Virus record (IMG/VR): IMGVR_UViG_3300047678_000169
Location: 1-64,000 of that record
Strand: one strand, 5' to 3'
From: a virus
DNA length: 64,000 nt
Part shown: in pieces, positions 1-64,000 of the stretch
Layout: each line of letters starts with the position of its first letter
Numbering within the stretch: position 1 is the first letter of the stretch
The notes under the pieces: model-generated
What the model saw: the letters and a program-made list of their open reading frames with translations, nothing else
Databases searched by the model: none
Told to the model about the DNA's origin: nothing
Translations under genes and position numbers: made by a program

Positions 1-444
1 TGCTTTTTGGTGAAGCATCTCAAATGGACGAACATAAGTGTTCTTCGCAATCTCAACCTCCTCACCAACTTGGAGAGGAGTCCACTTGAGGTCATAGCGC
101 AACCAGTTACCATTGCGGAGCTTGATGAACTCAATCAAATCGGAGATTGCATAATTCTCTCCAGCGGGATAAAAAATCTCCAGTGACTTGTTGTGGTCAC
201 GAGTCTCAGGATTTTTTGAGGTTCCGCGGCCGGTATTACGACAACCAATGAAACTCGGAAGACCGAGTGTATGGTCGCCGTGGCCGTGGCCTAGAAAGAT
301 TTTGGTGATGTTGGAAATCTCATTACCAAGGTGGGTAGCACAACCCTCACCACAGTCAAACAAAATGTTGTAGCGGGGCACGTGGCACCATGAGCTATAA
401 AGGGCTCTGCTGAAAAGGGTTGCTCCGTATGGTTTATCGGTCAT
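1..444 (-). CDS. RNase Z-like metallo-beta-lactamase-fold hydrolase, 3' end cut by window edge
   Basis: Only the first 148 codons are inside the window; the reading frame is open to base 1. Seen: FDCGEG at residues 29-34, then the metal-binding HGHGDH at 53-58 followed by GLPSFIG. This order (DCGEG, HxHxDH, GLP) is characteristic of RNase Z and related tRNA 3'-processing or phosphodiesterase members of the metallo-beta-lactamase superfamily. By family, such enzymes use two zinc ions to cut the 3' trailer of pre-tRNA. Here it may act on the phage's own tRNA or tmRNA genes, but that is inference. The ATG at 444 is the only good start before upstream stops. The C-terminal metal ligands lie outside the window, so other hydrolases of the fold cannot be excluded. 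Confidence 0.75.
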   Translation of the reverse strand, partial: MTDKPYGATLFSRALYSSWCHVPRYNILFDCGEGCATHLGNEISNITKIFLGHGHGDHTLGLPSFIGCRNTGRGTSKNPETRDHNKSLEIFYPAGENYAISDLIEFIKLRNGNWLRYDLKWTPLQVGEEVEIAKNTYVRPFEMLHQKA

Positions 445-483
445 AACAAGAATTATCGTCTTTTGATTATAAAATGTCAACTA

Positions 484-1161
484 TTATTTGAGTAGTTGTG
501 TATCTGTATAATAGTCTTTGGGTTGTGTATAAACCGGCTCTCTAAGTCCCTTGGAATAAATCTCTTGAAATACAAGGCCATGAATGTGATGTTTGGTCAG
601 AATTTTCTTTGCCTCAAGAAAATCTATTCTAAATTTCTCATCAGTTTTTCCGAGTCGGTAATAATCAAGAACATCCTTATAGTGTTTCAATACTTCTGGA
701 CCAGATGCATCGCATAACCAATGATAATCTCCCAAGTATTTAAGTTTGTATTCAATTATTTCTTTTGCTGGAAAAACTGTTATGGGTCTACCATGAAGAA
801 TAACCGTTTTTAAATGAGGAATGTCTAAAAAGTTATCGTGTTTATACAAATAGATTTTTTCTCCAGTGGATTTCAACGTGAATCTAGCTTCTCCACTTAT
901 TCTCGGAGTATCTGTGAAATATTTGTCCTTCGCCTGGTCTTTCAAGTATTCATAAACACTATCATACACAAATTGAGATAGACAAAAATTTAGATTTGAA
1001 ACTTTTCTTTTAACAATTCCGTGAACATTTAACGAAAACGACCCGCCGACCAATATATCGGGAGTTCTACTTCTCTGTTTGAATTTTTCAAGAATTTCAT
1101 GAAGCGCATCCAACAGCTCGTCGGACACTTCATCATCAAATTCAAATGTCTTGTGATTCAT
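484..1161 (-). CDS. Nucleotidyltransferase-fold-like protein with degenerate active site
   Basis: 225 residues. An N-terminal stretch around residues 37-47 (VGGSFSLNVHG) resembles the helix-turn entry of minimal nucleotidyltransferases, which normally read GGxAxxxHG followed shortly by an Asp-x-Asp pair. Here the position where the acidic pair is expected reads SNLNF, so the metal-binding aspartates appear lost. A middle segment (PAKEIIEYKLKYLGDYHW, about 131-148) is typical of the helical part of nucleotidyltransferase-like proteins that handle toxin-antitoxin or tRNA substrates. The ATG overlaps the end of the Mom-like gene by 20 bases, so the two are probably cotranscribed. I cannot assign a function; the fold call itself is tentative. 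Confidence 0.6.
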   Translation of the reverse strand: MNHKTFEFDDEVSDELLDALHEILEKFKQRSRTPDILVGGSFSLNVHGIVKRKVSNLNFCLSQFVYDSVYEYLKDQAKDKYFTDTPRISGEARFTLKSTGEKIYLYKHDNFLDIPHLKTVILHGRPITVFPAKEIIEYKLKYLGDYHWLCDASGPEVLKHYKDVLDYYRLGKTDEKFRIDFLEAKKILTKHHIHGLVFQEIYSKGLREPVYTQPKDYYTDTQLLK

Positions 1162-1762
1162 TTTTTAAAATATATGTGTAGATGTTTTTACACTTACTCA
1201 TGATAATCTTTGCCTGTCCATTGTCAACAGCATCTACAAGTCTCTGAGCAAATGGTTTTAAACCATCTTTATACTTAACTCTCAAACATCTATCATGATA
1301 AAGTCGTCCATTGAACTCAACCAATTTTTGTGGTTTGATTTGTCCACCATATTTAAAATTAGAAGCCTTGTAAATGATTCCTTCATGACCATAAGTTAAG
1401 TCAGAATAACTAACGACCAAAGCGTAGTCAGTATGGTGTTTCATCCAGCGCAAACAACATCCAATGAAATAGCTTTCAGTATTTTTTGGTGTGGCGTCAA
1501 TACAACACAATCTTCTCAATTCAATAACAGCTCTAGGTCTACTCTTGACGTAATGAGTATCTATTCCTTTGGTAGCCGGTTCACCAAAAATAGCAGCACC
1601 AATCAATTCCGTTCCATTTAAGAGTTTGAAGCAATACTTACTTTTGACTCCATTGATACTTTTACTATAATGCCACTTTTCAACGAAGTCCTTAATGTCC
1701 TTTCGTGAACATGGCTCAAAAGTAAAAGTTTTAACCGACTGTTGACTCACTTGAAGCGGCAT
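1142..1762 (-). CDS. Mom-family (phage Mu Mom-like) DNA modification protein, GNAT-related
   Basis: 206 residues. Visible marks are WHYSKS at 30-35, the strand IGAAIFGEPA at 54-63, ELRRLCCIDATPKN from 81, SYFIG near 97-101, VSYSD at 117-121, and EGIIYKASNF at 127-136. Together these match the Mom family, in which phage Mu Mom converts adenine in DNA to a methylcarbamoyl derivative and protects phage DNA from restriction; the family has an acetyltransferase-like fold. Inferred role: hypermodification of this phage's DNA. Mu mom needs the translational activator Com, and no com-like gene was recognised nearby. The 3' end runs into the small downstream gene by 20 bases. A plain GNAT acting on another substrate is the alternative. 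Confidence 0.75.
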   Translation of the reverse strand: MPLQVSQQSVKTFTFEPCSRKDIKDFVEKWHYSKSINGVKSKYCFKLLNGTELIGAAIFGEPATKGIDTHYVKSRPRAVIELRRLCCIDATPKNTESYFIGCCLRWMKHHTDYALVVSYSDLTYGHEGIIYKASNFKYGGQIKPQKLVEFNGRLYHDRCLRVKYKDGLKPFAQRLVDAVDNGQAKIIMSKCKNIYTYILKNESQDI

Positions 1763-1955
1763 GCGTTTTCAAAGTCAAAGTTCCATCTTTCTCAACATAG
1801 AAATCCATTGTATCACTGTCTCTTCCATCAGCATGAATGTAGAAGCTGATTTTACCTTCCCTTAGTTCAGCTCTAATTTTGTGGTCAATTGCTGGATAGC
1901 CAACTGTTCCATTTGATGTAAGATTTTTGTAGAAATAGTCGTATAAATTTTTCAT
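1731..1955 (-). CDS. Small hypothetical protein
   Basis: About 74 residues from the ATG at 1955, which overlaps the stop of the upstream gene as ATGA and is preceded by GGATGGA at a suitable distance. An ATG three codons earlier (1964) is possible but has poorer ribosome-binding sequence. The protein is mixed alpha/beta in appearance with alternating hydrophobic strands (KISFYIHADG, TLTLKTHA). No family recognised. Its end overlaps the Mom-like gene by 32 bases. Confidence 0.65.
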   Translation of the reverse strand: MKNLYDYFYKNLTSNGTVGYPAIDHKIRAELREGKISFYIHADGRDSDTMDFYVEKDGTLTLKTHAASSESTVG

Positions 1956-2236
1956 GATTTCCATCCATTGTTTAATTGTTCATCCAAATATTTTTGAAGC
2001 TTCTCCATTTGAGATTTTTCAAAAACCAGTTCATCGTTGAATGGTCGCCCATGGCGTAAAAATCTCCACGCATGTCTAAATCTTTCTTTCCAAGACATAG
2101 AGCCGTGTCCATTATGTCCTCGACACCATTGGGACAGATACCACATAGAAATCTTTTCATCTGGGTCCTTTTCAATTACGAGAAGGTGAGTGTGACATGA
2201 ACAATCAATGTAAACTTTGTCTTTATCTTCTGACAT
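1952..2236 (-). CDS. Conserved-type phage hypothetical protein with Cys/His cluster
   Basis: 94 residues. The N-terminal part carries CSCHTHLL and then ISMWYLSQWCRGH, followed by a tryptophan-rich SWKERFRHAWRFLRHG segment. Proteins with a C-x-CxxHLL start, an ISMW motif and this basic W-rich helix are common among large tailed phages, but I know of no established function. A compact metal-binding domain is possible from the Cys and His spacing. It is the first gene of a short run, with translation coupled to the next gene by ATGA. Confidence 0.7.
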   Translation of the reverse strand: MSEDKDKVYIDCSCHTHLLVIEKDPDEKISMWYLSQWCRGHNGHGSMSWKERFRHAWRFLRHGRPFNDELVFEKSQMEKLQKYLDEQLNNGWKS

Positions 2237-2292
2237 AACTTGTTATGATGACTTCACTGGTCAAAAAGTCAAACCATTTCTCAACACTTATT

Positions 2293-3651
2293 TTATGGGT
2301 AGTGAACTGATGTAATAACTGTTCCAGAAGATACCGCGGCGAAGTAACCCAAACCAGAACCCCATGCAACACCACGATAAGTGTTGCTTGGAGTCGAAAT
2401 GGAACGTGTAACAAAGGTCAATCCATTTGAAGTGGTCAACAAGGCTGTTGCGCCGCCGCCACCTACAATTACCATTTGATTCAATTCAGGACTCCAAGAA
2501 CCAGCGTTTGGCGTAATGTCCACTGGAGTTGAAACATCTGTCCAATTTATACCATTCGTTGTTCTCATGAGCGTGCTAGGAGAATCGGAGTTAAAGGCTA
2601 AGATGAATCCAGGAGCAACCGCCATCTTTTCCCATTGACGAGCACTGGACGCTGAACGAACAGTCCAATCTTGTCCGTTTGGAGAAGTCATTACTCTGTT
2701 GGTTCCTGTATTAGCCACAGCAACGAACAAGCTTGCAGTTTCGAACCACTTAACATCGAACCATTGATTTGCCTCTGGTTGAGAAGCAAGTGACCAACTC
2801 GTTGCATTGTCTGAGTAGATAGGAGCTCCGGTTGACGACACCGCTACCAATCTGTTAGTGTTGCTTACCGCCAAGCCACGATAACTTGTAGCAGCCGGAG
2901 CAGCGGAACCAGTCCAACCAATGCCAGTTGAAGAGTGCATTATTCTATTTGTTCCAGAACCAGCCACAGCAACATATTTGTTCAATCCACCAGCCCACAC
3001 GATACCTCTCCACGAGCTTGCTTCACTTGCTGTAGCATCTGTCCATGTTGTAGCCGTATCGGAATACATTACACGGTTTGTTCCAAAATCAGCAACGGCC
3101 ACAAATCGGCTGGCTGTTGGATTATACGCCACAGAAGTCCAACTTCCGGAACCAGCTGCTCTATTTGTCCATGTTCCTAAATAATTTTCAGGATTTGGTG
3201 TAGGAGTTGGAGTCGGCGTAGGCGTTAAAGTTGGTGTGGGCGTTGGTGTAGGAGTGGACGACGGCGTTGGTGTTGGGGTTATAGTTGGGGTCGGAGTCGG
3301 TGTAGGCGTAGGAGTAGGAGTAGGGCTAGGCGCAAACACCACAAAGAACGCTTGATTGATTGCTGTCTTTTGCCAGCCCGTTGAACCATTCCCATAAGCT
3401 TTATACCAAGTTTCCGATTCATCCACGAAGGTCAATCGAAATGAGTCGATGTTGGTATACCAGGTTTGGTTTGAATATCTATAAGCAAACGACTTCTTAG
3501 CCACTTCAATTCTTTCTCCAGTTCCATTTGAATAATTGAGAGAAAATACGTCTCCATTTCTAAATAGATAGGTGCCCGCTGGCGCTGAGATAATATTCTC
3601 AGGATTACTATCATCTAGCTCAACCAATCGGGTTATGGGATTTACTCTCAT
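2293..3651 (-). CDS. Beta-propeller protein (BNR/YCF48-like repeats) with Pro-Thr linker
   Basis: 452 residues. Residues 1 to about 107 form a small N-terminal domain; residues about 108-152 are almost pure Pro-Thr dipeptides, a stiff extended linker. The remainder holds at least six repeats with the pattern [20 protein letters not shown] / [20 protein letters not shown], that is a strand, a GTNR turn and an S-x-G/D turn, as in BNR or YCF48-type beta-propellers. Such propellers in phages are usually virion surface or host-recognition modules (inference). The gene starts directly after a TATTTATA octamer and AGGGGA. The matching GT-rich DNA at about 3190-3330 is the coding repeat of the linker. 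No signal peptide is evident. Confidence 0.75.
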
Positions 3652-3656
3652 TCCCC

Positions 3657-3664
3657 TATAAATA
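3657..3664 (-). promoter_or_regulatory. TA(T/C)TTATA start-proximal motif, propeller gene
   Basis: On the minus strand the sequence reads TATATTTATAGGGGAATG, placing the octamer 5 bases before the ATG. It is one of about fifteen such occurrences in this window. Function as a phage-specific promoter element is inferred from recurrence only. Confidence 0.4.
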
Positions 3665-3680
3665 TACCGTTTGGGTCTAT

Positions 3681-3956
3681 TTACTTCGATGTATTGGTCA
3701 ACAATGCTAGCTCAGTTTGAATTTCTTTAAGCTGAGCTTTTCTAGCAATGAGTCTCTTTTCGAGAATTTGAACACGCTTCAATTTAGCCGCAATCCACTT
3801 TTCATATTTGTTCTTCGTCTTCAGATACTCTTCAGTTCTTTGCTCTTTAACCGATATAATATCAGCGCATTCTTTTTCGACAATGGCGCTCCATTCTTGA
3901 AGAAGTTTCTTTTTTTCTTCGTCGGTTGGTGGTGGAACTGAATTATCTCCTTTCAT
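3681..3956 (-). CDS. Small coiled-coil protein
   Basis: 91 residues, almost entirely predicted helix with heptad-like spacing and many Lys/Glu (for example [35 protein letters not shown]). No cysteine pair or known domain beyond the coiled coil. The ATG overlaps the stop of the upstream HNH gene by ATGA, so the two are coupled. It lies between the HNH gene and the propeller; a structural or assembly role is possible but not shown. Confidence 0.65.
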
Positions 3957-4456
3957 TGATTTGGGTCTAACTTAAATGCCTTCTTTGGGCCAAATGGATT
4001 GTTAACATACAAAAAGTAATGATTGTAACAGAGTAATTGAAGATTTTCCAGTGCCATGTTCTTTGGATTGTCATCTTTAAAATTTAAAATAAGTGGAACA
4101 ATTTTGTCTGCTATTCGTTTTTCATTGAATCCACACATATCACACTTTTCTTCAAGTTTCCCAGCTCTAATGCATCTAACTCTAAGTCGGTTGCCAGGAT
4201 AGTCAGGAAACTCATTTGCGAACACCCTGCTTAGCGGATATTTGCCAGACTCTTCGTTCTTAATGGGCTTCTCCATTCCCTTTCCAGAACGATTCTTTAC
4301 CCTACCATATATACCATATAGTTCGGCGTATTTTTTATAGGTATTGACCGAAATACCAAGTTTTCTAGCTGCCTCACTTTCCGACTTTGATATACTTTGA
4401 GCGGCTAAAATTTCACTTTCAAGTGGTGGTCTTCTCAATATACCGCTTATCTTCAT
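3953..4456 (-). CDS. HNH endonuclease-like protein with N-terminal helix-turn-helix
   Basis: 167 residues. Residues about 14-45 (ILAAQSISKSESEAARKLGI) look like a helix-turn-helix that could bind DNA. The C-terminal part has CDMCGF (about 110-115), LILNFKDDNPKN and LLCYNHYF, which match an HNH fold in which a CxxC zinc knuckle precedes an N-x8-H type catalytic core. Proteins with this layout are common as free-standing homing endonucleases in T4-like phages. It is coupled by ATGA overlaps to genes on both sides, which argues for long residence in the operon. Nuclease activity is inferred. Confidence 0.75.
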   Translation of the reverse strand: MKISGILRRPPLESEILAAQSISKSESEAARKLGISVNTYKKYAELYGIYGRVKNRSGKGMEKPIKNEESGKYPLSRVFANEFPDYPGNRLRVRCIRAGKLEEKCDMCGFNEKRIADKIVPLILNFKDDNPKNMALENLQLLCYNHYFLYVNNPFGPKKAFKLDPNQ

Positions 4457-4701
4457 TTTAGTTCCATGATGGGAAAATTAGCATCAATTATGATGAAATC
4501 TCCAAGGTCAGTTTCCAATGTATAAAACGATTCAGTTGGAGTCCATACGAATAACCAGCCGTCAATTTGGTCACATTTACATCTTTTAAAGACTTTGGTT
4601 CCAACGCCCTTGACACTGATATACACACTGTCAATGTAGCTAAAATCATTCAGCTCTTTTGCTATATCTTCTGAAAAATTCTTAGCTTCCTTTGAGTTCA
4701 T
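4453..4701 (-). CDS. Small hypothetical protein
   Basis: 82 residues, coupled by ATGA to both neighbours. The sequence is acidic with several beta-strand-like segments (VYISVKGVG, WLFVWTPTESF, GDFIIIDANFPIM) and one CKC pair. I do not recognise a family. Confidence 0.65.
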   Translation of the reverse strand: MNSKEAKNFSEDIAKELNDFSYIDSVYISVKGVGTKVFKRCKCDQIDGWLFVWTPTESFYTLETDLGDFIIIDANFPIMELK

Positions 4702-5036
4702 GTGTAAGATACTCCAATATCATCTAAAGCTAAATCTTGTCCTGAGCCAGATAGAAAATTATTTCTAAGGTCTTGAGCTAATTCAAACTCGCCTACATTA
4801 TTCAAACAGATAAACGAATTGACCATTGCCTCTTTTTTTGATTTATCCTTTTTAACAATTAATAGGGGCCCTAAATTCAATTTATCTTCTGACTTCAATC
4901 GAGCTTCCAATGCTTGAGAAGCAGCTTCAATCAGTTGGTCGCGGTCTGTTTCAAAAATACTGCCGTCAATAGAAACTTCGAGTTTCCAATCAACGCCTTC
5001 AACGTGATATAATGTAGTTGTGTCTGCCATGTTCAT
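4698..5036 (-). CDS. Hypothetical protein
   Basis: 112 residues from ATG 5036; a second ATG two codons in is also possible. Begins with TTLYHVEGVDWKLEVSIDG, a beta hairpin-like stretch, then an amphipathic helix (DQLIEAASQALEARLKS). No recognised domain. The start follows a TACTTATA octamer immediately and a TTGACT/TATTGT box pair about 20 bases upstream, so it probably heads the run 5036 to 3681. Confidence 0.65.
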   Translation of the reverse strand: MNMADTTTLYHVEGVDWKLEVSIDGSIFETDRDQLIEAASQALEARLKSEDKLNLGPLLIVKKDKSKKEAMVNSFICLNNVGEFELAQDLRNNFLSGSGQDLALDDIGVSYT

Positions 5037-5056
5037 ATAAGTATTTTACTGATAAG

Positions 5057-5084
5057 ACAATAACTCTATTTGAATGTTAGTCAA
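5057..5084 (-). promoter_or_regulatory. Sigma70-like promoter before the 4698-5036 gene
   Basis: Minus strand TTGACT (5084-5079), 16-base spacer, TATTGT (5062-5057). The -35 box overlaps the stop codon of the helicase gene. The ATG is 20 bases beyond the -10 box, giving a short leader. Confidence 0.5.
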
Positions 5085-6745
5085 GATTTAATTTCGTCAA
5101 ATACACTACCAACAAGGAGTTCCCCATCATTGATGGTATCGAGATTTTCTAATTTTGCTTTGACTCTTTCACATGTTTCTTCTTCTTCTGTGTTGGCTAT
5201 GAAGATGATTTTTTGTAAAGATTTTGATTTTGCTCCATCTCTATGAATTCTACCCAAGGCCTGACGAAGATTGACTGCTGAGGGCGTTGGTGAAATTAAC
5301 GCTATTCTTGGATACTTACCATTTAAGTCATGAAGAGACAGCCCGGCGCCGCCTGCTTGAACATTAACTAAAATAACTCTTTGTTCATCGGCTTGGAATG
5401 CGTCAATGTTTTTGTCACGTTCATTTCCCTTATTCTCTCCCCAAACAATACAATTGGTGTTGAGTCTCTTGGAGAGTGCCTTGATGGTTTCACTAAAATT
5501 CAAAAACACTGCTACAGACATTCCATCTTCAAGAGAGTCTTCAATCATTTCAACAAACAAAGGAACCTTGAGTAATTCAGATTTTTGTCTAGCACGTAGT
5601 TGAATAACCATTGCATTGATTTTCCACTCTGCTGTGTTCTTACACTTAGCACTAAGAAGAGTTAGCTCACGATTCATTTCAGCGTAAACTTGTTTCATTT
5701 CTTTCTCAGACACATCATCGATGTTATAAGCTTCAGCGATAATCTCGCAATCAGGAAATCCTTTAATGTCTTCTTTTCTGATTCTGACTCCGCGTTTTAA
5801 GAACAATTCCGCATGGAGCTTTTTCAAAACGCCCTTATCTCCACCAAACTCCCAACCAAATCTACCTTTCTGGCAATCGTGGTCACGAAGAAATTGTGGA
5901 AATCCTTTTTTATACAACCCTAAGATTAATCCGGTAGCCTTCAATTCAATTGGATTGATGGCGTTGGTGGCTGAGCAACAAAGTATTTGGTATTTTTGTT
6001 TCTTAGCGGCGACGGCAATTTCTGCGTTTTGAGTTCCATGCCCCTTGAGTCGATGGCTTTCGTCAAAAATGATTAAAGTATCTTTTGGAAGATTCCATTG
6101 AAAAAATTCTCTATTACTGTCTCGGCTCACCGCTTTCCATGTTCCAATGTCTTTGTATTTTCCGGTTTTAACCGACTCATAGTTCAAAACAAACACGGGC
6201 TTCATTCCAAAGTGCTTTGTTATGACTCTCTTCCAAGCAGATATAACAGATTTAGGACAAACAACGGCTATCTTCAATCCCAACTCTCTAGCCGTTGCTG
6301 TAGCGACATATGTTTTACCAGCTCCTGTATCAGAACCGTCGATAGCAGCTTTATTCTGTTTAATTGCTGAACAGAGTTGGGATACAAGTGGGACTTGCCA
6401 CTCTCTCAAACCCTCAACGTTCTTTACTTCATATTTCGGGAGAGTTGTCTCTGTTGGAATATCCTCAACCGAAACTTTTACCTTTGGATTTTCTTTTCCA
6501 AATGATTCCTTAAAATCACCCTTTCTTATTTGCCACTCATTGAGAGCCCAGCGGCCTTGGGTGTTTTTTCCTATTGAATATCCCTTGGCTCTTAAAACCA
6601 ATTTTTGTTTATTCCAAAATACAAAGAATCCCTCAAGAAATTCAATGGGTATTACCCAACTACGCACCCATTTTGTCCCATACTTGGTATTGACCTTGAT
6701 GGGTTCTGCCCACTGAATAGCAATTCCCATTCCACCAGCACTCAT
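5081..6745 (-). CDS. SF2 (SNF2/UvsW-type) DNA helicase
   Basis: 554 residues. Walker A DTGAGKT at 139-145, DEAH-type box DESH at 228-231, SAT of motif III near 256-258, and a C-terminal helicase domain ending in QALGRIHRDG (motif VI) near residue 500. An N-terminal region of about 110 residues precedes the ATPase core. The overall form fits SNF2-like SF2 helicases; T4 UvsW, which unwinds branched recombination intermediates and R-loops, is the functional analogue. It sits in a group with a small hypothetical gene and an AAA ATPase. The ATG at 6745 is followed directly by the core, and upstream genes end 2 bases before. Activity and DNA substrate are inferred. Confidence 0.88.
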   Translation of the reverse strand: MSAGGMGIAIQWAEPIKVNTKYGTKWVRSWVIPIEFLEGFFVFWNKQKLVLRAKGYSIGKNTQGRWALNEWQIRKGDFKESFGKENPKVKVSVEDIPTETTLPKYEVKNVEGLREWQVPLVSQLCSAIKQNKAAIDGSDTGAGKTYVATATARELGLKIAVVCPKSVISAWKRVITKHFGMKPVFVLNYESVKTGKYKDIGTWKAVSRDSNREFFQWNLPKDTLIIFDESHRLKGHGTQNAEIAVAAKKQKYQILCCSATNAINPIELKATGLILGLYKKGFPQFLRDHDCQKGRFGWEFGGDKGVLKKLHAELFLKRGVRIRKEDIKGFPDCEIIAEAYNIDDVSEKEMKQVYAEMNRELTLLSAKCKNTAEWKINAMVIQLRARQKSELLKVPLFVEMIEDSLEDGMSVAVFLNFSETIKALSKRLNTNCIVWGENKGNERDKNIDAFQADEQRVILVNVQAGGAGLSLHDLNGKYPRIALISPTPSAVNLRQALGRIHRDGAKSKSLQKIIFIANTEEEETCERVKAKLENLDTINDGELLVGSVFDEIKS

Positions 6746-6747
6746 TA

Positions 6748-7065
6748 TTAATCTCCGTGCTCGTTTCTACCCTTAAATGATTTGTCAGCTTCAAAAATAT
6801 TACAACGAACTGGCTGAGAATCTTTACGAATAACTCCAACGTTAAAATACTGCTCCATCTGTTCATAAAAGGCTCTACCAGCATTGTCATCTTCACCGAA
6901 GCCAAGTTCGCTACAAGAAAACATATAGTCTTTTCTTGATTGACCGAATTTTCTCTTACACATTTCTTCAAGGTGTTTTACAACACCGCTGGTCGAATTG
7001 AATGTTATGACTGGAGTTTTTCCACCTTTGGTGCTTGTTGAATCGATGATGTAATATGTTGACAT
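6748..7065 (-). CDS. Hypothetical protein
   Basis: 105 residues starting MSTYYIIDS. Contains a possible nucleotide- or phosphate-contact stretch STKGGKTPVITF near residues 11-22, but not a proper Walker A. Rich in Phe/Tyr and acidic residues in the C-terminal half. Two bases separate it from the helicase start, so coexpression is likely. No family recognised. Confidence 0.65.
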   Translation of the reverse strand: MSTYYIIDSTSTKGGKTPVITFNSTSGVVKHLEEMCKRKFGQSRKDYMFSCSELGFGEDDNAGRAFYEQMEQYFNVGVIRKDSQPVRCNIFEADKSFKGRNEHGD

Positions 7066-7066
7066 G

Positions 7067-7231
7067 TTAATTTCCTGTTAGTCTGAGGTCGCCTTGGATG
7101 GTGACTATTTTCATGGGGTCTTGTTTGAGCCAAATGTTATTATCGGAATCAACATAAATTAAGTCCAAATCAACTGCTTGTTGAATTGTAATGGGTTGGT
7201 CGTTATAATAAATCTGTCCACTGTATGCCAT
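7067..7231 (-). CDS. Small hypothetical protein, 54 aa
   Basis: Begins MAYSGQIYYNDQPITIQQAV and ends LRLTGN; its stop is immediately followed by the ATG of the next gene. The start follows a TACTTATC variant of the recurring octamer. Composition is ordinary protein with alternating hydrophobics and no repeats, so I take it as real. No function assigned. Confidence 0.5.
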   Translation of the reverse strand: MAYSGQIYYNDQPITIQQAVDLDLIYVDSDNNIWLKQDPMKIVTIQGDLRLTGN

Positions 7232-7260
7232 GTTATGATAAGTATATATGAAACAAAGAA

Positions 7261-8265
7261 TCAGTCGTGATTACCGCCCGCAAATCCAGCCTTTCTACCA
7301 TCGTTTGTTGAAGTGGGCTTTTTATTCATTAGGCCGGAAAGTGTTTCCAGAGCATCTTCAAACTTGTTTCCAAGACACTTGACACTGATAACTAACTCTG
7401 CCATTGCAGCGAAGCTGAATCCTTCTGTTTTTTCAACCCACACATCAATTTCTTTATCATCGAGTCCGAGTTTGTTCGTATAATACATCTTTCTTACAGC
7501 GACGTTTGGCATTCCAATTTTCAACACTCTGTCGAATCGTCTTGGGCGCCCGACCAATCTCTTATCCAATTTTTCAGGATAGTTTGTGGTTGCGATGTTC
7601 AATACTTTATCAATTTGAGATTCACCATCCAAAATTGATAGGATTGTATCTTCTCCAAAGCTGTCAATGATTGAATCTAAATCTTCAAATATACAAACAA
7701 CGTTTCTGTTTGGTTCAACTTCTCTAAAAGCAGCCAATGCTAGTGCCAACACCGATGGATTGTCGCAGATGAAAACAATTCCGGTCTTATCAATAATCTT
7801 CTTGATGATTTGCTGAACCAATGATGTTTTTCCGCCGCCGGCCGGTCCGTAGAGCAAATATCCTCTACGATGAAGAAATCCATATTTCTTAAAATTGGCT
7901 GCTTTGTTCCAAAACCCTTCAATTTCAGTCAAAATGGTGTTGCTAAGTGAATCTGGAAATTCTAGTAGGTCGTCAACATTGATTTCTGTTTTGTAGATGA
8001 TGATTTCATTGTTCTTGACCTTGATTCTGAATACACCAGATTCAAGTGTCTTTCGTGTCTTCTGAATTGACACAAATTCATTCGGACCACAATACGCCCA
8101 TTGTGACTTTCTTACCTTGGCAAATAAATCGCCACCTTCATCGTCTGATGAAGTTCCACCAAGAATTTCATGAATGTTTCTCGGGGCTCTTTGTCTCGCC
8201 GGAGTTATTTTTAGGTCGGCTGAGTCTGTTCCACTACCAAATTCTTCCAATGGGCTGTTAGTCAT
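7261..8265 (-). CDS. AAA ATPase (BCS1-like)
   Basis: 334 residues. Walker A GPAGGGKTS at 140-148, Walker B CIFEDLD at 191-197, sensor 1 ATTNYPE, and an arginine-finger region VGRPRRFDRVLKIG. The LxxGPxGGGKTS / ATTNxPExLDxxLxRPGR-like order is that of classical AAA proteins, closest in feel to the BCS1/CDC48 type. The first 100 residues are a separate domain with a low-complexity acidic stretch (SSDDEGGD). By family it would use ATP to remodel a protein complex; the phage target is unknown. Followed downstream by the small 54-aa gene and preceded by the deoxyribosyltransferase-like gene by one base. Confidence 0.85.
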   Translation of the reverse strand: MTNSPLEEFGSGTDSADLKITPARQRAPRNIHEILGGTSSDDEGGDLFAKVRKSQWAYCGPNEFVSIQKTRKTLESGVFRIKVKNNEIIIYKTEINVDDLLEFPDSLSNTILTEIEGFWNKAANFKKYGFLHRRGYLLYGPAGGGKTSLVQQIIKKIIDKTGIVFICDNPSVLALALAAFREVEPNRNVVCIFEDLDSIIDSFGEDTILSILDGESQIDKVLNIATTNYPEKLDKRLVGRPRRFDRVLKIGMPNVAVRKMYYTNKLGLDDKEIDVWVEKTEGFSFAAMAELVISVKCLGNKFEDALETLSGLMNKKPTSTNDGRKAGFAGGNHD

Positions 8266-8266
8266 A

Positions 8267-8803
8267 TTAGCGATATTCTGGTTTTAGTAATCTCCACTTA
8301 TCTCCGTCGATTGGTTTTTCTCCCGAATCGATTTTTTTCAACATAGAAACGATTTCGTCAACGCTGTTGTAAATATACTTGTGAGGAAACATAGCTAAGA
8401 GCCAAAGAGGACACAGTTTCTTCCCACCTTCGATGGATATGAAAACTGGCTTTTTCATGCGACATGATGTTACCAGCTCTTCTGCGCTTCCCCAAGAAGC
8501 AACGGTTGGCTTGATGTGAGCCACCAAGAAATCTGAAATGTCGCATAATCTCAAATCATAATTGCGGACAGGCTTCATTCTCTCCGTAACTTCATCATAT
8601 TTTTCAGCCGCCATTAGGTCAGCCAATTTGGCTCGTGTTCCTTCATCCTCTGGCGTATCGTCCATGAACGGCTTTTTATATGGGTCAAATGTAATGACTC
8701 CAAGCTTGTCCATTTCTTTTGTAAAGTCTTCTCTCCAACCTCTTCCATTGGCATATTGCATGTGCCCAATGGTATAAACTTTTGTTTTATGTAATATTCC
8801 CAT
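8267..8803 (-). CDS. Nucleoside 2-deoxyribosyltransferase-like protein
   Basis: 178 residues. N-terminal VYTIGHMQYANGRGWREDF matches the nucleotide-binding loop of the family, TFDPYKKPF (about 39-47) follows, and NYDLRLCDISDFLVAHI (about 79-95) with SWGSAEELVTS (104-114) carries the expected Asp and the SxGSxxE motif with its catalytic-type glutamate. The known reaction is transfer of deoxyribose between bases. In phages it can serve salvage or base-modification pathways, or act on NAD-like ligands, so the substrate is open. The start is preceded by a 12-bp near-perfect inverted repeat (8808-8836). The 3' end abuts the AAA gene by one base. Confidence 0.75.
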   Translation of the reverse strand: MGILHKTKVYTIGHMQYANGRGWREDFTKEMDKLGVITFDPYKKPFMDDTPEDEGTRAKLADLMAAEKYDEVTERMKPVRNYDLRLCDISDFLVAHIKPTVASWGSAEELVTSCRMKKPVFISIEGGKKLCPLWLLAMFPHKYIYNSVDEIVSMLKKIDSGEKPIDGDKWRLLKPEYR

Positions 8804-8807
8804 GAGA

Positions 8808-8836
8808 CAGAATCATTTCATATAGAAGTGATTCTG
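8808..8836 (-). promoter_or_regulatory. Inverted repeat before the deoxyribosyltransferase-like gene
   Basis: Arms cagaatcatttc and gaagtgattctg pair over 12 positions with one mismatch around a 5-base centre. On the minus strand it is not followed by a T-run, so an operator or mRNA hairpin near the ATG is more likely than a terminator. A TTGACA at 8839-8834 overlaps one arm and lies 30 bases before the ATG, but its -10 box is poor. Confidence 0.4.
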
Positions 8837-8851
8837 TCAATGTATAATAAC

Positions 8852-9970
8852 TTAAACAGCAGAGCCGGACGCTGGCGATTCAATCTTTATCACCGCTACT
8901 GGATTCACATCAGTTGGTAGTCGTCCGACTTCCATGAGAGTTGTTTTAATAACATTTTCAATGGCCTTATCTGTGACCTCTGTGATACTTCCATCAGCAT
9001 TTTTAACGTATTTTGTATTCCACGCTTTAACGTTGTTTTTGATTGTTGTGCTTCCTTTTTCAATGTCATCTTGAATTGCACTAACCAAATTTTTGTTTGT
9101 TTTGCTCAATAGATTGTGCTTATAGGCGAACACAGCTGCGGCTATCAATACCACAACCAAGATAGCAACTGCTATCATCCAACCTTCGATGAATGGAATT
9201 GCTACTACAGCAAGACCAAGAACCGAACCAATGATGATGAACAATTGTTTTCCCACAGGGGAATATACAGCTCCAGCTATACACAACAGAGCTCCAATAC
9301 CACATGCCCACATCAACTTTGTTTTTAGACGTTCGATGGCTGCTTGTTTATCAGCTCTTTCTTTTTCCAATGCAATGATTCGATTGTTGACACCATTCAA
9401 CTCATCTTGTTTTTCATCCACTTTCTTTCTCCAAGCTGCATCTTTTGCAGCGAAATCTTTTACCATTTGGTCGATGACGGCCTGTTGCTTAACCTTTTCT
9501 TCAGCGATTTTTGTATTTTCTGCCTTCATGGCGTCGCTGTTAGCTTTCAATTGTTCTAAGCTGGTTTTTGTTTCATCAAGTTCAGCTTGTAATCTTTCAT
9601 TTTCTCTTTGAATAGCTTCATAAGTTGGTGCTTTACCAATTGCGGATTGAGCTTCCAATACTCTATTGTGAATGATGAGGTCAAGACGAACTGGCTTTGT
9701 ATAAAAGCTAAATCCTCTGTCTGCTCCATATAAGCTGTTGGCTGCTGCTTGAAGTTGGTTGTCTTGAGCTTTTATTACCACATCCTTTTGATTAGATATG
9801 TCATTAACTGATTTAACAACTTCTTCTTGATGTTGTTTTTTCAGTTCAGCTATTTGCTGCTCTACCTTTGATTTTGATTCATAAGGAATTGATACACATC
9901 CCTTGAAATTGAATCCCATAGTGAAGAACATCATCACCATCAATAAAATTTGAATATAACCTTTTTTCAT
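8852..9970 (-). CDS. Exported/membrane coiled-coil protein with central membrane segments
   Basis: 372 residues. N-terminal signal-like helix (residues 4-20) ends at FNFKGC, a poor match to a lipobox, then about 180 residues of coiled coil (AELKKQHQEEV, ENERLQAELDETK, AALEKERADKQA). Two or three strong membrane helices follow at about 218-285 (GIGALLCIAGAVY, IIIGSVLGLAVVAIPF, VAILVVVLIAAAVFA), then a soluble C-terminal tail. This fits a host-envelope or virion-internal membrane protein, for example an infection or lysis factor, but no family is recognised. An AGAGG sits at proper distance before ATG 9970. Confidence 0.7.
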   Translation of the reverse strand: MKKGYIQILLMVMMFFTMGFNFKGCVSIPYESKSKVEQQIAELKKQHQEEVVKSVNDISNQKDVVIKAQDNQLQAAANSLYGADRGFSFYTKPVRLDLIIHNRVLEAQSAIGKAPTYEAIQRENERLQAELDETKTSLEQLKANSDAMKAENTKIAEEKVKQQAVIDQMVKDFAAKDAAWRKKVDEKQDELNGVNNRIIALEKERADKQAAIERLKTKLMWACGIGALLCIAGAVYSPVGKQLFIIIGSVLGLAVVAIPFIEGWMIAVAILVVVLIAAAVFAYKHNLLSKTNKNLVSAIQDDIEKGSTTIKNNVKAWNTKYVKNADGSITEVTDKAIENVIKTTLMEVGRLPTDVNPVAVIKIESPASGSAV

Positions 9971-9975
9971 AATGT

Positions 9976-10512
9976 TTACCTCTTTTGAAGAGAAATTGCT
10001 GCTATTTGGCCGATAAATTGATTCACTGGGTCAGCTATGGTCTTGTCAAACTGTTCTGGAGATTCACCACGGCGTTGCATAAGTCTATCTAATTTTGAAT
10101 CTACCATCTTTGGAGTGGCTGAAACTGCTGCTGGAGCGTCTGTGAATGGGAGAGTCTTCTTTAGAGCTACATGGTTTGGCATCTCAGCTCCGGTGTTTTG
10201 ATGAATGATAACTCCATCTTGTTTTACATCTTCCGGGGCTGGTTGCTTTGGAAGGGTCTTCTTACTGTAATCTCCGTGGTTGCCCTTTTCATTTTTCACA
10301 ACATTACCAACAGAACCAATGGTCGTTGCTTCCTCTTGTCCACAACAGCTATCATCTTCGTCAGCAACCAATCCTGCATTAAGCATGGAAGTATAATAGT
10401 TAGGGTCTTCTCCAATATGAGCACTAGCTATTTTGGCTGCAAGAGCGTGGTCTTGAGTGTGAACTTCTTCTAATTCAATACCAATCTTAAATTCTTTTTC
10501 TTGTTTGTTCAT
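9976..10512 (-). CDS. Hypothetical protein, probably virion-associated
   Basis: 178 residues. The first 40 residues contain EEVHTQDHALAAKIASAHIG and EDPNYYTSM, a short pattern (E-H-T...A...IA..H..EdP.YY) that recurs in small phage proteins of unknown function. The middle is low in hydrophobics with an acidic Cys pair (DDSCCGQEE); the C-terminus is basic and helical. Placed between the membrane coiled-coil gene and the 2H protein with short gaps. No function assigned. Confidence 0.6.
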   Translation of the reverse strand: MNKQEKEFKIGIELEEVHTQDHALAAKIASAHIGEDPNYYTSMLNAGLVADEDDSCCGQEEATTIGSVGNVVKNEKGNHGDYSKKTLPKQPAPEDVKQDGVIIHQNTGAEMPNHVALKKTLPFTDAPAAVSATPKMVDSKLDRLMQRRGESPEQFDKTIADPVNQFIGQIAAISLQKR

Positions 10513-10514
10513 GA

Positions 10515-11498
10515 TTATTTCTGGCTATCAAAATACTGGTGTAGGTCGGAGTAGTATTTTGGTTGGGTTGTGAGATTTTTGATAACGACTTTTCTAGCCG
10601 CTTCTTTGTCAGGAAAATCCATCTTCGGCATTTCATACCTCAAACCAGCTCTTATTTCATCTGGTGAGAATCTTGGGTCTTGTAAATCTTCATCATTGAT
10701 TGTGTCATATGGGTCGATTCCTTGAATAAGATTGGCAGAACCTGGCTTGTCTCTATAATTGCTTTTGGTACCGTAGTTAGCCAATCTGTGAATGGACTGT
10801 GGGGAGGATGGAGTTGCTGACCACCCAGTAGCGGCTATGGAACCGCCTGCAGCTCCTCCATATCCTCCACCAGCTCCATATTCAGTTACGGATTTCTCCG
10901 GAACCTTCATTGGAATTGATTCTTTCTGCCTTGTTTCATTACTATACAAGAAAGTCTTGAAAGCAAATTTCATTCCTACGAATCTGTTGTCGTTGGTGAA
11001 TTCGGCTCCAGCTCCTTTCTTCAGATAACAAAGAGTGACATGAGGCTTGTAGCTTGGATAATCGTTATGATACTCAACAGTATCTCTTAAAAATTTATTG
11101 ATACGGGTCAAATATGGACTAGCTACGTCAATTTTGAGAACATCAAATTCAGGAGTTTCAAACTTGGTGATGGCTCCCAATGTGGCGGTAATTTGGCCAG
11201 GAATCTTTCTCAACAATGCCTTTGCTTTTTCTTCTTCCATTGTATCGATACCATACAACACCGTTACGTGAGGGTGTTTGGTTTTTCCATATTCAGGATT
11301 TGTTGGTTCGTAAATAATCTCTTCTGGTATCGAAGCGATGTAATCCATCAACTGTTTGAATCTTGGAATTTCGACCATGACGGTGTGAACATCTTCCATT
11401 TCTAGTAAGAGGTCTGAAAAATATTCAATATAAACGGAATTATCCACGGAGAACTTGTTTTTGAGGTTTTGAAATAGCTTCACTTCTGTCTCCAACAC
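10515..11498 (-). CDS. 2H phosphoesterase (LigT/CPDase-like) domain protein
   Basis: 327 residues if the GTG at 11498 is used; a GTG at 11447, overlapping the upstream stop, or ATG 11399 are alternatives because the 11498 start overlaps the preceding gene by 59 bases. Two His-x-Thr motifs, HVT at residues 77-79 and HVT at 153-155, are 76 residues apart and each sits in a PHVTxxY-type strand, the signature of 2H phosphoesterases (RNA ligase/cyclic phosphodiesterase fold). The C-terminal half has a Gly/Ala-rich linker (about 215-232) and an uncharacterised tail domain. By family it could hydrolyse 2',3'-cyclic or 2'-5' linkages; an anti-CBASS function like T4 Acb1 is a hypothesis. Confidence 0.7.
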   Translation of the reverse strand: MLETEVKLFQNLKNKFSVDNSVYIEYFSDLLLEMEDVHTVMVEIPRFKQLMDYIASIPEEIIYEPTNPEYGKTKHPHVTVLYGIDTMEEEKAKALLRKIPGQITATLGAITKFETPEFDVLKIDVASPYLTRINKFLRDTVEYHNDYPSYKPHVTLCYLKKGAGAEFTNDNRFVGMKFAFKTFLYSNETRQKESIPMKVPEKSVTEYGAGGGYGGAAGGSIAATGWSATPSSPQSIHRLANYGTKSNYRDKPGSANLIQGIDPYDTINDEDLQDPRFSPDEIRAGLRYEMPKMDFPDKEAARKVVIKNLTTQPKYYSDLHQYFDSQK

Positions 11499-11664
11499 GA
11501 CCCTTAATCATTTGAAGAGCAACTCTTGGGTCCATGTTTCCACAATTGACACCAAGAATTCCATGACGAGTGCAATACTCTTCGAGGTCTTTTTGAGCAC
11601 CATCATCACGCCTAACTTCTGGCGCAACGTTTTTCATGAGAGCTTTAATCGGGTCGAATTGCAT
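11440..11664 (-). CDS. Small hypothetical protein
   Basis: 74 residues, MQFDPIKALMKN... with a charged middle and the phrase YCTRHGILGVNCGNMDP. The ATG lies 3 bases beyond a TATTTATA octamer. Its end overlaps the 2H-domain gene. The sequence repeatedly pairs short helices with Asp/Arg-rich turns; no family recognised. Confidence 0.6.
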   Translation of the reverse strand: MQFDPIKALMKNVAPEVRRDDGAQKDLEEYCTRHGILGVNCGNMDPRVALQMIKGRVGDRSEAISKPQKQVLRG

Positions 11665-11667
11665 TGC

Positions 11668-11675
11668 TATAAATA
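11668..11675 (-). promoter_or_regulatory. TA(T/C)TTATA motif before the 11440-11664 gene
   Basis: Minus strand ATATTTATAGCAATG: octamer ends 3 bases before the start codon. Recurrent motif in the window; function inferred. Confidence 0.4.
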
Positions 11676-11681
11676 TGTAAA

Positions 11682-12119
11682 TTAGTAACTTCCCAATCCA
11701 AGATACTTCTTTTGTTCTGGCGTAAGTTGACTTTTTATAAACTCCTTAACGATTCGGCCTGACATAGCATTTGCCTCGTCTTCAATGTCTCCGCCAATTT
11801 CTGGAACCGGCTTATCGACTCTACCCTCATAATCTTGTTTTTGGTGAGTCATTTCGTGAGCGATGGTTCGGGCATAATCTATCAGATGTCTATTTTCCAC
11901 TATTACGCTGATGACATCGTTGCTCGGTTGGTATGCTCCTGTTGTGATTGGCTCATTTGGAGAGGCATGTAGAAGCCTAATGATTATCGGTTTATCGTCT
12001 ATACCTAATTTATTTGCTGCGAATGTTACAAATTGAACCAACAACTTTAAAGTTTCAGCTTCAACCTGTGGTAATTCTTTGGTCTTAAATAAACGAATGT
12101 TGAGTTGGGACTTTGACAT
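11682..12119 (-). CDS. Zincin-like metallopeptidase
   Basis: 145 residues from ATG 12119. An ATG at 12152 is open in frame but lies upstream of the TATTTATA octamer at 12134-12141, so I prefer MSKSQL. The HExxH zinc motif HEMTH is at 88-92 and an acidic stretch DIEDEANA follows at 111-118, where a third zinc ligand would be expected about 20 residues after HExxH. The C-terminus is helical. Related short zincins are common in phages and may process virion or host proteins; the target is unknown. Transcribed divergently from the GMP-reductase-like gene. Confidence 0.7.
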   Translation of the reverse strand: MSKSQLNIRLFKTKELPQVEAETLKLLVQFVTFAANKLGIDDKPIIIRLLHASPNEPITTGAYQPSNDVISVIVENRHLIDYARTIAHEMTHQKQDYEGRVDKPVPEIGGDIEDEANAMSGRIVKEFIKSQLTPEQKKYLGLGSY

Positions 12120-12133
12120 ATATACTTCTTGCC

Positions 12134-12141
12134 TATAAATA
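12134..12141 (-). promoter_or_regulatory. TA(T/C)TTATA motif before the zincin gene
   Basis: Minus strand TATATTTATAGGCAAGAAG lies 15 bases before ATG 12119 in the divergent intergenic region. Its position decides the zincin start in favour of 12119. Because the region is divergent, use by the plus-strand gene cannot be excluded. Confidence 0.4.
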
Positions 12142-12145
12142 TAAG

Positions 12146-12174
12146 TTGACATCGGTAATGTGGTCGTTTAATCT
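12146..12174 (+). promoter_or_regulatory. Sigma70-like promoter for the GMP-reductase-like gene
   Basis: TTGACA (12146-12151), 17-base spacer, TAATCT (12169-12174); the ATG starts 9 bases after the -10 box. Box quality is good and the gene is an isolated plus-strand unit, so a dedicated promoter is expected. The leader would be only 2-4 bases. Confidence 0.65.
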
Positions 12175-12183
12175 TCGTCACGT

Positions 12184-13191
12184 ATGGAAAAATACTACTC
12201 TTATCAAGAAGTCTTTCTTGAACCAAAGTTTTCAGAATATCGTTCACGCAGTGAAGTTGACACTTCAGTAAAAATAGGAGGGAAGGTATTTAAGCTGCCG
12301 ATTATTCCAGCCAACATGAAATGTGTCATGGACGTTGATAGGGCAAGATGGATGAGTGAAAATGATTATTTCTACATCATGCATCGATTTGGTAAGAAAA
12401 ATTCTTTGACCCACGAACAGGTAGATTTGGATAACAAAGAATTCGTTGCCATAGCTAATTTAGAAAAATGGAAAACTATTAGCATCAGTTTGGGAGTTAT
12501 TGAAAGAGACAGAGATTTTCTAAATTTCTGTGCAGCGAGGGAATTAAGAATTGATTTCATAACTCTGGACATCGCTCATGGTCATTCAGTTGCTATGAGA
12601 GATATGTTGAAATTCGTTCGTAGTCACAGATACTATAAGAATGTTGTGGTGATAGCCGGAAACATTGCTTCTGCTCAAGCGGCCAAGGATTTGGCTAGTT
12701 GGGGTGCTAGTATCATTAAGGTTGGTATTGCTCAAGGTGGAGCGTGCACGACATTTGGAAAAACTGGCTTCGGTTCGCCGATGTTTAGCATTGTAAAAAA
12801 ATGTGCCAGCGCTTCGTGGATTCCAATCATTGCAGATGGTGGAATCAGAACCAATGGAGATATAGCTAAAGCTTTGTCGGCGGGAGCTCAGTTAGTTATG
12901 GCTGGAGGATTGTTCGCCGCTACAAAGGATAGTCCGGCCGTCACCGTTTATAAACCATATGACGGTATTGGAAGACACGAATCCATTGCAACTCATAAAA
13001 TTTATTACGGTTCTGCGTCTGAGGATAACACTCACAGCACCCACCACATCGAAGGAACTAGAATCAATCTTCCTATTGATAGATGGACTTATGCTGAAAA
13101 ATTGATTGAAATCCAAGAAGACCTACAGAGTTCGATTTCGTATGCAGGCGGAGATTTAACCACGGCTGTTTGGGGAGTCAGAACAGCTTAA
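12184..13191 (+). CDS. GMP reductase / IMP dehydrogenase family enzyme
   Basis: 335 residues, TIM-barrel without the CBS domains found in most IMP dehydrogenases, so closer in size to GMP reductase (about 347). The catalytic loop reads KVGIAQGGACTTFGKTGFG with Cys at 188; DGGIRTNGDIAKALSAGA (about 220-237) is the phosphate-binding site, and YYGSASE near 279 matches the C-terminal GMP-binding segment. Reaction by family: NADPH-dependent GMP to IMP (GuaC) or the reverse-direction IMP oxidation. It would adjust purine pools during infection. The only isolated plus-strand gene in the first 43 kb; its 3' end overlaps the convergent FecR-like gene by 14 bases. Confidence 0.85.
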   Translation: MEKYYSYQEVFLEPKFSEYRSRSEVDTSVKIGGKVFKLPIIPANMKCVMDVDRARWMSENDYFYIMHRFGKKNSLTHEQVDLDNKEFVAIANLEKWKTISISLGVIERDRDFLNFCAARELRIDFITLDIAHGHSVAMRDMLKFVRSHRYYKNVVVIAGNIASAQAAKDLASWGASIIKVGIAQGGACTTFGKTGFGSPMFSIVKKCASASWIPIIADGGIRTNGDIAKALSAGAQLVMAGGLFAATKDSPAVTVYKPYDGIGRHESIATHKIYYGSASEDNTHSTHHIEGTRINLPIDRWTYAEKLIEIQEDLQSSISYAGGDLTTAVWGVRTA

Positions 13192-13825
13192 CGGAATATT
13201 TTCCGTCATTGAGCGACCAAACGATAGACTGCTTTGGTTCTAAACTCTTTACTTCTTCCCATTTAGCCAAATCTCCAGCCACAATTGGATATTTTCTAAT
13301 GACAATATTCTTGTCCCCATCGGCGCCGGTGACAATAGCTTCTTCGCCGGCCTCAACTACTGTGATTTTGAAGTTTAAGGAATTGGTTAGATTTAACTTT
13401 CCTTCGTAACACTTGATATAAGTAGAAGAGGTTCCGGTTTCGACTGAAAAAGCTGTGGAATGGACTTCTATTTCGGCCGCCGATGTTTTTATTAGAAACA
13501 CTGACATGTCATTTGGAAGAGACTTGAGCTTAAAATATCCAATTCCATCGAACAGTTCCATGTTCATATATGAAACATCAGAATTTTCTTGGTGCTCCAA
13601 AGCCTTTTTCTCAAAGTGTAATTCCGCCAGTTTAGTCAACCAAACTTCACTGTCATTTGAGAATAATACCCTAGCGTAGTCTGAGGAGGGTGATTGTAGG
13701 GTTATTGCTTTCTCAAACGTGGTCGTTTGGCCATCGTGATAGAATGACCCTACCAAAAATTTTGGTTTAGCCTGACCCAACAAAGCGGTCAGTAAGAAGA
13801 GACATAAAAATAACGTTTTTCTCAT
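13178..13825 (-). CDS. Exported FecR-like domain protein
   Basis: 215 residues. Signal peptide MRKTLFLCLFLLTALLGQAK with likely cleavage after GQA (residue 19). Middle region FLIKTSAAEIEVHSTAFSVE, followed by TYIKCYEGKLNLTN and VVEAGEEAIVT, matches the FecR domain (xVxTPxxxIxVxGTxFxV ... VxxGxVxV ... AGE). In bacteria FecR domains sense or assemble envelope components and are common in PVC-group genomes. A phage copy may act in the periplasm on the host envelope (inference). Convergent with the GMP-reductase-like gene. Preceded by a TATTTATT octamer. Confidence 0.7.
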   Translation of the reverse strand: MRKTLFLCLFLLTALLGQAKPKFLVGSFYHDGQTTTFEKAITLQSPSSDYARVLFSNDSEVWLTKLAELHFEKKALEHQENSDVSYMNMELFDGIGYFKLKSLPNDMSVFLIKTSAAEIEVHSTAFSVETGTSSTYIKCYEGKLNLTNSLNFKITVVEAGEEAIVTGADGDKNIVIRKYPIVAGDLAKWEEVKSLEPKQSIVWSLNDGKYSVKLF

Positions 13826-13859
13826 ATCAATAAATAGAGAAAAACGGTTATATTAAGTA

Positions 13860-14039
13860 TCAATCTTCGGGCTTATCTTTCTTAGAAGGAGACTTGCTAC
13901 CGTGTCCATGCGACTTTCCAGATTTCTTCTTGTGATGATTCAGCTTTTCAAATTTCACTGTTTCAATTTCATCAAGAGCGTCCAGATTTTCTACATCGAC
14001 TCGATAATCGTCTTTGTATCTATTACCGTTTTTACTCAT
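13860..14039 (-). CDS. Small basic/acidic hypothetical protein, 59 aa
   Basis: MSKNGNRYKDDYRVDVENLD at the start, and a Lys/His/Ser-rich end (HHKKKSGKSHGHGSKSPSKK). The charge-segregated tail suggests nucleic-acid or virion association, but nothing specific is recognised. Start lies 5 bases after a TATTTATT octamer. Confidence 0.5.
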   Translation of the reverse strand: MSKNGNRYKDDYRVDVENLDALDEIETVKFEKLNHHKKKSGKSHGHGSKSPSKKDKPED

Positions 14040-14056
14040 ACAGAAATAAATAGTGA

Positions 14057-14635
14057 TTAAACTTTCTTTTCGTCAGTTGAACCAAAGCCTCCACCACGAT
14101 TTTCTCCGGGTAAGTCATCAACTCTATGAAATTCTATGTCATGAGTTTGAACTGGGAGTAATTGAGCAATCTTATCTCCCTTTGAATACATTCTACGTAA
14201 ATCATAATTACCTACAATTTGTGTGAATGGTTCAATACCGACCAATTTTAGGTCTTCTGGCTGCCAAATGTATTTGAATCTTACCAACACCTGATTGTGA
14301 TACCCTCTGTCGATTAGTCCAATCGAATTGGCTAAAACAAAATTTGTCTTTGACGATATACTTGACCTTGGGCGAAGGTCTGTGTGAAAATTGGTGTAAT
14401 TATCAGAGTTGAAAGCGCTTTCAGTATATATAGGAGACTTTGTTTCTGGAACAAAATATAAATTGGTTTCGTATTCAACATAATCTATTCTCCCAACATG
14501 GCCGTCCGCCTTCGGATTTGCATACACAACTTTTGGTCCGGATGTTGCGGTTACGTCATAACCAGCATCGGTTTCGTTAGCTCTTGAAGGAATGATTATA
14601 TCCTTGGTGTTCTTTAAGTAATATTTTACTTTCAT
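14057..14635 (-). CDS. dut: dUTP diphosphatase-like (dUTPase)
   Basis: 192 residues, somewhat longer than the usual ~150 because of inserted loops. Family motifs in order: DAGYDV (23-28, motif I), PRSSI (89-93, motif II), SIGLIDRGYHNQ (104-115, motif III, with the conserved Asp), GDKIAQLLP (153-161, motif IV), and the glycine-rich C-terminal arm GGGFGST (181-187, motif V). It hydrolyses dUTP to dUMP and pyrophosphate, keeping uracil out of phage DNA and feeding dTMP synthesis. Fits with the dCMP deaminase and deoxynucleotide kinase further right. ATG 14635; ends in a short gap before the 59-aa gene. Confidence 0.9.
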   Translation of the reverse strand: MKVKYYLKNTKDIIIPSRANETDAGYDVTATSGPKVVYANPKADGHVGRIDYVEYETNLYFVPETKSPIYTESAFNSDNYTNFHTDLRPRSSISSKTNFVLANSIGLIDRGYHNQVLVRFKYIWQPEDLKLVGIEPFTQIVGNYDLRRMYSKGDKIAQLLPVQTHDIEFHRVDDLPGENRGGGFGSTDEKKV

Positions 14636-14638
14636 AAA

Positions 14639-15349
14639 TTAGTCTTTTGATTTTTTGCAACTGAAATACCAGTTCCAGCTATCCAACAGTGAATCTGGTA
14701 GAAGCTCTTCGGAAGATTGTCTTGGTAAAGCCTGACACTTTAGCGGAGACATGCCAAGACCGTCCACAGGCCACCCGTGAACTTTGCAGAAATACACCCA
14801 ATTGTCAAAGTCAAACAATCCTCTGTAGATGAATCCATGACCCATTCTCCAATTTGGAACAGAAACGAAGAAGCCGGCTACATCTTTTGTAATTGAGCGA
14901 GCCTTATACAATACATCAGATGGATTAGCAATATGCTCCAAGAAGTCGTTGGCTATAACCAAATCATAGTCGGTGTCTAATCCGGTGGTATCAAATTGAT
15001 TCATGAGGTTCTTGACAAAAAACTTTCCCTTATATCCTCTCTTAGTATGCTCGTCACTTGCCGCTTGTTTATCAACGTAGGTATAAGTGAATGTGGGATT
15101 TGTCTCCAATATAACCTGACCGAGGCGGCCTGGACCAGACCCCAACTCAAGAATCTTAGAATAGCCTTCTTTCTTACAAACCTCACTGATGAGCTTAGCT
15201 TCATGTTTATATCTATTTTCCCAGACATCTTCCATGTCTCTGGTTTGTCCATTGCTCGCATCCCATTCTTGAGGAATTAAGATATGTTTATCACGAAATT
15301 CTCCGTAATTTTTAAGATTGTCTTCTTCTTTTGTTCGTATTAATGCCAT
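14639..15349 (-). CDS. SAM-dependent class I methyltransferase
   Basis: 236 residues. Motif I ILELGSGPGRLG (about 66-77) binds S-adenosylmethionine; TYVDKQAA is the strand-2 acidic position, and DLVIANDFLEHI (about 125-136) is the motif IV region typical of Methyltransf_11/12-type small-molecule and glycan methyltransferases. First gene of the glycan region after dut, 2-3 bases from its neighbours. Substrate unknown; a sugar residue is the most likely from context. Confidence 0.75.
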   Translation of the reverse strand: MALIRTKEEDNLKNYGEFRDKHILIPQEWDASNGQTRDMEDVWENRYKHEAKLISEVCKKEGYSKILELGSGPGRLGQVILETNPTFTYTYVDKQAASDEHTKRGYKGKFFVKNLMNQFDTTGLDTDYDLVIANDFLEHIANPSDVLYKARSITKDVAGFFVSVPNWRMGHGFIYRGLFDFDNWVYFCKVHGWPVDGLGMSPLKCQALPRQSSEELLPDSLLDSWNWYFSCKKSKD

Positions 15350-15350
15350 G

Positions 15351-15602
15351 TTATTCTGTCCAGGTTGGTAAGTTTAAATCTGCGCAATCTTGGGATAGGT
15401 AGCCTATGACCCAATATTTGTTGTCATTTGTTTCAAGCATCAAATAATATTTCCATCTATTTTCTGCCCAAGTTTCGTGATAAGCTATCGATAGTCTTTC
15501 ATAGTATGGACTCGAAATATGATTTTTTACATATTCAATATTTTTCAAGTCTTCAACTGAATTGAAATCGTATTCTGTTTGTTGTCTGTCTAAAAATTTC
15601 AT
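15351..15602 (-). CDS. Small hypothetical protein
   Basis: 83 residues, Tyr- and Trp-rich (YYERLSIAYHETWAENRWKYY, 21-residue core region), no signal peptide. Lies between a methyltransferase and a glycosyltransferase and overlaps the latter by 4 bases, so it belongs to that operon. No family recognised. Confidence 0.55.
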   Translation of the reverse strand: MKFLDRQQTEYDFNSVEDLKNIEYVKNHISSPYYERLSIAYHETWAENRWKYYLMLETNDNKYWVIGYLSQDCADLNLPTWTE

Positions 15603-16801
15603 ACCTTAATCATTGTGTGTGATATATCACGCACAGTTTTAGTTTTGAGTTTAAAAATTCCAAGTTCAAATTCAGAGTTGTCTTCGACTCCATCGTTCAA
15701 TATATCATTCAGCTTTGAGATAACTGAGGAGTTCTCATTAGCGTTTGCCATGAAATCTTTTTCACTGAAATATAAGAGAACGTCATTGTTAATGGATTCA
15801 ATTGCGCGGTGGTCAAATATTCGCATACCCAAATTCAAGTGAGTTGTTGGTTGTTCTCTCTTCTTATATGCTTCAGCTACATCATAATTGTCCACGTAAA
15901 TCATACATGCCCAGGGTTCGATAAAGTGTAAGAAATCGACCGATGTTACGTCTCGTATAACAAATCCAAGATTGAATGTCTTGTGGACAATAGGATGGTG
16001 ATTTTCATCGAACATCATCCAACGGTTCCATTTGCGAAGATAGTTTCTTCTCGCCCTGTTCTGATAGAAAGAAAACATATTATCATCTTTACCAATACCA
16101 TTTTTGGCCCAGCTTCGGTGCCCTCGACTAATCCAATGCCAACATAGAGAATCACGGCTTTGTATTAATTCATAACCAGCTAACGCAAAACGAAGAAATA
16201 GGTCAGCGTCTTCTTCTGGATAAGGAGCAAAGTGTAAAGCATCATGTCCACCAATGGCCAAGAAATCTTCCTTGCTAATCAGCCAAGGAGCAAAGATACC
16301 TCTGCTTGTAACATCCTTTGACTTGAGTTGTTCTTCATCTACAAATTTATCAAAATCTAATTGTTTAAATTCGTTGTATTCTTTACCAAACGGTTTCAAT
16401 ATCTTTTCCTTCCCAGGACCATAGATTCCTTCTGGCTCAATACGTGTAGCACAGACGACTTTCTTTGGAGCCCAGTGTTTGATTAGGTTCTCCAAATAGT
16501 TTTTTCCACATATCATGTCTGAGTGAAAAATAGTCACCAATGGGGTTGTAGCCAAATTTATTCCAATATCATATGTTATGGTATGGCCCATGATGTTTCC
16601 GCTATCATTCCTCCAACGACGAAGATTTGGGTCAGTATCATGTTTATCAGCAATCCATGTCCAACTTCCATCGGAACTACCATCATCGAGAATGACTATC
16701 TTTACGGATGGATAGTATTTTCTTAGGCTAGCATAGGCGAGCTTCGTATATTCAATGGTGTTATACGAAGGAATAATAACTGTTACATCTTCTGTGGTCA
16801 T
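15599..16801 (-). CDS. Family 2-type glycosyltransferase
   Basis: 400 residues. VTVIIPSYN at 6-14 opens a GT-A Rossmann fold; VILDDGSSDG (36-45) binds the nucleotide, and FHSDMICGKN (90-99) places an Asp where the DxD metal motif lies. A later HDALHFAPYPEEDADLFLR stretch carries the ED of GT2 acceptor sites. The last 130 residues are an extra domain. By family it transfers a sugar from an NDP-sugar to a growing glycan in the cytoplasm. Coupled to the small genes on either side by ATGA-like overlaps. Confidence 0.8.
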   Translation of the reverse strand: MTTEDVTVIIPSYNTIEYTKLAYASLRKYYPSVKIVILDDGSSDGSWTWIADKHDTDPNLRRWRNDSGNIMGHTITYDIGINLATTPLVTIFHSDMICGKNYLENLIKHWAPKKVVCATRIEPEGIYGPGKEKILKPFGKEYNEFKQLDFDKFVDEEQLKSKDVTSRGIFAPWLISKEDFLAIGGHDALHFAPYPEEDADLFLRFALAGYELIQSRDSLCWHWISRGHRSWAKNGIGKDDNMFSFYQNRARRNYLRKWNRWMMFDENHHPIVHKTFNLGFVIRDVTSVDFLHFIEPWACMIYVDNYDVAEAYKKREQPTTHLNLGMRIFDHRAIESINNDVLLYFSEKDFMANANENSSVISKLNDILNDGVEDNSEFELGIFKLKTKTVRDISHTMIKV

Positions 16802-16938
16802 TTCTTTGGTGGATAAAATGCTAATTCTTGATTTGGTAATTGTGTATAACCTTTATCTAACATTTCTTGAATTCGTTCACCCGGTTTTCCACTGATTAGG
16901 CAATAAACGACTATTGAATCATTCATTAGGTCTATCAT
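16798..16938 (-). CDS. Very small hypothetical protein
   Basis: 46 residues from ATG 16938 just beyond the upstream stop; in-frame ATGs at 16959 and 16995 overlap the upstream gene. Sequence MIDLMNDSIVVYCLISGKPG then GERIQEMLDKG; a short strand-loop-helix. Coupled to the glycosyltransferase by a 4-base overlap. Existence is likely because the spacing fits, function unknown. Confidence 0.4.
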   Translation of the reverse strand: MIDLMNDSIVVYCLISGKPGERIQEMLDKGYTQLPNQELAFYPPKK

Positions 16939-16948
16939 CTTTTGTCTT

Positions 16949-17368
16949 CTACCACACATGAGGAATATTGATGTATTCGATTTCGGTTTCTCCATACTTG
17001 TTCTTTGTAACTTTCATTTGAACATTGACGAGATACTTACTTTCTCTTTCTTTTGAGCGCTTCCAAAATTCTTGATAGTGTTTAACATCTTCTTGGAGGT
17101 CATATGGGTATCCAAGAATCTTTCTACGAAATGCCTTCATAATGATTCCACTCATGTCATCGGCATGTTCAATACCAATGGAGTTGAACCACTGTTTTAA
17201 TGGACTTCCTGACCACAAGCCCCATGAATTACGCATGTTCATACCTGTAGTGAAGTGAAACTGAGCCATGTCAGCAGTTTTGAGCTTTTCTCTATCCTCA
17301 TTGGTCAAACGAGCCTCAAGGTAAGCTATAGCCTCATCTAAATTCTTTGGTATATTATCAGTTAACAT
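16949..17368 (-). CDS. DUF6794-like hypothetical protein
   Basis: About 139 residues from ATG 17368, which follows GGGA at good spacing; ATG 17392 is an alternative. The first 80 residues (IPKNLDEAIAYLEARLTNED, HFTTGMNMRNSWGLW, SGSPLKQWFNSIGI) look like the small alpha-helical domain I know as DUF6794, found in bacteria and phages, without known function. C-terminal half is basic. Family call from memory only. Confidence 0.6.
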   Translation of the reverse strand: MLTDNIPKNLDEAIAYLEARLTNEDREKLKTADMAQFHFTTGMNMRNSWGLWSGSPLKQWFNSIGIEHADDMSGIIMKAFRRKILGYPYDLQEDVKHYQEFWKRSKERESKYLVNVQMKVTKNKYGETEIEYINIPHVW

Positions 17369-17669
17369 ATTGAATTCCCGGTTTTTTAGCATATCTGATT
17401 ATCGGTCTTGGGTCATTGAATACACCGTCTTCCTCTACCCAAGCTGGAATGAAAAATTCCCACACCACAATTTGATGTTTGTTGTTTTTAATAAAATTGA
17501 CGGCAGCTTCTTCATGTTGAAAAACATGAGCCCTACATACAGCTGGAAGACCATTTATCGTATCAATTTTCATAGTTTCCCAATTAACCCTAGTTGCAGG
17601 ATAGTTCGTGTATACGATTCCATCTATACCGTCTAACAAATGAAATAGCGTTCTCTTAGGGTGTTCCAT
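17358..17669 (-). CDS. Hypothetical protein
   Basis: 103 residues with a rather beta-rich, Trp-containing sequence (VVWEFFIPAWVEEDGVFNDP). Starts inside the last codons of the upstream glycosyltransferase gene and ends just inside the next, so it is part of the glycan operon. No family recognised. Confidence 0.6.
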   Translation of the reverse strand: MEHPKRTLFHLLDGIDGIVYTNYPATRVNWETMKIDTINGLPAVCRAHVFQHEEAAVNFIKNNKHQIVVWEFFIPAWVEEDGVFNDPRPIIRYAKKPGIQYVN

Positions 17670-18537
17670 ATAGTTCTCTAAACCTCTGTTTGAGTGTTGG
17701 GGTTAGCTTCACAAAACCGACCTCATCTTCGGTAAACATTTCTCCCCATTTCTTCATCCACTTAGTATGATTGTCAGCCTCAGCTTTAACTTGCCTTGGG
17801 TGTCTAGTAGTTAGGTCGTCACCCCTAAAAATGCTTCCTCTGGCTCCGAAATGATAGACAACAGCTTGATTGGTTGTGGCGAATTCATAGCCCATGCACA
17901 TCATACGGATGGTAAGGTCGTGGTCTTCATACGAAGCAGGAGCGAACAGTGGGTCATTGCCGCCTGTTTTGAGAAAGTCTTCTGTCTTTCCGAAATAAGA
18001 TACTCCCTCCAGTTTTCTGTGCATGTGCGGTTCGTTTGCTACAACAAAGTCGCTTGACCAGTTTCTAAACTCCAGCCAGTCGAAGTTGTGGTGGAACTCT
18101 CCAAAAGCCTCCTTCGGAACCACAATTGTTCCAGGTCGAGACGTTTGATATGGCCCAAAAATGTTTGGTTCGATTCTTGTAGCACTAACGAAATATGGAA
18201 CGCCGTGATTGAGAAGGCACGTTTGATAACATTCAATTAACGCCTTGTCGTAGTTCCTACCAATATACATGTCTGAATGTATCAGATTGAAATATTCCGT
18301 CCTAACTTGCTTTATCGCTTCATTGACTCCACCGCCAATTCCTTTTGGAACATCGTTGTATTCTATGAGAGAATGAATGTCAGACCTGCTCAACAACCAA
18401 TCGGCAGTTTCTTTGTCATTTTCGACATACACGATAATTGGAGCATTCTTGTTGAAAGCGTTTGAACGTATGGAATCGATTGCCAACTTTAGATAATCTA
18501 AGTTCCTGTGAGTGTTAATTATCCATGTATAATTCAT
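17656..18537 (-). CDS. Family 2-like glycosyltransferase
   Basis: 293 residues. N-terminal IINTHRNLDYLKLAIDSIRS is the first helix-strand of a GT-A fold; IVYVENDKET (35-44) replaces the usual DDGS, LIHSDMYIGRNYD (85-97) gives the metal-site Asp, and FAPASYEDHDLTIRM near residue 220 gives the catalytic ED. The HSDMxxGxNY motif is shared with the 15599-16801 protein, so the two are paralogues. Acts on NDP-sugars in glycan assembly (family knowledge). ATG 18537 overlaps the homing endonuclease end by 23 bases. Confidence 0.78.
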   Translation of the reverse strand: MNYTWIINTHRNLDYLKLAIDSIRSNAFNKNAPIIVYVENDKETADWLLSRSDIHSLIEYNDVPKGIGGGVNEAIKQVRTEYFNLIHSDMYIGRNYDKALIECYQTCLLNHGVPYFVSATRIEPNIFGPYQTSRPGTIVVPKEAFGEFHHNFDWLEFRNWSSDFVVANEPHMHRKLEGVSYFGKTEDFLKTGGNDPLFAPASYEDHDLTIRMMCMGYEFATTNQAVVYHFGARGSIFRGDDLTTRHPRQVKAEADNHTKWMKKWGEMFTEDEVGFVKLTPTLKQRFRELYGTP

Positions 18538-19303
18538 GTTCGTATTCCTTCACTTTGTTAGAAGCCTCTATTGGAGATTGATAGTATCCAAGGCATTTTC
18601 TTTTTCTGTTTTCGTAAATATAAGCAAGAAATTTTTTTCTCTTTGTTATAAAATAAACCCCTCTATAACCTGAAATTCCAACCGGCTTCGCTAGAGACAT
18701 TTTTCTTCTTGTTTGTTTACTAAAAATTCTTCCCATTAGAGATTTTGAAATATTCTTATTTTGTAAAATTGAGTGTTTTCTGTTTTTTTGAAATTCGGAC
18801 ATCCTTTTTCTTGTGATAATTGAGCAAATTCTGCCGGCAGCAGACCTTGACATTTTTTGTTTTGTTTTGTTCGTGTGGTTCTTTCCGAACATTGGATGAT
18901 TTTTTCCGCTTAAGGCCATTGATAGTTTTTTCTTTGTAAAATCACTGACTTCGTAGTTATCACCTCCAGTTGTCAAATTATATCCAAATTCATTCTTACC
19001 GTGAAAGGTATTGAACATTTTGATATACTTTACCTCCAAACTATTCAACTCCTCCAAACAATCGGATGCATCAATGACATAACATTTGAAATTTTCTGGT
19101 CTTTTTCTCAATTTACTTTGAAAAAGAAATGCTTCATCATAAATCAAATGGCCCTTGGTTCTGTAAAATATACGATTTCTTGTTTGTCCAATATAAACAG
19201 GAATATTGTTTTCCGTCCAAAGATATATTACATTTGATAGATTACACCCAACACATTCGTTGTAAAATCCATCATAACAAATTGGGTATATATTATCAAA
19301 CAT
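18515..19303 (-). CDS. GIY-YIG homing endonuclease with NUMOD3 and AP2 domains
   Basis: 262 residues from ATG 19303 (a TTG at 19330 is less likely). GIY-YIG core: VIYLW (25-29) and VYIGQT (36-41) with Arg following. Basic NUMOD3-type repeats (KNHPMFGKNHTNKTKQKMS, RMSEFQKNRK) fill the middle. The C-terminus GISGYRGVYFITKRKKFLAY and SPIEASNKVKEYE is an AP2 DNA-binding domain. The combination is typical of free-standing homing endonucleases in large phages, which cut cognate alleles to spread. It sits inside the glycosyltransferase operon and its A-rich base composition differs from its neighbours, which suggests insertion. Confidence 0.85.
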   Translation of the reverse strand: MFDNIYPICYDGFYNECVGCNLSNVIYLWTENNIPVYIGQTRNRIFYRTKGHLIYDEAFLFQSKLRKRPENFKCYVIDASDCLEELNSLEVKYIKMFNTFHGKNEFGYNLTTGGDNYEVSDFTKKKLSMALSGKNHPMFGKNHTNKTKQKMSRSAAGRICSIITRKRMSEFQKNRKHSILQNKNISKSLMGRIFSKQTRRKMSLAKPVGISGYRGVYFITKRKKFLAYIYENRKRKCLGYYQSPIEASNKVKEYEHELYMDN

Positions 19304-19604
19304 TTTTGTATTTCTTTGCTTTAGTATCAATGTGTGAAATCAACTCATTGAAGAAAATGATGGCGCTTTCGTCTGCTGCTCCTTCAAATTTGAGGCATCC
19401 ACTCTCCCACGATAGAGTTGCAATTTTTCCAGTTTTTGGGTCGTGGAATGAAATTATTGGAAAATTGCTCACAGTTAATAGCCACGGAGTTAACCCAATG
19501 GAGTTGACTTTAAATTCTCCAAACGGAGTTTCTTCTATAAATTCTAATGGGAGTTCTAATTGTTCTCCGGACACCTCTAAAGGTAATTCAAATTGTTCTT
19601 TCAT
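19296..19604 (-). CDS. Hypothetical protein
   Basis: 102 residues, acidic N-terminus with a duplicated phrase (EQFELPLEVSGE / EQLELPLEFIEE), then a beta-rich section (SNFPIISFHDPKTGKIATLS) and a helix. No family recognised. Lies between two homing-endonuclease-like genes, with overlaps or 1-base gaps on both sides, so it may be a cargo gene or part of the mobile unit. Confidence 0.55.
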   Translation of the reverse strand: MKEQFELPLEVSGEQLELPLEFIEETPFGEFKVNSIGLTPWLLTVSNFPIISFHDPKTGKIATLSWESGCLKFEGAADESAIIFFNELISHIDTKAKKYKNV

Positions 19605-19605
19605 A

Positions 19606-20061
19606 TCATTTCAGTTGTTTAAGCCACTTGTTAAAATTCAAATCCCATTCACCGAGAGGTATTCTGGTTTCTGGTCTGTTTTGATATTCTTTCAGTTTTA
19701 TTTTTACTTCCGGTCTATTTGCTGGATTATTTTTGCCTGTCAATCCGTAAAAATGATTGTTGGTGCCCATCTTTGAAATAGATACTTTCTTTCTCATTTC
19801 CTCCGACACATTTCTTATTCTACAACAACAAGAATTACAGTTTTTTCCTTTAAGTGTTTTATATTGAGAAAGAAAGCATAATTTAATTTTTCCGCACGTT
19901 GGGCATCTTTTTACCCACTTTCTTATTTTTCCAATATCTATCCATTCGTTCCCCGTTGAGTCTATTTTTGTGTTTAGAATGATATCTCCTAGCTCTAGCA
20001 CGTTGGAGTTCAAGCAATTCTTCTTTAGTTCTATGTAATTTTCTTCTTCCCATACGTTCAT
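19606..20061 (-). CDS. Zinc-ribbon/NUMOD3-like homing-endonuclease relative (likely remnant)
   Basis: Open frame of 151 codons. CPTCGKIKLC at about 53-62 and CNSCCC near 75-80 form a zinc ribbon; MGTNNHFYGLTGKNNPANRP (about 98-117) is NUMOD3-like. No catalytic nuclease domain is seen. The first 55 codons overlap, in another frame, the better-supported small gene 19883-20053, whose start has the better ribosome site. The expressed part may therefore begin near the zinc ribbon, or the locus may be a frame-shifted and partly decayed homing gene. Confidence 0.5.
   Translation of the reverse strand: MNVWEEENYIELKKNCLNSNVLELGDIILNTKIDSTGNEWIDIGKIRKWVKRCPTCGKIKLCFLSQYKTLKGKNCNSCCCRIRNVSEEMRKKVSISKMGTNNHFYGLTGKNNPANRPEVKIKLKEYQNRPETRIPLGEWDLNFNKWLKQLK
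19883..20053 (-). CDS. MGRK-family small basic protein overlapping a homing-endonuclease frame
   Basis: 56 residues: MGRRKLHRTKEELLELQRAR at the start, ending PNVRKN. Highly basic helix with RYW near residue 39-41. AGGAA lies 9 bases before ATG 20053, better placed than for the out-of-frame ATG at 20061. Similar ORFs beginning MGRK, with a Lys-Glu-rich helix and a YY/RYW spot, occur at 26596-26733 and 46351-46503, each overlapping or adjoining a nuclease-like frame. Not a known characterised family to me; DNA binding is a guess from charge. Confidence 0.5.
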   Translation of the reverse strand: MGRRKLHRTKEELLELQRARARRYHSKHKNRLNGERMDRYWKNKKVGKKMPNVRKN

Positions 20062-20065
20062 TTCC

Positions 20066-20073
20066 TATAAATA
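20066..20073 (-). promoter_or_regulatory. TA(T/C)TTATA motif before the MGRK gene
   Basis: Minus strand ATATATTTATAGGAAATG; octamer 4 bases before ATG 20061 and 12 before ATG 20053. Function inferred from recurrence. Confidence 0.4.
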
Positions 20074-20083
20074 TATCGTCACA

Positions 20084-20881
20084 TCATAAATCGTCACGGA
20101 ATACATAACTTTCTGCTTTTTTTCGTAGTTCTAAATAATCTTTTGTTCTTTTTATAACGGCGTGAAAAAATTCTGACTGACCGGCTTCTGCCTTTTGACA
20201 ATATTCTTGAATGTTTATTCCAGCCACGCCTTTTTTCACTGTCATTGAATTGTGATGAATAACACTTACGAGGTCACTCACTTTTATTTTCCAACCCCTG
20301 TCTTGGCATGTCAAAGCAAACAAAAAATCTATACCAAATCCCATTATCAAACTTGGGTGTATTTCTTTTATCTCTTCAAGGAGTCTTTTCGAAATCAATG
20401 GGCATTGAAAATCTATGAACGGAACTTCTCTTGTCACCTTCCCATAACCATGCATAGTTTTCCAATGACATTGTTTGTTTGGTTCTACATTATAAAAGCT
20501 TGGAGATATGAGGTCGCATTGTGGATTTATTTGATAATTTTCCGGGTCTTCTTTCCTATTAAATGTAAGACCAAACATCTCTGCTCTTAACACTCTGACA
20601 AAATTATATCCGTGAATTGTAAGGTCGTTGTTCAAAAACAACATTGAATCGTATGTTGGGTCATCGATTACCATCTGCATCGCAGCATTGAATCCGCCGC
20701 CGAAGTAAACGTTCTTTTCAATTCGATGGGTTGTGTGCTTACTTGTTCCTTCGGAGGAAGAGCCATTATCAAATACCATCAAGTCATAATCATCTCGCTC
20801 ATATGGCTTGAGCGACTCAAACAACATATCTGTGTAATCAGGTAGGTTGTGATTCAGTATTATTGCGGCTGACTTTTTCAT
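20084..20881 (-). CDS. Family 2 glycosyltransferase
   Basis: 265 residues. AAIILNHNLPDYT (5-17), VFDNGSSSEG (about 36-45) and MLFLNNDLTIHG (about 83-94, with the NND metal site) are the GT2 rhamnosyltransferase-like signature. IMGFGIDFLFALTC near 180 carries the D of the acceptor loop. By family a cytoplasmic inverting transferase. Overlaps the upstream membrane-protein gene by 44 bases in another frame; its own stop lies just before the MGRK/zinc-ribbon locus. Confidence 0.82.
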   Translation of the reverse strand: MKKSAAIILNHNLPDYTDMLFESLKPYERDDYDLMVFDNGSSSEGTSKHTTHRIEKNVYFGGGFNAAMQMVIDDPTYDSMLFLNNDLTIHGYNFVRVLRAEMFGLTFNRKEDPENYQINPQCDLISPSFYNVEPNKQCHWKTMHGYGKVTREVPFIDFQCPLISKRLLEEIKEIHPSLIMGFGIDFLFALTCQDRGWKIKVSDLVSVIHHNSMTVKKGVAGINIQEYCQKAEAGQSEFFHAVIKRTKDYLELRKKAESYVFRDDL

Positions 20882-21296
20882 GTAGTTCGCTATTTGATGG
20901 GATTAAAATTCCGAAGTCCTCGAATATAATATTCGATTCCACAAATATGTAGTGGTCTTCTGGATAAGTCAATTCAAAATATAACTCCAACTCATGTTCG
21001 GTGTCGGCTCTGACATGTTTTATATTACCTGTTCGTGTATTCTTACACTCCCACAGCTGCTTCTTCTTGGCGACTATTTTATAGTCTCCGTTTTTATAAA
21101 CTTCCGTTAGATGATACCAGAACAATGGAGCGAATGTAAAAGTGACATACCTAAATAACATGGTAAAATCATTGACAGCTCCGATTTGAGCCATTTTTAA
21201 AATACCATAAATGGATGTGGCACACACTAAGAGAGATAGATAGAACGCTAAAACTGAAAAGAAGTAAGCGGGTTTATTTCGTTTTGATATAATCAT
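20838..21296 (-). CDS. Small membrane protein
   Basis: 152 residues. Two or three hydrophobic helices at about 10-32 (YFFSVLAFYLSLLVCATSIYG) and 45-66 (RYVTFTFAPLFWYHL), then a soluble, acidic C-terminal domain. No signal peptide other than the first helix. Role unknown; a membrane anchor or export partner for glycan assembly is possible from context. Starts inside the end of the phosphatase gene. Confidence 0.6.
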   Translation of the reverse strand: MIISKRNKPAYFFSVLAFYLSLLVCATSIYGILKMAQIGAVNDFTMLFRYVTFTFAPLFWYHLTEVYKNGDYKIVAKKKQLWECKNTRTGNIKHVRADTEHELELYFELTYPEDHYIFVESNIIFEDFGILIPSNSELHEKVSRNNTESQPT

Positions 21297-21933
21297 TTGA
21301 TTTAAGGGGCCAAGGTGTTACTAAGTCAAATTTATCCTCATCATTTAAATTCAATTCAACAATTTGACAATTTTTTGAGTTACCGAGATTGTGAAATTCA
21401 TCAACTGTCCAATGCAACCATCGCATCAAAAGGACTCTCATAGCGTATCCATGTGTAACAATAAGAACGTTCTCAGGAAAATCTTCTTTCTTGAAGTCTC
21501 TATAAATTGTTTCTAAAAATCCAGTCATTCGGTCATACACATCAGCTCCAGATTCACCATCGGGAATTCTATAGAAGAAGTGTCCATATGCTTGTCTTTC
21601 CTTATCTATCGCAGAGTGCTCCTCCGCGACTCCCAAGTGACCCCACTCTTGTTCACGTAATCTTGGGTCTTCCTTGACAAAATCAACATTATCAGAATCG
21701 ATATTGACCGACATGTTTCTCCATGTTTCCTTCGTTCTTAAAAATGGGGAAACATAAACTCCAAGCTTCTCCCAGCTAATTTGGTCGGAAATATACTTAC
21801 CAGCCTTTAGAGATTGGTCAATGCCAAGCTCTGTCAAAGGAATCTTCCAATCTGGAATAACTGCGTGAACGTTTAGGTCGGCATTGGCAGTTGATTGCCC
21901 ATGTCTGATGATAAAGATTCTCTTTGGCTTCAT
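21274..21933 (-). CDS. Histidine phosphatase / phosphoglycerate-mutase-like
   Basis: 219 residues. Catalytic RHG at 10-12 (FIIRHGQST), second Arg in SPFLRTKET near 60, and the late His in VTHGYAMRVL near 160, which complete the histidine phosphatase site through a phospho-His intermediate. Substrate not evident: sugar phosphates, nucleotides or proteins are all known in the family. Coupled by ATGA to the helicase gene. It could support glycan precursor metabolism given the surrounding genes (inference). Confidence 0.85.
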   Translation of the reverse strand: MKPKRIFIIRHGQSTANADLNVHAVIPDWKIPLTELGIDQSLKAGKYISDQISWEKLGVYVSPFLRTKETWRNMSVNIDSDNVDFVKEDPRLREQEWGHLGVAEEHSAIDKERQAYGHFFYRIPDGESGADVYDRMTGFLETIYRDFKKEDFPENVLIVTHGYAMRVLLMRWLHWTVDEFHNLGNSKNCQIVELNLNDEDKFDLVTPWPLKSNDYIKTK

Positions 21934-23279
21934 ACTTCGTCTTCGAAAAAGTCTACTTCTGGCTTTGGTTGGTGGTTATAGAAATCCAAACATTTTTGAT
22001 TAACCATAATCTTGCTTGGATGAAATTTAGTCAATCGAAGAGAGCCGAGGTTGCGGACTCGACTTAGAGCTACATACACCTGCCCCGCGGCAAATGCTTC
22101 ATTGATGTTGATTTCAGCGCGGTCGAGTGTCTGTCCCTGCGACTTGTGGACAGTCAATGCCCAAGCCAACTTGAGAGGAATTTGTTTACGTGAGGCAACA
22201 ATGGTTGGCTTCATGTTGCCCAAACCATCGTCCTCAATCTGTCGTAGTTCCCACTTTTGGGGTTCGATTGATTGAGTCAACCCATCGGCAAATTTTACTG
22301 TTACAAACTCAGGATACATTTCGGTGACAATACCAACGCTTCCATTGACCAATTTCAATTCAACGTCAAGATTCTTGAGAAGCATGACTTGAGCACCAAC
22401 CTTCAACTCCAATGTAGAAGGTGCTCGGCAGTTCTTATCGAAGAATTTTGTCCACTGTTCGCCACCTTCATCGGAACAGTAGTAATGTCGTGAAGCTCCT
22501 TCGATTTTATTGAGCTCTTTTTGGTTGAATTCATCTACGTCAACGTTTTTACAAAACAATTTTACCGGCACAATACCATCTGTGGGGAAGTCACGGCCAA
22601 TACAATCGTCGAGAATGTCGAAGTTTTTACACTCACCCTTTCTCACTTCGTTGAGAAATTCAGCAAATTCTGGTTCGTCATGCTGACGAACAATCTCTGT
22701 TAGATGAACAGTGGAAACTCGAGCGTCCTTCCACGCTTGAGATTCGAAAGCAAAAACTTCCCTTTCAAATCTTTCAAATACAGGAGGAAGCTGGAGAAAG
22801 TCTCCGACAAAAATTACTTGAATACCACCAAACGGCTTTCCGTTATTACGGATAAATTGGCAGACAATATCAAGCTTTTCTACCAAGTCAGCTTTAGCCA
22901 TTGAAATTTCGTCAATGATTAGAACCTTGGAACTCTTGATTCGATTGCTGGCCTTTCGATTGGACGACGCCTTCTCCAACAGAGCCATACCATTTTCATC
23001 CGCTAATCCCATTCCAGACCAAGAATGAATGGTGATTCCGCTGATGTTAATGGCCGCGACTCCTGTAGTAGCGGTCTTACCATAGAATATCTCCATTTCA
23101 TCTAGGAACTTGATGAGCAACATCATACAGTATGTCTTGCCCGTTCCTGCAGGGCCTGTCAAGAAGATATTTTTCTTGTCAAAAAATCTGACGAAGAACT
23201 CTTTTTGTAGCTTGGTTAGTTCCTTCCATTCAGGCCTTTGCTTGAATATAGAAAGTAATGAACGATTTACAGACGCCAT
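21930..23279 (-). CDS. PIF1/Dda-type SF1 DNA helicase
   Basis: 449 residues. Walker A GPAGTGKT at 42-49; TTGVAA motif Ia at 71-76; DEISM at 123-127 (Walker B); FVGDFLQLPP motif III near 155; C-terminal ALTVHKSQGQTLDRA (motif V) and YVALSRVR (motif VI) as in PIF1/RecD2. In T4, Dda helps origin firing and displaces proteins from DNA; this protein is likely the counterpart. It has its own sigma70-like boxes with the -10 six bases from the ATG, which suggests early, nearly leaderless expression. Confidence 0.9.
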   Translation of the reverse strand: MASVNRSLLSIFKQRPEWKELTKLQKEFFVRFFDKKNIFLTGPAGTGKTYCMMLLIKFLDEMEIFYGKTATTGVAAINISGITIHSWSGMGLADENGMALLEKASSNRKASNRIKSSKVLIIDEISMAKADLVEKLDIVCQFIRNNGKPFGGIQVIFVGDFLQLPPVFERFEREVFAFESQAWKDARVSTVHLTEIVRQHDEPEFAEFLNEVRKGECKNFDILDDCIGRDFPTDGIVPVKLFCKNVDVDEFNQKELNKIEGASRHYYCSDEGGEQWTKFFDKNCRAPSTLELKVGAQVMLLKNLDVELKLVNGSVGIVTEMYPEFVTVKFADGLTQSIEPQKWELRQIEDDGLGNMKPTIVASRKQIPLKLAWALTVHKSQGQTLDRAEININEAFAAGQVYVALSRVRNLGSLRLTKFHPSKIMVNQKCLDFYNHQPKPEVDFFEDEV

Positions 23280-23285
23280 ATCATG

Positions 23286-23313
23286 AGACTACACAGCTCA
23301 TCACCAAAGTCAA
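23286..23313 (-). promoter_or_regulatory. Sigma70-like promoter for the PIF1-like helicase
   Basis: Minus strand TTGACT (23313-23308), 16-base spacer, TAGTCT (23291-23286), 6 bases to ATG 23279. The -10 is moderate. Same spacing as the boxes before the 51374 and 63099 genes. Confidence 0.5.
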
Positions 23314-23336
23314 TGATAGACTAATTAAAATAAGTC

Positions 23337-23651
23337 TCAATAATCCGTTCGTTTCAATCGGTCAATTTCGGCTGCTATCAAAGCGCCGGCCTTAGCCAAT
23401 TCTTTAATTCTTTCATCCACCGTTGGTCTAGCGCCAGGCTTCCACCACGAAACATCCCAAGGCCAACGATAAGTTCTACCTACGGTTAGGTCATACCCCA
23501 TTCCTTTAACATAAACGTTCGAGCAAGCAGCATAACATGCCGCTGCTTCAGCCAATTGTCCGTCTGTATATTGGTCGTCTCTATTTGAATCAAAGCCTTC
23601 TTCGTTGACTTGTCTTTCTCTCTCTTGTGTGATAATTTCGATGCCTGTCAT
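23337..23651 (-). CDS. Conserved-type phage hypothetical protein
   Basis: 104 residues. Starts GIEIITQERERQVNEEGFDS, then DQYTDGQLAEAAACYAACS and WPWDVSWWKPG, ending in ALIAAEIDRLKR. Phage proteins with the ERxRQxxxEGxxxxxDD...GxLxxAAxxYA ... WPW ... LIxAEIxRL pattern are widespread, with no established role that I can name. Four bases before the next gene, so coexpressed with the 23655 gene. Confidence 0.75.
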   Translation of the reverse strand: MTGIEIITQERERQVNEEGFDSNRDDQYTDGQLAEAAACYAACSNVYVKGMGYDLTVGRTYRWPWDVSWWKPGARPTVDERIKELAKAGALIAAEIDRLKRTDY

Positions 23652-23654
23652 AAA

Positions 23655-24464
23655 TTAATAGTGTAAAGGTGCTCCCCAATTACTCTGCATAACGATTCCG
23701 CTGAATACTTGGGCCAAATGCTCTTCTTTGTATCCGAGTCTCTTAAATTCTTCGTATTGAGGCTTGTAATGGAAGAATTTGAACATCGGTTCGATTGGGT
23801 GAATTGGAATTGCACCACTTACCAACAACCATTCTCCATACCAAGAGAATTCAGATGGAACAGTCTTGATAAGGTCTTCAAACTTCAATCCATTTGGCTC
23901 AAGATAGTTTACTTCAAGAGATTTCCAAACGATACCACTCCAAATGATAGGACCTGGTCCAAAATCATAGAATCGTCCTTTGCGGTCAAATACATCCATG
24001 ACCTTTTGGCGACATTCCTTGAAACTTCCATACGGGTCGAATCCAAGAACCGAAGTTTTGTTACATGTCCAAGTGAACAAATCTTTTTGCTCATGCATCA
24101 CTGTGTATGGAATATCACTGGTTCCTTCCACGATAAAATCGCTGACGTAAAATGGTCGGATAAAATATGAGTCACTGTCAATCATGACGTAGTTGGCACA
24201 CAGACCAAGCTTCCAAAAGCTGCTCTTGACAATCTGTTGGGTTGTCCATGATTCGGCTTGAGAGTGGTCGTAGATGGATTCATCTTCAACTAAAATGTAG
24301 CCAGTGGTTCCCAATGAATGCTTGAATATTTCTATATCTGCTTTTGGAACTGAAATGTAGAATGGAATATTATCGTTGTTGTATTTGAAGATAGAATCGA
24401 GCAACACTTTAGCTCTTGAAACGTCTCCACGATATGACTTACAGTATAGAACAATATTTTTCAT
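23655..24464 (-). CDS. DUF6492-like glycosyltransferase-type protein
   Basis: 269 residues. NIVLYCKSYRGDVSRAKVLL opens a GT-A-like fold, NYVMIDSDSYFIRPF (about 90-104) has a DSD metal motif followed by the aromatic/R-P-F pattern of DUF6492 proteins, and a late segment around residues 205-230 (GEWLLVSGAIPI) completes it. The family is usually found in capsule or LPS loci and is believed to transfer sugars. Coupled by ATGA to the FkbM gene. Assignment rests on the DSD context. Confidence 0.7.
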   Translation of the reverse strand: MKNIVLYCKSYRGDVSRAKVLLDSIFKYNNDNIPFYISVPKADIEIFKHSLGTTGYILVEDESIYDHSQAESWTTQQIVKSSFWKLGLCANYVMIDSDSYFIRPFYVSDFIVEGTSDIPYTVMHEQKDLFTWTCNKTSVLGFDPYGSFKECRQKVMDVFDRKGRFYDFGPGPIIWSGIVWKSLEVNYLEPNGLKFEDLIKTVPSEFSWYGEWLLVSGAIPIHPIEPMFKFFHYKPQYEEFKRLGYKEEHLAQVFSGIVMQSNWGAPLHY

Positions 24465-25165
24465 GTGCGAGGGAGCCAGTAGGTGTGGGTAAAATTGGTA
24501 TCTTCTTGTAACATATTAAGATATTCGAGCTGAGTCAATTCTTTTTCGTCCAGACTGTATATTTTATAGTTTATAGAATCGGGATATTCCGCCAGTGAAT
24601 TAACTTGAAAACCGTAGCCCGGCAGAAATTTATTATGTCCCTCAATGAATATTATTGGTCGGTATGCTTCTATAACTTGTAAGGCTCCATTCAACACGGA
24701 AATTTCATACCCCTCCACATCAATTTTTATTACATCAGGACAAATGTTGTTCATTCGACAAAAATCATCGATTTTCATCAAAACAATTTTATCATTTCCT
24801 GGCAAAGACAATGCATGAAAATCATCCGAATTAAAATTAGCAATTCCGGTCTTGTCACCAACCAACATTTTTTGAGGATATATTTTCTTATCCTTATTAG
24901 CTAAATATAACTGTGTATAATGTGGCTGTTGAATGTGGCTTGGTTCAATGGCATAGCTTTCTCTCTTGTCATCTGCAAATAACAGACTGAATATTCCTAG
25001 TGCGGAGCCAACGTCAATTAAACACTTACAATTAGCCGTTTCTCTTAAAAACGCTTTCATTTCTTTGTTTTCTACAGAACCTTTGCTCAAACATCCATTG
25101 ATGTTGTCAACATACGCATAACCGTATGGAACTTCAAATGATTTTCCTTCAAACGAAGTTTTCAC
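24461..25165 (-). CDS. FkbM-family methyltransferase
   Basis: 234 residues. SAM-binding IDVGSALGIFSLLFA at about 50-64, EPSHIQ at 85-90, and DVIKIDVEGYEISVLNG near 146-162, the KIDVEG signature of FkbM methyltransferases. GTG start at 25165 overlaps the upstream stop as GTGA. FkbM proteins methylate hydroxyls of polyketides and sugars; a sugar is likely here. The second FkbM member is at 34121-34828. Confidence 0.82.
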   Translation of the reverse strand: MKTSFEGKSFEVPYGYAYVDNINGCLSKGSVENKEMKAFLRETANCKCLIDVGSALGIFSLLFADDKRESYAIEPSHIQQPHYTQLYLANKDKKIYPQKMLVGDKTGIANFNSDDFHALSLPGNDKIVLMKIDDFCRMNNICPDVIKIDVEGYEISVLNGALQVIEAYRPIIFIEGHNKFLPGYGFQVNSLAEYPDSINYKIYSLDEKELTQLEYLNMLQEDTNFTHTYWLPRT

Positions 25166-25944
25166 AAACCCAATTCCTCTTTAAAATTATCAAATAACCA
25201 AGCAGTAACATCATTTCTGAATTTTACATCGCCCGTGATATGAACCACGTTGGTTATGTCTTTGAAGGAAGTTTTGGGGTCTAATTTGCGACCCAATGCG
25301 TCAATCTGGCCGTCAAATAGAGTCCTTAACGTGTAATCCATGACATTGAACGAACGCGGTAGCAATGTGACAGGAAACTTGTTGTCTCTTACTGTAAAAT
25401 TGAGAATGGTTTGGTCATCGGTAAAATCAGGAGATTTATTAACTTCACACCACTTTTTATATTCTCTATGAAAAAATTCATATACCTCGTCCAAAGCCTT
25501 CTTATGTTTTTTACTGTATATGACCATACCACCATTGATGTAATTTTCCCAAGAAACATCGGTTACTGTTGGAAACCAGTTTTCTCTAACCATTCTTATT
25601 GAACGGTTGAGTGCCGGTGCATATCCTCCGTCTGGACAACCCCCGAAGTTGCCATCAACCATCTTGAAAAAATCTGGCGCCCAAGGCATAATGAATGTAT
25701 CCCAATCAACCGCACATACTTGTTCAAATTCAATCTTGTTTTTCTCAAGTGCGTCTATAATCTTCATTCGCTGAAAGATTCCTGGAACCTTAGCTTGGTC
25801 TTCAAATTCCGTTTCAAGAAATATGAATTGATAACCATGTTTTTCACACCACGCGTGCCACGAATAAGCGCATCTTTGAACAAATGGTTGATGTGGGGGC
25901 GTGGTTGGGCCACGCATTGCAGTCATACACACTACGTTTTTCAT
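25162..25944 (-). CDS. Glycosyltransferase-like protein (GT34/DUF273-like)
   Basis: 260 residues from ATG 25944, which follows AAGGAGAT and overlaps the upstream stop as ATGA. NVVCMTAMRGPTTPPHQPFV begins the protein; QVCAVDWDTFIMPWAP carries a DWD motif typical of galactosyl/mannosyltransferases of GT34-like folds, and NGGMVIYSKKHK near 155-170 is the usual acceptor-side NGG. Inferred nucleotide-sugar transferase acting in the glycan operon. A homing endonuclease lies directly upstream. Confidence 0.65.
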   Translation of the reverse strand: MKNVVCMTAMRGPTTPPHQPFVQRCAYSWHAWCEKHGYQFIFLETEFEDQAKVPGIFQRMKIIDALEKNKIEFEQVCAVDWDTFIMPWAPDFFKMVDGNFGGCPDGGYAPALNRSIRMVRENWFPTVTDVSWENYINGGMVIYSKKHKKALDEVYEFFHREYKKWCEVNKSPDFTDDQTILNFTVRDNKFPVTLLPRSFNVMDYTLRTLFDGQIDALGRKLDPKTSFKDITNVVHITGDVKFRNDVTAWLFDNFKEELGL

Positions 25945-26714
25945 ATTGGCATCTCCTTGAAAGTTCTTATCCAAGCCCATCTCCACAACTGTGCAATACT
26001 TTTATTATGTTTATCTTCTTCTGTCAAAGTTCTTCCCTTAGAGAATGTATTTCCATTCATCCTCTGTGATTGTAATTTTTTATGTTCTTCCGTCCAAGTT
26101 TTACCAAGAGAATATTTGTTACCTATAGCGCTTTTACTAAGCTTTTGTTTGTGTTCATCGGAAAGTTTTTTTCCAAGAGTAGCGGTGTTTCCCATTTTTG
26201 CTATTGATAATTTCTTCCTATATTCATCAGATTTCATCATTGTCTGGAATTTTTCACTGTTCTTCATTCCATTAGATATTTTCTTCAATGTCTCTTTACA
26301 GACATTTGATGGGCTGTCCCCAGCTCCATAACAATTATATCCATTATGAACCGAATCTTTTTTATTTATCCAAAAATTTTCTCTACCTTTCAACCCAATT
26401 AAATTTGGTCGCTGTTCAAGTATATGAAAAACAAAATTTTCTATTCCATGCTTCATAATGGCTCTATAAAGTTTCCACTGTTTTGAAAATTTCAATTTCT
26501 TATAGTCTCCCCACCGTTTATGTATGTTCTTGCTCCTTCCAACATACCATTTATCAGGCTTGATTTTATTTTGTATTCCATACACACCAATGATTTCAGT
26601 CTTTAGATGCCCAATATCGTTGCATTTGAATTTTTTTATATCGTTCTTTATTTCGAGCGTAGTGTTCTCTTTTCCACCGTTTTTCAGCCTCTTGTTTTTC
26701 TTTAGTAGATTCAT
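25941..26714 (-). CDS. GIY-YIG homing endonuclease with NUMOD3 repeats
   Basis: 257-codon frame. GVYGIQN (43-49) and WYVGRSKN (56-63) form the GIY-YIG core with Arg 67 (KRW) as the catalytic-type residue. The C-terminal half has three NUMOD3 units (KKLSIAKMGNTATLGKKLS, SKSAIGNKYSLGKTW, NGNTFSKGRTLT), a DNA-binding motif of homing nucleases. The first 35 codons overlap the MGRK ORF at 26596-26733 in another frame, so translation may start elsewhere. A/T-rich and set between two glycosyltransferase genes, it looks inserted. Target site not evident. Confidence 0.8.
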   Translation of the reverse strand: MNLLKKNKRLKNGGKENTTLEIKNDIKKFKCNDIGHLKTEIIGVYGIQNKIKPDKWYVGRSKNIHKRWGDYKKLKFSKQWKLYRAIMKHGIENFVFHILEQRPNLIGLKGRENFWINKKDSVHNGYNCYGAGDSPSNVCKETLKKISNGMKNSEKFQTMMKSDEYRKKLSIAKMGNTATLGKKLSDEHKQKLSKSAIGNKYSLGKTWTEEHKKLQSQRMNGNTFSKGRTLTEEDKHNKSIAQLWRWAWIRTFKEMPI

Positions 26715-26733
26715 ATATTTTTTTTCGTCCCAT
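26596..26733 (-). CDS. MGRK-family small basic protein overlapping the GIY-YIG frame
   Basis: 45 residues: begins MGRKKIYESTKEKQEAEKRW, ends RYWASKD. GAGGA lies 8 bases before the ATG, and a TACTTATA octamer is 13 bases upstream. The 3' two-thirds is read in a different frame from the GIY-YIG ORF that starts at 26714. Same N-terminal pattern as 19883-20053 and 46351-46503. No known function; see the finding on this set. Confidence 0.5.
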   Translation of the reverse strand: MGRKKIYESTKEKQEAEKRWKREHYARNKERYKKIQMQRYWASKD

Positions 26734-26745
26734 TGTGGCGTCCTC

Positions 26746-26753
26746 TATAAGTA
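26746..26753 (-). promoter_or_regulatory. TA(T/C)TTATA motif before the MGRK/GIY-YIG locus
   Basis: Minus strand TATACTTATAGAGGACG; the octamer is followed by GAGGA and the ATG at 26733. Function inferred from recurrence. Confidence 0.4.
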
Positions 26754-26779
26754 TATAACTCTAAATAAAAAACTCTAAA

Positions 26780-27667
26780 TTATTGAACTATTTCTAACAT
26801 TTCTTTTACAACGGATTTGGTTGTAAGATTCTTTCTCGTGTGGTCTAACAATTGATTGACGGTATCTTTATACCAATTCATATCTATTTTTGCGCTAGCA
26901 ACTACCTCGTTGGATTTCAATATCAATTCCTTTGGAAATTTCATCATTGTTTCTGGAGGACATTTTTCCAAGTCCGGAAAATATGGTATGCAGCCGTTCA
27001 TAAGGATTTCTAGGTGTCTAAGCGTGTCCCACCCCCCCTTTTTGAAAGTCAAGCCAAAATATGATTTCTGATAGTCTTCGAAGTAAGGTTTCTCCTCATC
27101 GAAAATGTATGTTTCCAACTTTCCAGGTTGAACAGTTCCCCAATCTTGGGATTTCTCTGGAACAGAAGACAATACTTTTTCTTCTGGTATACAGAAATTA
27201 ATAGGATGTAATCTATCAGTTGGAGAAGTATTCAATTCACGTTTGAAAAGGTGACCGCCAACATCAATAAGACTATAATCAATTCCCTGATGGTCTTCTC
27301 CGTCGATGAAAATAATCTTACCCTTGTTGTAGACTTTCAATACTTCTTGTATGTAATCTTGACAACGAGTGATTGAGCCATAAACAACGTAATCAAAATA
27401 CTTGGAACGAATTTTATCGACCAAATCTATTCTTAGAGAGTCGTCTATGTCTTCAAACGTTCCATACAACGTAAATCCTCTTCCATAGCTTCTACCTTGG
27501 TCTGGAACTCTCTCAGTCCAATACTGCTCCTTGTCTTTTTTATACATATGCCAAATTTTATTAGCATCAATTACATCAGCTCCAAAAAGAGAGCGCAGAC
27601 CGTGAAACACCATGTCCGATTGAAAATCTGGTAAATCTCCCTTAGCTATGAATAGAATTTTCATCAT
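26780..27667 (-). CDS. GT-B-like glycosyltransferase
   Basis: 295 residues, MMKILFIAKGDLPDFQSDMV at the start. A Rossmann-like first half (YVVYGSITRCQDYI, KIIFIDGEDHQG) and a C-terminal region with SYFGLTFKKGGWDTLRHLEI then NGCIPYFPD, which resembles the CgeB/GT1 C-terminal donor site (KGGWDxxRxxE ... G). By that pattern a retaining or inverting GT-B transferase; the donor is not readable. ATG codons overlap the upstream TAA as TAATG. Confidence 0.65.
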   Translation of the reverse strand: MMKILFIAKGDLPDFQSDMVFHGLRSLFGADVIDANKIWHMYKKDKEQYWTERVPDQGRSYGRGFTLYGTFEDIDDSLRIDLVDKIRSKYFDYVVYGSITRCQDYIQEVLKVYNKGKIIFIDGEDHQGIDYSLIDVGGHLFKRELNTSPTDRLHPINFCIPEEKVLSSVPEKSQDWGTVQPGKLETYIFDEEKPYFEDYQKSYFGLTFKKGGWDTLRHLEILMNGCIPYFPDLEKCPPETMMKFPKELILKSNEVVASAKIDMNWYKDTVNQLLDHTRKNLTTKSVVKEMLEIVQ

Positions 27668-28392
27668 TATATTATGGCTCTACCATGTGGTTTTGTCAAT
27701 GAGAATTTAATATCATCTCTCACGGCCAAAGAAATTTGTCTAGCTGAAAAATAAGTGGCCAAGATATTCTCAGCGTTTTCAAAGTGGTGTGAATTTAGGT
27801 TGGTCACAAACCTTGGAACATATAGAAAACATTCACAAGCAGCAGTCATAACGTCCGGCCTTCCCCAAAATATTTGGTCAATGATTCCCATGTGGCCGGT
27901 TCTTACGATTAGATTTCCAATTTCAATGTCTTTGATACTTGGTTCGACAATATCTTGAACAAGTTCCGTGTCGAATCGGAGCCTAACTACAGCATCATAG
28001 GTTGTTCCAGTTTCTGCTGAATAAACAATTCTCAGATGGTCAGCATCATATATCTTTCGAAACATCGAATTGTTTTGAGACAGTTGAGAACCATTTCTGG
28101 TTACTATACCCTTCCATTTGGTTTCTAATCTATTTACAGAACCATCGGTAGCTCTCTCGATGTGGAAATTTCCATGAACTGGCTTGTAGGTGGATAAAAG
28201 CCTATCGGTTACGTCGCTAAATTCAAGAGGCGTTGTTGCATGATGAACGAATTGGACGCCCACGCCACTCTCCACCCAACTGGATAAGAATACATCGCAA
28301 TCATACTTATCCAACAAAAATTGTTTCAATGCTGGATAGGTTAATTTGTCCCCATCACGTAAATGACCAGATATACAGACAGCTATTTTCAT
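27667..28392 (-). CDS. Glycosyltransferase-like/surface-glycan protein
   Basis: 241 residues. KIAVCISGHLRDGDKLTYPAL opening, and DVFLSSWVESG near 33-43 are seen in capsule-locus proteins related to exostosin/GT-type folds. VVRLRFDTELV near 133-143 contains an RFD motif that could be a metal site. Precise family uncertain. Coupled on both sides, within the run that contains the RuBisCO-like gene. Confidence 0.6.
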   Translation of the reverse strand: MKIAVCISGHLRDGDKLTYPALKQFLLDKYDCDVFLSSWVESGVGVQFVHHATTPLEFSDVTDRLLSTYKPVHGNFHIERATDGSVNRLETKWKGIVTRNGSQLSQNNSMFRKIYDADHLRIVYSAETGTTYDAVVRLRFDTELVQDIVEPSIKDIEIGNLIVRTGHMGIIDQIFWGRPDVMTAACECFLYVPRFVTNLNSHHFENAENILATYFSARQISLAVRDDIKFSLTKPHGRAII

Positions 28393-28886
28393 TGTAAATC
28401 TTTCTTGAGTTGTTCAACGTTTTTAGAGCATATTCCATATGCTTTCTTCATTTCTTCTCTAGACCACCCATTCTCCTCAGGCATTACTAATACACTTCTT
28501 GGTAAAGCAAATTTATAAGGATTGTTAACATGTGTCCAAACATAAGCTCGGCTGGTGATGGTATAGTCATCCTCTTGATGCCAAAAATAATGCATAGGAT
28601 TGAATGTAGCCGTCAACCATCTTGGACACGATGAAAGGACGCTCAAAGCATCAATGTTCTTACAATGGAGCCACAACCCATCCTTGAATATGAAATCACT
28701 TGGAACTTCATATTCAGGTTTGTCATGTCCTAAGAACCACTTACCATCGATATATCGAATATCAACCTCGACATCATATCCGAGCATCAAAGCAAAGTTG
28801 ACCCTTTCTGGATGATTTTCTAATCCAGAATTTGGCCCGGCTATCAATGCTCTGTGTGCGATTAATTTCAAGACTTGATTCCCCAT
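28389..28886 (-). CDS. Short glycerophosphodiester phosphodiesterase-like protein
   Basis: 165 residues, clearly shorter than the usual ~250. LIAHRA with His 11 and Arg 12, LEN at 22-24 (E23), VEVDIR with E40 and D42, and LGHD with H54 are the conserved acid-base and metal residues of the GDPD TIM barrel in order. The rest is a truncated barrel. The family hydrolyses glycerophosphodiesters to glycerol-3-phosphate; here a phosphodiester in a glycan or its precursor is a reasonable guess. Coupled by overlap to the RuBisCO-like gene (18 bases) and to the next gene (ATGA). Confidence 0.7.
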   Translation of the reverse strand: MGNQVLKLIAHRALIAGPNSGLENHPERVNFALMLGYDVEVDIRYIDGKWFLGHDKPEYEVPSDFIFKDGLWLHCKNIDALSVLSSCPRWLTATFNPMHYFWHQEDDYTITSRAYVWTHVNNPYKFALPRSVLVMPEENGWSREEMKKAYGICSKNVEQLKKDLQ

Positions 28887-30073
28887 TTGTTCACAGCAAT
28901 ACCATATTCCATTCCATATGCCTTATCGATAGATTGTCTGATGGCTCTTGCTCCGGCAACCGTTCCCATTGGGTGTCCGTGAATGGCTCCCCCAACGTTT
29001 GCCATATAATCTACTCCAAATCGTTTGTTGATACCTTCAATCAATCCGGCGTGCATACCACAGCTCAAAGCTGGGACTACGTTTCCATCACGAAGAACCT
29101 TTAAGGTCTTTTGCAAATCTTCTTCTGATTCGCTCATATATCCACCCCACATTCCTGAATGGATTGTGTCAGCTCCCATCAAGGCAGCTAGCTGACAGAT
29201 AATATCCCAAGCGATGCTGAAGCGGTGTGATTTGTCGGTGAATACTTTGTCGCCACTCTTTTGAAAGTGAAGATACAACGGGAGGTCCAATCTTCTAACT
29301 GAATTATATGCTCCAAGACCACACCAAACATTCAAGTGAATACCATTGCCACCAGCATCAGCAACAAATTTGGCTCTGTCCAAGATAGCGTGTGGGTCAG
29401 CATTGATGGCGGTGCAATAGACCACCTTGCGGCTTTGATTGTTGAGCCAATTTGAAATCAATGGAACTCTTTCCTTTAAAGAACACACCGATGGGTTGGA
29501 TAGAATTTCGTCTTCTTTGATAAAATCTACTCCACCATCAACCAACTCCTTTACCATTTCCAATAGAATCTTTGGAGAAATTCCAGTTTTTGGTTTGATG
29601 ATAGCTCCAAACAGAGGCTTGTCATATTGGCCTGTGTAGTTTCTCATTCCGGAGAAACCGTATTTTGGTCCTTTAAAATGCTTCTTGACGTTATCAGGAA
29701 TATCTAAACCAATCAAACGACAGCCTTGAATTATGTCAATATCCATTTGTCCTCCCATTAGTTGACACAATAGGTGAGAAATACCATCATCTTCCCAATC
29801 GGTGTTTGCTACTGGAAATCCAATTCTAATGTCTCCATGTGTCTTCTTTCGTAGGTCATCTTCAGTAAATTCGGTTATAACAATACACGAATGATTTTCA
29901 AATAATTCATCTGTTTCGTGAATGCTACGCACGTTTGGATTACCAACACTCTGACCAATGGCTAGGTTCCATGCTGCGTCTCTAAGATTTGAGTCGAGCG
30001 TAGAACGCAATTGATACGTGGCAATTACATAATCGTTCTGATTAACATCTGTCAGTGGTTTAAATAACTTCAT
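28868..30073 (-). CDS. RuBisCO-like protein (form IV type) within a glycan operon
   Basis: 401 residues. Aligned by eye to plant RuBisCO, FGAIIKPKTG holds the K175/K177 pair (K160, K162); DFIKEDE holds the carbamylated Lys 201 and metal ligands Asp 203 and Glu 204 (K186, D188, E189). IHSG holds H327 (H305), ALSCGM holds S379 (S337), and VGGAIHGHP holds the phosphate-binding GG. Differences: N123 position is G108, H294/R295 become Q271/K272, K334 becomes Y312, G380 becomes C338. These losses exclude normal CO2 fixation; RuBisCO-like proteins of form IV act as enolases, isomerases or decarboxylases on sugar-like phosphates (family knowledge). Coupled with a cupin, a sugar nucleotidyltransferase and a GDPD-like gene, so a role in precursor synthesis is inferred. 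Confidence 0.88.
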   Translation of the reverse strand: MKLFKPLTDVNQNDYVIATYQLRSTLDSNLRDAAWNLAIGQSVGNPNVRSIHETDELFENHSCIVITEFTEDDLRKKTHGDIRIGFPVANTDWEDDGISHLLCQLMGGQMDIDIIQGCRLIGLDIPDNVKKHFKGPKYGFSGMRNYTGQYDKPLFGAIIKPKTGISPKILLEMVKELVDGGVDFIKEDEILSNPSVCSLKERVPLISNWLNNQSRKVVYCTAINADPHAILDRAKFVADAGGNGIHLNVWCGLGAYNSVRRLDLPLYLHFQKSGDKVFTDKSHRFSIAWDIICQLAALMGADTIHSGMWGGYMSESEEDLQKTLKVLRDGNVVPALSCGMHAGLIEGINKRFGVDYMANVGGAIHGHPMGTVAGARAIRQSIDKAYGMEYGIAVNKWGIKS

Positions 30074-30383
30074 ATTTGTCGTTTGGTAGTGAGGGTGATT
30101 TGATGCACAAAACTTTACAGTCTTCGTGAAAAATTGGGTCGGCTACTTCACCAGCATCAATGGTGAATATGTCGCCTTTGGATAATAGCGTTCCACATAT
30201 CGTCATACTTCCTTCTAAGAGGACGTTATGTTCAATAGCTACTTTGTGATAATGCTTGGGCCATTTTTCGTCCTTCTTATGGGTAAGAACACCAATTTCA
30301 ACGTAGTCAGTCTTCCATATCGAAGGATTGAAATTTCCAACGAACCAACCACGATGCATATCACTTAATTTAAGAACTTTCAT
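30060..30383 (-). CDS. Small cupin-like protein
   Basis: 107 residues. WPKHYHKVAIEHNVLLEGSM (about 42-61) gives the cupin His-x-His ... Glu metal motif and the following G, and LSKGDIFTIDAGEVADPIFH gives the second cupin motif. Single-domain cupins next to sugar genes are often isomerases, epimerases or sensors. It overlaps the RuBisCO-like gene by 14 bases and the nucleotidyltransferase by 4, so the three are translated together and likely act on one metabolite. Confidence 0.7.
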   Translation of the reverse strand: MKVLKLSDMHRGWFVGNFNPSIWKTDYVEIGVLTHKKDEKWPKHYHKVAIEHNVLLEGSMTICGTLLSKGDIFTIDAGEVADPIFHEDCKVLCIKSPSLPNDKYEVI

Positions 30384-31096
30384 TTTGAATTCTCAAGTTC
30401 TACAAACTTAGCTAAATCTTCGGGAGTTCCGACAGCGTGATGTTGTTCATTTGGGATGTGATATACACCAACGGAAACTCCTCTATTTATAAGATAGTTG
30501 TATGTTGGGCCAACGTAATACTCTCCATTTGGTGCGGTATCTTTCAAACGAATCATTTCTTCGGCTGAAGACACAAAATCCCTTCCTTGTTTCCAATAAT
30601 GAATTCCGTTGAGGGAGATGTTGCTAATAACCTTTTTCTCCTTTACCTCCACAACATATCCCGACCTATCCAACTTAGCATAACTGTTCTTTGGAGTTTC
30701 TGAAAAGTATGTGACGATTGTTCCTGAATTGTATCTAGCATTGTGTAGAAATAAATCAGAATTCCACCACATTACTTGGTCACAATTTGCCACTACTAAC
30801 TCTTCATTGTTGTCGATTTTGTCCTTAAATAACAAAACAGAAGACGCCGGGCCAGCGGTTACATAATCGATTTCAACAAACTCAGCATTTGGAAGTATTG
30901 AATGAACCACACTCTTGAGCTTGGAAGTGTATGCGTCCTTTCTGACAACGAAATGATACTTGCCAGGCAGATTCAATGACTTGATTGCCTTAACAATCAT
31001 TGGTTCTCCATTAATGTCAATTAGTGGCTTTGGGATAGAATATCCTGCGTCAGCGAAACGTGAGCCGATTCCGGCCATTGGTATTACGATGTTCAT
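30380..31096 (-). CDS. Sugar-phosphate nucleotidyltransferase
   Basis: 238 residues from ATG 31096 (ATGA overlap with the upstream stop); a TTG at 31135 is open but less likely. Motif MNIVIPMAGIGSRFADAGY at the start and IPKPLIDINGEPM (about 21-33) are the NTP-binding GxGxRF and PKP signatures of the NTP_transferase family; ELVVANCDQVMWW (about 92-104) has the metal Asp. It would activate a sugar- or polyol-phosphate as an NDP derivative, the donor for nearby transferases. Substrate could be the product of the RuBisCO-like/cupin pair (inference). Confidence 0.82.
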   Translation of the reverse strand: MNIVIPMAGIGSRFADAGYSIPKPLIDINGEPMIVKAIKSLNLPGKYHFVVRKDAYTSKLKSVVHSILPNAEFVEIDYVTAGPASSVLLFKDKIDNNEELVVANCDQVMWWNSDLFLHNARYNSGTIVTYFSETPKNSYAKLDRSGYVVEVKEKKVISNISLNGIHYWKQGRDFVSSAEEMIRLKDTAPNGEYYVGPTYNYLINRGVSVGVYHIPNEQHHAVGTPEDLAKFVELENSK

Positions 31097-31794
31097 ACTT
31101 GCTTTGGTGGGTATTTGTGCTTCACTTGATTCCAATAGTTAATCCAAGATGCTGCTGGTGGGTGGAGTTTGTGATAGAATAATTCATCATCTGGTAAATT
31201 GTTGTAGTCCATATACCATCCGTAGTGATGTGCCTGATACAAACCACCAGTTCTGATGGAATTGGTGGAATAGGCTCCGTGAAAATTTGGGCGATTGAGG
31301 GCGAATGTCGTGTCGATAGTGGCACGATAAACATCTGGCTTCAGTGGTTCTTTCCAAAAAGTTGATTCATGAACGAGGACTTGTTCTTTGAGGGGATAGT
31401 GGTCTGGCAAATCATCAAGCTTCAATCCAAAACCAACCTTGTCAGGATTGAATTCTTGCATGATGTTGTAGAAATGCTCTAAGAAATTCTCAGGACAGTC
31501 TTTTGCTGGAATTACATCATTGTCGGTTAAAACATTATAACTTCCCGTAAACATGGCTCCAAGATAGGTTCTTTCAAACACCAAAGGTCCAGATTCTCCA
31601 TGTTCAAATCGATGAACGGTGAACATCTTACCATCATACGCCTTTAAAAAATCAAGAAGAGGTTGATAGGTAGAACCACAGTCAGCTATATGGAGATTCT
31701 TATACCCTCTACTTGTCAATGCTTCCAATTGTTGAACCATACAGTTCAATCGATTGTGACAGACAATGATAATGGGAATTTCTTTGAAGTTCAT
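31093..31794 (-). CDS. Glycosyltransferase-like protein (GT-A fold)
   Basis: 233 residues from ATG 31794, overlapping the upstream stop as ATGA. IPIIIVCHNRLNCMVQQLEA is a typical GT-A N-terminus, YNVLTDNDVIPAKDCP has a DND metal motif, and WYMDYNNLPDDELFYHKL near the end carries the acidic acceptor loop. Specificity not readable. Part of the coupled run 33520 to 26780. Confidence 0.68.
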   Translation of the reverse strand: MNFKEIPIIIVCHNRLNCMVQQLEALTSRGYKNLHIADCGSTYQPLLDFLKAYDGKMFTVHRFEHGESGPLVFERTYLGAMFTGSYNVLTDNDVIPAKDCPENFLEHFYNIMQEFNPDKVGFGLKLDDLPDHYPLKEQVLVHESTFWKEPLKPDVYRATIDTTFALNRPNFHGAYSTNSIRTGGLYQAHHYGWYMDYNNLPDDELFYHKLHPPAASWINYWNQVKHKYPPKQV

Positions 31795-32600
31795 GTAAGA
31801 ATATCGAAGTGTAATCCATTTTCTTTCTCCCATTCCTTTGTGGTGATATTCAAATCAACAGGAGAAAAATGGCTTACACCATGTTTGACATAAGGATATA
31901 AACCAAAACGGGAAGAAAGCCAAGGAAAAACTACTTCTCCATACCATCTATTTTTGATGCGTGTCTTAAAATAAGAATCTGGAGCTTTTTTTAGAAACCA
32001 AGACACAACGCTACCTTTGATAACATAAAAAGTCTCAACGTAAGACCAATTAACATGAGTATATTTTAGTTCGTCAAAAGGTATGTTCTGAACGATTGGC
32101 ATTTCTCCGTGGTCGAACTCTAAATGGTCAAGAGTCTTCCATTGAGTATGTCCGTCAGCCGATTGGCCAACCCCATAATGTCCATAGACACCGATGGAAG
32201 GATTTCTATCCAACAGTGCTTCAATTTCTGTTCTTTTGGATAGAAATTCATTGAGATAGTATTCGAATCTATCCTGACGGTCATTTACTCCACCTTTGGT
32301 ATGGGCGAACCACACGTTCTTATATGGTTCCTTTGTCCTCATTCTCATTGCTTTTAAGGCAGCTTGAGTTCCAGATGCGTCTGACTCACAATATAATTCC
32401 CTCGGCACCACTGATACCACAAGATTTTGGTGTTTGGAGCTCAATATTTTGTTATAGACTTCATTGCAAGTGTCTGGATTGATTCCTACGAATACATCAG
32501 CATCGGCGAAAGTGGTTTCCAATACCTCTAACCACCTATCAATCATCCAAGCTTTGGAAGAGTTGAAAATAGAAACGGAAAATACGACAGCAGATTTCAT
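31791..32600 (-). CDS. Hypothetical glycan-locus protein, possibly glycosyltransferase
   Basis: 269 residues. First strand KSAVVFSVSIFN, a later NVWFAHTKGGVNDRQDRFEY (about 95-114) and YVKHGVSHFSPVDLN near 235. HTKG followed by a long loop occurs in some rhamnan-synthesis-like (DUF616/RgpF-like) proteins. I would not go beyond probable glycan transfer or modification. Coupled by 4-base overlaps on both sides. Confidence 0.55.
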   Translation of the reverse strand: MKSAVVFSVSIFNSSKAWMIDRWLEVLETTFADADVFVGINPDTCNEVYNKILSSKHQNLVVSVVPRELYCESDASGTQAALKAMRMRTKEPYKNVWFAHTKGGVNDRQDRFEYYLNEFLSKRTEIEALLDRNPSIGVYGHYGVGQSADGHTQWKTLDHLEFDHGEMPIVQNIPFDELKYTHVNWSYVETFYVIKGSVVSWFLKKAPDSYFKTRIKNRWYGEVVFPWLSSRFGLYPYVKHGVSHFSPVDLNITTKEWEKENGLHFDILT

Positions 32601-33520
32601 TGAATGTGGTGTTTTAAGTCTTCAACCGAAGCAGCTATTCCAGCATCCATTTCAAATATTGGGCTCCATCCGGTATCTATCCACAATTTGTAATTGCTGA
32701 TGTGGGTGCTTTTAACGTCCCAATCTGGAGGTTTACAATATTCGATTGTAATTTCCGTATTTGTTTCTTTGGATACTTGCCTAATAATATCGTTTATAGA
32801 GTAAGACCTTCCGCTACATACATTGTAGGTTCCGACCAAATCATCTTCAAGAATAGCCTCAATGGCTCGAATAAAATCTAAGTAATAGATAAAATCTTTG
32901 GTCGCCCTGCCATCTCCCCAGATTCTTAAAGTTTCATGTTTAATGGCTGCTTGTATAACCATTGGTATGATGCCCTGTATTTGATTTCTACCATTTGGAA
33001 TGTATTTTCCATATGGATTGGTAATTCTCAAATTCAAATGGTCCGGAGCTTGAGACACTATTCTTTCAGCAAATAGTTTTGCTTGAGCATACCAACCAAT
33101 CGGATTCATATATGTCAGAGATTCATCTTTCTGGACATATAGTTCAGACCCATCGGGAAAAATTGTTCTAGCAATTGCTTCGCCATAAACGGCACCGGTG
33201 GAAAAGAATACAAGTTTGGTTCCACTTTCGGTGGCGTGTTGAGTTAACAATCTGACATTGTGATAATCCTCTGAGGTGTTCCAAGGACTTCTTTTCATTT
33301 CGGCTATCGATGGAACGGTGGTCCATGATAAATGAAACACATAATCAGATTTTTTTAGATAATCGGAGTTGAACAATAGTTTAACATCTTCATAACCTTT
33401 GCCGGGCGTCCTTGAAAAAAGAGTGACTTCATATTTCTGTGGGTCGAGATATGATTTGATTAGTGTTGCTAGGCGGCCACGGCCACCTGTAACAAATACT
33501 CTCTTCTTTCTTTCAGCCAT
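32597..33520 (-). CDS. NAD-dependent epimerase/dehydratase (extended SDR)
   Basis: 307 residues from ATG 33520. RVFVTGGRGRLATLI (about 6-20) is the NAD-binding GxxGxxG-type loop with GGRGRLA, and the extended-SDR active site YxxxK is seen as GWYAQAKLFAERI near 150-162; FFSTGAVYGEA near 102-112 provides the Ser/Thr. These enzymes epimerise, dehydrate or reduce NDP-sugars (UDP-glucose 4-epimerase, dTDP-rhamnose enzymes). It precedes the transferases of this run and probably makes one of their donors. A TTG at 33535 is an unlikely alternative start. Confidence 0.82.
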   Translation of the reverse strand: MAERKKRVFVTGGRGRLATLIKSYLDPQKYEVTLFSRTPGKGYEDVKLLFNSDYLKKSDYVFHLSWTTVPSIAEMKRSPWNTSEDYHNVRLLTQHATESGTKLVFFSTGAVYGEAIARTIFPDGSELYVQKDESLTYMNPIGWYAQAKLFAERIVSQAPDHLNLRITNPYGKYIPNGRNQIQGIIPMVIQAAIKHETLRIWGDGRATKDFIYYLDFIRAIEAILEDDLVGTYNVCSGRSYSINDIIRQVSKETNTEITIEYCKPPDWDVKSTHISNYKLWIDTGWSPIFEMDAGIAASVEDLKHHIQ

Positions 33521-33521
33521 G

Positions 33522-34124
33522 TTAGTATTTAACAATCTTTACCAATTTGTCGTTGTTGAAGAATTCTACGCTCTTTATGTTTTCAGATACAAATTTATTC
33601 TCTTCGTAAGATAGATGTGGGCTAGCAAATGAATTGGTTGTTTCCCAATTTCTCAACAAGAAGTCGGTTCTCTCAGCAGCTGGATACAAGGGACAGGTGT
33701 GAAGGTCTTCGATGAAATAAATTCCTCCAGACTTCAAGGCCTTCAATAGAACAAAGAGGCTGACCTGTTGGTGTGGCATTTGGTGTGCTCCATCATCAAC
33801 GATGAAATCAAGAGGTTCCATATCAGGAATCATACTATTCAAGTGCTCTCTATTGGTTTGGTCTAGAATATAGACCTTTTCACAAATACTCTTGTCAAAG
33901 AATGAAGAACAATCATTAATATCCATTCCCCAGAGCTTCATTTCTGGATTATATTCTTTCCACATTCTCAAAGAATCTCCATGCCAAATCCCAATTTCAA
34001 GAAGTTTGACTGGGCCTTCACTTGGGACATATTTCTCATACGTCAATGTATAGGAATGTTTTTCAAACCATTCCGTTCCTTTGTCTGCGTGGTGCTTGTT
34101 AGCAATTTCTGTTAAATTTCTCAT
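33522..34124 (-). CDS. SAM-dependent methyltransferase (CmcI/MycE-like)
   Basis: 200 residues. LLEIGIWHGDSLRMWKEYN (about 41-59) is the SAM site; PLDFIVDDGAHQMPHQQ (about 104-120) has the DDG-H metal-binding pattern and GGIYFIEDLHT near 134-144 the second acidic site, together typical of cephalosporin hydroxylase/macrocin O-methyltransferase relatives that use a metal to methylate sugar hydroxyls. ATG overlaps the FkbM gene stop as ATGA. Likely a sugar O-methyltransferase (inference). Confidence 0.75.
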   Translation of the reverse strand: MRNLTEIANKHHADKGTEWFEKHSYTLTYEKYVPSEGPVKLLEIGIWHGDSLRMWKEYNPEMKLWGMDINDCSSFFDKSICEKVYILDQTNREHLNSMIPDMEPLDFIVDDGAHQMPHQQVSLFVLLKALKSGGIYFIEDLHTCPLYPAAERTDFLLRNWETTNSFASPHLSYEENKFVSENIKSVEFFNNDKLVKIVKY

Positions 34125-34828
34125 GTTAGTAGTATTGTGTAGTAGTCTTGAGTTTTTCTCATATAGTCGTCAGTCACTTCTGAGCCTGTGGATGGACCAG
34201 AAACAATGAGTCCTCTTAAATAATGTGACCTTAATTCAATCAAGTGTTCGATGTTTTCTTGAAAGTTTGGCATCATTGGTGGATGGATGGATAATAGAGT
34301 TGGAGGAATCTCATTCCTCAAGAATATAGATTTAGCTACAGCATATTCCCCACCCTCAATATCAATCTTTACAAAGTTAATATTACCAGCTTCTTCAATT
34401 ATAGAACTGACATAATCATCTAAGGTCATACACTCCGTTTCAAATGATAGCTCAGGCCTGAAATTTCCAACTCTTGTTACACTTTCTCCAAGTCTATTGT
34501 CGGAGCCCAACGTCATCTTTCCTTTGTAATCAGATAGAGCAAATTGATTCACTATGATGTTGGTGAATCCATTTAATGCTATGTTCTTGAACAGTTCTTC
34601 TTGAGCAACTGGGTCTGGTTCAAAGCAGTGAACTTTCTTGGCTAGTTGGGAGCCGTATAAGACGGTTGGACCTATCCACGCCCCAATGTCCAGATAACTT
34701 CTGTCTTTTACCAAGTGTTCATCAAAAATCTTATAAATTTCCGATTCCCATCCGGAGTTTCCCCAAAATGGTCCGTTCGGAGTTCCTTCTGTAACATTAA
34801 ATGTGAGATTGTTTCTTTTTACGTTCAT
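34121..34828 (-). CDS. FkbM-family methyltransferase
   Basis: 235 residues from ATG 34828 (ATGA overlap); an in-frame start at 34855 lies inside the upstream gene. LDIGAWIGPTVLYGSQL (about 46-62) is the SAM loop, CFEPDPVAQE the strand-2 acid, and INFVKIDIEGGEYAVAKS near 148-165 the FkbM KIDIEG signature. Paralogue of the 24461-25165 protein. Expected to O-methylate a sugar in the same glycan. Confidence 0.82.
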   Translation of the reverse strand: MNVKRNNLTFNVTEGTPNGPFWGNSGWESEIYKIFDEHLVKDRSYLDIGAWIGPTVLYGSQLAKKVHCFEPDPVAQEELFKNIALNGFTNIIVNQFALSDYKGKMTLGSDNRLGESVTRVGNFRPELSFETECMTLDDYVSSIIEEAGNINFVKIDIEGGEYAVAKSIFLRNEIPPTLLSIHPPMMPNFQENIEHLIELRSHYLRGLIVSGPSTGSEVTDDYMRKTQDYYTILLT

Positions 34829-35520
34829 AGGCCCATATTTTCTTTTTGTGACCAATTCTTCAAATAGAATTCGTTTTGTTTTGTTTGTCTTTCGATGGTC
34901 TTATCGTGTATCAGAGAGAAATTAACATCAATTGGCAATTCCGCAACAACCTTGGCTCCGGAGATTCTTTCATGTAGCTTTCTCTCCCACTTAATATCAG
35001 ATGTATTTCTATAGATTCTGCCCTGTTTGTCTCCTGAGTTCCAGTTGATAATTGGTAGACCAGGAAACTCTTCCAAGAACGATACATGCCACCCCCATCT
35101 TTTAGCATCGGCCTCGGTCAAACCTCTGACAATATTAACTCTTGGAACCCTATACAACTCTACAGATGGATTCGATTCCAATATCTCATGTATGTTCTCA
35201 ATCAAAAAATCAGAAGGATATTCGTCAGCGTCTATTTGAAATACCCAACGATTTTTACAGTTGAGGGTTCCGAAGTTTTTATGTGCTCCAAAATCCCCAT
35301 CTAAGTTGTGCTTGATTACTCTTCCCAATTTGGAAGATGTGCTGAACAATGGGTGGAAAGCCAGTATCTTCTTAGTCTCTTCATTTGTTGAATTATCATC
35401 AACAATGATGATTTCATCGTCGGTGTTAGCAACGGTGTGATATAGTTTTTCAAGAAGCCGACTCAATTCGTCGGCTTCGTTGTGAACCGTTATCAAGTAA
35501 GAGATACTTGACTTAGCCAT
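34825..35520 (-). CDS. Family 2 glycosyltransferase (WaaE/KdtX-like)
   Basis: 231 residues. ISYLITVHNEADELSRLL, then EIIIVDDNSTNEET (DDxS nucleotide site, about 36-49) and WVFQIDADEYPSDFL (about 91-105, DAD-E metal site), are those of WaaE-type GT2 enzymes, with a tryptophan-rich region (KRWGWHV) after. By family it adds a sugar to LPS core-like acceptors. ATG 35520, three bases after the groEL stop, so it may share its transcript with groES-groEL. Confidence 0.82.
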   Translation of the reverse strand: MAKSSISYLITVHNEADELSRLLEKLYHTVANTDDEIIIVDDNSTNEETKKILAFHPLFSTSSKLGRVIKHNLDGDFGAHKNFGTLNCKNRWVFQIDADEYPSDFLIENIHEILESNPSVELYRVPRVNIVRGLTEADAKRWGWHVSFLEEFPGLPIINWNSGDKQGRIYRNTSDIKWERKLHERISGAKVVAELPIDVNFSLIHDKTIERQTKQNEFYLKNWSQKENMGL

Positions 35521-35523
35521 GAA

Positions 35524-37140
35524 TTACATTCCTTCTTGTGGAATCTGCTGTTGAATTTGCTCGGCCTCATCTTCAATGTCAGCAATCATACATTCGGTGG
35601 TCAATAATAGACCAGCGATGGATGCAGCGTTTTGAAGAGCGGTGCGCGTGACCTTTGTTGGGTCAACAACTCCGGAAACAACCAAGTCTTGATAAACATC
35701 GGTTGCGACATTGTAACCGTAATTTCCCGTGTTCTTCAACACTTCACTTACTACAACGTCTCCACTCTTTCCTGCATTTGAACACAGCATCTTGATTGGG
35801 TGTTCGATGGCTCTACGAACAATTTGAGCTCCAATTTGTTCATCGCCTTCTAACTTGAGAGCGTCAATAACCGAAGCACATCTCAATAGAGCAACTCCTC
35901 CACCCGGAACAATTCCCTCTTCAACTGCGGCACGTGTTGCGTGCAAGGCATCTTCAACACGGTCTTTCTTTTCTTTCATTTCGGATTCGGTGGCTGCGCC
36001 CGTGTGGACAACTGCAACTCCGCCAGTTAGTTTGGCAAGGCGTTCTTGAAGCTTCTCACGCTCGAAGTCAGAAGTCGATTTCTCAATTTCATTCTTAATG
36101 AGCTTAATACGAACTTCAATGGCAGCTGGTTTGCCCGTTCCGCCGATGATGGTGGTGCTATCCTTTGTTACAATAATCTTCTTAGCCTGACCCAAATCAG
36201 CAAAGGTTAATTTGTCAAGATTGAGCCCAAGCTCAGAGGTAATCAATTTTGCTCCAGTGATGGTCGCAATGTCCTCGAGGGTAGCACGGCGTCTATCACC
36301 AAATCCAGGTGCCTTAACAGCACATGAAACGAAAGCTCCACGAACTCTGTTTACAACCATAAAGGCGAGAGCATCACCCTCAACATCTTCAGCTATAACA
36401 AGGAGCTTCTTTCCCATCTTAGCAATTTCTGTAAAGAATTTGGCCAATGGGGCTATGGTGGTGAGCTTCTTTTCGATAACCAGAACCAAAGCGTCATCAA
36501 GAACAGCTTGTTGGGTTTCTTGGTCTGCAAAATAAGCGGAAATGAATCCCTTATCGAACTGCATACCCTCAACGACCTCAAGAGTCGTATCCATTGAGCT
36601 AGCTTCTTCAACGGTGATTGTTCCATCCTTACCAACCTTATCCATGGCGTCGGCAATAATGTTACCAATTGAGGTATCCCAGTTGGCGGAGACGGTGGCG
36701 ACCTGGCGAATCTCTTCGCTGCTGCTTACCTTTTTAGAGATTTTGGCTAATTCTGCTACAGCAGCTACTACAGCCTTGTCGATACCACGCTTCAAATACA
36801 CCGGATTTGCGCCAGCGGCTACGGTCTTTAGACCTTCACGATAGATTGCGGATGCAAGAACCGTTGCGGTGGTTGTTCCGTCTCCGGCCAAATCGTTGGT
36901 CTTGGAAGCAACTTCTTTTACCATTTGAGCACCCATGTTCTCAAACTTATCTTTGAGTTGAATAGACTTAGCAACCGTAACTCCGTCTTTGGTAATCAAT
37001 GGAGAACCAAATCCACGTTCGATGGCGACATTGCGACCCTTGGGCCCCAATGTTACACTGACCGCATTTGATAGGGTTGTTACTCCAGCCAAGATTTTAT
37101 TTCTGGCCTCTGCACTAAATAGGATTTCTTTTGATTTCAT
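35524..37140 (-). CDS. groEL: Chaperonin GroEL (60 kDa)
   Basis: 538 residues, near the bacterial ~548. Catalytic and ATP-site residues fall at E. coli numbers: KDGVTVAK with D52, GDGTT with D87 at 86-90, and [16 protein letters not shown] with the D398 equivalent. [20 protein letters not shown] and TTECMIAD are the conserved C-terminal equatorial segment. The C-terminus ends IPQEGM and lacks the GGM tail repeats. It should form the ATP-driven folding chamber with GroES, probably for virion proteins. Immediately follows groES (2 bases). Its similarity to bacterial GroEL suggests acquisition from a host. Confidence 0.95.
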
Positions 37141-37142
37141 AA

Positions 37143-37436
37143 TTATTTCTCGACTCCGAGGATTTCTTCGATGTGTAGAAGATAGTGTTTGGCACCATCA
37201 ACCTTAAATTCATTTCTTAGGTTCTTAGGAACAATAGCGGTAGCCTCAGGAACAAGCTCTTCTGGAACTTGAACGTCCTTGGTTCCCTTACCGACAGCTA
37301 TTACAACGGCTCTATTGAGTCCATCAACTGCTGTAGGTGGTATGTAAAGTTCAAAATCACCTGATTTTGTGGTTTCTTCGGCCTCAACAAGTCTTACTAA
37401 GACCATGTTGCCAAGTGGAATTATTGTTTTGCTCAT
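37143..37436 (-). CDS. groES: Co-chaperonin GroES
   Basis: 97 residues. [20 protein letters not shown] is the canonical first strand; [20 protein letters not shown] and [11 protein letters not shown] follow, with the C-terminal [12 protein letters not shown]. The mobile loop region ([14 protein letters not shown]) is at 24-37, where GroES contacts GroEL apical domains through a hydrophobic tripeptide (YIP here). Ordered groES-groEL as in bacteria. ATG 37436 overlaps the upstream glycosyltransferase stop. Confidence 0.93.
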
Positions 37437-38722
37437 AGTTTTTCGATTTTCTTAAATTTAGGTAATACCAACTGAACTTTCTTTTCAAAGACTGGTAAAT
37501 GTTTTTCTATAACTTCAATCAACAACTTGTTACCAGCCTCAAGGGTGAACTTTTCAGAATTCTCAAGTCGGAGTTTTTCCGCATTTGGGACGTAGTTGAT
37601 GTAATTTTCAAATACATCATTCATCTTACCAGCTGCGACACTGTAGTTTACGGTATACCAGTTTCCTTCTTTGACAATCCATTCATTGACTGCTGAATCG
37701 GGTATGTTGGTCAATGTTCCAGGCAACAATACCGCTAAGGTCTTTGGTAAAAAGTCCAATTGACCTGACCAACCAGAAGCAATTACTGGCTTGCCACTCA
37801 ACGATGCTTCTAGTAGAGGGCGACCAAATCCTTCTCCGTGAGTAAAGCAAACGTGTGCTTTTACCTTTGGGTGATTGTATAGTCGATTCATTTCTTCAAG
37901 GCTTAGGTCGCCATGAACAAGATAGACGTTTGGTAAGTTTCCTTCCAATCCATGACGGGCACGATTAATCTTCTTCAAGATTTCATCCTTATCCATTTGA
38001 GAGAAATTGGCTCCAGAAGTCTTTAGAATCAATGCCGGTGCGTTCTTTTTATTCTTAAACACTTCACTGAACACCTTGACCAACATTCCAATATCCTTGC
38101 GGTCGGCTCCCAAGTCTCCTTGTAGCCAGTGACCAACCATCAAGAAACCAAATGTCTCTGGAATACTATTCATCATTTGGTCAATCGCAGGATTTTCCTT
38201 TTGGGTCTTTTTAAAGATGGATGTGTTCACCCCTTCAAATGCCACTTCGATTGGCTTGTTGAGAGCAACAGCCTCTTGGCGGCCGTCTGGATGGGTTCTT
38301 GTAAATGAAGCCTTAACAAATACATCCTTTGCAAATTTAGAAGGGACGATGTTAAGATTCATTCTGTTCAAACCATCAATCCATTCAGCCTTCGGTAAGG
38401 TTGTTTCAATACCGGCGGTGATACCAATGTTGAATTTACCCATTGCTTGAAATTCATTTGGTATGGATACCTGAACGAATAGTTCTGGCTGAGTGGTGAT
38501 AGGTGCTGTAGCAATTGCTGCTCTAATCAAAGCGCTGTTTGGGTCTTCGTCCGTGTCCAAAGCAGTGTTTGGACAAGCCCCCCAACGCATAGGAATGATT
38601 TTCAAATCAAACTTTCCCCAGTTGATGAGTGCGATGCATATCTGCCTCATGTGGTCCCCATACCCGCTCCGAGATTGGACGGGTCCCTGTATTACACAAA
38701 TTGGTTTTATTTCTTGATTCAT
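37433..38722 (-). CDS. GT4-like glycosyltransferase
   Basis: 429 residues. First strand ICVIQGPVQSRSGYGDHMRQ, GT-B hinge area around residue 190-215 (FGFLMVGHWLQGDLG), and the C-terminal donor site HVCFTHGEGFGRPLLEASLS (about 293-312), i.e. the E-x7-E motif of GT4 enzymes, followed by GKPVIAS. Expected to use an NDP-sugar with a retaining mechanism. Directly upstream of groES with a 4-base overlap, so it may head that transcript. Confidence 0.82.
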   Translation of the reverse strand: MNQEIKPICVIQGPVQSRSGYGDHMRQICIALINWGKFDLKIIPMRWGACPNTALDTDEDPNSALIRAAIATAPITTQPELFVQVSIPNEFQAMGKFNIGITAGIETTLPKAEWIDGLNRMNLNIVPSKFAKDVFVKASFTRTHPDGRQEAVALNKPIEVAFEGVNTSIFKKTQKENPAIDQMMNSIPETFGFLMVGHWLQGDLGADRKDIGMLVKVFSEVFKNKKNAPALILKTSGANFSQMDKDEILKKINRARHGLEGNLPNVYLVHGDLSLEEMNRLYNHPKVKAHVCFTHGEGFGRPLLEASLSGKPVIASGWSGQLDFLPKTLAVLLPGTLTNIPDSAVNEWIVKEGNWYTVNYSVAAGKMNDVFENYINYVPNAEKLRLENSEKFTLEAGNKLLIEVIEKHLPVFEKKVQLVLPKFKKIEKL

Positions 38723-39516
38723 AGGTCTAAATTGGTTTCTGTGATTATCTTGTAAGACATTTCATTTGTCAAACAATATTGTTGTGCGGCTTTTGTTTTT
38801 GCCATAATCTTTGGTTGTTTTAGTAAATTTGTAGGCTTGACTTCGTGTATCTCTGTTTGATTTATTAAGAAGTCTGGGACATAATATCTATTGACGTTCG
38901 TGGTTGGGTCAAAGTATTGAATGTGGACACCATGTTTCTTAGTCCATTTGATTCCGGAAAAGTCCATGATTTCCATGTATTTTTTCTCGTAGGAGCTTTC
39001 ATAATACTCTTTGGTTCCGTCTGGCTTCTTGTGCCAACCCTTAACGAAGCGATGTTGATTTTTGAGAGTTCCATTGGCTAATTTTCGGGAAATGGTTTCT
39101 GATACTTTTTGTCCAAGAGCTTTATAGTCGGTTTTTCTTTTTGATAAATCGATTTCTCCATTATCATACATCCTCTGTATTATTATGGAGTTTTTCTTTG
39201 ATAGTTTTTGTAATCGTTTGTCTGTTTTCTTAGATTTTCCCGTTGCCCAAGGTTCTCCAAAATTATATCCATTGCCCGGTTTTGCTAATTGAGGATGTGT
39301 GTCCTTTGTCAGACCATTGTTCCAACTGCCTCCATGATTTTTTGACCATTTACAAAATCCACGCTTAGCGTTTTCTCTCCTTTCTTCAAGCCGTCTGGGG
39401 TCTGAATTGGAACACTTCTTGCTACAGTATTTAGCAATGTCTTTACGATAGGTTCCGACGTAAAATGTGGAGCTACATACCTCACAATGTTTTTGAATTG
39501 GTTCTTTTCTTTTCAT
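38719..39516 (-). CDS. PD-(D/E)XK homing-endonuclease-like protein with zinc knuckle
   Basis: 265 residues. Zinc knuckle from C11, C14, C31 and C35 at the N-terminus; basic NUMOD-like middle (KRLQKLSKKNSIIIQRM, QKVSETISRKLANGTLKNQ); C-terminal nuclease core with SYEKKYMEIM (Glu 177), YYVPDFLI (Asp 215) and EIHEVKP (E225-x-K227), the PD-...-ExK catalytic pattern. This architecture occurs in free-standing homing nucleases of large phages. Its 3' end overlaps the glycosyltransferase gene, its 5' end the RHH-like small gene. A related core is at 45863-46339. Confidence 0.72.
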   Translation of the reverse strand: MKRKEPIQKHCEVCSSTFYVGTYRKDIAKYCSKKCSNSDPRRLEERRENAKRGFCKWSKNHGGSWNNGLTKDTHPQLAKPGNGYNFGEPWATGKSKKTDKRLQKLSKKNSIIIQRMYDNGEIDLSKRKTDYKALGQKVSETISRKLANGTLKNQHRFVKGWHKKPDGTKEYYESSYEKKYMEIMDFSGIKWTKKHGVHIQYFDPTTNVNRYYVPDFLINQTEIHEVKPTNLLKQPKIMAKTKAAQQYCLTNEMSYKIITETNLDL

Positions 39517-39646
39517 TTTCTATTTCCTTTATGAGTATGGTTTCGGCCCAACTGGATATCTTCAAACTATTGACCCTGCAATAGTTCTTGATAATCTCAT
39601 ATGATGGTGAGTTTATCGGAAGAGTCTTTTTTGGTGATTTTGTCAT
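39482..39646 (-). CDS. Small ribbon-helix-helix-like protein, 54 aa
   Basis: MTKSPKKTLPINSPSYEIIK at the start, then SLKISSWAETILIKEIEN. A short basic beta strand (KKTLPI) followed by two helices resembles ribbon-helix-helix DNA-binding proteins. ATG 39646 directly follows a TACTTATG octamer and GGG. Overlaps the homing-nuclease-like gene by 35 bases, which it may regulate (inference). Confidence 0.5.
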   Translation of the reverse strand: MTKSPKKTLPINSPSYEIIKNYCRVNSLKISSWAETILIKEIENEKKRTNSKTL

Positions 39647-39649
39647 ACC

Positions 39650-39657
39650 CATAAGTA
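39650..39657 (-). promoter_or_regulatory. TA(T/C)TTATA-type motif before the RHH-like gene
   Basis: Minus strand TATATACTTATGGGTATG: TACTTATG variant 3 bases before the ATG. Function inferred. Confidence 0.35.
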
Positions 39658-39669
39658 TATAGAAAGTGT

Positions 39670-39697
39670 AGAAAAGTGTATTTATTTACACTTTTCT
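39670..39697 (-). terminator. Hairpin between the coiled-coil gene and the RHH-like gene
   Basis: Perfect 11-bp stem agaaaagtgta/tacacttttct around a 6-base loop, with more pyrimidine-rich sequence beyond it on the minus strand. It lies just after the stop at 39705 and before the TACTTATG octamer, so an intrinsic terminator separating two units is likely. Confidence 0.55.
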
Positions 39698-39704
39698 TAA
39701 GATA

Positions 39705-39896
39705 TTAAGGTGCCGTTCCTGGAGTGTTCTGTGCTTCTTGTTCTTCAATGATTGCGTGAATTTCGTTCTCTACATCGTTGATACGGTCTTTGAAATCGAC
39801 GTTAGCAGCTTTCTTCTCATTCTTGATTTCGGAGAGTTGCTTTGTCAATTCATATACCTTTGTCTTTGCTTCGTCTTTAGTTAGTGGCTTTGCCAT
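39705..39896 (-). CDS. Small coiled-coil protein
   Basis: 63 residues, one continuous helix: TKDEAKTKVYELTKQLSEIK, then DFKDRINDVENEIHAIIEEQ, ending in NTPGTAP. No domain beyond the coiled coil. Between the GT4-like gene at 39914 and a terminator-like hairpin. Role unknown. Confidence 0.6.
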   Translation of the reverse strand: MAKPLTKDEAKTKVYELTKQLSEIKNEKKAANVDFKDRINDVENEIHAIIEEQEAQNTPGTAP

Positions 39897-39913
39897 AGTT
39901 TTGTTGGGTTAGA

Positions 39914-41413
39914 TTATTTGTTAAATTTTGATAATACTTTGTCTTTGTCGATTGGAGGAATTATGAATCCAAGATTATTGTCTGGCATCTGATGACCTAC
40001 GTATTCGTCATGGCGGTGAAGATTAAACTTCTCTCTTCCCTTCCAGTTGACCATCATTGAATCGAGTCCTTCAATCATTTTGTTACACATGTTTCCGGAG
40101 TTCAATCCTCCAATTCCATTAGCGTATTCACGACCAAGTGCTCCATATTCGGTTCTTTTCTCATGACCAACGCTATACCAATACATCAATGCTTCAGCAG
40201 CATCTTCCCAGCGAGCATAGTCTGCCAAGATGTAAGGAGTTGGAATTGAACCCTGTAAGAGTCTAGCGCCTGGATAAATTGGCGTTACCCACTTACCATG
40301 CTTTTGGTATCTACCATCGTGGTTACTTCCCCATGTAGTATCAAATTCAACGAGCTTTCCAGATTCGTCTTGGAAACCACATTGGTCTTGAAGACCTCCG
40401 GTAACAGTTACAATGATTGGAGTTCCTGCCATGAGACTTTCAGCTGTTCCCAATCCAAATCCTTCATTGTCAGAAAGATTGATGGTAACATCAGCCAAAT
40501 TATACAAGATGTTCATTTCTGCTGGACCATACTTTCCATTACTGAATAGAACATCATAGTTCGGACACAGCGCTTCCTTACATGCAATCAAATCGGTTCC
40601 AGCATCTTCGACTGGGTTAGTGTGAAGTAAAAATACACACTTAGCAGCTTCTTCCTTTGGAAGATTGTCACAGAAGGCTCGGTAAGCGAGCATAATGGAC
40701 GATGTTTGTTTACGACGAATATTTCTACTGTTGTAAAGAACAACATATTTGTAATCCTTCTTAAAGAGGGATTTCTTCATTGCAGCCACCTTGGCCAAAT
40801 CAGCTTCGGAAGTCAATGGACGAAATACGTCGGGATTGATTCCGTGTGGGACATAAGTAACTGTGGTCGGCTTGTTATATGTGGTTCCCAAGATGCTCTT
40901 AACAATGTTTTCAGTTTGTTTGCTGATACATCCAATCCAATCACAGCTTTGATAGAATGGGCGATTATACATTGGGTATGGTAGGTCGTCCCAAATTGAA
41001 TAGAATCCAATTGGAACCTTTTGACGAACTTCACGTTCAATTCCATATAGCCAAATCCAGAAACGTGGGTCAGTGAAGTGGAGAATAGCGTCTGGCTTTT
41101 CCAAGCCCATTACTTCATTCAAGATTTCAGGGCTTCCATATCCATCGACTGGATAGAGTTGAACATATGGGTCAACGATGCCGGTTTCTACCTTTGTAGC
41201 ATCATTGAGGTTCATGACCCTACCCTTTTCAGGATGTTGAACAGCTCCGGCGATTTGTGCCCAATTATATTTGTGAGCGGTTCCCATTACGAATTCTCTG
41301 GCCATCGTTGCGATGCCTGAGTGCATTCTTAGGTCGTCACAGAGAAGCAAAATCTTTTTGCGTTGTTCCTTTGGTAAGTATCCTTCACGTTGTCCGATAA
41401 TAGAGAATGACAT
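39914..41413 (-). CDS. GT4-like glycosyltransferase
   Basis: 499 residues, the largest transferase here. KILLLCDDLRMHSGIATMAR (about 19-38) matches the GT-B acceptor domain start with a glycine turn; ILHFTDPRFWIWL and TYVPHGINPDVF follow; the donor site shows NLSDNEGFGLGTAESLMAGT (about 325-344; E-x7-E type) and PIIVTVTGG. Probable retaining transferase that uses an NDP-sugar. Upstream lies TTGACA with a weak ATACTA -10 box. A Trp/Tyr-rich C-terminus completes it. Confidence 0.82.
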   Translation of the reverse strand: MSFSIIGQREGYLPKEQRKKILLLCDDLRMHSGIATMAREFVMGTAHKYNWAQIAGAVQHPEKGRVMNLNDATKVETGIVDPYVQLYPVDGYGSPEILNEVMGLEKPDAILHFTDPRFWIWLYGIEREVRQKVPIGFYSIWDDLPYPMYNRPFYQSCDWIGCISKQTENIVKSILGTTYNKPTTVTYVPHGINPDVFRPLTSEADLAKVAAMKKSLFKKDYKYVVLYNSRNIRRKQTSSIMLAYRAFCDNLPKEEAAKCVFLLHTNPVEDAGTDLIACKEALCPNYDVLFSNGKYGPAEMNILYNLADVTINLSDNEGFGLGTAESLMAGTPIIVTVTGGLQDQCGFQDESGKLVEFDTTWGSNHDGRYQKHGKWVTPIYPGARLLQGSIPTPYILADYARWEDAAEALMYWYSVGHEKRTEYGALGREYANGIGGLNSGNMCNKMIEGLDSMMVNWKGREKFNLHRHDEYVGHQMPDNNLGFIIPPIDKDKVLSKFNK

Positions 41414-41455
41414 AATGTAACTGTGTTAGTATGGAGTGTTTTAAGTGTTTGTCAA

Positions 41456-41665
41456 TTAGAATGATGAGCCGCTCGCTTGAAGGTCGGTTGTTTTATCGAC
41501 CTGCGTGCGGAATGCTTCATTGTTGACATACAGATAAACACAACGATTGACCAATTTCTGTAGAGACATTCCGTTTCCGACTGATAGATGCTTGAATGCA
41601 TCATACTTGTCCTTGAATACGTGAACGCTCGTGAAAGAGGTTTGGTGGTTTCCTTTGAGTCTCAT
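41456..41665 (-). CDS. Small ribbon-helix-helix-like protein
   Basis: 69 residues. TSFTSVHVFKDKYDAFKHLS gives a strand then a helix, and SLQKLVNRCVYLYVNNEAFR a second helix, the RHH order. AAGGA lies at good distance from the ATG. Inferred small DNA-binding regulator. A short stem (41716-41733) and a stretch without other ORFs precede it. Confidence 0.5.
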   Translation of the reverse strand: MRLKGNHQTSFTSVHVFKDKYDAFKHLSVGNGMSLQKLVNRCVYLYVNNEAFRTQVDKTTDLQASGSSF

Positions 41666-41715
41666 AAATTTCCTTGGTTAGTTTACATTCATATATATGG
41701 ATGTATAACGGAAAT

Positions 41716-41733
41716 AATCGCTCAAAAGCGATT
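41716..41733. terminator. Short hairpin between 41665 and 41781
   Basis: Stem aatcgct/agcgatt with a 4-base loop. On the plus strand it is followed by TTCTATC, on the minus strand by ATTTCC. It may terminate the 41781-42398 gene transcript. T-run is poor, hence low confidence. Confidence 0.35.
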
Positions 41734-41780
41734 TTCTATCTTCTTATATACCACTCTAAAAATAAGGATATTTTAATCCG

Positions 41781-42398
41781 TTATTTATTTAATGAGGACT
41801 CAATCTTTTCTTTATATTTAGTCGGAAACCCAATCATGACCTTGGTAAAGGTCTTTCCTTTGATTTCTCTCTTATAATGAAATTCATCAACAGGAATTAT
41901 AGTTTTTCCAGGCAAAAATTGTGGGACCTCGGACACAGGAACCTTCTTCCACCCCATTCTATTCGCCATTGCTTCGGCAGCACCGGACACTTCAGCGTAT
42001 GTTCTCTTCAATAACAAATCGTCTTTAATGATGCGTATTAAGTCAATAAGACCTTGTGTTGGTTTCGAACCTTCTCGACCAGACGATGCTCCCATGACTC
42101 TTTTCAAACCAAATTCAGTTCTTTGAACAATAGCAATGGCTACAACATCTTTACCTCTCCTTGACATTTTCCAAAACATGTCTGGGTCATTGGCTAATTT
42201 AATCAATTCATCACGCATGCCTTGTTCAGTTTCAATTCCCTTGTATCCGCCGGCATAACGGTAAGATTTGACCATTAATGGAAGCACTTGGTCAACAAAC
42301 TTGAGCTTCTCTTGAGTGGTTCTCGCGTTGAGAACATGCTCTTTCAAGACCTCTTGAACAGATTCTATAATAAGTTTTCTAATATCTGAGCGATTCAC
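41781..42398 (-). CDS. Hypothetical phage protein with T4-like N-terminal motif
   Basis: 205 residues, GTG start, following a TATTTATT octamer. N-terminal RSDIRKLIIESVQEVLKEH is a helix that opens many T4-like phage proteins, often as an assembly peptide. The rest (KDVVAIAIVQRTEFGLKRVM, AEVSGAAEAMANRMGWKKV) reads like an acetyltransferase-type or virion protein, but I cannot decide. Separate from its neighbours by small gaps. Confidence 0.55.
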   Translation of the reverse strand: MNRSDIRKLIIESVQEVLKEHVLNARTTQEKLKFVDQVLPLMVKSYRYAGGYKGIETEQGMRDELIKLANDPDMFWKMSRRGKDVVAIAIVQRTEFGLKRVMGASSGREGSKPTQGLIDLIRIIKDDLLLKRTYAEVSGAAEAMANRMGWKKVPVSEVPQFLPGKTIIPVDEFHYKREIKGKTFTKVMIGFPTKYKEKIESSLNK

Positions 42399-42422
42399 TT
42401 AAATAAATATAGAACAACTCTC

Positions 42423-43484
42423 TTATCCTTCCTTTCCGTCGCAATATTTTTCACCCGTCACTGTATTTACCATGTCCTTGAAAGAACAATATTTGCAGTT
42501 CTTTTTGGCTTTTCCGGGATTCTTACCAAATGGAGACTCCTTGTTGTATTCTCCGTGGGCATCAAAACACTCATTGATAAAGTCTAAGAAAGACTCTTCA
42601 ACCATTTTCAAGCTCATTTTTCCATCGGGAGGAGCAACACGTTGAATTCTCTGTTGTGGGAATGCCAAATCTTCGTATAAGCGCCTCTTCAAGATAATGA
42701 ATTCAACTTCAATGTCACTCAAAGGTGTCTTATAGACTTGATTGTAGAATCTCTTGTATAGCAAAAGTTGGTCGAGCTTTGTTCGGTCAGCCTTTTGATA
42801 CTTGTTCCAACCAAACGTAGAAGTTTTGAAGTCCAAAATGCGAATCTTTCCGGTGGATTTCTCTCTCAATACAATGTCAAGAAATCCCTTGTAAATGATA
42901 GTTCCGCCGCGGATGGGAATGTTGAGAGGAAGTTCGATACCAACAATTTCGTAAATTTTAGATGGAAAATGTTTACTTCTCACGGAATGAGATACAAAGT
43001 AATCGATGATATTTTTACCATCAACTCTAAATTCTTCAATTTCAACATCAATGAATTCACTTGGGAGCTCTACGTGCTCTCTATTTTCAGAAAGAGCTTT
43101 CTTTTTCTCTTCCTCTCTTCCCTTAGTCTCTTTTTCTCGTATCGTCTTAATTTCTTTGTCATATTCTGTGTTGAACTGACCAACGCAATCAATAGCTTCA
43201 GCTTCGATTGCTCCTTTGGTGTAAAGGACATTTAAGAAATTTTGTAAAACCGTATGTATAGCCTTACCAAAGGCTGTGTTGATGGAGTCGTCCCAGGTTG
43301 AGAGCTTGTCCATATATGACAATTTCCATTGAAACGGACATTTTAGCCACATTGCATATTGACTAAAACTCACCGTTTTAGGCTTCTTCGCTGTTGGGTC
43401 TTTTTGTGGTGTGGTTGGAGGAACAACTGAAACGTCTATTGCCTTTAGAGCCACTTCATCACCAACAATAAAAAAATCTTCCAT
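42423..43484 (-). CDS. RecB/Cas4-family PD-(D/E)XK nuclease with Fe-S cysteines
   Basis: 353 residues from ATG 43484; upstream in-frame TTG 43520 and GTG 43514 lie in the promoter. SQYAMWLKCPFQWKL (Cys 49) and three late Cys (NCKYC, and a YC 15 residues on) give the four-Cys iron-sulfur cluster of AddB/Cas4-like nucleases; DIVLREKSTGKIRILDFKTS carries the D-x(n)-DxK catalytic core and QLLLYKRFY the QxxxY motif. By family a DNA exonuclease/helicase-associated nuclease for recombination or DNA processing; T4 gp46/47-type roles are filled by others. Divergent from the plus-strand PAS/REC cassette. Confidence 0.82.
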   Translation of the reverse strand: MEDFFIVGDEVALKAIDVSVVPPTTPQKDPTAKKPKTVSFSQYAMWLKCPFQWKLSYMDKLSTWDDSINTAFGKAIHTVLQNFLNVLYTKGAIEAEAIDCVGQFNTEYDKEIKTIREKETKGREEEKKKALSENREHVELPSEFIDVEIEEFRVDGKNIIDYFVSHSVRSKHFPSKIYEIVGIELPLNIPIRGGTIIYKGFLDIVLREKSTGKIRILDFKTSTFGWNKYQKADRTKLDQLLLYKRFYNQVYKTPLSDIEVEFIILKRRLYEDLAFPQQRIQRVAPPDGKMSLKMVEESFLDFINECFDAHGEYNKESPFGKNPGKAKKNCKYCSFKDMVNTVTGEKYCDGKEG

Positions 43485-43491
43485 TTCTACA

Positions 43492-43520
43492 ATTACAACA
43501 GATTTTTTTACCACTGTCAA
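43492..43520 (-). promoter_or_regulatory. Sigma70-like promoter for the RecB-like nuclease
   Basis: Minus strand TTGACA (43520-43515), 17-base spacer, TGTAAT (43497-43492), ATG 7 bases later. It is one of the best promoter matches in the window and shows that the translated part likely starts at ATG 43484, implying a leaderless or nearly leaderless mRNA. Confidence 0.65.
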
Positions 43521-43567
43521 CAGATTTTGATTGGCGTTAACGCATTTTGGCCGATACTTATTCTAAT

Positions 43568-43939
43568 ATGCAAATCGAAGCAATCACTCTTATTATAGGA
43601 AGCCTCGCATCAATCCTTACTGCTCTGGTCAGCTATATCGCCGGAAAAAAGAAGGCAACAAGCACAGACTTTGATGTTCTAATCAAGGCCAACGAACAAT
43701 TTCGTTCTGAAATCAGAAATGAACTTGCCCAAGCTCGTCAAACAATCGAAGAATTGAGACAAGCCATGAAAGATAAAGACAAGGAAGTTTCGGATTTGCA
43801 GAACTCTGTTAACGATTTACAAACTGAAATCGTTGAAAAAGACAGAAGAATTAGTGACCTTAAAATTGATTTGATGAAAAAAGATATTAGGGTATCTGAG
43901 TTGGCAGCTAGACTCACGATGCTTGACAAGCAATCATAA
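43568..43939 (+). CDS. Membrane-anchored coiled-coil protein, first gene of plus-strand cassette
   Basis: 123 residues from ATG 43568 (TTG 43547 is open). A hydrophobic helix at about 4-23 (EAITLIIGSLASILTALVSY) is followed by a long coiled coil (RNELAQARQTIEELRQAMKD, KDRRISDLKIDLMKKDIRVS). Type I or II membrane attachment with a rod in the cytoplasm or periplasm. It precedes the PAS protein by one base, suggesting a common complex (inference). Confidence 0.65.
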   Translation: MQIEAITLIIGSLASILTALVSYIAGKKKATSTDFDVLIKANEQFRSEIRNELAQARQTIEELRQAMKDKDKEVSDLQNSVNDLQTEIVEKDRRISDLKIDLMKKDIRVSELAARLTMLDKQS

Positions 43940-44388
43940 TGAATGGGCTCCTACATTTTGGAGAAGACTTAAAGAAGTTTTATAGAGACAAAATAGCCTG
44001 TCATTGGCCGGCTAAGCCAGATTCATTGTCCACAGATAAGTCTATTCTCAGAGGACTGAAAAAGAGCGAAATTCCAGCCATCTTAGCTACACAGGTCAAA
44101 GATGAACTTCCGATTATTATATTTTCCAATGAAGCACATGAAAAATTGACCGGCTATTCAATGGAAGAATTGATTGGAAAGTCCACCAATATATTCTATG
44201 GAAAAAATACCGATAAACATTCTCTCAAAGACCTTATTGAGAATCTAAAAGAGAATGGATTCTGGACCGGCAAGTTAGTCTGTTATGATAAGCGTGGTAA
44301 AGAATGTTTGATTTCTTTTAATATCATAACCATCCTTGTAAATAACAAACGATACCACATAGCTTACAAGAAGAGGTTGACGAAATGA
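43939..44388 (+). CDS. PAS-domain protein
   Basis: 149 residues. SNEAHEKLTGYSMEELIGKS (about 72-91), the FYGKNTDKHS turn, and the final strands ISFNIITILVNNKRYHIAYKK are the PAS fold. No histidine kinase dimerisation or catalytic domain follows, so it senses or binds rather than phosphorylates. Stop overlaps the ATG of the receiver-domain gene by ATGA. Ligand unknown; the adjacent receiver suggests a signalling pair (inference). Confidence 0.72.
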   Translation: MNGLLHFGEDLKKFYRDKIACHWPAKPDSLSTDKSILRGLKKSEIPAILATQVKDELPIIIFSNEAHEKLTGYSMEELIGKSTNIFYGKNTDKHSLKDLIENLKENGFWTGKLVCYDKRGKECLISFNIITILVNNKRYHIAYKKRLTK

Positions 44389-44759
44389 ACATATTGTATG
44401 TTGAAGATGATAGGTTAATATCTGAACTAGCCAAATATATTTTCGTTGAGCTAGACCACACGGTTATTTTTTGTCAAACTATCCAATCTGCCAAGAGCGT
44501 CATAGAAAACGAAGGCTCTAAAATTGATTTGATATTTTTGGATTTGTTATTGCCAGACGGAAGCGGCATAGATATTTTAGATTTTATGGAATCCTCTCAT
44601 TCAGAGATTCCGGTTATTGTTATTTCTGGTAAGATTGATAGTTATAGGGAAAGATTAAATGAACATCTCAGTAAAAAGACTGTGATGGGTGTTTATTCAA
44701 AACCTCCGTGTTATGATTCCATAGTATCGGACATGAACACATTATTTTGCAAGAAATGA
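44385..44759 (+). CDS. Stand-alone response-regulator receiver domain
   Basis: 124 residues, exactly one receiver domain. VEDD gives the acidic pair D8/D9, FLDLLLPDGSG gives phospho-acceptor D53, VISGK the Ser 81, and YSKPP the Lys 106. All five catalytic positions are intact, so phosphorylation by a host or phage kinase is plausible. No output domain. Coupled by ATGA to both neighbours. A CheY-like adaptor is the most direct reading. Confidence 0.85.
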   Translation: MNILYVEDDRLISELAKYIFVELDHTVIFCQTIQSAKSVIENEGSKIDLIFLDLLLPDGSGIDILDFMESSHSEIPVIVISGKIDSYRERLNEHLSKKTVMGVYSKPPCYDSIVSDMNTLFCKK

Positions 44760-45217
44760 ATAAACCAACTCCCTTCTCACATCTTCTACAGAAAAAAGGC
44801 ATTCTAAAAAATTTTTCTATTGCGAAAACCGTTCCTCACAAGGAAATAGAAGCTCTCAAGGAAAAAGTCAGAGCATCAACCAAATCTGAGGAAGAATATA
44901 ACAAGGTATTTGAGCAAGAAATGATTCGTGTTGGGAACATGCACGATGTATCCAATCCGATTCCTGGCATCATCTATGATGAGCAGAAGAAGGGGCGCTC
45001 CGCTAAACTTCTGAAACACATGCTTGAAGTTTCTAAGAAACTAAAGGCTCAAAACTTTACCAAAGCTGAGATGTGCTTCTTTATAGTATCATTGATAAGT
45101 GCTCTGGGACTCACCAAAGAAGATTTCTCTGGAACGGATTTTACTGACTTTGGCTTGAAGCCAAGGAAAAAGCCTCCAGAAGACGAACAATACGACGATG
45201 GATATAGTAAGGATTAA
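44756..45217 (+). CDS. Hypothetical protein, last gene of plus-strand cassette
   Basis: 153 residues from ATG 44756, overlapping the receiver stop as ATGA. Charged helices first (EIEALKEKVRASTKSEEEYN), then AEMCFFIVSLISALGLTKED. No known domain. Ends convergently with the deoxynucleotide kinase gene, overlapping by 4 bases. It is likely the effector or a structural partner of the PAS/REC pair, from position alone. Confidence 0.6.
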   Translation: MNKPTPFSHLLQKKGILKNFSIAKTVPHKEIEALKEKVRASTKSEEEYNKVFEQEMIRVGNMHDVSNPIPGIIYDEQKKGRSAKLLKHMLEVSKKLKAQNFTKAEMCFFIVSLISALGLTKEDFSGTDFTDFGLKPRKKPPEDEQYDDGYSKD

Positions 45218-45879
45218 GCAAGCTTCATCTCTTCGATGAACTTGCTTACGTGTCTGTTCAATTCGGTATCATTTACCAAATCATCAGACTTAACATGTTC
45301 CCACTCTACTCTATAAGAAGCTAGAGCCTTTATTTTTGGGTCGTTGAGAGCTTCATGGTCATTTGCTGGTTGAACAAACTTAAATTCGTTCGCTCCAACA
45401 ACATCAACGTCTCCTCGTGAGGTTCTCTGTGTATATGGAAATGGAACAATCTCATAGCGACTGACATGAACCACTACACCGTGCCAGTCTTCCGTTACCC
45501 AATGAATTTCATCCTTGGGATAGTGAGCATAACGAATGTCGGTGATGATGGCGTAATCAGCATCAATCTTTTCTAAATTTGATTGGACAATGTTAATCCA
45601 ATATTTTCCACCGGTTCTTTTTCGTTGAGCATCACCATACCAAACTAAGAACGGACGAATCAAGTTCTTTTCTTCGGTAATTTGGGTAAAGGCGGAGAAT
45701 CCAAAATTCTTCTTACAGAATTCATCACAATCAGCCTTCAAAGCGTCTGCCAATGCAAACTTGATAACCGACTTATTTTTTGCAATAAGCTGGTTCATTA
45801 AAATGAGAGCGAAGGTGTCTTTTCCGCTACGGGCAACTCCCGCTATTCCTATAATAAGTGGTTTATGTGATGCCTGCAT
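45214..45879 (-). CDS. Deoxynucleoside monophosphate kinase (T4 gp1-like)
   Basis: 221 residues from ATG 45879. P-loop GVARSGKD at 14-21, KFALADALKADCDEFC (about 36-51), WINIVQSNLEKIDADYAIIT and DIRYAHYPKDE (LID/base region) match the T4 gene 1 family, which phosphorylates dNMPs to dNDPs. It supplies DNA precursors together with the dUTPase and dCMP deaminase. A TTG in frame at 45888 is less likely as start. Confidence 0.8.
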   Translation of the reverse strand: MQASHKPLIIGIAGVARSGKDTFALILMNQLIAKNKSVIKFALADALKADCDEFCKKNFGFSAFTQITEEKNLIRPFLVWYGDAQRKRTGGKYWINIVQSNLEKIDADYAIITDIRYAHYPKDEIHWVTEDWHGVVVHVSRYEIVPFPYTQRTSRGDVDVVGANEFKFVQPANDHEALNDPKIKALASYRVEWEHVKSDDLVNDTELNRHVSKFIEEMKLA

Positions 45880-46339
45880 ATTTTTCAAATTTATCTTTGT
45901 ATTTTTCTACAAATCGGATTTCTCCGTTTAGATATTTATCCTTTAGGATAGATGAGTTTGGCTCAATGTCAATCAGTTTATACTCTAAACCATTTTCTAT
46001 ACAGAATTTTTCGCCCACTTCTTTTTTTAGTTTTACCAACAGAGTTTCCCATAACTTCTTGGGCTTTACTTCTATCAACGAATTCCCAACTAAGAAATCG
46101 GGCTGATATGTTCTGTCTGTTCCATCATAACTTTTGTATGGTATTCTATACTTTTGGGCGCTTTCGCATGATAGACCTTTTCCCTCTACTTCTGTTATAA
46201 AGTATTGCAATTCTCTAAGGCTTCTAAAGTGATGACCTTTATACCAATTGGCCCACCCGTTGCCAGAACCATTTGGAGAAGGTTTTCCATACATCGGATT
46301 TTTCTTTCCCACTCTTCCAAAATGACTTCGCCAAATCAA
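45863..46339 (-). CDS. PD-(D/E)XK homing-endonuclease-like protein, N-terminally short
   Basis: 158 codons from a TTG at 46339, preceded in frame by TAG; no ATG until 46291. GKKNPMYGKPSPNGSGNGWA (about 11-30) is the NUMOD-like recognition stretch, FRSLRELQYF carries Glu 43, YQPDFLV gives Asp 81 and LIEVKPKK gives E90-x-K92, the same catalytic pattern as at 38719. Lacks an N-terminal zinc knuckle. The small MGRK gene 46351-46503 lies just upstream in another frame. Either a short form or a decayed homing gene. Confidence 0.65.
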   Translation of the reverse strand: MIWRSHFGRVGKKNPMYGKPSPNGSGNGWANWYKGHHFRSLRELQYFITEVEGKGLSCESAQKYRIPYKSYDGTDRTYQPDFLVGNSLIEVKPKKLWETLLVKLKKEVGEKFCIENGLEYKLIDIEPNSSILKDKYLNGEIRFVEKYKDKFEKYAGIT

Positions 46340-46350
46340 CTAACTTTACA

Positions 46351-46503
46351 TCAGTTATTTTCTGCTTCTTTCTTGAGTTTTTCATATGCGGTTCTCCGTT
46401 TTTTGTTTACCGCATCACGATTTTTTCGGTAATACTCAATCGCACGAATGCGTTTTTCCTCAAGTATTTGCTTGTATGTTTTGTTGTGTGATTTGCGGCC
46501 CAT
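46351..46503 (-). CDS. MGRK-family small basic protein
   Basis: 50 residues, beginning MGRKSHNKTYKQILEEKRIR, with EYYRKNRDAVNKKRRTAYEK. Start follows a TATTTATT octamer within 3 bases. Third member of the set with 19883-20053 and 26596-26733; it precedes a homing-nuclease-like frame by 11 bases. Function unknown. Confidence 0.5.
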   Translation of the reverse strand: MGRKSHNKTYKQILEEKRIRAIEYYRKNRDAVNKKRRTAYEKLKKEAENN

Positions 46504-46561
46504 ATGAATAAATATAAACTATAAACGAAAAGCGACGATTTATTACTTATTATATAATATT

Positions 46562-47035
46562 CTATTCATGCCCAATCAACTTTTCCATTTCTTTTTCGGT
46601 ATAACCAAACAAAGAAACAATTTGCTTTATCTGTTCTTCGGTCATTAAAGAAAGATACTCTGTTACGTTTCTTTCACTCTCCATGAAGTATCCTTTCATT
46701 AGTCCAATCAATTCTTTAGTATGCTCCTTTGACTTGGAATTCTTAATATAAGGATAGTAGGCTCGACCTTTGGGAACAATGGCGATGCAGCACTGATAAA
46801 ATAGTTCTGGGTCAAGAGTCTGATATTTTTGAATCTCATTGACCAATTCTATTAGATTTGGCTGCATACTCAAGAATCGACAAATCATATAATTACTCCA
46901 ACTCTTTCTGTCAGCATCAGTCAAGTTTTTGAAATAAGCAGGGTCTTGCTTTTCTCTAATGTGATTGATGTGGTCAAACAAGCCCTTGGCTTTGACTCCA
47001 ACCGTTCCGGTGACTGTAGATTTCTTTTTAGGCAT
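46562..47035 (-). CDS. T4 gp62-like clamp-loader small subunit
   Basis: 157 residues. MICRFLSMQPNLIELVNEIQ (about 50-69), YQCCIAIVPKGRAYYPYIKN (about 79-98) and SLMTEEQIKQIVSLFGYTEK (about 130-149) follow the pattern of gp62 from T4-like phages: an RxLSxxP helix, a PRGKRYxxWxK-like segment and a Glu-Gln-Ile helix. In T4 it pairs with gp44 to load the gp45 clamp for replication and late transcription; those two genes are not in this window. It identifies the phage as a member of the T4-like superfamily (inference of relationship). Confidence 0.72.
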   Translation of the reverse strand: MPKKKSTVTGTVGVKAKGLFDHINHIREKQDPAYFKNLTDADRKSWSNYMICRFLSMQPNLIELVNEIQKYQTLDPELFYQCCIAIVPKGRAYYPYIKNSKSKEHTKELIGLMKGYFMESERNVTEYLSLMTEEQIKQIVSLFGYTEKEMEKLIGHE

Positions 47036-47825
47036 TTAATTTTCTCTTTTTACATACCAATCCAATATAACCATCATTTCTGCCGTTTGTCGATTCAATT
47101 AGATATTTTTCCTGAACAATTCCAATTATTTCTTCGTAGGTCGGTATTTCGATAAATTGTCCGTATAGAGTCATATACCTTCTTTCAATCGGCAGTTTAA
47201 CATCAGTTTGTATATTGAACATCAACATTCCTTCTTCTGAAAGAAGGGTGTAAGCATCATCGAAAAACTTCAATCGTTGTTTGGGAGATAGATGTTGAAG
47301 AACATTGGAGCTAAATACTATGTTGAACTTGCCAGCATTCTCTGAAACATATTCGGGAGGAATGTGTCCCTCAGAGGTGCATTTTTTAACATCTGGTGTT
47401 TTTGGAACAACGTCAAATCCTACATAATTGAACATAGTGGTTGCTTCAACATAATTTCGAAGAGAACCATAGCCAGGCCCAAGCTCCAACAGCGATAGAT
47501 TGTAGTGTCGGAACTCGTCTATCCAATTTATAAGACCCACACTACGAGCAATTCTCAAATTCATACGATTTCCACTCATATGATTGTAAGCAACTGTAGT
47601 TCCGTTATCGACGGCATTTGCTACACAATCGGTGCTAAACAAATCCTCACACACTTTCCAAAAATCTTCCGAATTGATTACGTCTGGATGAAGAAGCTTC
47701 AAATCCTCTTCTGTTGGAATCCATGTTTTGGCTCTCCAAGCAGCAAGCCAGTCCTTATAAACTTCCAATGAGGTAATTTTGAAGTGTTCGGTGATTATCT
47801 TTTTTATTTCGTCGTAGGTTTTCAT
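47028..47825 (-). CDS. SAM-dependent class I methyltransferase
   Basis: 265 residues. SLLELGPGYGSLRNYVEA (about 108-125), YVGFDVVPKTPD (strand 2 acid) and FNIVFSSNVLQHLSPKQRL (about 171-189) fit Methyltransf_11-type enzymes. A long N-terminal helical region (1-100) precedes the core. Substrate unknown: glycan or base/nucleotide. Overlaps the gp62-like gene by 8 bases. Confidence 0.72.
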   Translation of the reverse strand: MKTYDEIKKIITEHFKITSLEVYKDWLAAWRAKTWIPTEEDLKLLHPDVINSEDFWKVCEDLFSTDCVANAVDNGTTVAYNHMSGNRMNLRIARSVGLINWIDEFRHYNLSLLELGPGYGSLRNYVEATTMFNYVGFDVVPKTPDVKKCTSEGHIPPEYVSENAGKFNIVFSSNVLQHLSPKQRLKFFDDAYTLLSEEGMLMFNIQTDVKLPIERRYMTLYGQFIEIPTYEEIIGIVQEKYLIESTNGRNDGYIGLVCKKRKLNA

Positions 47826-48070
47826 TTTTGCAATACTAAAACTTTTTTGTCATACGGAATGAACGCTTCATAACCAAGTTTTGAACGAGCGTTTATCCAA
47901 TTACCTTTTGAATTCTTTACACTCGCAATCTTTTTCAAAGGTTCGGTGTCGTCTATACCACTAGAAGTAAGTCTTGGGCGACGATTGAAAAATTCTTGTC
48001 CAATTGGTAAAGAGGAAAATTCAATATTTTTGAACTCTCTATCATCATATGCGTTTAAGTCATAGGTCAT
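47822..48070 (-). CDS. Small hypothetical protein
   Basis: 82 residues, NYR/DR-rich and basic at the C-terminus (NWINARSKLGYEAFIPYDKK). MTYDLNAYDDREFKNIEFSS at the start. No domain recognised. Coupled by ATGA to the methyltransferase downstream. Confidence 0.6.
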   Translation of the reverse strand: MTYDLNAYDDREFKNIEFSSLPIGQEFFNRRPRLTSSGIDDTEPLKKIASVKNSKGNWINARSKLGYEAFIPYDKKVLVLQK

Positions 48071-48073
48071 AAA

Positions 48074-48505
48074 TTAAGCTTTTTCTTTAGCGGTATCTTC
48101 TTTTTGAGATTTCTTTTCAACTACAGGCCTCTTTACTTTAAATTCTGGTTCATTCCACGCAGTCTGTGTATATTTTCTCTCAGGCCTCGATGAAGTTTGT
48201 TGACGGACAATCTTTTGCCCATGAATTGAAACGGTGTCCTTTAAAGCCGTGATGGTCTTTGTCATTCTTTTCATTTCATCATTGTGCTCTTTATGAGCCC
48301 CCACCAATCTCTTTGTTGTCTCTTCGTTTCTTTTTAAATCAATTTCAAGTTGAACAATTTGAGCTTGTCTGTTTACATCTTGATTTCTAAAATAAACAAC
48401 AATAACCGTTAAGCCAATATAGACAACCCAAAAGTTGTCTCTCCAATAAGCCATTGCCAAAGGAACTAAAAAAACCGTCGCTAGCCAAGTCAGATTTATA
48501 CGCAT
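48074..48505 (-). CDS. Membrane-anchored coiled-coil protein
   Basis: About 143 residues from ATG 48505; ATG 48526 is possible. TMH at about 6-20 (WLATVFLVPLAMAYW) and a second at about 25-38 (WVVYIGLTVIVVYF), then a coiled coil (QIVQLEIDLKRNEETTKRLV) and a basic C-terminus rich in Lys and Arg. The start is directly downstream of a strong terminator-type hairpin at 48504-48539, so the gene must use its own promoter or read-through. Confidence 0.55.
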   Translation of the reverse strand: MRINLTWLATVFLVPLAMAYWRDNFWVVYIGLTVIVVYFRNQDVNRQAQIVQLEIDLKRNEETTKRLVGAHKEHNDEMKRMTKTITALKDTVSIHGQKIVRQQTSSRPERKYTQTAWNEPEFKVKRPVVEKKSQKEDTAKEKA

Positions 48506-48539
48506 AAAAAAAGGATACCCAAACATATCGGGTATCCTT
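48504..48539 (-). terminator. Rho-independent terminator after the HNH gene
   Basis: On the minus strand, a 10-bp stem aaggataccc/gggtatcctt, a 9-base loop and a run of seven T. It follows the stop of the HNH gene at 48556. The stem also holds an AAGGAT ribosome-site-like sequence and a candidate ATG in the loop, so translational control of the next gene is possible. Confidence 0.8.
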
Positions 48540-48555
48540 GTGATGGTCAAGTCAA

Positions 48556-49221
48556 TTAAACTCTAGCCTTGTGCTCTCTAATTTCCCTCACGTTGGTCAT
48601 GAAGGGAACCCAAGAGGGGTGATGTGCAACGTCAATGGTAGAACTTAACGGAACACTCTTTGGAGAAACTGGCTTACGGATTAACTTTAAGCCAGCCTGG
48701 TCAGGAGTCTTGTCAGCCTTTTTAGAGTTGACGTTCTTCTCAGCCCAAACCATGTTTTCAAAGGTGTTCTTTCCACCCTGAGCACGAGGAATAACGTGGT
48801 CGATGTTACCTTCGCTCTTACCAATTAACTTTCCGGTGTATTGACACACTCCACCGTCACGGCGCCGAATAGCATCCTTGGTAGGGCGCGGAGTAATCAA
48901 AGGCATCTTAGAGAAATTGGTTTGAACAATGACACGAGGAGCACGGATTTCCATGTGGCCAGTGTGGATAACCAAATCGTAGGAACGAATCGGAAGCTTG
49001 ACCCACTCATCCCAAGTAACAGGGTTGGCGTAAATCATGTTGCTGTAATCAACTTCGCCGGTGGCGGCATCGACCTCAAACTCTTGGTCAATAGCCATCG
49101 CTGGCGGATTCTCACCGTCCTTTCCACCAAGCATTGCGACAAGGGCTTCCTTGACGTTCTTGGGTGAAATAGGTTGCCATAGTGCGTTTAACACTAAGAC
49201 TGGTTGATTTAATACGTTCAT
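48556..49221 (-). CDS. HNH endonuclease
   Basis: 221 residues. VCQYTGKL carries CxxT/G; NIDHVIPRAQGG (about 138-149, DH of ββα-metal core) and NTFENMVWAEKNVNSKK (Asn and His-type positions) give the HNH site. N-terminal LVLNALWQPISPKNVKEALVAML resembles a conserved HNH family of bacteria. A long C-terminal loop (KPVSPKSVPLSSTIDVAHHP) follows. Substrate DNA is unknown; could serve packaging or homing. It carries its own TTGACT/TAATGT boxes with the -10 seven bases from the ATG. Confidence 0.82.
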   Translation of the reverse strand: MNVLNQPVLVLNALWQPISPKNVKEALVAMLGGKDGENPPAMAIDQEFEVDAATGEVDYSNMIYANPVTWDEWVKLPIRSYDLVIHTGHMEIRAPRVIVQTNFSKMPLITPRPTKDAIRRRDGGVCQYTGKLIGKSEGNIDHVIPRAQGGKNTFENMVWAEKNVNSKKADKTPDQAGLKLIRKPVSPKSVPLSSTIDVAHHPSWVPFMTNVREIREHKARV

Positions 49222-49228
49222 AGATGTA

Positions 49229-49256
49229 ACATTAGGTTGTTTTTATAAAAAGTCAA
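49229..49256 (-). promoter_or_regulatory. Sigma70-like promoter for the HNH gene
   Basis: Minus strand TTGACT (49256-49251), 16-base spacer, TAATGT (49234-49229), 7 bases to ATG 49221. Follows the non-coding gap 49257-49360 in which I see no gene, only AT-rich sequence. Confidence 0.55.
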
Positions 49257-49360
49257 GGTTTAGTTTGTCTTTTATAAGTTGTTGATTTGCAACCACCTGT
49301 AAACTGGCTGAGTTTTAAATCGTCTGTCTAATACGCTTAAATGACTGACAATAAATATCA

Positions 49361-49876
49361 TCAGATATGCGGATTCTTCTCGACGATGTATTTTTCTGTT
49401 TTTCTTAGCAGATTGATAATGTCGGGAAGATTTGGTAACACTATCATTTCAATTCCCTTTGTATAAGAAAGCATAAGCTCGTAGATTTTAGCTTCGCTAT
49501 CATCTTGCATAACCGCTTTGTTTCCGTCTGTAGTGACAATTCTTTTTACTCCCTTTTGGAGTATCATTCTCAAACACCTGTGACATGGGCGGCCGGTGAC
49601 ATACATTGTGGAACCAACAATGTCTTGGAAACTACCATTGTATGCCAGCAGGCAATTTTCTTCTGCGTGAAGTAGGTGGGCATATTTGGCTGGTCGTTCC
49701 AATGGAATCAAAGAGTCATCAGAGCCTTTGATTGGACCGTTGTAGCCAGTAGATAACACCTTGTTTTCGGAACTGACAAGAACCGCTCCACATTTGGTGG
49801 ATGGGTCTGGACTACGTTGTGCCACTAAGAAGCACATCGTCAAAAAATAATCATCATACTCAATCTTATCACTCAT
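49361..49876 (-). CDS. dCMP/CMP deaminase family
   Basis: 171 residues from ATG 49876. The zinc site is HAEE (His 70, Glu 72 catalytic) and PCHRC (Cys 98, Cys 101), the ComEB/T4 Cd deoxycytidylate deaminase signature. TKCGAVLVS (27-35) and STGYNGPIKGSDD (42-54) are conserved in this group. Reaction: dCMP to dUMP, for thymidylate supply; a dUTPase and a deoxynucleotide kinase lie in the same window. A GTG/TTG frame extension upstream overlaps the zinc-ribbon gene and is not needed. Confidence 0.9.
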   Translation of the reverse strand: MSDKIEYDDYFLTMCFLVAQRSPDPSTKCGAVLVSSENKVLSTGYNGPIKGSDDSLIPLERPAKYAHLLHAEENCLLAYNGSFQDIVGSTMYVTGRPCHRCLRMILQKGVKRIVTTDGNKAVMQDDSEAKIYELMLSYTKGIEMIVLPNLPDIINLLRKTEKYIVEKNPHI

Positions 49877-50111
49877 ACTGTTGTTTTTCTGTAATTGGAA
49901 GTTGGGAAAATGGAATAACAAATCTGGACTCACAGTGCCTACATGTTGCTAGGCCTGATTGATATACTCTAACCACCGAATCATTTTTGTTACATGAATC
50001 GCAATGCCATTTCTCTTTATCTCGCACCAAGTATAAGAAAGATGGGGTCGGCTTTTGGTGTGGGTATATTCCCACACACCAAAATGACGCTAGAGAGCAA
50101 ATTACGTTCAT
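49869..50111 (-). CDS. Small zinc-ribbon protein
   Basis: 80 residues from ATG 50111 (TTG 50117 possible). WHCDSC and ATCRHC give a CxxC-x(n)-CxxC zinc ribbon between residues about 37 and 60, with basic residues around. Could bind DNA or RNA. The start comes 3-4 bases after the T-run of a terminator hairpin whose 3' arm holds GGAGG. Overlaps the dCMP deaminase by 8 bases. Confidence 0.6.
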   Translation of the reverse strand: MNVICSLASFWCVGIYPHQKPTPSFLYLVRDKEKWHCDSCNKNDSVVRVYQSGLATCRHCESRFVIPFSQLPITEKQQYE

Positions 50112-50113
50112 TA

Positions 50114-50143
50114 ACAAAAAACCTCCGATTTTAAGCCGGAGGT
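50114..50143 (-). terminator. Terminator-type hairpin after the 50174-50380 gene
   Basis: Minus strand stem acctccg/cggaggt, 9-base loop, followed by six T. It sits after the stop of the 68-aa gene and ends 3-4 bases before ATG 50111. The 3' arm GGAGG may double as a ribosome-binding site, so a link between termination and translation of the zinc-ribbon gene is possible. Confidence 0.7.
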
Positions 50144-50173
50144 CTTCGGTGTTTAACCAAAAATTCGAGCTTA

Positions 50174-50380
50174 TTAGGCGAGAACCTTACGAAGTGTTGC
50201 AACTTGGCGTCCATCAAGACGAATCTTGGTGAATTCATTCGTCTCAGGATTTACTCCAGAGAGAGTGAGATAGGTTGCTTCGCTCTTCGTGTTTGCCTTC
50301 GATAGATAGGCAACGAAGTTTTCTTGATTAACGTAAACGGAAGTCTTGCGTCCGTTGTGGGTAGTGCGGGTCTTTGTCAT
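50174..50380 (-). CDS. Small hypothetical protein
   Basis: 68 residues, beta-rich: KTSVYVNQENFVAYLSK, ATYLTLSGVNPETNE and RLDGRQVATLRKVLA. AAGGAAT 11 bases before the ATG. A short cytosolic protein; no domain recognised. Followed by the hairpin at 50114-50143. Confidence 0.6.
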   Translation of the reverse strand: MTKTRTTHNGRKTSVYVNQENFVAYLSKANTKSEATYLTLSGVNPETNEFTKIRLDGRQVATLRKVLA

Positions 50381-50408
50381 AGTATTTTTATTCCTTATAT
50401 TAGGAGTA

Positions 50409-51374
50409 TTAAGATGCCATTTTGTAACCGATAAGGCTGTTTGTCAACGTTTTTTCGTGTATAATAATCGCTTTCTCTTTACCTTTGAACTCAAACTCTA
50501 AGTGAAGCTTCTTTTTATACAGTCGATATTCCCAAGAATCTCTCCAAGGAGAAATGGCATGGGCGCGGGAAACTTTGTCCTTCTCATGGTCAGAATAATG
50601 AAATAAAGGAGTAATTTTTTTAGGCCAAGTAGAAACACAAACTTTAAGAGCGGTCATTGCATCGTATCCATCAGGATTTAAAGCATGATGGAGATTGTCA
50701 TAGGTGATAGGAATTTTTCTCTTGGAAAAAATGTAATTTTGAAGAGCCTTAACTGACCAACTATTTTTCTTGTCTTCATTTTCAAGAACCAAACGAAGTC
50801 TGACTGAATCTGGCAATGAATCGTATTCGTGAATGAATCTATCAGCAATTTTTTGAAGTGTTTCGTGTCCGCCACCCAAGAAGCAATTCAAATGAATGTT
50901 GATAGGAGCTTGGTAAGACCTTGGAAGTTCGAGTAAATCCATAATGAACCCATGTTGAATTAATTCACGGCGAGCCGACTCACGAACATGGTCTTTTTCG
51001 GAAGCTAAGACAACAAATTGGTCAGGATGCATACTACAACGCATATCGCTACCAATCATGAAATAACCAATAGATGCAGCAGCCTTCTTAATTTTATCAG
51101 CATCTTTCAAGTCCTCAAGTTGGTATTGAACTTGAGGATGGGTCATCAACGGAAACACGTTACTTCCAATTCTATAATTCCAACCGTGGTTAGAACAAGT
51201 CAAGATGTGCTGTTTGATAGCCTTCATGTTGGCTAGAGCTCGTTCTGACAATGCTTCCATTGCTTTTGCTTTGCCAAGTTTGACGTATTGTGAATACGTC
51301 ATGGTTTTAAACTTACACCCCTTATCTTGAAGGCCGGTGTGGATGCAGCAAAGAGACGGTTTATGTTGAATCAT
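50409..51374 (-). CDS. UV-damage endonuclease (UvdE/UvsE)
   Basis: 321 residues. LCCIHTGLQDKGCKFKTMTY opening, HGWNYRIGSNVFPLMTH (about 60-76), MRCSMHPDQFVVLAS (about 113-127, with metal His), HLNCFLGGGHETLQ (about 158-171), LVLENEDKKNSW (about 190-201) and ITYDNLHHALN (about 226-236) together give the TIM-barrel UVDE family with its Glu/His metal ligands. Reaction: nick 5' to UV photoproducts for repair. Has TTGACA and TAATAT boxes six bases before the ATG. T4 uses DenV instead, so this is a different route to UV resistance. Confidence 0.85.
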   Translation of the reverse strand: MIQHKPSLCCIHTGLQDKGCKFKTMTYSQYVKLGKAKAMEALSERALANMKAIKQHILTCSNHGWNYRIGSNVFPLMTHPQVQYQLEDLKDADKIKKAAASIGYFMIGSDMRCSMHPDQFVVLASEKDHVRESARRELIQHGFIMDLLELPRSYQAPINIHLNCFLGGGHETLQKIADRFIHEYDSLPDSVRLRLVLENEDKKNSWSVKALQNYIFSKRKIPITYDNLHHALNPDGYDAMTALKVCVSTWPKKITPLFHYSDHEKDKVSRAHAISPWRDSWEYRLYKKKLHLEFEFKGKEKAIIIHEKTLTNSLIGYKMAS

Positions 51375-51380
51375 TGTTAC

Positions 51381-51408
51381 ATATTATAGTAACAATCATT
51401 CGTGTCAA
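51381..51408 (-). promoter_or_regulatory. Sigma70-like promoter for the UvsE-type gene
   Basis: Minus strand TTGACA (51408-51403), 16-base spacer, TAATAT (51386-51381); a TATAAT two bases earlier is an alternative -10. ATG follows 6-8 bases later. Confidence 0.6.
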
Positions 51409-52457
51409 CGCATTTTTCTTCTTATAAAAACAAACCCAATGGACACGGCTATAAAAATAGCTCCATAGGTTGAAGGTTCTGGCACCGGACGAGAAACTTG
51501 TGCTCCAAATCCCATAAAATCCATGTTTCCATACCCAGCAGAATCGGTATTTGTTGGATAGTAGGTGGCATTGTTCCAATTGACCAATTGTGTTCCCGTT
51601 GTAGCAGTAACATCACCAGCCATCAGTGAATATCCGTAAATAGTTTGTCCAGGACTCAATCCTAAATCTGCCATACGAATCAAAATACCCACAAGATATA
51701 AATCGTTTGCTCCCAAGGTTCCTGAATTCGTATCCACTGTTGCTACTGTTTGATTTGTATTGTTTGTGGGGCTTGTGTAAAGATTGTCTCCAAACGTTGT
51801 GGTTGAACGAAGATATGTTCCATTGGTTCCGTCAGGCGTTCCCACAGGCCCACCAAATGAATCGGATGCAACTAACAATCCACTGTTGGCATATGCAGTT
51901 GGTGTTCCTGCTCCATCAACTGATGTATAAGCTGCGATGCGGAAGCCGTCGCCGAAGTTATTTTGGTTTTCCAAATCAAAAAATACCAATGCATCGTTGG
52001 CTTGAACAGTATATCCCCCACTAAAATAAAAATCCATTCTTTCAATGTTGGTGTTCTGTGCGCTGGTTCCGTTTGCAAATGGATTTCTGATTCCTTGGCT
52101 TAAATCACCACTCAACATAACTTCTGAAAGAGTTGGAGTTGTATCTCCAGCTCCTATAACTTGATTGGGGGAACCGAGAGAGTTGTATTGATAAAATACC
52201 GTAGAGTTATTTGGGCTTGTTGTTCCCGTGTTTCTTCTGAAAAATACATTGTCGGCGACCGGACCAGTAAATTGATAATCTCCTAGTGTCGTATTGATTG
52301 TCGATACTACTGAAGTCTGATTCAAGTATCTAATTTCATCGACGTTTCTGTTGGCTCCATTTGATGAAACGCCATACGTCACACTGTTGACTGCCACTTG
52401 TCCGAAGCAAGATGACACCAATAATAGGAGAAAAATGAGTTTTTTGTAGGGGTTCAT
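51405..52457 (-). CDS. Secreted protein with PEP-CTERM sorting signal
   Basis: 350 residues. Signal peptide MNPYKKLIFLLLLVSSCFGQ, mature beta-rich domain, and a C-terminal VPEPSTYGAIFIAVSIGF then FIRRK: PEP motif, membrane helix, basic tail, the three parts of PEP-CTERM. In bacteria, exosortase cuts such tails so that the protein is exported and linked to extracellular polysaccharide. A phage copy would rely on the host's exosortase, since none is seen here. TACTTATA motif precedes ATG 52457 by 3 bases. Mature function unknown; a surface protein altering the host exterior is the simplest reading. Confidence 0.85.
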   Translation of the reverse strand: MNPYKKLIFLLLLVSSCFGQVAVNSVTYGVSSNGANRNVDEIRYLNQTSVVSTINTTLGDYQFTGPVADNVFFRRNTGTTSPNNSTVFYQYNSLGSPNQVIGAGDTTPTLSEVMLSGDLSQGIRNPFANGTSAQNTNIERMDFYFSGGYTVQANDALVFFDLENQNNFGDGFRIAAYTSVDGAGTPTAYANSGLLVASDSFGGPVGTPDGTNGTYLRSTTTFGDNLYTSPTNNTNQTVATVDTNSGTLGANDLYLVGILIRMADLGLSPGQTIYGYSLMAGDVTATTGTQLVNWNNATYYPTNTDSAGYGNMDFMGFGAQVSRPVPEPSTYGAIFIAVSIGFVFIRRKMR

Positions 52458-52460
52458 ACC

Positions 52461-52468
52461 TATAAGTA
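52461..52468 (-). promoter_or_regulatory. TA(T/C)TTATA motif before the PEP-CTERM gene
   Basis: Minus strand ATACTTATAGGTATG: octamer 3 bases before ATG 52457. Function inferred. Confidence 0.4.
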
Positions 52469-52472
52469 TTGT

Positions 52473-53291
52473 TTAGGGTATAATAAATCCACTTGGGTCG
52501 TATTTACAAGGAGCTTTTATCCATTTTTCACAATACACATCCTTTGGGTCAGCGTGGACCAGTAATTCTGGCCCAAACCAAACTTCTGGAGCTATTACAA
52601 CCTTATTTGGATTGTCTGATAGCCACGCTCCCCACCAAGTAAATGTAGAATTAGATATAGCAAAATGATGACACAAAGATAACAGCCACAAAGCCTCATG
52701 TCGAATGTAATCCACATAAACTACGTTAGAAAAATGTAAATTTTGTTTACACCATTCAACATCGTCACTCACAATAAAAATGAAATCACTCTGAGGCAAC
52801 ATTTCTTTGACCATGTAAAGGTAATCCTTTGATACAACAGGATGCCTGTTTGGAAATGTTAAGAAATCTCCTCTTCTGACAACGATGGCGGATGTGATTC
52901 CTTGTTTTAGTTGGGGATATTCTTGATACACTTTGGTTAAAAACTCTTCCGTAGGACCGTAGAGAGATTTTATCTCATTGGCATACTCTTTGAAAAATTT
53001 TTCGCTTTCAAAGTATCCCCTAAATACCGTGGGTTTTGTATCGTGTGGAGTCAACAACGTATAATGATGTGGGCTTTGAATGTAATGATATGAGTCGTCA
53101 TTTTCTGGAGACCTATCAATGGTAAATTCAAGTTTCCTAAACACTGTAGAGTAATAATCGCTTACAGATGTATCATGTTTTGGTAAAATCAACTGTCGAT
53201 TGTGACGAATTGATTGGGCATAGACATTTGCAATTTGAAACATCTGGTTTCCAAGTCTTCCTGTCATTCTACATGTTACAAAGTTGTTCAC
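52473..53291 (-). CDS. GT11 alpha-1,2-fucosyltransferase-like protein
   Basis: 272 residues. GRLGNQMFQIA at 11-21 (GDP-binding-type G-x-x-GNQMF of GT11), VVRRGDF near 143-149 (H/V-x-RRGD) and SNSTFTWWGAWLS (about 212-224) are the three GT11 motifs. The family transfers fucose from GDP-fucose to galactose. GTG start at 53291 overlaps the GT25 gene stop as GTGA. Suggests a fucosylated product, consistent with an LPS or capsule type surface glycan. Confidence 0.85.
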   Translation of the reverse strand: MNNFVTCRMTGRLGNQMFQIANVYAQSIRHNRQLILPKHDTSVSDYYSTVFRKLEFTIDRSPENDDSYHYIQSPHHYTLLTPHDTKPTVFRGYFESEKFFKEYANEIKSLYGPTEEFLTKVYQEYPQLKQGITSAIVVRRGDFLTFPNRHPVVSKDYLYMVKEMLPQSDFIFIVSDDVEWCKQNLHFSNVVYVDYIRHEALWLLSLCHHFAISNSTFTWWGAWLSDNPNKVVIAPEVWFGPELLVHADPKDVYCEKWIKAPCKYDPSGFIIP

Positions 53292-53953
53292 ACTATTCTA
53301 AATTTGTTATAAGAGCCATTCCATATATCGTGGGTAATAGCGTTTCCCGTTATATCAATATCAGATTCTCCTTCACGTTGAATTACTGACATAGGATGGA
53401 CAAAGTATTTATTGAAATAGGTTCTATCACCAATCCATCCATCATAGATACAATCAGTGTATGGTCTAAAAGTCAATAATTCATCGATACATTTACTGTT
53501 TATTCCTACAGCATGGAACGTTAAAACAATGTTCGGCTTCAAAAGATTTTCAGACACTCTTTTTACTTCTCCGTCTATTATCAATCCTCCAAAATAAAGA
53601 AAATCCCAATCTGGAAATTCTGAAATTTGGTCTAATGCTTTTTCTACATTTTCAAGACCATTTTCACAAAACATCATGTCATCTTCACAGACCAACACTC
53701 TGTCATAGCCTTCTTCTTTTATCTTTAAAAATGTGTTGTGAAAGGCTTTGCTACAGCAATCTCCTTTCCAAACTGTTTCATTTTCGCTTGGCTTGTTTTC
53801 TTTCGCTGTTTCTATATCATCTACACCTGGAATTCTTTCAAAGAAAGAAGAGAGGCCAATTCTTGAAACTTCATTTTCAAATAGCTTCTTTCTTTCTGGT
53901 CTCTTATCAAGATTTATGTAATATCCCTTTTGAAAAAACTCGTCAATCTTCAC
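53288..53953 (-). CDS. GT25-family (LPS-type) glycosyltransferase
   Basis: 221 residues, GTG start. GYYINLDKRPERKKLFE (about 10-26) and VLVCEDDMMF (about 86-95) with the CEDD metal motif are the GT25 hallmarks seen in LgtB-like LPS galactosyltransferases; FHAVGINSKCI near 144-154 follows. Likely transfers Gal or Glc in a beta linkage. Coupled to the GT11 gene; the tmRNA gene lies 7 bases upstream. Confidence 0.82.
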   Translation of the reverse strand: MKIDEFFQKGYYINLDKRPERKKLFENEVSRIGLSSFFERIPGVDDIETAKENKPSENETVWKGDCCSKAFHNTFLKIKEEGYDRVLVCEDDMMFCENGLENVEKALDQISEFPDWDFLYFGGLIIDGEVKRVSENLLKPNIVLTFHAVGINSKCIDELLTFRPYTDCIYDGWIGDRTYFNKYFVHPMSVIQREGESDIDITGNAITHDIWNGSYNKFRIV

Positions 53954-53960
53954 TGTAAAT

Positions 53961-54365
53961 TGGTGGACCTGCGGGGAGTTGAACCCCGGTGTTTCATAAA
54001 TTGCTCATCAGACATATACAAGCGTTAACACGGTGGATATGATTGTGGTTAGTAGTGTGCTCCACAAAAATTAGAGTCAGTAGTTTCTTCGTTGTTACAG
54101 TCTCACTTTCTCACAACGAACATATCAGCAGAGGTTGACGTATTGACCCACTTATCTGCGTGGTGGAATACGGACTGCTCAGTTTATTAAGCAGCGACAG
54201 CCATAGCGGCTCCAACGTTCTTCGCCTTGCGGAGAAGTGTTAGAACATTTAGCTTAGCAAGATTTCTCTTAGCATTTAGTTTTTGTAATCAGGATTATGC
54301 AGGATGTTTACCACCTGCGCTTGCGTTCCGAGCTCAACCCATAAAGTCGAATCCTGGACAGGCCC
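53961..54365 (-). ncRNA. ssrA: tmRNA (transfer-messenger RNA)
   Basis: 405 bases. The 5' end GGGCCTG pairs with 3' CAGGTCC in a 7-bp acceptor stem, with G3-U70, the alanine identity pair, then A and CCA. The T-arm is CGGGG/CCCCG around the loop TTCAACT. Near the 5' end, TCCAGGATTCGAC is the conserved tmRNA D-region. The tag frame reads from GCT at 54273, preceded by AAACTAAAT, through to GCT GCT TAA TAA at 54184-54195: AKRNLAKLNV... to ...GAAMAVAA, up to 28 residues, longer than usual (8-15). A resume codon at the GCT five codons in would give 23. It rescues stalled ribosomes by trans-translation with SmpB, which is not seen here. Confidence 0.93.
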
Positions 54366-54518
54366 AAAAATAAACAGACGGTAGATGTGTGTGGCTTTCC
54401 AGTTCGGCGGAGGCTTCCTATTCCGTGACTTCGGGTTTTGTTCAAAAAGAACTTTCCTACTATTGTGTCGTTGGAAAACGCTACGTATAACATAAGTGGC
54501 AGTGTAATCTCTACTCAT
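54276..54518 (-). CDS. Possible small gene upstream of and overlapping tmRNA
   Basis: 80-codon frame beginning MSRDYTATYVIRSVFQRHNS with GGAG five bases before the ATG. Its last 30 codons run into the tmRNA 5' end, which is unusual. The sequence is basic with an RNRKPPPNWK run and matches no family that I recognise. It may be chance. Confidence 0.25.
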   Translation of the reverse strand: MSRDYTATYVIRSVFQRHNSRKVLFEQNPKSRNRKPPPNWKATHIYRLFIFGPVQDSTLWVELGTQAQVVNILHNPDYKN

Positions 54519-54578
54519 ATCTGCTCCGTTAGGAGTTTATCCGTCTGCTATAAAATTGTTTAGTATCAAAGAACTGTC

Positions 54579-54610
54579 TATAAATATAGTCCGTTTTATT
54601 GATAAGTCAA
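54579..54610 (-). promoter_or_regulatory. Sigma70-like promoter with TATTTATA motif upstream of tmRNA
   Basis: Minus strand TTGACT (54610-54605), 16-base spacer, TATATT (54588-54583), which merges with the TATTTATA octamer (54586-54579). About 215 bases upstream of the tmRNA 5' end, so a precursor is made and trimmed, or the promoter serves the 54276-54518 frame. Confidence 0.55.
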
Positions 54611-54617
54611 CTATATT

Positions 54618-55991
54618 TTATCTATCCGATTCAATATAAATTCTATTAACATCTATCCCAACGGTTCCGACGGTCGTATTTGTAGCGCCGTTTCCTATTA
54701 CTACCTGAGGACCAAGAAATACCGTGGATGTTGGGAGATTGTTTGTTATACTCGAATTTATCAACGTTGTCGCAAGAGAACCAGAACCATTGTCTTGCAT
54801 ATCTACTCTGAAATAAACTGTTGAATCATTTGGTTTTGCATACATATAAACGTCAAAGACACTTCCTCCGTTGATGACCGAGCCACTTATTGCTGTCGAA
54901 TAAGTTCCTACGGTATCTCTCGAAATAAATGATAGAGAACTTCCCGAATCAAATGAAGCTTTCCACAATCCGATTGTGTTATTTTGCATTGTATCTGACG
55001 ATACTACTTCTGCAGTTCCGGGAGTCATACCACAAAAAATTCTAGAACCGGATGCCCAAGCAGCAATTCCAAATCTAGCGAAGAAAAACCAGCCACCCAA
55101 ACCAGAAGAATTTCCTCTCCAAAATTGAGGGCTTCCGGCGGCCGTGCAAATTATTCCCATTGATTGATTTTGTGTCGTGGCCGCATTGACATGCCTTGTT
55201 CTTTTTAGAGAATTCAATAAAACAGGAACAGTAGATGTTGGCGTCGGTGTAGATACTGTTCCTGCGCTTCCGCCTTTTGCCCATGTTGTTCCAAAACCAA
55301 GAGTGACGGTAGTTCCACTTGAGGGTGTATAAAATATTTGTGTGTTTCCAAATAATGCTGGTTGAAATGGAGTGTCGATTCCTGATGGACCGACCCATTT
55401 TGGCAACATTCTTCCTGAAACATTTTTTGAATATATTCTTAAGTTATTAGAAGATGAACCTGCCGGCTCATTTGTTATTCCATTCAATATTATACTTGTG
55501 TCAGTTCCATTTAATCCGAATTCATTGGCACTTTTATCCCAAGTGATATTAGAATCTCCACCGATTATATTTCCTCCGTCATTAAATTGAATGGATTTAT
55601 CTGTTCCCGATGCAATTAATCCCATTCCTGTCAAAACATTTCCATTTGAATCAAGAACATTCCATCCAGAATCCCATACAAATTGCATTGTATATCCACC
55701 CAAAAGATTTATTTTAATTAATTCTACCGATGTAGTTCCGTCAAAATGTTGAGCTGTAATCACGTTTGGACCGGTTGATGTATTTCTAATACTGATAAAT
55801 TTGGCCTGTCTTTGCGTCGACCCGGCTGGCGACCCGATTATAGTTGTTGTGGTTGCTGACGAAACAATAGTATTTGTTCTTCCGGGAGTGAACGTTGATG
55901 TAGTTTGGTCGGCCCAGCTTGCTTGGATATTAATACTAGCCGTGGTTGTGGTGACTATTCTGATAATGTCTGATGTGGATGTTAGTAACAT
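54618..55991 (-). CDS. Tail/virion protein with repetitive beta-structure
   Basis: 457 residues, rich in Thr, Ser, Gly and Asn with few charged residues. N-terminal LLTSTSDIIRIVTTTTASIN, AKFISIRNTSTGPNV and a C-terminal half of beta strands (GTTVTLGFGTTWAKGGSAGT, TVYFRVDMQDNGSG). Typical of baseplate or tail fibre tip proteins. Directly precedes the 404-aa and 1251-aa tail proteins in the same direction. Exact role not readable. Confidence 0.65.
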   Translation of the reverse strand: MLLTSTSDIIRIVTTTTASINIQASWADQTTSTFTPGRTNTIVSSATTTTIIGSPAGSTQRQAKFISIRNTSTGPNVITAQHFDGTTSVELIKINLLGGYTMQFVWDSGWNVLDSNGNVLTGMGLIASGTDKSIQFNDGGNIIGGDSNITWDKSANEFGLNGTDTSIILNGITNEPAGSSSNNLRIYSKNVSGRMLPKWVGPSGIDTPFQPALFGNTQIFYTPSSGTTVTLGFGTTWAKGGSAGTVSTPTPTSTVPVLLNSLKRTRHVNAATTQNQSMGIICTAAGSPQFWRGNSSGLGGWFFFARFGIAAWASGSRIFCGMTPGTAEVVSSDTMQNNTIGLWKASFDSGSSLSFISRDTVGTYSTAISGSVINGGSVFDVYMYAKPNDSTVYFRVDMQDNGSGSLATTLINSSITNNLPTSTVFLGPQVVIGNGATNTTVGTVGIDVNRIYIESDR

Positions 55992-56003
55992 ATGTTAATC
56001 TTT

Positions 56004-57218
56004 TTAAAAACCTATTGATGTGATTGAAAATACTTGTGCCTGACTTAGGCCGCTTCCCACCGCAGCGGGAGCCCACGATGCAGATACCGCGAATGACGCG
56101 GTGGCTTGAATACTGGAACTTAAAGACAAATTTATCGTAGCATTGGTAGTAGGATTAGTTACGCTGGCTATAATTCCACTGGCCGATACAATTGATATAG
56201 AAGATACTCCACCACCTACACCACCAGGTGCCCAAGACGCACTGACAGCAAACTGAGACCACGATGCAGTTCCAAACAGTGAGCCGGTGATTTGTGGACT
56301 GTTAACAATTGAAGAAGTTATCTGCGTGCTGTTAAACGAACTTGATAGAGCTACGAGCCTGTTTGAAAATGAAGCAGAGGTTGTTGCTACTGCTATATTT
56401 GTTACTGTGAAAGATGAACTTAATGGTGCTATCGAAGCACTCAAAGCCTGCAATGAACCGGATACAATTATTAGGCTTGAGCTTACTGGTATAACTGAGG
56501 AGCTGTTCGTGTTTACGACTGTGGTTAGAGCCACGACAGTTGTAGTAAACGATGAACTTGTTGCCGTGGCGCTTGTAGAAAATGAACTTGATAGCGTTCC
56601 AAGTCTCGTTGAGAAGGATGCTGATGAAACGACGAAAGAAGATGATACGGCAGTTAGCGACGTATTGGTTGCGACATTTGTAACAGTCAACGAAGAGCTT
56701 AATGGTGCAATCGATGCGCTTAGAGCTTGCAATGAACCAGAAAAAATAATCAAACTGGAACTGACAGGAATTAACGACGAACTGTTTGTGTTGACAGTAG
56801 AAGTCAAGGCTACAATAGTCGTCGTCAAAGATGAACTTAGTGGAGCAATTGATGCACTTAGAGACTGAAGCGAGCTTGAGATTACAATCAAACTCGAGCT
56901 AACAGGAATCAACGAAGAGCTATTCGTGCTGACCGTTGATGTGAGGGATACAATTGTCGTAGTAAATGAAGAGCTGTTCGTGGTATCCGATGTTGCGAAT
57001 GATGAAGAATATGTCAGTGCGTTTAAGGCGAACGATGCCGTTGTTGCCATAGACGATGTTCCAAAGCCAGGAGTTATTCCCGCTGCCGATTCCGCCTGCA
57101 CTCTTAATTGATTGTTTGCATCTAAAAATAAGCTAGACGTTGTTACGCCATCTGCGTTCATCAACGAGAGAACCGGGCCGTTTTTTTGGTCAAATAGAAT
57201 TTCTGAAATATTGCTCAT
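56004..57218 (-). CDS. Tail-fibre-type protein with serine-rich coiled repeats
   Basis: 404 residues. NISEILFDQKNGPVL opens it, then a long run of Ser/Thr-rich repeats such as SSSLIPVSSSLIVISSSLQSLSAS and SSFTTTVVALTTVV, i.e. heptad-like hydrophobic positions separated by Ser. The late part ends in the TASWSQFAVSASWAP motif shared with the 1251-aa protein. Likely a trimeric fibre shaft. ATG overlaps the 1251-aa stop (ATGA). Confidence 0.7.
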   Translation of the reverse strand: MSNISEILFDQKNGPVLSLMNADGVTTSSLFLDANNQLRVQAESAAGITPGFGTSSMATTASFALNALTYSSSFATSDTTNSSSFTTTIVSLTSTVSTNSSSLIPVSSSLIVISSSLQSLSASIAPLSSSLTTTIVALTSTVNTNSSSLIPVSSSLIIFSGSLQALSASIAPLSSSLTVTNVATNTSLTAVSSSFVVSSASFSTRLGTLSSSFSTSATATSSSFTTTVVALTTVVNTNSSSVIPVSSSLIIVSGSLQALSASIAPLSSSFTVTNIAVATTSASFSNRLVALSSSFNSTQITSSIVNSPQITGSLFGTASWSQFAVSASWAPGGVGGGVSSISIVSASGIIASVTNPTTNATINLSLSSSIQATASFAVSASWAPAAVGSGLSQAQVFSITSIGF

Positions 57219-60200
57219 AGCTTACTTATAAGTATTGAAACCGATGGTTTTGAGTGTGAAGTTGCAATAGAAGGTGGCGGTATAACCTGCATGGAACCAC
57301 TATTTCCAGCGAATTCAGCTCTGAGAGCGGAGCCTGATAGAACAGGAATTATCACCTTTGAAACTAATGGCTGAGGAACGTTGTTGGCCGTGAATGAGAA
57401 AGCAGAATAACTTCCTGATATTTCAAGATTATCAAGAACCAATCTTGTTGCTCCGACCAAAGTTCCGCTGCCTGTCTTTTGCATGTAGGTAGTTAAAGTA
57501 ACTTCATATAATCCACCCAAAGAACATGTGAATTGTCCAGATGATGTTGAATGTGTCCATGCCGGAGAAGGAGTTAAAATATTGCTGAAATTAATTTCGT
57601 TAAACGTATTGACAGACAGAACAGACTGTGAGCCAGTTCCAATTGCTGTGTAAAATCCGGATGCTGTTGCGTTTGCTGCCCATGAGGCTGTTCCAAACAA
57701 AGAACCTGTTATTTGTGAACTGTTGATGAATGAACTTGTAACTTGTGTGCTATTGAATGAGCCAGAGAGTGCAACGAGTCTACTTGAGAAAGAGGCTGAA
57801 GAATTTACAAAAGAACTTGATACAGTAAGTAAGCTTCCACTGTCAGCCAATTCCCTTGCTGTAAATGATGCAGAAGTGGCCTGGTAAGATGAGGATAACG
57901 CTAATAGACTTCCTGAGTCAGCCAATTCTTTTGCAGTGAAGGATGCGGATGTTGTCTGATAGGATGACGACAGTGCCAACAAACTTCCGCTATTTGTAAA
58001 TATCCTTGTGCTAAATGATGCAGAAGATGCAACAAAAGATGCCGATACTGACAGTAGACTTGAACTATTCGTAGTGACATTTGAAGTCAAATTACTTATA
58101 GTAGAAGTTAAAGATGAACTATAAGATAAAGCATTTGAAGAGAAAGATGCTGTTCCATCCAAGCTACCACTGAAGGAACTTGTAACGTCAGTTGGAGTTA
58201 TTCTACCCAAAGTAAGTGTTATCGATGGAGTAGTAGTTGCGTTTTGAACCGTTCCACTTACGCCGTTTGCCGTAGCAACGGACACCGATGTTACTGAGCC
58301 TGTTGCAGACGTTCCTGCTGTTGGTGCCCAAGACGCAGAAATTGCATTTACCGACCACGACGCAGTTCCAAATAAAGAACCGGTAATATTTCCTGAAAAT
58401 GATGATGTTACGTCCGTTGGAACTATTCTACCAAGGGTTACTGTTATAGCGGGCGTTGTTGTTGCATTTTGAACGGTTCCACTAACTCCGTTTGATGTAT
58501 TAACAGATACATTGGTTACTGAGCCGGTAGCCGATGTTCCCGATGTTGGTGCCCACGATGCCGAAATTGAATTTTGTGCCCAAGAGGATGTCCCGAATAC
58601 TGAACCAGTTATTTGAGTGATTAGAGCAGATGATGCTGTTATTGATGTTGATACAGACAGTGAACCACTCAAAATTGTTATGTAGGAACTACTGAATGTT
58701 GCGATTGCTGACAAAGTATTTTGTGCTGTTCCGGTTGGCCCAACAGGAGCAATTTTGATTATAACACTTCCTCCGCCACCAAGTCCAGTTCCTCTACTTC
58801 CAGCCAACACAAAGTCTCTTCCCTGCGTATCGGATGTTCCGGCAACAACGCTTTGCATAGACATTGTTTGCGGAACAGCGGCCGCTGCATCAGCATTTCC
58901 GAACTGTAGATTTCCCGCTCCTGGACTTGTGATTACAGTGTCGGCGCTTGCATTTGCGTCAGCCAATCCTGTAATAAATCCATATCCATAATTTCCTCTT
59001 TGAATTACAAAACCTTTGCTATTAGAAATTCCGATGACTCCATTACTTGCTCCAGCGGAACAACCAATTATCAATAATCCGTTTAAATCTTGTCCACCGA
59101 GATATATTACAGCGTTTCCTCCGGCACTCGTTCTTTCAACTCTAAATATTCCTGTCGGGTCCGCTTTTGATGAAATTGCAGCTTCTGCCGAATATGAAGA
59201 TGTTCCAAATACGCTTCCTGTTATTTGAGAGCCTGAAATTATTGAACCAGTAATTTGTGAACTATTAAACGAAGATGATAGTGCCACTAACCTACTTGAG
59301 AACGAAGCGCTCGATACAACTAAGGAAGATGATACCAATAATAAACTTCCTGAATCTGCTAATTCTTTTTCTGTGAAAGACGCGGAAGTTGTTTGGTAAG
59401 ACGAGGAAAGTGATAATAGAGAGGCAGAGGTCGTTAGTAAACTTCCACTGTCTGTAAAGATTCTTGTGCTGAATGAAGCAGATGAAGCGACATAAGATGA
59501 AGACAGTGCCAACAAACTTCCAGAATCAGCCAGTTCTTTAGCTGTGAATGATGCAGAAGATGCCAAATAAGAAGCCGAAAGAGCTAATAAACTACCACTA
59601 TCTTTAAACACCCTTGTGCTAAACGAAGCTGAAGAAACAACGTAAGATGAAGAAAGCGTCAACAAACTTCCAGAATCAGCCAACTCTTTTGAGGTAAATG
59701 AAGCAGATGTTGTTTGATACGAAGAAGACAGAGCCAACAAACTCGAACTATTCGTAGTAACGTTTGCGGTCAAACTACTGATGGTCGTTGTAAACGAAGC
59801 ACTGTTGGTTGTATCGCTAGTGCTAAATGATGAAGAATATGTTTGGGCGTTTTGAGAGAATGATGCGGTTCCAAACAACGAACCTGTAAATTGTGAGCCG
59901 GAAATTATTGAACCCGTAATTTGTCCGGTTGAAATTGATGTTGGAGTTATTGCTCCTAACGTTATAGAAATCGCCGGGGCCGTTGTCGAATTAGCAACAG
60001 TTCCACTTACTCCAGCGTTTGTGGTTACGCTTACGCTTGTTACAGAGCCTGTGGTTGTTGTTCCTGATGTAGGAGCCCACGATGCCGATACTGAATTTTG
60101 TGCCCATGACGCAGTTCCAAACAATGAACCGGTTATTTGTGGACTGTTAACAACAGAAGCGGTTATTTGAACTGTGGACAATGAGGTATTCAACGCTCCA

Positions 60201-60970
60201 ATTATATTGGAGAATGATGCCGATGCCACTACAAGATTGGTCAGTCCCGTTCCAGCTGATGCGCTTAGTGAATTAACAGTGGAATTGAAAGATGCACTAT
60301 TCCCTGTTATTTGAACAGATAAAGAACTTGATAAAGGAGCTATTGAAGCACTAACAGATTGAACTGAGCCTGATACAATGACTAAGCTTGAACTTATTGG
60401 TATTAACGAAGAACTGTTTGTATTGACAGTTGATGTCAGTGTTACAATCGTTGTAGAAAAAGATGAACTGATGGTCGTATCAGTTGCGCTAAGCGACGAT
60501 GAATAAGACTGTGCGTTTAAAGCAAAAGAAGAGGTAACTGAATTCTGTGACCAGGATGATGTTCCAAATAAAGAACTTGTTGGTGAAAGACCGGCACTTG
60601 GGGCCCACGACGCTGATATAGAATTTCTCGACCAAGAAGCTGTATCAATATAAGAAGCCGTTTGAGCCTGTAGGCTGTTTAAAGAAAGTCCAGCTATTAC
60701 AGCGTAGGACGCAGTATCACTGACACTTGCTATTACCGAATATGAGGCACTTACAGCCAATTGTGCTTTGATAGCATAAGAGGCTGTTGAGACAGACATT
60801 GAGCTTGTCTGGGAACTAGCCAGAAGCGAACTTGATGGTGTATAACTGAACACCATGTTTCCAACTCCGTCCAAAACATAAGAATTAGAGCCAGTGTCTA
60901 ATCTCTGTAGGATATTTTGGTAACTTTCAGAGACATGTTGGAGAGTTAAGTCTTTATCAGGAAAATTCAT
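57215..60970 (-). CDS. Very long tail fibre protein with tandem repeats
   Basis: 1251 residues. N-terminal MNFPDKDLTLQHVSESYQNI is the pattern that begins phage long tail fibres attached to a baseplate. At least four copies of a cassette GSLFGTASWAQNSVSASWAP plus GSVTSVSVTTNAGVSGTV and many of ADSGSLLALSSSYQTTSASF form the shaft. The end (FTCSLGGLYEVTLTTYMQKT near 1150, then strands to 1251) resembles a C1q/TNF-like jelly-roll tip. By position and composition it is the host-recognition fibre; the exact ligand is unknown. Near-identical repeats suggest recent expansion. Confidence 0.78.
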   Translation of the reverse strand: MNFPDKDLTLQHVSESYQNILQRLDTGSNSYVLDGVGNMVFSYTPSSSLLASSQTSSMSVSTASYAIKAQLAVSASYSVIASVSDTASYAVIAGLSLNSLQAQTASYIDTASWSRNSISASWAPSAGLSPTSSLFGTSSWSQNSVTSSFALNAQSYSSSLSATDTTISSSFSTTIVTLTSTVNTNSSSLIPISSSLVIVSGSVQSVSASIAPLSSSLSVQITGNSASFNSTVNSLSASAGTGLTNLVVASASFSNIIGALNTSLSTVQITASVVNSPQITGSLFGTASWAQNSVSASWAPTSGTTTTGSVTSVSVTTNAGVSGTVANSTTAPAISITLGAITPTSISTGQITGSIISGSQFTGSLFGTASFSQNAQTYSSSFSTSDTTNSASFTTTISSLTANVTTNSSSLLALSSSYQTTSASFTSKELADSGSLLTLSSSYVVSSASFSTRVFKDSGSLLALSASYLASSASFTAKELADSGSLLALSSSYVASSASFSTRIFTDSGSLLTTSASLLSLSSSYQTTSASFTEKELADSGSLLLVSSSLVVSSASFSSRLVALSSSFNSSQITGSIISGSQITGSVFGTSSYSAEAAISSKADPTGIFRVERTSAGGNAVIYLGGQDLNGLLIIGCSAGASNGVIGISNSKGFVIQRGNYGYGFITGLADANASADTVITSPGAGNLQFGNADAAAAVPQTMSMQSVVAGTSDTQGRDFVLAGSRGTGLGGGGSVIIKIAPVGPTGTAQNTLSAIATFSSSYITILSGSLSVSTSITASSALITQITGSVFGTSSWAQNSISASWAPTSGTSATGSVTNVSVNTSNGVSGTVQNATTTPAITVTLGRIVPTDVTSSFSGNITGSLFGTASWSVNAISASWAPTAGTSATGSVTSVSVATANGVSGTVQNATTTPSITLTLGRITPTDVTSSFSGSLDGTASFSSNALSYSSSLTSTISNLTSNVTTNSSSLLSVSASFVASSASFSTRIFTNSGSLLALSSSYQTTSASFTAKELADSGSLLALSSSYQATSASFTARELADSGSLLTVSSSFVNSSASFSSRLVALSGSFNSTQVTSSFINSSQITGSLFGTASWAANATASGFYTAIGTGSQSVLSVNTFNEINFSNILTPSPAWTHSTSSGQFTCSLGGLYEVTLTTYMQKTGSGTLVGATRLVLDNLEISGSYSAFSFTANNVPQPLVSKVIIPVLSGSALRAEFAGNSGSMQVIPPPSIATSHSKPSVSILISKL

Positions 60971-61023
60971 TTGGGACGGCTATATATATGAATTGAATCA
61001 GTGATTTGACACCGATTCATCCA

Positions 61024-61638
61024 TCACTTGATTTTTTTAAGGAATTGACGAGAAATAGCTTCTCTTTTTCCAATCAATTCACCGTTAACCTTAAAGTATT
61101 CTCCCAAAAGCTCTTTTAATACTTCTTTCGTCAATGTCTTTTTTGTGATACCAACACGTTCACATATAGAAACTAATTCATCAGAAGGAGATTGCTTTTG
61201 ATTTGAAATTTTAACAACGTGTTTTTCCTTCAATGGTTTCGTTTCTTTTGATAAATCCGTTTTTTCGATGGTTTGTGCAGGACCTTTTGCCACCACCACT
61301 TCAACCAATGGCTTTTTGTCTTCTTTCTTCTGTTCTTGAACTACAACTTTCATGGATGTGTGTTCTTCAACTATGAAATCGGATTCCCAAGGTTTAAAAT
61401 AAACATCTTCCACAATAATTTCAAGATGCATTTTTCCTGTTGTATTTTCTTCCATGATTCCCTTCAATTTTTTGATTGGGATTATGCACTTATCACCTTC
61501 AATGGTTCCTTTGAAAACTAAGTTGAGCCCCTCAGATTCTACAATCAAACGAGCAATTGAATTTTTCAACGAGGCGTTCTTAACTGAAACATCAGCTGAG
61601 AAATTTTCGTTTTTGTCTGTGTATAAAGTGTAGGACAT
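61024..61638 (-). CDS. Virion-associated hypothetical protein
   Basis: 204 residues. First half beta-rich (SYTLYTDKNENFSADVSVKN, KMHLEIIVEDVYFKPWESDF), then a Lys/Glu-rich hinge, then a helical domain (LVSICERVGITKKTLTKEVLKEL). The beta part resembles the N-terminal domain of hypothetical proteins in cyanophage-like genomes. Placed before the fibre genes with the same direction, so a structural part is likely. Confidence 0.6.
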   Translation of the reverse strand: MSYTLYTDKNENFSADVSVKNASLKNSIARLIVESEGLNLVFKGTIEGDKCIIPIKKLKGIMEENTTGKMHLEIIVEDVYFKPWESDFIVEEHTSMKVVVQEQKKEDKKPLVEVVVAKGPAQTIEKTDLSKETKPLKEKHVVKISNQKQSPSDELVSICERVGITKKTLTKEVLKELLGEYFKVNGELIGKREAISRQFLKKIK

Positions 61639-61642
61639 GGGC

Positions 61643-62068
61643 TTATGTGGTTACGCTGAGCTTTGCTTCTGTGAGTCGATTGATTTCAAATTTTATTTTC
61701 TTAACATTGAAGAAAATATTATTTTCTTCTCTGGTTTCTTTTTTTTGGGAAAAATGTTCGGTTCCAACAATGCAAATCAGTTCAATAGTCTTTTTCTTTT
61801 TTACTTTTCTCAATTGAACTGGCTCAACTGATGGAATAACTTCGGGAATATTTCCCATTGCCAAGTTCCAACCATCTTCTGTAGAAGGAACTGATGGGGT
61901 TGGTGGAATCGGTTGTTGAGTTCCCCAGGTGTCTTGAAAACAAACCCAAGTTTCGCTGATTTGGCTCCATATGTCGGAGTTGGTTGCTCTTTTGCCGACC
62001 TCGCTCCATGTGGCCTTAACAGAAGACCACGTATCGCTAAAATTACTCCATGTGAGGTTGCATGACAT
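61643..62068 (-). CDS. Hypothetical protein with Trp repeats
   Basis: 141 residues from ATG 62068 (an earlier in-frame ATG at 62098 precedes the octamer). The N-terminus repeats a W-x(3)-SxTW pattern (LTWSNFSDTWSSVKATWSEV, ISETWVCFQDTW), followed by a proline-rich linker (QQPIPPTPSVPSTEDGW) and a charged helix. TATTTATA 6 bases before the ATG. Probably a structural or attachment protein; no family recognised. Confidence 0.6.
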   Translation of the reverse strand: MSCNLTWSNFSDTWSSVKATWSEVGKRATNSDIWSQISETWVCFQDTWGTQQPIPPTPSVPSTEDGWNLAMGNIPEVIPSVEPVQLRKVKKKKTIELICIVGTEHFSQKKETREENNIFFNVKKIKFEINRLTEAKLSVTT

Positions 62069-62074
62069 ATTGAC

Positions 62075-62082
62075 TATAAATA
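62075..62082 (-). promoter_or_regulatory. TA(T/C)TTATA motif before the 61643-62068 gene
   Basis: Minus strand CTATATTTATAGTCAATATG; octamer 6 bases before ATG 62068. Function inferred. Confidence 0.4.
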
Positions 62083-62135
62083 TAGGTTTTTTCCTCAATT
62101 AAACCTTGGGAGACAGATTTATTTGGCGATGGGCA

Positions 62136-62166
62136 CAAAAAAAGAGCGGAGAAAAAATCTCCGCTC
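62136..62166 (-). terminator. Rho-independent terminator
   Basis: Minus strand stem gagcggaga/tctccgctc (9 bp, GC-rich), short A-loop, seven T after it. It ends the small membrane-protein gene 62185-62295. Confidence 0.85.
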
Positions 62167-62184
62167 CTTTCAAGGGGTCGCTAC

Positions 62185-62295
62185 TTAGACTTCACGGTAA
62201 GTAAGCCTTTGGCGAGTCTGGTCTTTGACCGTAATCACCACAAGGCCTATTACGGCGAACCAAGCAACAGCCATTGCTAATGTATCAGCTATCAT
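62185..62295 (-). CDS. Small membrane protein, 36 aa
   Basis: MIADTLAMAVAWFAVIGLVV is one membrane helix, then ITVKDQTRQRLTYREV, a basic tail. TTGAAA and CATAAG boxes stand 30 and 7 bases before the ATG, the same layout as other early-type promoters here. Followed by a strong terminator. No function known; the rest of the 62296-62462 gap shows no other gene. Confidence 0.5.
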   Translation of the reverse strand: MIADTLAMAVAWFAVIGLVVITVKDQTRQRLTYREV

Positions 62296-62462
62296 TTGTT
62301 TTCTTATGGTTAAGGCGTCCACCTTTTTCAAGGCTTCCGCAGTTTATATTAAAGTGTATCATTCGATTGTGTCTCTTAAATACACCGTAAAGTTGTAAAA
62401 GTTGCTAGTAAAATACTAACTACTTGATGTTACGCTACTTACGTAGGAAATATCATTCCTTT

Positions 62463-62723
62463 TTAACGGGCATCATACGTAGGACCAGGCGGACAGTCCT
62501 TTTCCATCTGAATCTTGAAGCAATGAACCAAGGCGTCCAAATTAGACAGGTCTAGGACGCGAATTGCATGTTCAATATCTTTGTAACTTACTAAGGAATA
62601 GTAAGAACCGAAATCACCGTCATCGACGTAGATTTGCACAAGTTCCTTCTGTTCATTGATTTGAATCCGTCCACCAAGTATAGTGCCGGCCTCTTCAATA
62701 TCGAGTGAGTCTAAGGTTATCAT
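62463..62723 (-). CDS. Small acidic protein, paralogue of 62857-63099
   Basis: 86 residues. DDGDFGSYYSLVSYKDIEHA and DALVHCFKIQMEKDCPPGP align with the next gene upstream (see there). Its sigma70-like boxes lie 32 and 9 bases before the ATG. A DGDFGSY strand-loop and a terminal PPGP suggest a compact fold; no family recognised. Confidence 0.65.
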   Translation of the reverse strand: MITLDSLDIEEAGTILGGRIQINEQKELVQIYVDDGDFGSYYSLVSYKDIEHAIRVLDLSNLDALVHCFKIQMEKDCPPGPTYDAR

Positions 62724-62732
62724 TTGACCGCT

Positions 62733-62761
62733 ACGCTACTCAATTCTATAAAATTAGTCAA
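62733..62761 (-). promoter_or_regulatory. Sigma70-like promoter for the 62463-62723 gene
   Basis: Minus strand TTGACT (62761-62756), 17-base spacer, TAGCGT (62738-62733), 9 bases to ATG 62723. The TTGACT directly follows the terminator of the upstream gene. Confidence 0.5.
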
Positions 62762-62793
62762 CAAAAAAGACGACTCTTTTGGAATCGTCTTTT
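62762..62793 (-). terminator. Terminator-type hairpin
   Basis: Minus strand stem aaaagacga/tcgtctttt, 11-base loop, and TTTTTTG beyond the stem. It terminates the 62857-63099 gene. Confidence 0.7.
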
Positions 62794-62856
62794 AAGGCAA
62801 TGGAGGGCCAACTATACGTTACGAAATCGTAACTATAATTGTAAAAATTGTATATA

Positions 62857-63099
62857 TTACCTCGGACCGGGAGGAGAATTGAGTCTCATAGCCTCTTTTA
62901 CACAATATAATAAGGCTCCGAAATCGTCAGTTTTTCTATCAACCATCGCTTTTTTAACTTGGTCGTAGGTGACGGTTGCCAAGTAACTTCCAAAGTCACC
63001 ATCTTCATACCGTAGATTGAATCTGCTACGTTCTTTGTCGTCGGCTATATCAATGTGAAGCTGTGTTGAGATTGTTACTATGTGGGTTGGATTTAACAT
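62857..63099 (-). CDS. Small acidic protein, paralogue of 62463-62723
   Basis: 80 residues. YEDGDFGSYLATVTYDQVKK and ALLYCVKEAMRLNSPPGP align with the neighbouring protein (DGDFGSY, V-x-Y, C-x-K, PPGP), so the two arose by tandem duplication. Has TTGACA and TAGGAT boxes, with 6 bases from the -10 to the ATG. No known function. Confidence 0.65.
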   Translation of the reverse strand: MLNPTHIVTISTQLHIDIADDKERSRFNLRYEDGDFGSYLATVTYDQVKKAMVDRKTDDFGALLYCVKEAMRLNSPPGPR

Positions 63100-63105
63100 T
63101 CCACC

Positions 63106-63133
63106 ATCCTACAGGAGTTAATAATACTGTCAA
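63106..63133 (-). promoter_or_regulatory. Sigma70-like promoter for the 62857-63099 gene
   Basis: Minus strand TTGACA (63133-63128), 16-base spacer, TAGGAT (63111-63106), 6 bases to ATG 63099. Same geometry as for the UvsE and PIF1-like genes. Confidence 0.6.
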
Positions 63134-63157
63134 TCTCAATAATTTCGTTCAAATCCT

Positions 63158-63813
63158 ATGGTTTGAACCTATTTAATTTACAAGATAACTAACAAGCTAA
63201 ATAACAAAATTTACGTTGGAAAGCATAAGACCGTTGATATCAACGACGACTATTTTGGTTCAGGTTTACTATTGAGTAGAGCGATTGAAAAACATGGAAA
63301 AGAAAACTTCACAAAAGAAATTCTCTTTGAGTGCAAATCAGAAAAAGAAATGAATCAAAAAGAGGCCGATATTGTTAATGAAGATTTTGTTGCTCGGGAC
63401 GATACTTACAATTTAGTATTAGGAGGAACCGGTGGATGGAACTGTGTTATGGAAAACAAGTTATTTCTAACGGACAAGTTTTATCTATCTTCTGCGTCAA
63501 ATTGGGAAATTGGAAGAAAAAATTAGAGGAATTTATGTTAGACAAAGAATTTCGAGAAAAGTTTTCAAAGAAAATTTCAAATGGACTAAAAAAATTGTAT
63601 GAGGGTTCTATTCATCCGTGGATAGGAAGAACTCACAATACATCTTCGAAAAAGAAAATGAGTGAGGCCAAGAAAGGAAAATACAACGGAAACAAAAATC
63701 CGTCGTTCGGAACAATTTGGATAAATAATGGTTCTCAATCTATGAAAATCAAAAAGACAGAACAAATTCCTCAAGGCTACAAAAAAGGTCGGCTCACTAA
63801 AATGTTATCTTAA
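63158..63813 (+). pseudogene. Decayed GIY-YIG homing endonuclease
   Basis: Frame 63158 begins ATG GTT TGA, a stop at codon 3, then continues as YLIYKITNKLNNKIYVGKHK (GIY-YIG core, with IYVGKH) up to NWEIGRKN and a TAG at 63524. The C-terminal part, from about 63520 in the next frame, reads LEEFMLDKEFREKFSKKISN and GRTHNTSSKKKMSEAKKGK (NUMOD3). The two parts meet at a run of six A (GAAAAAATT); one base too few or too many, or a -1 shift at A-AAA-AAT, would join them. Two lesions make a decayed gene the best reading. Runs opposite to its neighbours. Confidence 0.75.
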
Positions 63814-63820
63814 TGAGCCG

Positions 63821-63894
63821 GGGTGCAGGTCCGGCGTCTGAATCCGTTGTTCTTGGTTATGAGCCAAACGAGTTACCACATACTCTACCCTGCA
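63821..63894 (-). tRNA. tRNA-Met(CAT)-like, initiator-type features
   Basis: Acceptor TGCAGGG pairs with ACCTGCA in 6 of 7 positions; D-arm GAGT/ACTC with GTGGTA loop, which gives A11-U24, a hallmark of initiator tRNAs; anticodon arm TTTGG-CTCATAA-CCAAG with CAT. The T-arm is weak: ACGGA-TTCAGAC-GCCGG pairs in only 3 of 5. No CCA is encoded (CCCC follows). Initiator-like tRNA-Met is likely, but the poor T-arm leaves doubt about function. Confidence 0.5.
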
Positions 63895-63902
63895 AAATAA
63901 AA

Positions 63903-63975
63903 TGGAGCGGCGTTCTTGGAACGACCAGAACCTTCGACCTGGAAGGCCGACGTGCGAACAATACACCAACACCGC
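63903..63975 (-). tRNA. tRNA-Gly(TCC)-like
   Basis: Acceptor GCGGTGT/ACGCCGC pairs in all 7 (one G-U), then T and an encoded CCA. D-stem GTGT/GCAC; anticodon arm TCGGC-CTTCCAG-GTCGA with TCC, the usual tRNA-Gly loop. The T-arm is irregular: TCTGG and CCAAGA pair with one bulged A and a 5-base loop in place of TTCnAnn. The gene is 73 bases. It is 8 bases from the Met-like gene, so a tRNA cluster probably continues past the window. Confidence 0.55.
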
Positions 63976-64000
63976 ATAATTTGTGGACATGTTTATTACC

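Follow-up and report, generated by a model that had tools for sequence, protein, structure and literature searches.

A recurrent octamer of the form TA(C/T)TTATA, found just before start codons in a stretch of phage DNA of 64,000 nucleotides (the window), is with a probability of about 0.7, as judged from sequence, the −10 element in late promoters of jumbo T4-type phages; it would be read by a gp55-like sigma factor, with RNA starting at or near the AUG and messages without a leader. A late class served by such a sigma factor is the best reading of the octamer. The most unusual feature, missed in the initial annotation, is a spacing that leaves no room for a 5′ leader: with the octamer only 3–6 bases ahead of the start codons of many genes, the start codon is probably where their messages begin.

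The window comprises positions 1–64,000 of the IMG/VR phage record IMGVR_UViG_3300047678_000169 (80,238 bp), the genes of which lie mainly on the − strand. Genes were called by simple ORF rules and gaps were counted in nt from the octamer end to the start codon. The initial annotation had listed 14 starts preceded by the octamer, and TA(C/T)TTAT was located upstream of all 14 on the sense (−) strand, with a gap of 3–6 nt at ten and of 12–14 nt at three. The octamer sites and the tmRNA gene of the window are as follows.

3657..3664 (−): octamer TATTTATA, gap 5 nt to ATG 3651 (452-aa protein)
5036..5043 (−): octamer TACTTATA, overlaps the listed ATG 5036; 5 nt before the in-frame ATG 5030
7237..7244 (−): octamer TACTTATC (TATACTTATC), gap 5 nt to ATG 7231
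11668..11675 (−): octamer TATTTATA, gap 3 nt to ATG 11664
12134..12141 (−): octamer TATTTATA, gap 14 nt to ATG 12119 (weakly zincin-like protein)
13829..13836 (−): octamer TATTTATT, gap 3 nt to ATG 13825 (FecR-domain protein)
14045..14052 (−): octamer TATTTATT, gap 5 nt to ATG 14039
20066..20073 (−): octamer TATTTATA, gap 12 nt to ATG 20053 (56-aa basic MGRRK protein)
26746..26753 (−): octamer TACTTATA, gap 12 nt to ATG 26733 (45-aa MGRKK protein)
39650..39657 (−): octamer TACTTATG (TATACTTATG), gap 3 nt to ATG 39646
42402..42409 (−): octamer TATTTATT, gap 3 nt to GTG 42398
46507..46514 (−): octamer TATTTATT, gap 3 nt to ATG 46503
52461..52468 (−): octamer TACTTATA, gap 3 nt to ATG 52457 (exported protein, PEP-CTERM-like tail)
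53961..54365 (−): tmRNA gene
54579..54586 (−): octamer TATTTATA, about 214 nt upstream of the tmRNA 5′ end
57227..57234 (−): octamer TACTTATA, gap 8 nt to ATG 57218 (404-aa protein); absent from the earlier list
62075..62082 (−): octamer TATTTATA, gap 6 nt to ATG 62068

Two more sites in the 80-kb record precede starts 75822 (gap 4 nt) and 78365 (gap 3 nt). The ORFs at 20053, 26733 and 46503 (−) are three short basic paralogues (MGRRK/MGRKK/MGRKS...), each with the octamer ahead of it, as is also the case for the exported FecR-domain protein encoded at 13178–13825 (−).

A motif search of the 80-kb record with TAYTTATW returned 21 occurrences on the sense strand and eight on the other strand; an ATG or GTG opening at least 35 codons followed within 16 nt at 16 of the former versus two of the latter. 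The recurrence before starts that the initial annotation had described was borne out by the positional statistics: the octamer occurs at −25..0 of 12 out of 100 genes, an approximately 15-fold enrichment over the 0.8 expected from order-2 Markov upstream regions (500 simulations, in which at most four genes carried it). It is not equally frequent inside genes, random sense positions giving an expectation of 0.4 and a maximum of 3. When 336 letter permutations of both octamers were ranked by the presence of an ORF within 6 nt after the word, the motif and its one-base and two-base shifts took ranks 1–5. The top-ranked words found de novo upstream of genes of the clade include TATTTAT, ATATTTA and ATACTTA; Shine–Dalgarno cores were not enriched there. 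The Bacteroidota −33/−7 promoter has the consensus TAnnTTTG, with TTTG closing the −7 box; words ending in TTTG, used as a test for this promoter, were not among the top enriched words of the clade.

The motif had been reported to carry the T4 late octamer in its reverse complement, opposite to the orientation used by T4. The reverse complement is indeed TATAAATA, but the sense TATTTATA may equally well be taken for the T4 octamer with its centre changed from AA to TT. Four features set the sense orientation: the TACTTATA variant, the TA extension on the 5′ side, an A/T block 15–18 bp upstream and the spacing to the ATG. TATAAATA showed no enrichment ahead of the window's genes (0 of 10 occurrences).

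The window's record (G000) was compared with the relatives G001 (39 kb), G002 (62 kb) and G005 (297 kb; IMGVR_UViG_3300023184_000026). Octamer, gap and start methionine are kept at several orthologous genes, the proteins of which are mostly only ~35–70% identical. The motif or a near variant precedes the orthologue of start 3651 in G001 and G002; the octamer is conserved at start 7231 in the same two genomes and at starts 11664 and 39646 in G002. The G002 orthologue of start 5036 has TATACTTATT plus the start, that of start 13825 has TATACTTATT, 3 nt and GTG, and the G001 homologue of start 46503 has TATACTTATA upstream. At start 14039 the motif is also upstream in G002 and G005, and at start 20053 all four genomes have it, G002 and G005 with a gap of 3–4 nt. 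The orthologues of start 12119 carry the octamer closer to the start (~5–8 nt) in G001, G002 and G005. Some sites of G005 abut the start and others lie 12–26 nt upstream.

A consensus of TATA(C/T)TTATA was derived for the clade from 124 distinct start-abutting sites in G000, G001, G002, G005 and loci around the sigma gene; the loci of the sigma scan were partly redundant and were deduplicated by N-terminus, and G000–G002 are close relatives and hence not independent. The gap to the ATG or GTG is 3–5 nt at 91 of the 124 sites (3 nt, n = 39; 4 nt, n = 29; 5 nt, n = 23). A separate A/T block lies 15–18 bp upstream of the octamer, with 89–91% A/T at its two peak positions; where the heptamer occurs elsewhere (n = 612), the same positions are 64–66% A/T and the block is missing. 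The signal persists without T-runs. Together, octamer and A/T block probably form a bipartite promoter with the transcript starting at the AUG. An intrinsic-terminator-like hairpin stands directly ahead of the octamer at 13 of 110 sites, so that a longer leader is hardly possible for those messages. A pyrimidine at −1, taken as a start-site signature, was not clearly more frequent at abutting sites than at others and was dropped as not discriminative.

A search for a gp55-like sigma gene was negative on the window's 80-kb record; in G005 it pointed to 229201–230085, which encodes a protein of 294 aa that matches PHROG 234 ('late sigma', E 6.7e-5); PHROG 12791 (late sigma) gave no match. Profile–profile alignment with T4 gp55 (hhalign) was weak (E 0.014, low probability). 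The predicted fold retrieves almost exclusively sigma factors, phage late sigmas included, and its core resembles gp55 in the T4 open complex (7d7c_F, probability 0.98, TM 0.52 by target), the Foldseek PDB matches having E-values above 0.001. Relatives of this sigma are encoded on 299 IMG/VR contig stretches and, at ~37% identity, in Flavobacterium phage immuto (gp118) and phage Mel-JY01. The hydrophobic/acidic sliding-clamp-binding tail that defines the gp55 C-terminus (PMC2988020) was not recognizable by inspection of a 21-sequence sigma alignment; a clamp loader and a T4-type DNA polymerase were detected. Reading of the A/T block by a region-4-like helix–turn–helix in the sigma C-terminal domain was suggested by sequence, but a fold search of that domain returned nothing significant. 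The RM378 sigma was discarded as gp55 kin because its sequence looks ECF-like. The octamer is most likely read by a gp55-like sigma, the gene of which we infer to lie in that part of the phage genome not yet sequenced.

A second promoter-like class is marked by a peak of TTGAC(A/T) 34–39 nt before ATG in G005, G001 and G002, weaker in the window's record and not seen in immuto, Mel-JY01 or T4. These sites have a −10-like YAWWNT ~16 nt further on. Examples in the window are the following.

2267..2272 (−): class B TTGACT site, 36 nt before ATG 2236
23308..23313 (−): class B TTGACT site, 34 nt before ATG 23279 (Dda-like helicase)
49251..49256 (−): class B promoter-like site (TTGACT...TATAAAA), TTGAC 35 nt before ATG 49221
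51403..51408 (−): class B TTGACA site, 34 nt before ATG 51374

A TATAAAA stretch, possibly an operator, recurs in the spacer of the TTGAC-type promoters of G005 (L034–L048), ~35 nt before ATG.

The two classes occupy different parts of G005, in which portal, sheath and major head protein are T4-type: the structural region, its limits drawn by eye from the gene list, holds 26 of 41 octamer sites, and 30 of 33 TTGAC sites fall outside it (Fisher p = 1e-6). The late class suspected in the initial annotation is seen in this relative, as a division into late and early promoters. That many of the genes behind the octamer are structural is not demonstrable within the window, since its 80-kb fragment had no recognizable gene for a major capsid protein, portal, sheath or terminase. 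Use of the octamer by the host's own sigma factor instead of a phage late sigma is unlikely: TATAYTTATA is −10-like and the TTGAC-type sites are likewise close to starts, but the octamer lacks a TTGAC −35, is segregated by region from the TTGAC class and is common to phage lineages that share the gp55-like sigma.

For the late promoter read by a gp55-like sigma, the predicted layout is A/T block, ~12–14 bp, TATAYTTATA, 3–5 nt, ATG. Host core RNA polymerase carrying the phage-encoded sigma would most likely recognize the octamer and start RNA on, or no more than about two bases away from, the A of the start codon; late mRNAs would be leaderless or nearly so, and the ribosome would take the 5′-terminal AUG without a Shine–Dalgarno sequence. 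We infer the exact transcription start from the geometry, following PMC3160421, by which a gene with a TA-like signal ~10 bp ahead of its start codon is most probably leaderless; here a −10-like signal lies ~10 bp before the start codon and the Shine–Dalgarno sequence is lacking, as in TA-led leaderless genes. According to PMC1524935 the T4 late octamer occupies −13..−6, and TATAYTTA set in this register places +1 on the A of the AUG at the modal site. If TAYTTATA is aligned instead, the T4 geometry puts +1 inside the start codon at 3-nt gaps, and these late promoters might then start within the annotated first codons, with a downstream codon used or a short leader; this is quite improbable, as the annotated start methionine and N-terminus align in several orthologue pairs and the TATAYTTA register removes the offset.

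The spacing was compared with that in known phages under the same gene calling. T4, with gp55 as its sigma (PMC1524935; PMC2988020), likewise has one strong −10 octamer before structural genes, and in the relatives its virion genes have T4-type counterparts and its sigma a putative gp55-like one. It differs in that TATAAATA lies 14–28 nt from the ATG, whereas the window's clade has TATTTATA/TACTTATA at 3–5 nt with the A/T block, and in that the clade sigma has no recognizable C-terminal clamp-binding tail. Phage immuto (NC_055915) has TATTTATA before structural genes and its related sigma gp118 (37% identity), but at mostly 10–25 nt from the ATG; its early-type promoters read TATATTTAGGTA. In immuto, for example at 67665–73856, TATATTTAGGTATCAATAATTAAAA occurs 20–40 nt before the ATG of many small genes and is a promoter class different from its late TATTTATA. 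In Mel-JY01 the octamer is mostly 31–43 nt from the ATG. A 344-kb relative with a distant sigma copy has CTATTTAT before 41 genes (0.2 expected), with the octamer mostly 12–36 nt from starts and with Shine–Dalgarno words present. The octamer thus follows the sigma lineage, while a spacing of 3–5 nt is peculiar to the window's clade and its nearer relatives, as the leaderless layout appears to be to the clade.

These distances bear on whether the octamer serves translation initiation, as an AU-rich element for ribosome binding or standby that has nothing to do with promoters. Its close and rather fixed distance to start codons and the lack of Shine–Dalgarno enrichment in these phages would fit such a role. 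It is nevertheless very unlikely: in more distant phages with the same sigma family the octamer is mostly 10–36 nt upstream, which marks a promoter and not ribosome binding; it has a spacing-constrained partner 15–18 bp upstream, can directly follow terminator hairpins and resembles the T4 late octamer. In two phages it also precedes the tmRNA by ~200 nt; the initial annotation had put it a few bases before that gene, which is corrected here to 214 nt from the tmRNA 5′ end (~205 nt in G002). Chance in an AT-rich genome (60% A+T, with TAYTTATW eight times on the non-coding strand) is refuted by the simulations, the permutations and the conservation in orthologues.

Precedents exist for parts of this arrangement. 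Aeromonas phage Aeh1 combines a changed octamer (CTAAATA), unlike that of the window, with a diverged gp55 (PMC1524935). Cellular leaderless genes (PMC3160421) present the same geometry and allow the same inference, but with a housekeeping-like −10 (TANNNT) instead of a phage late class. In cluster O mycobacteriophages (PMC4351075) transcripts were predicted to begin (+1) with the first base of the start codon; these are two predicted promoters in a host rich in leaderless messages, and not a genome-wide late class. A literature search for TATTTATA phage promoters or leaderless T4-like late genes found nothing relevant.

Several features bear on the host. The window encodes GroEL with a GroES-like gene (35524–37436, −), and the GroEL is closest to those of Verrucomicrobiota, mainly Opitutales (66–71%). 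The exported protein at 51405–52457 (−) ends in a PEP-CTERM-like sorting tail, VPEPSTYGAIFIAVSIGFVFIRRKMR (VPEPST...RRKMR), which is unexpected in a phage and scores below the Pfam cut-off; it suggests a host with an exosortase and would fit the GroEL kinship. The tmRNAs of the window (53961–54365, −), G002 (12490–12888) and G005 (107795–108185) have long predicted tags with the common N-terminus AKRNLAK; host assignment through the tag was abandoned, as it matches no Opitutaceae tags. An Opitutales genome (400 kb) examined for leaderless signals had no Shine–Dalgarno peak and only a faint TAnnnT rise at 8 nt. The named relatives of the phage come from Flavobacterium and from a Microcystis culture.

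The octamer of the window's clade is probably a T4-type late promoter in a new form, and would extend this promoter family to a large group of uncultured phages, represented by the 299 contig stretches with a relative of the sigma. Here a new octamer goes together with a sigma in which the clamp tail of gp55 is missing. The promoter positions suggest that a whole promoter class has moved beside the start codons, with leaderless translation as a main route for phage proteins. We tentatively raise the possibility that both TTGAC-type promoters (TTGAC ~35 nt before ATG) and the late TATAYTTATA promoters of a diverged gp55-like sigma abut start codons in this widespread lineage of giant freshwater T4-type phages; leaderless messages would then carry most of the lytic programme, and the phage would rely on initiation at 5′-terminal AUGs. 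If the late-promoter reading is right, the promoters and true start codons of these genomes would be predictable from sequence alone, and cultured relatives, Flavobacterium phage immuto among them, would allow the co-evolution of sigma and octamer to be tested.

Follow-up and report, generated by a model that had tools for sequence, protein, structure and literature searches.

To our knowledge, the RuBisCO-like proteins (RLPs) characterized so far serve only in catabolism or salvage, namely in methionine salvage, in the apionate pathway, and in a link to isoprenoids. MtnW (2,3-diketo-5-methylthiopentyl-1-phosphate enolase; structures 2oej and 4nas) shares the RuBisCO fold and the carbamate/metal triad and does not fix CO2. 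OiaX (NCBIfam model NF042437) and the 3nwr-type RLPs also belong to form IV. In Rhodospirillum rubrum, the RLP is a 5-methylthio-D-ribulose-1-phosphate 1,3-isomerase, whose step is followed by that of a cupin, MTXu-5P methylsulfurylase (PMC6302742). Ocean samples have given their name to a further RLP clade, IV-GOS (PMC10173188), and 65 RuBisCO homologs outside the known forms were reported in the GOS paper (PMC1821046). In viruses, an "RbcL-like" gene is listed among the auxiliary metabolic genes of landfill phages (PMC12607003), and carbon fixation has been claimed for rbcL genes of soil and Great Salt Lake viruses (PMC12615777, PMC8506154). The RLP described here was first noticed in a sequence-only reading of a phage contig, which proposed a RuBisCO-like step in glycan precursor synthesis and held it to be new in a phage. 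As a described function it is new, and no description of an RLP in a nucleotide-sugar cassette was found in the open-licence literature; as a gene it is not, since viral "rbcL" genes are already on record as auxiliary metabolic genes (PMC12607003, PMC12615777, PMC8506154). The novelty appears to lie in the clade and its genomic context, while the RuBisCO superfamily itself is well known.

The window analyzed here comprises 64,000 nucleotides and is part of an 80,238-bp IMG/VR virus record (IMGVR_UViG_3300047678_000169), a linear fragment. The record encodes a T4-type clamp-loader subunit, a helicase, an exonuclease, a dNMP kinase, and homing endonucleases. Neither a terminase nor a capsid gene was recognized on it, where the sole weak match to a terminase profile crosses stop codons. 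Its entry as a virus record and its T4-type replication genes uphold the assumption that the contig derives from a phage and not from a bacterial chromosome. Several other genes of the window are of interest in their own right. A GroEL gene (538 aa) and a GroES-like gene (35524-37436) lie inside the glycan island among glycosyltransferase genes, and an open reading frame at 25941-26714, which by eye resembles a GIY-YIG homing endonuclease, lies amid glycan genes and may have inserted there. An IMP dehydrogenase/GMP reductase gene (12184-13188) is among the few large genes on the plus strand, and a tmRNA gene (53961-54365; Rfam, 70 bits) encodes a predicted tag peptide that, at 28 residues, is unusually long.

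The RLP gene occupies positions 28868..30073 of the minus strand and encodes 401 aa from an ATG start with a RuBisCO_large match; the plus-strand reading of the same interval contains stops. As the sequence-only reading had stated, it lies between a cupin gene and a GDPD-like gene and beside a nucleotidyltransferase gene, all of them on the minus strand. The NDP-sugar-type nucleotidyltransferase (NT; 30380..31096, with MNIVIPMAG as its likely start) has a transferase domain above the cut-off (PF12804) together with the G-x-G-x-R and K-P motifs of a sugar-phosphate nucleotidyltransferase, and its nearest PDB entry is 4evw (E 3.5e-32), which bears only a generic sugar-pyrophosphorylase name. The small single-domain cupin (30060..30383, 107 aa) contains the HXH(X)4E(X)6G core of the cupin motif 1, G(X)5HXH(X)3-4E(X)6G, as H44-x-H46-x4-E51-x6-G58, and its profile matches are weak (E 1.5e-4). 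The short GDPD-like protein (28389..28886, 165 aa; phrog_34507) keeps the HR, EN, E-x-D, GHD, and W-x-H-x-K motifs, and the catalytic HR, E-N, E-x-D, and H-D motifs of a GDPD are invariant in 22 sequences of the family. It has no Pfam match, and its best Foldseek match is a GDPD, though a weak one (E 0.017, TM 0.47). PDB profile searches with the cupin and the GDPD-like protein return remote matches only. Downstream on the same strand lies a further glycan-island gene (27667..28392), which has no Pfam match and whose family, cluster 4, is present in 39 of 81 RLP neighborhoods. The NT and cupin genes overlap by 4 bp, the cupin and RLP genes by 14 bp, the RLP and GDPD-like genes by 19 bp, and the GDPD-like gene and the one after it by 4 bp, a range of 4-19 bp that slightly extends the 4-18 bases first given. 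With overlaps of this size, translational coupling of the NT, cupin, RLP, and GDPD-like genes is plausible. The same island holds minus-strand genes for an NAD-dependent nucleotide-sugar epimerase/dehydratase (32597..33535; PF01370, 83 bits) and a family 2 glycosyltransferase (34825..35520; PF00535), and RLP loci are surrounded by glycosyltransferases, nucleotide-sugar epimerases, and methyltransferases.

The RLP scores 136 bits against Pfam RuBisCO_large (PF00016; cut-off 30.1), which makes it a member of the RuBisCO superfamily. Its best PDB sequence match is 4nas (E 2e-38), and a Foldseek search with its AlphaFold model (pLDDT 90, pTM 0.89) returns the form III RuBisCO 2d69 (E 1.2e-31), so that a RuBisCO fold is predicted. 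Comparison with a 94% identical relative (L002) gives a dN of 0.031 and a dS of 1.68, and dN is well under dS in the four further RLP pairs tested, indicating a real gene under purifying selection and not noise. NCBIfam and PHROGs gave the protein no name; its scores against the NCBIfam RuBisCO models are 179, 177, and 109 bits, all below the respective cut-offs of 497, 438, and 489.

In RuBisCO, K201, D203, and E204 hold the metal and serve enolization, and N123 and K334 serve the addition of CO2. The C1 phosphate is bound by T65, W66, K334, and G404, and the C5 phosphate by R295, H327, and S379. In an alignment of 39 sequences from phages, bacteria, and archaea (one row being a fragment), window residues K160/K162, K186, D188, E189, H305, and S337 align with RuBisCO K175/K177, K201, D203, E204, H327, and S379, in agreement with the earlier account of the residues kept, among them the carbamylation lysine K186 and the metal ligands D188 and E189. 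Positions K175, K177, K201, D203, and E204 are invariant in 39/39 rows. The losses first seen at N123, H294, R295, and K334 (now G, Q, K, and Y in the window) also recur in the alignment, which adds further ones at E60, T65, W66, and G380. E60 is replaced by G, T65 by N, W66 by P, N123 by G, and H294 by Q in all 39 sequences, and K334 by Y and G380 by C in 38/38 rows covering them. R295 has become K in 32 sequences and S in 6; at H327, 27 sequences retain H and 11 have Q; S379 is retained, and G404 is replaced by A or S. The positions by which a CO2-fixing RuBisCO is recognized (N123, H294, R295, K334, and T65/W66) therefore read G, Q, K/S, Y, N, and P, and the protein, a RuBisCO homolog with essential carboxylase residues replaced, is classed as a form IV RLP. 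Judged by these residues, the clade seems to keep the enolization machinery and part of the C5-phosphate site, with the C1/CO2 side remade, so that CO2 fixation is not to be expected. The assignment of residues to phosphates is that of RuBisCO and may not carry over to the RLP.

The intact carbamylation/metal triad and the predicted fold would also suit a CO2-fixing RuBisCO that serves the phage as an auxiliary metabolic gene in carbon fixation, and a viral "rbcL" elsewhere has been reported to be active in this way (PMC12615777). However, N123, H294, K334, T65, and W66 are replaced in all rows covering them, the protein falls below every NCBIfam RuBisCO cut-off and into a separate clade, and the windows examined show glycan neighbors and neither a small subunit nor phosphoribulokinase. 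This interpretation was rejected by NCBIfam scores, residues, and tree, and we give it next to no credence; the form IV-type assignment, which had excluded a CO2 fixer from the start, is borne out by residues and phylogeny alike.

For the phylogeny, form I, form III, MtnW (2oej, 4nas), OiaX-like proteins (3nwr, Rhizobium OiaX), and other RLPs served as references. RLPs of phages and cells come together in a single clade (support 100/100) separate from forms I-III, and so lie outside CO2-fixing RuBisCO. Relative to the reference RLPs in this tree, the clade would be a distinct one. Phage and cellular members interleave within it, and thus transfer has occurred. A different RLP, 26% identical to that of the window, is found in Desulfosporosinus fructosivorans (L105:8216-13740), where it is flanked by genes that by eye resemble glpA and glpB/glpC of anaerobic glycerol-3-phosphate dehydrogenase.

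The pairing of an RLP with a cupin recalls the 5-methylthio-D-ribulose-1-phosphate isomerase and MTXu-5P methylsulfurylase of R. rubrum (PMC6302742), and a pentulose phosphate, as proposed here, would be a further likeness to that published description. An MtnW-type methionine-salvage enolase or an R. rubrum-type sulfur-salvage isomerase in phages is nevertheless very improbable. The two NCBIfam MtnW models give only 126 and 163 bits against cut-offs of 513.6 and 409, and a grouping of the clade with MtnW is rejected (AU p 0.0017); on these two results the methionine-salvage reading was discarded. MtnW has different neighbors from the clade, and the R. rubrum route, which runs from sulfur salvage to isoprenoids, has no NT or GDPD-like partner, unlike the phage cassette. 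No salvage genes occur among the neighbors examined, where the partners are an NT and a GDPD-like protein in a glycosyltransferase island.

A tblastn search of 50,697 phage records returned no RLP, and thus no isolate phage is known to carry one. Such genes are nevertheless present in many aquatic phages, with relatives encoded by at least 240 IMG/VR stretches, of which the best 80, 58-94% identical, were kept. The RLP is rare in the cell genomes sampled, being found in 2/247 Pelagibacterales, 1/369 Gammaproteobacteria (a second match, L348, groups with MtnW in the tree and was not counted), 1/385 Alphaproteobacteria, and 4/22 genomes of the genus group holding Legionella maceachernii, in which a fifth match was too weak to be included. 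On the cellular side, the clade has members in Pelagibacter, Legionella, Azospirillum, Elusimicrobia, Verrucomicrobia, Patescibacteria, and DPANN archaea, and some of them are MAG contigs that may themselves be phage. The cassette proteins of a Crocinitomicaceae MAG contig (L083) are 100% identical to those of a phage contig (its RLP equals L022), and a Sphingobacteriales contig (L103) resembles phage DNA; each of the two may be of phage origin and have ended up in a MAG through binning.

Because greedy calling of reading frames overlooks short cupins and GDPDs, co-occurrence was counted with NT, cupin, and GDPD-like profiles on six-frame open reading frames, for loci flanked by at least 4 kb on each side and partners within 5 kb. 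Among 56 phage RLP loci, an NT is present in 55, a GDPD-like gene in 48, a cupin in 43, and all three in 36. The 11 cellular loci hold an NT in every case (11/11), a GDPD-like gene in 7, and a cupin in 4. The cupin is absent from about one quarter of the phage cassettes and is thus not essential to all of them. Besides NT-cupin-RLP-GDPD, the orders GDPD-NT-RLP and RLP-x-x-NT-cupin occur, the genes are shuffled in L046, L064, L079, and L087, and Azospirillum oleiclasticum (L099) and Elusimicrobia (L098) have GDPD-RLP-cupin-NT, unlike the phage order. Since the order changes while the membership persists, a shared function is indicated rather than inherited synteny. The gene set that the sequence-only reading had picked out from one contig therefore recurs, in several orders, in cells as well as in dozens of unrelated contigs of phages. 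In 4/4 Legionella species (L100:8919-11924, L101, L102, L351), a LicD-family gene adjoins the RLP-NT pair and is oriented divergently from it; the call (PF04991, 147 bits) was made on one species, to which the other three are 78-92% identical. Neither the phage loci nor the remaining cellular loci yielded a LicD homolog. The Legionella neighbor suggests a phosphodiester-linked decoration.

Isolate cyanophages, recovered in a search seeded on the partners of the RLP, carry NT, cupin, and GDPD-like genes without an RLP. Gp206 of Bellamy, annotated as a "phosphatase", is an NT fused to RpiB (PF02502, 111 bits). In S-SKS1, the NT is fused to DHBP synthase (DHBPS; PF00926, 219 bits), and in S-CAM9 and B23 to a HAD phosphatase. 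These fusion genes, with RpiB, DHBP synthase, or HAD domains, lie at L204:5835-6992, L206:6004-7431, L203:3299-4684, and L207:4631-6004. The RpiB-type cassette of the Synechococcus phages Bellamy and SynMITS9220M01 shares its NT, cupin, and GDPD-like families, and its kind of island, with the RLP cassette, but has RpiB fused to the NT, and a PfkB-type kinase, in place of the RLP. In IMG/VR, about 50 loci have the NT-RpiB fusion, preceded by a PfkB-type kinase and mostly followed by a cupin and a GDPD-like gene; the NT-DHBPS fusion occurs in 9. Of the loci returned by a scan seeded on the cupin, 47 contain an RLP and 32 do not; those 32 are mostly of the NT-cupin-GDPD kind, often with a HAD-fused NT. 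Across 127 RLP loci, which are overlapping samples, the NT stands alone in 122 and is fused to RpiB or DHBPS in none; the counts of RLP-less loci reflect sampling and not frequencies. In five loci of the cupin scan, an RLP gene and a DHBPS gene occur together. Besides its RLP cassette, L064 (12526-15287) carries three consecutive genes, for a stand-alone DHBP synthase, a 320-aa protein of no known kind, and a transaldolase; S-SKS1 has this trio too, linked there to the NT. The cyanophage labels "phosphatase", "3,4-dihydroxy-2-butanone 4-phosphate synthase", and "nucleoside-diphosphate-sugar pyrophosphorylase" hide fusions of one NT family.

D-ribulose 5-phosphate is the substrate of both RpiB and DHBP synthase in their reference members, and the product of DHBP synthase is a C4 phosphate. 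Since RLP cassettes are swapped for RpiB or DHBPS cassettes, the simplest reading is that the RLP, like these enzymes, draws on the pool of pentulose phosphates to provide the NT with a sugar phosphate. The RpiB and DHBPS assignments are by homology, and the substrate of the fused copies may have shifted.

The C4 product of DHBP synthase, as an alternative NT partner, also lends itself to a second possibility, in which the RLP is an OiaX-type decarboxylase (a 3-oxo-isoapionate-4-phosphate decarboxylase or a relative) that makes a tetrulose phosphate for the NT. OiaX-like proteins are among the nearest named relatives of the RLP, and the tree does not reject them as sister to the clade (AU p 0.44). 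We consider this unlikely: the RLP scores 150 bits where the OiaX model demands 700, and the OiaX-like reference (L123) retains N123, H294, R295, and K334, all of which are replaced in the clade. The loci differ as well, those of OiaX being catabolic plasmid-borne loci with acid-sugar kinases, and their four-carbon-acid kinase and dehydrogenase neighbors are missing here. Moreover, RpiB, the commoner alternative partner, is no decarboxylase.

Thus, the reading we prefer, with a probability of roughly 0.5, is that the RLP isomerizes or epimerizes a pentulose-type monophosphate by way of an enediolate and feeds the synthesis of a nucleotide-activated glycan precursor. A role in such a pathway is strongly indicated. 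The retention of enolization and of S379, with H or Q at H327, together with the replacement of the C1-phosphate and CO2 residues, suits a monophosphate, and sugar monophosphates would probably be the natural substrate class. We infer that the four enzymes act in one pathway, which would start from D-ribulose 5-phosphate or a near relative and use isomerase chemistry. First, the RLP would form an enediolate at the K186-carbamate/D188/E189-Mg2+ center and reprotonate it to an isomer, without adding CO2. Where present, the cupin may carry out further isomer or epimer chemistry, as its small HXH-x4-E type and the RLP-cupin sequence of R. rubrum suggest. The NT, by its family, very probably activates the resulting sugar phosphate as an NDP-sugar or CDP-alditol-like donor, and the GDPD-like protein might act on the same residue in a phosphodiester form, by hydrolysis or by transfer. 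A glycosyl- or phospho-transfer to the glycan would come last, consistent with the island and with the LicD-family neighbor in Legionella. The RuBisCO-like step in making an NDP-activated glycan precursor, as first proposed, is the best-supported reading; the reaction itself we infer. RLP cassettes contain no obvious kinase or phosphatase, which counts against the proposed supply of an anomeric phosphate. A similar logic of isomerase, kinase, HAD phosphatase, and NT is found in the GDP-/ADP-heptose pathway (GmhA, HddA/HldE, GmhB, HddC), and some cyanophage loci carry heptose-pathway annotations; however, the kinase and phosphatase of that pathway are absent from RLP cassettes, and the RLP is unrelated to GmhA.

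It is also conceivable, if unlikely, that the RLP belongs to the cassette but works on a larger donor, such as a nucleotide-joined sugar or a bisphosphate, and that the cupin and the GDPD-like protein do the isomer chemistry. The uniform remodeling of the C1-phosphate side (T65N, W66P, K334Y, G380C, G404A/S) would be expected for a new group bound there, and GDPD-like and NT genes co-occur without the RLP. Against this stands the use of simple sugar phosphates by the alternative partners RpiB and DHBPS.

We put at even odds that the clade is dedicated to a nucleotide-activated sugar that is pentulose-derived or otherwise unusual, that it is mobile among phages, bacteria, and archaea, and that it is interchangeable with NT-fused RpiB or DHBPS. 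The fusions of the NT to RpiB and DHBP synthase narrow the candidate chemistry to a short list of substrates that can be tested directly. Several viral "rbcL" matches have been read as carbon-fixation genes, and such matches need a check of N123, H294, and K334 before claims about the carbon cycle are made. An RLP clade in the glycan cassettes of phages and bacteria would add a biosynthetic role to the RLPs and predicts an activated sugar not yet known. If the proposed pathway is true, its product would be a novel nucleotide sugar, or a novel decoration linked through a phosphodiester, used by phages to alter the glycans of the host or of the virion.
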